8,563 nt of DNA from Planctomycetia bacterium (GTDB taxonomy: Bacteria; Planctomycetota; UBA11346): contig SYDV01000120.1 in the NCBI GenBank assembly GCA_005801395.1, positions 1-8,563 of the forward strand, read 5' to 3'. A model generated the notes under the pieces. That model was not told the origin of the DNA, did not search any database, and saw only the letters and a program-made list of their open reading frames with translations. Both the position numbers and the translations under genes were made by a program. This document shows positions 1 to 8,563 of this stretch, piece after piece. The stretch's first letter is position 1. Each line of letters starts with the position of its first letter.

Positions 1-391
1 CCTCAGCCATCATTAACAGCGTCCATGTCGACCCAGGCGCAGCCCATCAAAGCGAATGCGAACTACCTGACCCACAGCGGCCGCACATGCGGCTGGCGAA
101 CCGGCCGGCGCGGGATTAGGGGAGTAATGCAATCGCCCTGAGACCGTTACGCGCTCGCCTATTGCGTTGGCGGCGGCTCAATACACTGCGGACAACGATT
201 GCGCTACCAACGCAATTCACGTCGTGTGGCTTCAGTGACGCGAGCGACGCAAAGGCCTAATGCCGCGCGGAGCGCTAATATGCGCCAGACGAGCATGGTA
301 TCATTCGTTTGCTCCGAAATTCGCTCACGCTGACAAATTAACTATTGTTTCTATCGTTTAATTATGCGAATAATTCATTCAAACACCCCCA
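1..391. other. Intergenic or unassigned region, no supported gene
   Basis: All three forward frames close early: frame 1 at a TGA at 139-141, frame 2 at a TAA at 14-16 and frame 3 at a TAG at 117-119. At most about 38-46 residues of a gene truncated at the left edge could be present, and neither open stretch looks like a recognisable protein. The first 300 bases are clearly GC-richer than the AT-rich stretch 330-391. No tRNA, rRNA or known RNA signature was recognised. The only structure seen is the inverted repeat at 161-216 and a weak AT-rich hairpin at 360-375. Confidence 0.5.
161..216. repeat. 10-bp perfect inverted repeat with an alternative inner hairpin
   Basis: ATTGCGTTGG at 161-170 is the exact reverse complement of CCAACGCAAT at 207-216, with a 36-base loop. 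The right arm can instead pair with ATTGCG at 198-203, giving a tight hairpin with stem 198-203/211-216 and a 7-base loop. The two folds exclude each other. No neighbouring gene explains this structure, and its function is unknown. Confidence 0.5.
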
Positions 392-400
392 CGTTAAACC
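392..400 (+). repeat. Left 9-bp target-site duplication (CGTTAAACC)
   Basis: CGTTAAACC directly abuts the outer end of the left terminal inverted repeat at 401. The identical 9-mer abuts the outer end of the right terminal inverted repeat at 815-823. Exact direct repeats at both junctions are what a transposition target-site duplication looks like. Confidence 0.75.
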
Positions 401-430
401 CTATTCATTACCCACAAAGTTGGGAGGGCG
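401..430 (+). repeat. Left terminal inverted repeat (30 bp)
   Basis: This repeat starts CTATTCATTACCC and ends GGGAGGGCG. It matches the reverse complement of 785-814 at 29 of 30 positions, the only difference being the fourth base (T here, C in the other copy). The inner 26 bases (405-430) are identical to the reverse complement of 785-810. Confidence 0.85.
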
Positions 431-468
431 GGGGTGGTTCGTCAGTCGATTTCCCCTGCATTTTCTCA

Positions 469-485
469 GAATCCCAACGGGATTC
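469..485. repeat. Small hairpin GAATCCC-AAC-GGGATTC
   Basis: A perfect 7-bp stem with an AAC loop. It is the leftmost of four related hairpins in the element and mirrors the one at 739-753. Confidence 0.7.
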
Positions 486-495
486 CGTCCCACAG

Positions 496-525
496 CCCAG
501 GGTTGCGCGCACGCGCTACCCTGGG
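496..525. repeat. Large hairpin CCCAGGGT-type, left copy
   Basis: CCCAGGGTTGCGCG at 496-509 pairs with CGCGCTACCCTGGG at 512-525 over 14 bp with one T-T mismatch and a 2-base loop. It mirrors the hairpin at 697-727. Confidence 0.75.
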
Positions 526-545
526 AAAGAGTCCCATCGAATGAT

Positions 546-562
546 CAACCCCAACGGGGTTG
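546..562. repeat. Small hairpin CAACCCC-AAC-GGGGTTG
   Basis: A perfect 7-bp stem with an AAC loop, followed by TGTCCT. It mirrors the hairpin at 660-676, where the facing strand also carries the GGACA flank. Confidence 0.7.
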
Positions 563-659
563 TGTCCTCTTGTTTCAATCCCACTCCCAATCCCACGCTT
601 CTCGTTCGTCCCATTCCGTTCCCGATTTGTTTCAACAACCCACGCCGTTCGTTAGGACA

Positions 660-676
660 CAACCCCTTTGGGGTTG
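660..676. repeat. Small hairpin CAACCCC-TTT-GGGGTTG
   Basis: A perfect 7-bp stem with a TTT loop instead of AAC. It lies on the right arm of the element as the counterpart of 546-562. The changed loop with an intact stem suggests that the stem is the conserved part. Confidence 0.7.
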
Positions 677-696
677 CGGTGTTATACCGATCGTTA

Positions 697-727
697 CCCA
701 GGGTAGCGCGGTACGCACAACCCTGGG
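697..727. repeat. Large hairpin CCCAGGGT-type, right copy
   Basis: CCCAGGGT at 697-704 pairs with ACCCTGGG at 720-727 around an inner segment containing AGCGCGGTACGC. It is the inverted counterpart of the hairpin at 496-525, slightly diverged. Confidence 0.7.
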
Positions 728-738
728 CTATGGGACAG

Positions 739-753
739 AACCCCGTTGGGGTT
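739..753. repeat. Small hairpin AACCCC-GTT-GGGGTT
   Basis: A perfect 6-bp stem with a GTT loop. Read on the minus strand the loop is AAC, as in the left-arm hairpins, which is what a mirrored arrangement predicts. Confidence 0.7.
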
Positions 754-784
754 ATAAAAGGCAAGGCCCTCGCGCCCCCAATGA

Positions 785-814
785 CGCCCTCCCAACTTTG
801 TGGGTAATGAGTAG
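785..814 (-). repeat. Right terminal inverted repeat (30 bp)
   Basis: This is the reverse complement of the left terminal repeat at 401-430, with 29 of 30 bases matching. Its outer end (GAGTAG on the plus strand) directly abuts the second copy of CGTTAAACC. Confidence 0.85.
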
Positions 815-823
815 CGTTAAACC
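815..823 (+). repeat. Right 9-bp target-site duplication (CGTTAAACC)
   Basis: Identical, in the same orientation, to 392-400, and immediately outside the right terminal repeat. Removing the element and one copy would restore an uninterrupted sequence 10 bp downstream of the stop codon of the leftward gene. Confidence 0.75.
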
Positions 824-833
824 TTGGGATGTT

Positions 834-2165
834 TTATTTATTGGGTTGAACGGTGACTCGATCTAATTCGCCGAGATCTTTACCTTTGGCATCGCGCACA
901 ATTGCTGAGAGTTGATTGGTCCCCGGTGGTAAACGCACTTCGACATCTAAGCTCATAGCTTCAAAAGGGGTGACATAATACGAACCCAATGGTATTGATT
1001 TAGATGATTTCGCATCGTTTCCAGAGTGCGCTAATAATTCAATCGTGCCACTTTGAAAGACGCCAAAAAGTCCGCGTACATGGGTAACGGCATCGTTCAT
1101 TTGCACGCTTAATCGACGCTTACAAACGCCCACATCGGTGGCGCGCAAAATTGGCCCATCAATGCGCGTGGAATACCAATCGATAACGAAATTTGTACTT
1201 TGATTCGGTGCCAAATCGACCAGAGGACCGAGTACTTCGACTTCAACGTAGGGATCTTTACCCGCGGTGAAGATTTGCAGTGAGCTACCGCCTTCAGGAT
1301 AAGTTGCAGGTTCTGGTGCTTTTTCTACGGTAAATCGTTTAATATACGTAAAACCATGTCGGCTATCAACCGCTGCGACCCAACCTCCGACCACATCTGC
1401 GCCAATTTTTCCTGTGCGACGCAAATAATTAACGGCTACTAAGTTATCACCCATTAGGTTAGACCATTGGCTATCGGCGTAAGCTCGATTCGCACCCGGA
1501 AATGTAAAATAACCGCGTTCGCCAAACATGCTGCGGGGATTCATTGGGAAATAGACCCAACAGGTTTCAGGGTCATCAAGTCCTGCGTGGGTCCCTGGAA
1601 TCTGCGTGACATCCCAATTGGAGACAATTTGTGGTGCCGTTCCGTGATTGGAAATGCGTTGCTCGACGCGAACTCGGGTTGAACCTGGATACACGGTTAA
1701 CGTGCGCGTTAGCGACAGGTCTTTAGCCTGCCATCCTGGAAATGTTTCACGCGGGCTAGTGGCGACCAAGGTTATTTCACCAGCTTCGCCCTTGGTCACC
1801 GTGGTAGTGTAAAGCCCAGCGTCTAAGGTTGGTGCGGGTGGCCAGCCACCCATTCCGCGACGCCAATTTCCTTGTGGTGCTACCCAGGATTTATAGCCGC
1901 CAAAATTATGCCACACACCATCAGCCGCAGGCTCATAGGTGCGGCCAATCTCTGCCGGATTTACCCATAAAAATGGATGGTCTTGTAAATCATATTGCAT
2001 GACCCGTCCGCCAATCGCCGGTACCAATGCGAGCGTAATGTAGTCGTTACGAATAACGTGCGCCTGCCAACCCCATCCAAGGTGGTCATCAACCACCGTA
2101 TATTGCACCGCATCTGCCGCCTGAGCCAACCATGGCAGACAACACAATAGCAATAGGTTTCGCAT
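834..2165 (-). CDS. Secreted DUF4380-type, aldose-epimerase-like protein
   Basis: The 443-residue product starts with a clear signal peptide: MRN, a Leu-rich core and an AQA|AD cleavage site after residue 16. The mature protein is therefore exported to the periplasm or outside. The segment at about residues 36-70, with VPAIGGRVMQY at 48-58, is typical of DUF4380 and galactose-mutarotase-like folds that bind carbohydrate. WHNFGGYKSW (85-94) and WPPAPTLD (108-115) continue the same domain, followed by a beta-sandwich-like stretch to about residue 310. The C-terminal 120 or so residues are unassigned and may be a second beta-rich domain. No reaction can be assigned, and sugar binding is inferred from the fold only. 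No good Shine-Dalgarno sequence precedes the ATG, but the signal peptide supports this start. The gene is transcribed away from lptF and ends about 10 bp from the repeat element. Confidence 0.85.
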   Translation of the reverse strand: MRNLLLLCCLPWLAQAADAVQYTVVDDHLGWGWQAHVIRNDYITLALVPAIGGRVMQYDLQDHPFLWVNPAEIGRTYEPAADGVWHNFGGYKSWVAPQGNWRRGMGGWPPAPTLDAGLYTTTVTKGEAGEITLVATSPRETFPGWQAKDLSLTRTLTVYPGSTRVRVEQRISNHGTAPQIVSNWDVTQIPGTHAGLDDPETCWVYFPMNPRSMFGERGYFTFPGANRAYADSQWSNLMGDNLVAVNYLRRTGKIGADVVGGWVAAVDSRHGFTYIKRFTVEKAPEPATYPEGGSSLQIFTAGKDPYVEVEVLGPLVDLAPNQSTNFVIDWYSTRIDGPILRATDVGVCKRRLSVQMNDAVTHVRGLFGVFQSGTIELLAHSGNDAKSSKSIPLGSYYVTPFEAMSLDVEVRLPPGTNQLSAIVRDAKGKDLGELDRVTVQPNK

Positions 2166-2382
2166 AAGTGGAAGACTATAAGCTTGAACCCCACTGCCTA
2201 CTGTGGCGGATAAAACGCTTCCTTACGTGTATGGAATGGTCTTTGGTCAATGCTGCACGAGTCAAATCACGTAAACCGAACCCTTATGTGAACTTCTGAA
2301 AGGTCCAATGACCAACCGCACCTTTGATCGTGACCAACGCCATCTGGCTGACATGATCTCGCCCCACCACCAGTAACGATTC
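2166..2382. promoter_or_regulatory. Divergent intergenic region between the secreted-protein gene and lptF
   Basis: The promoters of two divergent genes must lie in this 217-bp gap. I see no convincing -35/-10 pair on either strand: TTGACC-like hexamers occur on the minus strand without a well-spaced -10. The rightward part holds the small ORF at 2308-2376. Confidence 0.35.
2308..2376 (+). CDS. Possible 22-residue leader ORF upstream of lptF
   Basis: The reading frame starts at ATG 2308, shortly after AAAGG (2299-2303), and stops at TAA 2374-2376, six bases before the lptF ATG. The predicted peptide (MTNRTFDRDQ... ending MISPHHQ) is hydrophilic, with no signal or membrane segment, and resembles no family I know. 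An in-frame TAA at 2272-2274 limits it upstream. lptF has no obvious Shine-Dalgarno sequence of its own, so translation of this ORF could deliver ribosomes to lptF. A short ORF of this size can easily arise by chance. Confidence 0.25.
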   Translation: MTNRTFDRDQRHLADMISPHHQ

Positions 2383-3507
2383 ATGTTCGACACCCTCTCA
2401 CGTTATGTTCTTCGACGCACGACTGCACGCTTTGCGTTGTTGTTTATCGTGTTCATGGGCGTGTTGGTCGGCGGACAATTAGCCCTGTTGCTGGGACGTG
2501 GCGTGCCACCAGAAGCGTGCTTGCCGATGGTGCAGGCGTTATCATTGCTCTCATTACCCATCGCCTTACCAGTCGCCTTAGCGACGGCAATTTTAGTCAT
2601 TATTGGCGGCATGAACCAAGAGGGCGAATTACGGGCGCTTGCGGCCAGTGGCGTAGGACACCATCGCGTCATTGTACGCCTTATTCCGTTGGTCGTCCTC
2701 GCCGTTTTGGGCTGTAGCATTTTGACGCACATTATCATGCCAATGGGCATTGCCGAAATGCGCGCCAATAAGGGACGATTGTTACAAACAGCTATTGCCA
2801 GCCGGGTCGCAGAGGGCGAACCGATGATCGAACGTAAAGGGCTGAGCGTCTGGGTCGGGGCCTCAGATGGTTCCAATTTGGAAGACGTCCGCGCACTCAT
2901 GACACGCAATAAAGAATTTATCGCCGTGTATTCGCCAAAAGCCCAATGGGTATTAGCCGACCAAGGTATTCATTTAGAATGTGAAAATGTGCAAATGATG
3001 ATTCGGCAAACAGGTAAACATGTGATGGTGTTGGATACGGACCTCTACGCTTATTTGTTTGATGATGATTTGACGCGAGGTGATAAAATTGATCCCGATG
3101 CCTTGTCGTCGGACAAAGTGTTTGCCTTGGCGGAAAAAATTCCACAAACCGGCGAAAGTCATTCCGTCTATAATAATGCCCGACTCACGGCTCAATTTCG
3201 TTTCTTTTTGCCCATCTCACTCATCGCTTTCAGTCTATTAGCCATGGGCCTGGGTTTGGCCTATGGTACCGATCAGAATTTACCCGGCATTGTCATCATC
3301 GTAGTGGTAGTAGCGGCGGTGGTGTATCCGACGTTCGGTTATGTAAAAACCAACTCAGCACAGCCGCAATTTAATCCTGGGTGGATCTTATGGCCGCCGG
3401 CGATTGTCGTTTCGTTATTTGGCCTGTGGTTGTCGTGGCGTCCTGAGCATGCGCGTGAAATAATAGCCATGCCGTGGATGTGGTTTTCGGATCGTCGTCG
3501 GGCATGA
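2383..3507 (+). CDS. lptF: LPS export ABC transporter permease LptF (YjgP/YjgQ family)
   Basis: The 374-residue membrane protein has the LptF/LptG layout: three N-terminal membrane segments (about 16-37, 54-75 and 97-119), a periplasmic beta-jellyroll region (about 120-270) and three C-terminal segments (about 271-294, 301-318 and 335-352). With LptG and the ATPase LptB it extracts LPS from the inner membrane and passes it to LptC/LptA. The cytoplasmic loop GELRALAASG (81-90) corresponds to the coupling helix that contacts LptB, and E82 aligns with the conserved coupling Glu (E84 in E. coli LptF). The N-terminus (MFDTLSRYVLRR) is typical of the family and supports the start despite a poor ribosome binding site. 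The stop codon overlaps the lptG start. LptF and LptG are homologous, so the F/G assignment follows gene order and could be reversed. Confidence 0.88.
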   Translation: MFDTLSRYVLRRTTARFALLFIVFMGVLVGGQLALLLGRGVPPEACLPMVQALSLLSLPIALPVALATAILVIIGGMNQEGELRALAASGVGHHRVIVRLIPLVVLAVLGCSILTHIIMPMGIAEMRANKGRLLQTAIASRVAEGEPMIERKGLSVWVGASDGSNLEDVRALMTRNKEFIAVYSPKAQWVLADQGIHLECENVQMMIRQTGKHVMVLDTDLYAYLFDDDLTRGDKIDPDALSSDKVFALAEKIPQTGESHSVYNNARLTAQFRFFLPISLIAFSLLAMGLGLAYGTDQNLPGIVIIVVVVAAVVYPTFGYVKTNSAQPQFNPGWILWPPAIVVSLFGLWLSWRPEHAREIIAMPWMWFSDRRRA

Positions 3508-4565
3508 AAACCTTACATCGACACATTCTTTCGTTGGCCTTCGCACGATGGGCAATGGTGTTATTTATCGGTATGTTTCTCATTCTGCTGGGCGACTTCA
3601 TTGGAAACATTGGTCGTTATCTTGATGCGTTTGAAAAAGGACGCGGCGAACATGTGTTGCTCTATTTCGTATTTCGCTTCCCAGGTTTTCTCGCCGCTTG
3701 GTTACCGGTATCTGCCGCAGCGGCGGCCTTACTGACGGCATGGCCAATGTTGCGACAAGGAACCTTAGTTGCCTTATGCGCAGCGGGAATTCCTGTCCGG
3801 CGCGTCTATGCTTCGTTACTTGGACTATCAATCGCCATCGGCTTGCTTGGTTTTCTTTTACAAGACCAAGCCATTCCGCGTTTAGATCCAGAAGCCAAGC
3901 TTGCCAAAGCGCGTATGCAAGGATCTCTGCAATATAATCAAAGCGTCACGCGCACCGTTGGCTGGCATGACAGCGATCATTTCTGGTGTGCCCAACAAGC
4001 ACGTCCAGAAGACGGCTTGTTCCAAAATGTTGCTGTATTTAGTTCGGTCAAAGACAACCGACGCAACGCCATTTTATTAGCGGATGCGTTACAATGGAAA
4101 AATAATTCCTGGGAAGTCATTCGCCCAGTCATGATGATTGATGATGTGAAACCTGCGATCATTGCAGAGCAAGCAACCCTCTCTTCATTGGGTCTCAATT
4201 TAACCACGGATGCCGCGACGCTGATCGAACGTTTGAAACAAGATAAAAATCGCACCAGTAACGAATTACTTGATGTTCAGGCAGAAAACGCCTGGGGATA
4301 TATCTTACTGCGTATCTGCTTTGGTCTGTTGCCATTATTGTGTTTGATCTTCGCCTTACCGAGTTTTTTACGCCTAGAGGGTCGACATAATTTAGGCAGT
4401 TCACTAGCCCGCGCGTTTATGTGGATGGTTATTCCCTTGGTCGGCTATTGGGTCTTGTCACGTATCTTGGTTTCAAACAGCACTTACGTCTTCACTGGTA
4501 CCGCCATTGTTTTGGGCAGCTTGCTCACATCCGGTGGGTGGCGTTGGTGGATGATGCGTTTATAA
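3504..4565 (+). CDS. lptG: LPS export ABC transporter permease LptG (YjgP/YjgQ family)
   Basis: The 353-residue protein is the partner permease of LptF. The start chosen is the ATG at 3504, which overlaps the lptF stop in an ATGA arrangement and gives the expected N-terminus MKTLHRHILSLAF; an upstream ATG at 3474 in the same frame would add an atypical extension. Membrane segments lie at about residues 12-32, 60-80, 104-120, 265-287, 303-322 and 328-346, with the periplasmic domain at about 121-264. The loop GTLVALCAAG (86-95) occupies the coupling-helix position, but the conserved Glu (E88 in E. coli LptG, eight residues before the Gly) is Thr here (T87). The overlap implies cotranscription and translational coupling with lptF. 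The next gene begins 8 bp after the stop. Confidence 0.87.
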   Translation: MKTLHRHILSLAFARWAMVLFIGMFLILLGDFIGNIGRYLDAFEKGRGEHVLLYFVFRFPGFLAAWLPVSAAAAALLTAWPMLRQGTLVALCAAGIPVRRVYASLLGLSIAIGLLGFLLQDQAIPRLDPEAKLAKARMQGSLQYNQSVTRTVGWHDSDHFWCAQQARPEDGLFQNVAVFSSVKDNRRNAILLADALQWKNNSWEVIRPVMMIDDVKPAIIAEQATLSSLGLNLTTDAATLIERLKQDKNRTSNELLDVQAENAWGYILLRICFGLLPLLCLIFALPSFLRLEGRHNLGSSLARAFMWMVIPLVGYWVLSRILVSNSTYVFTGTAIVLGSLLTSGGWRWWMMRL

Positions 4566-4573
4566 AGCCCGCG

Positions 4574-5143
4574 ATGACTGATTCCGTTGCTCACTGCATT
4601 CGCTCTCGCCGCACGGTTAAAGACTTTACCGGTGAAGCCGTTCCACGAGACCTGTTAGCCAAATGGACAGAATTAGCCTGTTGGGCTCCGACTCATCGGA
4701 TGACCCAACCATGGCGTTTTGCGGTGCTCGACCAAACCGCCATTGCTCGTTTGGGAATCTACCTGCAAACCGAGCCCGCCATTGCGTCCGTTCCAGACCC
4801 GACCAAAGGCGCAGCAAAATTAGCAAAGTTATTAGAACGTTTACCCACGTTAGGTGCGTTAATTCACGTGGTATGGGAACGTGCCGCAAGCCCAGAAATA
4901 GATTTAGAAGAACACGCTGCCGCTAGCGCTGCGGTACAAAATTTATTACTCGCTGCCCACGCTGATGGGTGGGCGGGATTTTGGTCAACAAATCCCGCGC
5001 TTGGACATCCATTAACCGGTGCTTGGTGCGGATATCCCACCAATAAATTTGGCTTTTTAGGTTCACTGTGGCTTGGTAAAGCCAAGGTCGTACCGCCGCT
5101 TCCTGCGCGAGTTCCTGCCAGCGAACGCGTTACCTGGCTCTAA
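4574..5143 (+). CDS. Nitroreductase-family FMN protein
   Basis: The 189-residue protein resembles small single-domain nitroreductases such as E. coli YdjA, which are FMN-dependent NAD(P)H oxidoreductases acting as homodimers in the cytoplasm. IRSRRTVKDF (9-18) is the N-terminal FMN-phosphate-binding Arg motif, APTHRMTQPWRF (38-49) is the typical second motif, and HAAASAAVQNLLLAAHADGW (114-133) is the conserved dimer and flavin-binding helix. GFLGSLWLGKAK (160-171) ends the fold. The ATG at 4574 is preferred because the family motif starts about nine residues later; the frame is open upstream to 4421, but that part lies within lptG. The Shine-Dalgarno sequence is weak, so translation may depend on the adjacent lptG stop. 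The substrate cannot be told, and a link to LPS is not evident. Confidence 0.82.
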   Translation: MTDSVAHCIRSRRTVKDFTGEAVPRDLLAKWTELACWAPTHRMTQPWRFAVLDQTAIARLGIYLQTEPAIASVPDPTKGAAKLAKLLERLPTLGALIHVVWERAASPEIDLEEHAAASAAVQNLLLAAHADGWAGFWSTNPALGHPLTGAWCGYPTNKFGFLGSLWLGKAKVVPPLPARVPASERVTWL

Positions 5144-5195
5144 TTATTCGTTTTCATTACCTGCTTTCTTTCCACTCACCCAAATTGAGATTATC

Positions 5196-6044
5196 ATGAC
5201 TTCGTTACTTATTGCCGGCCCTTTGGCTCTTGATGATTTGCCTGATGCACCTGGCCTACTTGGTGGTGTCGGTGGATATGCCGCAATGGCTGCCGCACCA
5301 TTAGCGCTCACCCAATTATGGTCACGTGGCGGAAAAGATATTTCGCCACAAGTACGTTCTATTTTGGAACGACGAGGCATTGATCTCGCTGGCGTTTCCT
5401 GGAACGGTGAAACCTCGCGCGGAAATAAATTAATTGCCCCGCTCTTATCCGATATCCATCCAACTGATCCTGGTGATGTCACGGCAGTGTTGTTAATTGG
5501 CTTGGACCGCGCCGATTGGCAACGCGCCTGCGACACCATACGCGACTTACCAGGAGCCGAGAACCGCACGGTCGTCGTGGCCCCCTATGGCGTCGATTTG
5601 AGCGACGCCTCGTACTTGGCCGAAGTCTGCAACATGGCCGACGTGCTGGTGATGCCGGTGCCGCGCGCGCTAGAACTCACCAAGGCCGTTGACGCCTTCG
5701 CCGCTGGGCGAGACCTCGGCGCGTTGGGTGCCAAATGCGTCATCTTAACCGCAGGGCCGCTCGGTGGTTTGATCGTGTATCGCCAAAAAGCGACCACCTT
5801 TACCGCTTTGCCGATTGAAACCCTCGAACCAACCGGACTCGGGCCCGTGTTCGCTGGCGCTCTCGCGGCGTGGTTAACCGGCGCTGGTAAAGACGATTTC
5901 CGCGCGATTAAACGCGGCTGCGCCGTCGCGAGCGGTGTTGCAGGCATTTGTGCACAAGGTATTGGCCCGAAAAAATTACTCGCTGCTGATCGCAAAGAAT
6001 ACCTCGAACGCTTCAATCGTTTGCGTCGGGCAGCAAAAGCCTAA
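5196..6044 (+). CDS. PfkB/ribokinase-fold protein, probable pseudokinase
   Basis: The 282-residue product has the layout of the PfkB sugar-kinase family: an N-terminal LLIAGPLALDD strand, a substrate-side GGVGGYAA motif (23-30), a central MADVLVMPVPRALELTK segment (147-163), VILTAGPLGGLIVY (182-195) and the C-terminal PTGLGPVFAGALAAWL (212-227). The last normally reads DTTGAGDxFxGG, where Asp is the catalytic base; here GAGD is GLGP and Asp is Pro (P217). The Mg-binding NxxE motif is also absent (PVPR at that position). The fold is therefore kept but phosphotransfer is doubtful. The start is ATG 5196, preceded by GAGA at 5187-5190; the frame stays open upstream to 5073, inside the nitroreductase gene. 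It lies 52 bp after that gene and 137 bp before a Ser/Thr kinase. Parts of 5580-5880 are GC-richer than the gene's 5' third. It could still be active on an unusual substrate. Confidence 0.8.
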   Translation: MTSLLIAGPLALDDLPDAPGLLGGVGGYAAMAAAPLALTQLWSRGGKDISPQVRSILERRGIDLAGVSWNGETSRGNKLIAPLLSDIHPTDPGDVTAVLLIGLDRADWQRACDTIRDLPGAENRTVVVAPYGVDLSDASYLAEVCNMADVLVMPVPRALELTKAVDAFAAGRDLGALGAKCVILTAGPLGGLIVYRQKATTFTALPIETLEPTGLGPVFAGALAAWLTGAGKDDFRAIKRGCAVASGVAGICAQGIGPKKLLAADRKEYLERFNRLRRAAKA

Positions 6045-6080
6045 GACCACTCCCACCCGTCATTTCACGCACCCAAACAG

Positions 6081-6093
6081 CTGCGTCACGCAG
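6081..6093. repeat. Hairpin CTGCG-TCA-CGCAG
   Basis: A perfect 5-bp GC-rich stem with a 3-base loop, 37 bases after the stop of the PfkB-like gene. No T-run follows, so it is not a classical intrinsic terminator. It could stabilise an mRNA 3' end or be a chance palindrome. Confidence 0.35.
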
Positions 6094-6147
6094 GACACAG
6101 CCACCACACCAGTATGCAGACCCACGTTGACATAGAAATCAGGTATC

Positions 6148-6159
6148 ATTAGCTGATCA
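6148..6159 (+). promoter_or_regulatory. 12-bp sequence ATTAGCTGATCA shared with the region near 8202
   Basis: The identical 12-mer occurs at 8202-8213, upstream of the beta-propeller gene. Both copies lie between 20 and 40 bases from a start codon, and both contain the palindrome TGATCA. This could be a common operator, but it is a motif match only. Confidence 0.3.
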
Positions 6160-6169
6160 TTGTCGGTCC

Positions 6170-6174
6170 AGGAG
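6170..6174 (+). promoter_or_regulatory. Shine-Dalgarno AGGAG for the Ser/Thr kinase gene
   Basis: AGGAG sits 7 bases before the ATG at 6182. It is by far the best ribosome binding site in the rightward cluster, where most other starts have weak sites, and it fixes the start of the kinase. Confidence 0.75.
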
Positions 6175-6181
6175 TTAGGCA

Positions 6182-7183
6182 ATGCAAGAAATTCAATACG
6201 TCACGAACTATCAGATCTTGCGCAAGATCGCCACTGGCGGCATGGGTTCGGTATACCTCGCAGAACAGTTGGGAGCCGAAAGTTTTCGCAAAGTTGTAGC
6301 AATCAAGACCATTAAAAAAGAGTTCTTAAAGAATAAAGAAAACGTCGACTTGTTCGTCGGTGAAGCCAAATTGGTCGCTGACTTAATCCATGAAAACGTC
6401 TTACAAGTATACCAACTTGGTCAAACCAAAGGTATTTACTACATCGTCATGGAATACGCCCACGGCAAAAATTTAGCCGACGTAATTCGCTCACATAAAG
6501 ATCGTCACAAAGTTACCAATGTCGAAATTGGTGCCTTCATTATTAGCCGCGTCTGTCGCGCCCTGCACTACGCACATGAAGCCAAAGATATGTCCGGCAA
6601 AGCGCAAAATATTGTTCACCGCGACGTTACCCCATCGAATATTATTATCACATATGGTGGCGTGGTAAAATTAACCGACTTCGGTATCGCCAAAGCCGTG
6701 ATCATGAATACCCCGGATGAAGCCGAAGTGATCATGGGCAAATTGCCCTACATGAGTCCCGAACAAGCCAAATTTATTGGCACCACGCGCCAAAGCGATG
6801 TGTTTAGTTTAGGCTTAGTCATGTACGAACTGCTGACCAACACTTCTGTCTACAACGTCAATGACATCGACGATTTAGTGGACAAGATGGATAATTATTC
6901 CATCAAATCACCACGTCGGTTAAATCCGCATATTCCAGAAAAACTGGAAGCCATCATAATGAAAGCGTTGGAGGTGAACCCCGCCAATCGCTACCCCACC
7001 GCACGCGAATTCTGCCAAGATTTAGAACACTACATGTACGACGGTGGCTATGGTCCAACGAACGAAAAATTAGCTCGTTATTTGGGTCGCCTCTTTCCAG
7101 AAGAAAGTATTGCACCCATTACCGGCGTCGGCTCGCCCGCCAACAGTGGCACCAACCCAGCACCTGCTAAAGAACAAATCTAA
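6182..7183 (+). CDS. Cytoplasmic Ser/Thr protein kinase (Hanks type)
   Basis: The 333-residue protein is almost entirely a kinase domain (about residues 10-285) and transfers phosphate from ATP to Ser/Thr residues of proteins. All catalytic elements are visible: Gly-rich loop ATGGMGSV (17-24), VAIK with K42, probable helix-C Glu E61, HRDVTPSN (146-153) with D148 and N153, DFG (166-168) and SPE (192-194) in place of APE. The Lys usually found after HRD is replaced by Thr, a variant common in bacterial kinases of the HRDVSPxN type. There is no membrane segment and no PASTA or other sensor domain. The tail (286-333) includes a conserved-looking YGPTNEKLARYLGRLFPE and a Pro/Gly/Asn-rich end. The start is fixed by AGGAG 7 bases upstream. 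It lies downstream of a degenerate PfkB-like gene, which may be a partner or substrate (inference). The gene ends 89 bp from a convergent gene. Confidence 0.93.
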   Translation: MQEIQYVTNYQILRKIATGGMGSVYLAEQLGAESFRKVVAIKTIKKEFLKNKENVDLFVGEAKLVADLIHENVLQVYQLGQTKGIYYIVMEYAHGKNLADVIRSHKDRHKVTNVEIGAFIISRVCRALHYAHEAKDMSGKAQNIVHRDVTPSNIIITYGGVVKLTDFGIAKAVIMNTPDEAEVIMGKLPYMSPEQAKFIGTTRQSDVFSLGLVMYELLTNTSVYNVNDIDDLVDKMDNYSIKSPRRLNPHIPEKLEAIIMKALEVNPANRYPTAREFCQDLEHYMYDGGYGPTNEKLARYLGRLFPEESIAPITGVGSPANSGTNPAPAKEQI

Positions 7184-7221
7184 GACCGAGTTCAAGGTAG
7201 TAATTTGGTTGGTTTATACGC

Positions 7222-7231
7222 GCTAAACGCT
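7222..7231 (+). repeat. Direct repeat GCTAAACGCT, copy 1
   Basis: A 10-bp direct repeat whose second copy is at 7260-7269, 38 bp apart start to start. Both lie in the 89-bp gap between two convergent stop codons. Confidence 0.45.
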
Positions 7232-7259
7232 GTGTTCACTAAGAAGCCGTTTTGAAGAA

Positions 7260-7269
7260 GCTAAACGCT
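7260..7269 (+). repeat. Direct repeat GCTAAACGCT, copy 2, followed by a T-run
   Basis: The second copy of the 10-mer is followed by five T residues (7270-7274) that run into the stop codon of the leftward gene. The T-run suggests rightward termination, but I could not find a stable GC-rich stem directly before it, so a terminator is not called. Confidence 0.4.
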
Positions 7270-7272
7270 TTT

Positions 7273-8175
7273 TTAATCAACAGGTTGAATTTTAAAGAGC
7301 GGACTGGGAAGTTGCTCGCTGGTCAGGTAAAGAGCTTTTCCATCAAGACCGTAACAAATCGCTTCCCCCTGTTTTCGCTTCGGCAATTTAACTACGCGAG
7401 GGGCAAGTGCAAAAGCCTCAGCCCAATTTTGCGTGGGTAAGCGAACATATTCATAAGCATCCACATAAGTAGAAATAATAGCACAATGATTATTGGGCGA
7501 CAGATCACCACCCGTCGTGACCGAAATATTCAACACGGCAATTCGTTTCGCGACGACCTGAACGGGATCGCCGCTCACCGTCAGTGGAAGTTCGTAAACG
7601 GCACATTCTTGGCTCATGGATTTGCTGACCAATAAAATCTTTTTATTAGCAGGATCTACCATGACGGTTTCGCAATTATGCGAGCCGTCTTCATAGCTGA
7701 ATTCAATGCAGGTTTCCACAGTAACGTCAACAGCAATCAATTTATTAGCTCCTGCATTGATCATCGGTTCAAGTACGATGTAAAGCTTCAGACTTTTTCG
7801 TTTGGCTGCGTTATCGCCAACATCGGCAAATAGCAGGTAATTTTTATTATCCAAAGAAAACGATGCCATATCTTCCCAGTCTTTCGCTTCAGCACCGATG
7901 ACATTAAACGTACCTAGGTCATCTCCTTTTTCATTAAAAGCAAAAAATCTAGGTTTATCACCCGAATCATTATGCGTAAAAAAGACATCTGCACGAACAC
8001 GACCAGCAGCAATACCACTGCTTTCAGTAATTTTCTGATTGGCGAGACGGGCAATTTCCACTCCAGGAGCGTAAACAACGGGTTTATTAACTGGGTCTTG
8101 AGCAAACGTGATAGATGGAATCGCGAGAAGACCGAACGAGCACATCAGATGTCGCATACTGCCAAGTCTCTTCAT
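7273..8175 (-). CDS. Secreted beta-propeller-like protein (esterase-like/YncE-type)
   Basis: The 300-residue product begins with a signal peptide (MKRLGSMRHLMCSFGLLAIP, cleavage predicted at TFA|QD after residue 25), so it acts outside the cytoplasm. Conserved pieces match a family of secreted six-bladed propeller proteins, usually annotated as hypothetical: ESSGIA (51-56), THNDSGDKPR (67-76), DWEDMA (99-104), ADVGDN (117-122), TGGDLSP (221-227) and GEAICYGLDGKALYLTSE (270-287). The acidic clusters could bind metal, but no reaction is established. Length is near the low end for the family, with no sign of truncation. GAGGAAA 5 bases upstream supports the ATG at 8175 over the internal ATG at 8157. 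The gene converges on the kinase gene and has its own upstream region with an inverted repeat. Sampled stretches are somewhat AT-richer than the neighbouring genes. Confidence 0.78.
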   Translation of the reverse strand: MKRLGSMRHLMCSFGLLAIPSITFAQDPVNKPVVYAPGVEIARLANQKITESSGIAAGRVRADVFFTHNDSGDKPRFFAFNEKGDDLGTFNVIGAEAKDWEDMASFSLDNKNYLLFADVGDNAAKRKSLKLYIVLEPMINAGANKLIAVDVTVETCIEFSYEDGSHNCETVMVDPANKKILLVSKSMSQECAVYELPLTVSGDPVQVVAKRIAVLNISVTTGGDLSPNNHCAIISTYVDAYEYVRLPTQNWAEAFALAPRVVKLPKRKQGEAICYGLDGKALYLTSEQLPSPLFKIQPVD

Positions 8176-8180
8176 TTTGC

Positions 8181-8187
8181 TTTCCTC
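8181..8187 (-). promoter_or_regulatory. Shine-Dalgarno GAGGAAA for the beta-propeller gene
   Basis: On the minus strand GAGGAAA precedes the ATG (8175), with the GAGG core 8 bases away. This decides the start in favour of the first Met of the signal peptide. Confidence 0.7.
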
Positions 8188-8199
8188 ATTTTGACTATT

Positions 8200-8232
8200 T
8201 GATTAGCTGATCAACGAACAGCAAACTAATCA
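8200..8232. promoter_or_regulatory. 7-bp inverted repeat upstream of the beta-propeller gene
   Basis: TGATTAG at 8200-8206 and CTAATCA at 8226-8232 form a perfect inverted repeat with 19 bases between the arms. It lies 25-57 bases upstream of the start codon and overlaps the 12-bp shared motif at 8202-8213. It could be a two-half-site operator. No clear promoter hexamers were found around it. Confidence 0.3.
8202..8213 (+). promoter_or_regulatory. 12-bp sequence ATTAGCTGATCA, second copy
   Basis: Identical to 6148-6159 upstream of the Ser/Thr kinase gene. Relative to its own gene, which is on the minus strand, it reads TGATCAGCTAAT, so the orientation differs between the two genes. Confidence 0.3.
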
Positions 8233-8474
8233 GGATTGTTATAAGATATTTTGTTACGAATAATTTCTACTGTAGCATTCTACCCTGTGAAGCATCGGGT
8301 ATTTGCACCAACTCCCGAAGGCAGCCATAACAATAACCACAACGGATGACATGCCATTTGCACGACACGCCTCTTACACCCTTCGACCTAAGGAAACCTA
8401 ACAAAAGACGAAACGTAGGTTCATAACCCCGGTTATAGTGGACAGCCAACACTCCCGCTCTAATTTTCCCGACT
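8233..8474. other. Intergenic region, no supported gene
   Basis: This stretch separates the leftward beta-propeller gene from the rightward gene at the edge and must hold their divergent control regions. A loose hairpin is possible between AACCTA (8396-8401) and TAGGTT (8416-8421). No clear promoter, RNA gene or terminator was seen. A 90-codon leftward frame covers most of it but lacks recognisable protein features. Confidence 0.4.
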
Positions 8475-8563
8475 ATGGCATCCTGGGCTTTCTCTATCCG
8501 CGGACAGGCGCCGCGTTGGGCAACGATTGCACTTGGCATCCTGCCAATTGTCTTGCTGTTGAG
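8475..8563 (+). CDS. N-terminus of a membrane protein, possibly an ABC transporter permease (cut by window end)
   Basis: An open frame starts at ATG 8475 and runs off the window after 29 codons. The product begins MASWAFSIRGQAPRW and continues ATIALGILPIVLLL: a short, positively charged N-tail followed by the start of a hydrophobic segment. This is typical of a polytopic inner-membrane protein. From memory, FSIRG-type starts occur in NitT/TauT-like (nitrate, taurine) ABC permeases of PVC bacteria, but 29 residues cannot prove it. An in-frame TAG at 8436-8438 and the lack of other start codons make 8475 the only available start. No Shine-Dalgarno sequence is visible. The leftward frame over the same bases is judged a shadow. 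Confidence 0.45.
   Translation, partial: MASWAFSIRGQAPRWATIALGILPIVLLL

What the first reader, a model, noticed from the sequence alone, without database searches (positions are those of the whole stretch)
392..823. Complete MITE-like insertion with 30-bp terminal repeats and a perfect 9-bp target duplication
The 30-bp terminal inverted repeats (401-430 and 785-814, one mismatch) are each directly abutted by the same 9-mer CGTTAAACC in direct orientation. An exact 9-bp match at both predefined junctions is unlikely by chance (about 4 in a million for random sequence). This argues that a palindromic repeat of a kind usually treated as static genomic background is a real transposed unit, moved in trans by a transposase that makes 9-bp duplications.
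Basis: partly seen in the sequence, partly recalled or inferred. Interest (0 to 1): 0.72.

Follow-up and report, generated by a model that had tools for sequence, protein, structure and literature searches.

The report
Tn5-type miniature transposon in a hairpin
A 414-base non-coding stretch in an uncultured planctomycete looks like a stripped-down transposon whose ends match those of Tn5-type jumping genes, and it sits exactly in the middle of a DNA hairpin, a kind of place where transposons of this group often seem to land in this phylum.

Summary
In detail: 30-bp inverted repeats (one mismatch) at 401-430 and 785-814, each abutted by CGTTAAACC. The unit is best read as a MITE of the Tn5/IS50 group (IS4 family). 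Relative G004 has 21 hits of the 16-bp end (reversed-pattern control 0). One pair bounds a 411-bp non-coding element with a 9/9 duplication; another end begins 93 bp before a truncated Tn5-type transposase frame. Complete Tn5-type elements elsewhere in Planctomycetota have similar sequence at one or both ends and 8-10-bp duplications. New here: the duplication lies exactly on the axis of an imperfect hairpin (12/15 pairs; 0 of 16,039 other centres in the joined window reach that). 11 of 24 other insertions are also on an axis at p<0.05; 13 are not. 18 of 21 G004 ends abut half of a REP-like hairpin, and one G004 element carries an intact hairpin of that kind. Not shown: a clean empty site (the sister species lacks the element but its flank has diverged), a partner in the window's own genome (none held), or movement.

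The parts
381..391 (.). left arm of the imperfect target hairpin, outside the duplication
   Evidence: 12 of 15 pairs about the centre of the duplication in the joined empty site
392..400 (+). target-site duplication, copy 1 (CGTTAAACC), on the hairpin axis
401..430 (+). left terminal inverted repeat, CTATTCATTACCCACAAAGTTGGGAGGGCG
   Evidence: 15 of its first 16 bases equal the end beside the Tn5-type reading frame of G004
470..484 (+). internal hairpin H1 (AATCCCAACGGGATT)
   Evidence: I2
496..525 (+). internal hairpin H2 (CCCAGGGT...ACCCTGGG), REP-like
   Evidence: similar motif in G001, G254, G245
546..562 (+). internal hairpin H3 (CAACCCCAACGGGGTTG)
660..676 (-). mirror copy of H3
   Evidence: I3
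697..727 (-). mirror copy of H2
   Evidence: I2
739..753 (-). mirror copy of H1
   Evidence: I2, I4
785..814 (-). right terminal inverted repeat, read outward-in CTACTCATTACCCACAAAGTTGGGAGGGCG
   Evidence: its first 16 bases equal the end beside the Tn5-type reading frame of G004 (16/16)
815..823 (+). target-site duplication, copy 2 (CGTTAAACC)
824..834 (.). right arm of the target hairpin; base 834 is also the last base of the stop codon of the neighbouring gene
834..2165 (-). neighbouring gene whose 3' end faces the element (weak DUF4380 similarity, below Pfam's cut-off)
   Evidence: ortholog in L001 and L002

Best explanation
The stretch 392-823 is a 414-bp non-autonomous transposon (MITE) of the Tn5/IS50 group of the IS4 family plus its 9-bp target duplication. 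A Tn5-type transposase, supplied in trans, binds the CTAYTCATTACCCACA ends, cuts the unit out and inserts it into a staggered 9-bp cut placed on the axis of a palindromic hairpin, here a terminator-like hairpin just behind the 834-2165 gene. The filling is a mirror pair of REP-like hairpin triplets of a sort found in many copies in a relative (G254). Shown by sequence: ends, duplication, axis position, the same end beside a truncated Tn5-type transposase frame in G004, and similar sequence at one or both ends of complete Tn5-type elements elsewhere in the phylum. Inferred: movement in trans, cut-and-paste chemistry, and that the target hairpin acted as a terminator.
For: Exact 9-bp duplication at the TIR edges. 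The end motif with up to 1 mismatch: 21 hits in G004 against 0 for the reversed-pattern control. G004 C707: 411-bp element, inverted ends, duplication CTCCTGACC 9/9. G004 C616: 128-bp element, duplication 8/9. In G004 C693 the end CTACTCATTACCCACATCT starts at 245 and a frame with the Tn5 DNA-binding domain starts at 338 (PF14706 3.5e-25; NCBIfam IS4/Tn5 N-terminus 4.9e-19; places). G124 transposase P0051: PF14706, PF01609, PF02281, NCBIfam IS4 3.4e-89, Tn5 transposase structures E 2e-39. The ends that I compared (both of G171 and G293, one each of G124, G339, G219, G377) match the window's right end at 11-13 of the first 16 letters; a random end beginning CT reaches 10 with probability about 0.01. 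Hairpin axis: window 12/15 pairs, 0 of 16,039 other centres of the joined sequence reach it. 11 of 24 other two-ended sites at p<0.05 on the exact axis, Fisher combined 6e-14, one median per genome 0.0007. In 8 of the 16 sites, window included, the best axis within 12 nt lies exactly at the duplication's centre (49 positions tried each). 18 of 21 G004 ends abut CCCAGGG plus loop (my count of the rows).
Against: No genome is held for the window, so no other copy or transposase of the same organism could be examined. The exact end CTRYTCATTACCCACA was found in 4 of 392 phylum genomes: 10 hits in G004 and single hits in three others, about what chance gives. Tn5-type domains were found in 1 of the 23 genomes of the family (the class search drew the same 23). 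G001 copies are degenerate without a duplication seen. The left ends of the G339, G219 and G092 elements and both ends of G117 do not show the TTACCCACA core. C707 is not in a hairpin (3/15), and 13 of the 25 two-ended sites do not reach p<0.05 on the exact axis. Most G004 ends lie near contig ends with the other side unseen, so their half hairpins could in principle belong to the repeat rather than to the target; only C616 shows both sides. The null mixes coding and intergenic flank, where hairpins are commoner. One search required a duplication, so those duplications are not independent evidence.
Confidence: 0.82

Rival explanations
1. A static structured repeat (REP/BIME-like palindrome cluster), whose apparent duplication is just the outer part of one long imperfect palindrome.
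For: The inverted repeat continues through the 9-mer into the flanks, the 9-mer is 6/9 self-symmetric, and the core occurs in many copies in G254 and some in G245 where I found no such ends.
Against: Where the 9-mer is not self-symmetric (letters 1, 5, 9) the two copies agree in direct, not inverted, orientation. The same end borders other interiors in G004, with their own duplications in C707 and C616, and borders a Tn5-type transposase frame.
Confidence: 0.08
2. The element was moved by some other 9-bp-duplicating transposase, not of Tn5 type.
For: 9-bp duplications are made by several families (recalled).
Against: The first 16 letters of the window's right end equal those of the G004 end beside the Tn5-type frame, and several complete Tn5-type elements in the phylum have the TTACCCACA core at one or both ends.
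Confidence: 0.06
3. The hairpin position is coincidental: the unit inserted in ordinary intergenic DNA that happens to hold a terminator.
For: 13 of 25 sites are not significantly on a hairpin axis, so the preference is not absolute. Intergenic DNA is rich in hairpins, and the null also contains coding DNA.
Against: The window's target is the best palindrome of the joined window by the 15-pair count (0 of 16,039 centres) and its axis coincides with the duplication's centre to the base. Eleven other sites have p<0.05 where about 1.2 of 24 are expected. Among the 16 sites the best local axis is at offset 0 in 8, where fewer than 1 is expected from 49 positions.
Confidence: 0.12
4. A REPIN-like unit moved by a RAYT (IS200/IS605-type tyrosine transposase).
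For: REP-like hairpins in mirror order inside the unit.
Against: RAYT/IS200 elements make no target duplication and do not end in 30-bp near-perfect TIRs (recalled). A 9-bp duplication is present.
Confidence: 0.02

Closest known systems
Tn5 / IS50 (IS4 family, IS50 group)
   Same: Ends begin CT and resemble the Tn5 mosaic end CTGTCTCTTATACACATCT (recalled; one search lists it as occurring once in PMC4248319, listing only) against CTACTCATTACCCACATCT in G004. 9-bp duplication. Transposase with Tn5 DNA-binding, DDE and Tn5 dimerisation domains in a complete relative.
   Different: The window unit codes for no transposase (no Pfam match in three frames overlapping it). Target is a hairpin axis; [quoted passage not shown]
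ISRm22 of Sinorhizobium meliloti and other REP-targeting insertion sequences (Tobes and Pareja 2006, PMC1525189; passages seen)
   Same: Inserts at the palindromy axis of REP sequences. The paper files ISRm22 under IS4 and compares it with Tn5.
   Different: 6-bp duplications, complete IS rather than MITE, Proteobacteria; the term 'MITE' does not occur in the main text.
QMITE2 of Coxiella burnetii (review PMC10969869, passages seen; PMC5896051, listing and start of abstract)
   Same: A MITE with TIRs of 23-29 bp and direct repeats of 7-9 bp that carries a REP, into which another IS (IS1111) has inserted.
   Different: Other phylum, other ends. IS1111 is of another family (recalled); here the inserting element appears to be of the same family as the carrier.
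GTAG-type REPs, also reported from Planctomycetes (PMC3733652, passages seen)
   Same: Short extragenic palindromes in many copies, families also in this superphylum.
   Different: There REPs are tied to IS200/IS605-type transposases (RAYTs); here such hairpins are filling and target of Tn5-type elements. Whether the window's hairpins belong to the GTAG families was not tested.

Membership tests
MITE | short, no transposase gene | tested here: met
   414 bp; three frames overlapping it have no Pfam match up to E 0.1
MITE | terminal inverted repeats | tested here: met
   30 bp, one mismatch
MITE | target-site duplication | tested here: met
   9/9, with the symmetry caveat
MITE | several dispersed copies in one genome | tested here: inconclusive
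   own genome not held; degenerate copies in G001, 21 end hits in G004
MITE | ends shared with an autonomous element that moves it | tested here: inconclusive
   End shared with a G004 end beside a truncated Tn5-type frame; no intact partner in the same genome seen; movement not testable
IS4 family, IS50 (Tn5) group | Tn5-type transposase linked to the same ends | tested here: inconclusive
   same end beside a truncated frame in G004; complete transposases have similar, not identical, ends; nothing testable in the window's genome
IS4 family, IS50 (Tn5) group | about 9-bp duplication | tested here: met
   window 9; relatives 8-10
IS4 family, IS50 (Tn5) group | transposition by hairpin cut-and-paste | not testable with these tools
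   needs biochemistry
REPIN/RAYT | no target duplication (recalled) | tested here: not met
   9-bp duplication present
REPIN/RAYT | RAYT (Y1 transposase) gene in the genome | not tested
   own genome not held

The most novel reading that the evidence does not exclude
A self-feeding mobile system: Tn5-type MITEs of Planctomycetota insert on the axis of REP-like hairpins and carry intact hairpins of the same kind inside themselves, so each insertion brings new landing places for the next. This would explain the abundance and nesting of palindromic repeats in these genomes without any tyrosine (RAYT) transposase.
Probability: 0.35. Interest if true: 0.72.

Novelty: new variant of a known kind. 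Interest (0 to 1): 0.55.

Why it matters
REP-like palindromes are usually explained by RAYT transposases or left as background. Here a DDE transposase of the best-studied kind (Tn5) is tied to such palindromes in two ways, as filling of its MITEs and as a frequent landing place. A natural Tn5-type enzyme with a hairpin preference would be useful for studying how a transposase reads target shape, and would give a testable origin for palindromic repeats in Planctomycetota.

Tried and rejected
Rfam: no match in the window up to E 1. Plasmid search: 7 records, short matches only, best E 5. Viral contigs: 0 matches of a 19-mer of the TIR. Genome contigs: 0 matches of a 21-mer; the allowed second scan used the LptF alignment and gave 4 loci. 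Paired-end pattern over 392 phylum genomes: 0, both arms exact and thus strict. Exact single end over the same sample: 4 of 392 genomes, 10 hits in G004 and three single hits which I take as chance (about 3 expected by my arithmetic). Search of loci L035-L130 and the window for 9-bp duplications with inverted ends: six rows, of which only the window and C707 (listed twice, overlapping loci) have the Tn5-like ends; the other three rows (L064, and one G254 site listed as L091 and L102) are pieces of palindromes. Empty site: G001's ortholog of the neighbouring gene runs over two contigs (end of L193 and start of L001 share 16 bases, by eye); no such element within the stretch read, but the DNA behind the gene does not align; G002's looks different too (by eye). 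RNA folding of the joined empty site is modest (-9.4 and -14.7 kcal/mol for 67 nt on the two strands), so 'terminator' stays an inference.

Rows dropped before the 25-site count: G092 L142 and L144 (flanks agree at only 7/9, look like swapped flanks) and L149 (only one end found); one search gives L142 and L144 8 and 9 of 15 pairs (fractions 0.021 and 0.010). One search was given 23 of the 30 rows (the other 7 were G092, G171 and G124 copies treated): 11 gave ends with a duplication, 12 gave none (L166, L167, L188, L192, L171, L172, L174, L175, L176, L178, L184, L159). G043 showed one end only. Duplication lengths (8, 9 or 10) were chosen per element by best match. The 15-pair test (16 sites) was replaced by a 12-pair one with a pseudo-count, where the window scores 9/12, p 0.0006, so some other centres do reach it there. 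With tolerance of 1 nt the window has p 0.0029. The 21 ends are not quite the 21 hits: the right end of C707 is out, a second end in C693 (at 132) is in.

Full report
What is there. The window is an 8,563-base contig of an uncultured planctomycete: its LptF protein matches 49 other proteins, two of them named as Planctomycetes. The closest genomes found encode it at 85% (L001, MAG CH-Jul18-104, handle G001) and 70% (L002, handle G002) identity. No genome is held for the window itself. At 401-430 and 785-814 lie 30-bp inverted repeats with one mismatch, and CGTTAAACC stands directly outside each. The unit between is 414 bp, codes for nothing recognisable (three frames), matches no Rfam family, and folds far better than shuffled sequence (z -12.9). 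It holds three hairpins per half, in mirror order.

Is it more than chance. Of duplication lengths 5-12, only 9 fits at these junctions. The three asymmetric letters still agree in direct orientation. The stronger evidence comes from relatives.

Relatives with the same ends. G004 (MAG MGR_bin416) is in the 23-genome family set of G001. In it the 16-bp end CTNNTCATTACCCACA has 21 hits with up to one mismatch, the reversed control 0. C707:5307-5717 is a 411-bp element with inverted ends, a 9/9 duplication (CTCCTGACC) and a different palindromic filling. C616 holds a 128-bp element with an 8/9 duplication inside a hairpin. In C693 the end CTACTCATTACCCACATCT begins at 245 and a reading frame starts at 338, whose product is the Tn5-type DNA-binding domain (PF14706, E 3.5e-25; NCBIfam IS4/Tn5 N-terminus); that frame ends after 62 codons. 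C67 carries the same end and the start of the same frame in another place, up to the contig end.

Complete elements. A search with that fragment found relatives in 9 of 216 phylum genomes, G004 included, and a full-length search in 16 of 392. The G124 transposase has all three Tn5 Pfam domains and matches Tn5 transposase structures at E 2e-39. Ends with duplications were found for two copies in G171 and one in G124, and for four in G293, three in G339, two in G219, one each in G117 and G377; ten of eleven copies of a longer G092 element show both ends. Both ends of G171, G293 and G377, the ends of G124, one end each of G339, G219 and G092, and the single end of G043 carry TTACCCA(C/T)A; the left ends of G339, G219 and G092 and both ends of G117 do not. 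The duplications are 8-10 bp. One search looked at 23 loci, gave nothing for 12 of them, and required a duplication, so its duplications are not independent evidence.

The hairpin axis. When the window's flanks are joined with one copy of CGTTAAACC, 12 of 15 positions pair about the centre of the 9-mer, and none of 16,039 other centres in the joined sequence reaches this. In a second test with 12 positions the window scores 9/12, p 0.0006, and 11 of 24 other two-ended sites have p<0.05 on the exact axis, where about 1.2 are expected (Fisher 6e-14; one median per genome 0.0007). Sites within one genome are not independent, and the null mixes coding and intergenic DNA. A check that does not depend on that null: in 8 of the 16 sites (window included) the best axis within 12 nt on either side falls exactly on the duplication's centre, out of 49 positions. 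Clear cases are G124 (GCTGGGTC-GA-GACCCAGC), G293 (ACCGGTCT-TC-AGACCGGT), G339 (GGTGCGTC-TG-GACGCACC) and G219 (CCCCCTC-CGT-GAGGGGG). The preference is not absolute: C707, one G171 site, two G293, one G339, one G219, G117, G377 and five G092 sites do not reach p<0.05. In G004, 18 of the 21 ends listed are directly preceded by CCCAGGG and a short loop, that is by half of a CCCAGGGCnnn(n)GCCCTGGG hairpin. 46 intact hairpins CCAGGGCn(3-4)GCCCTGG stand in the same genome (control 1; G002 9, G003 3, G001 0). For most of these ends the other side is not seen, because the contig ends nearby.

Element and target share their hairpins. The C707 element (5307-5717) contains an intact CCAGGGCTCACGCCCTGG at 5606-5623. 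In C561 and C67 two ends follow each other 81 and 207 bases apart, each behind a half hairpin, which reads as insertions into hairpins brought by earlier elements. The window's unit carries the related hairpin CCCAGGGT...CCCTGGG twice. Hence the bold reading in the section on the most novel reading.

What was not settled. In G001 the DNA behind the orthologous gene lacks the unit, but it cannot be aligned to the window's flank, so there is no clean empty site. G001's three recognisable relatives of the unit (C58, C94, C36) are degenerate, and I saw no duplication by eye. Whether the target was a working terminator is an inference from its place right behind the stop codon at 834-836; a T-rich run follows the hairpin on the + strand, a weaker one on the gene's own strand.

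Known work. That insertion sequences, including one filed under IS4, hit the axis of REPs is known from Proteobacteria (PMC1525189, passages). A MITE that carries a REP is known in Coxiella (PMC10969869, passages). Palindromic target preference of IS231A (IS4 family) is recalled; the search (at least 4 of 5 terms) listed two papers, neither with the word IS231A. I saw no paper joining Tn5-type MITEs, hairpin axes and Planctomycetota in the listings; the library lacks most subscription journals. Verdict: a new variant of a known kind, well supported as a Tn5-type MITE, with a target preference that deserves a bench test.

Noticed in passing
G254 loci L098-L121, L126-L130 (e.g. L103:560-900, L117:480-1450): Many places in G254 (84 matches on both strands) carry the same kind of internal hairpin core as the window, in several copies framed by other outer sequence (GAGATCAATGGCATGAAGCATT and its mirror) and without Tn5-like ends that I could find; L117 holds two tandem copies about 436 bases apart.
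   Followed up: partly
L036:350-371, L039 (reverse strand near 528), L041:62-83, L061 near 98: A shared string GCTAAGTTTACAGRCATTRCCC lies beside or inside palindromes in both G001 and G004; possibly the end of a further repeat family.
   Followed up: no
G092 loci L141-L151: A 2.3-2.4 kb Tn5-type element with unequal ends (CTGGGGATGACCCAT and CTAATCTTTACCCACA) and a 656-811-codon open frame, longer than Tn5 transposase; copies L142 and L144 look as if flanks had been swapped between hairpin-borne copies.
   Followed up: partly
G293 loci L165, L179, L185, L189: Tn5-type elements with perfect 10-bp duplications; the L185 and L189 targets (GGCTCGACGC, GCGTCGAGGC) are weaker palindromes that look like near mirror images of one another.
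   Followed up: no
window 1-344: No open frame of 80 codons or more is listed in this stretch next to the element; it does not align with the DNA behind the orthologous gene of G001.
   Followed up: no
window 7273-8175 (-): 300-aa protein with no Pfam match up to E 0.001.
   Followed up: no
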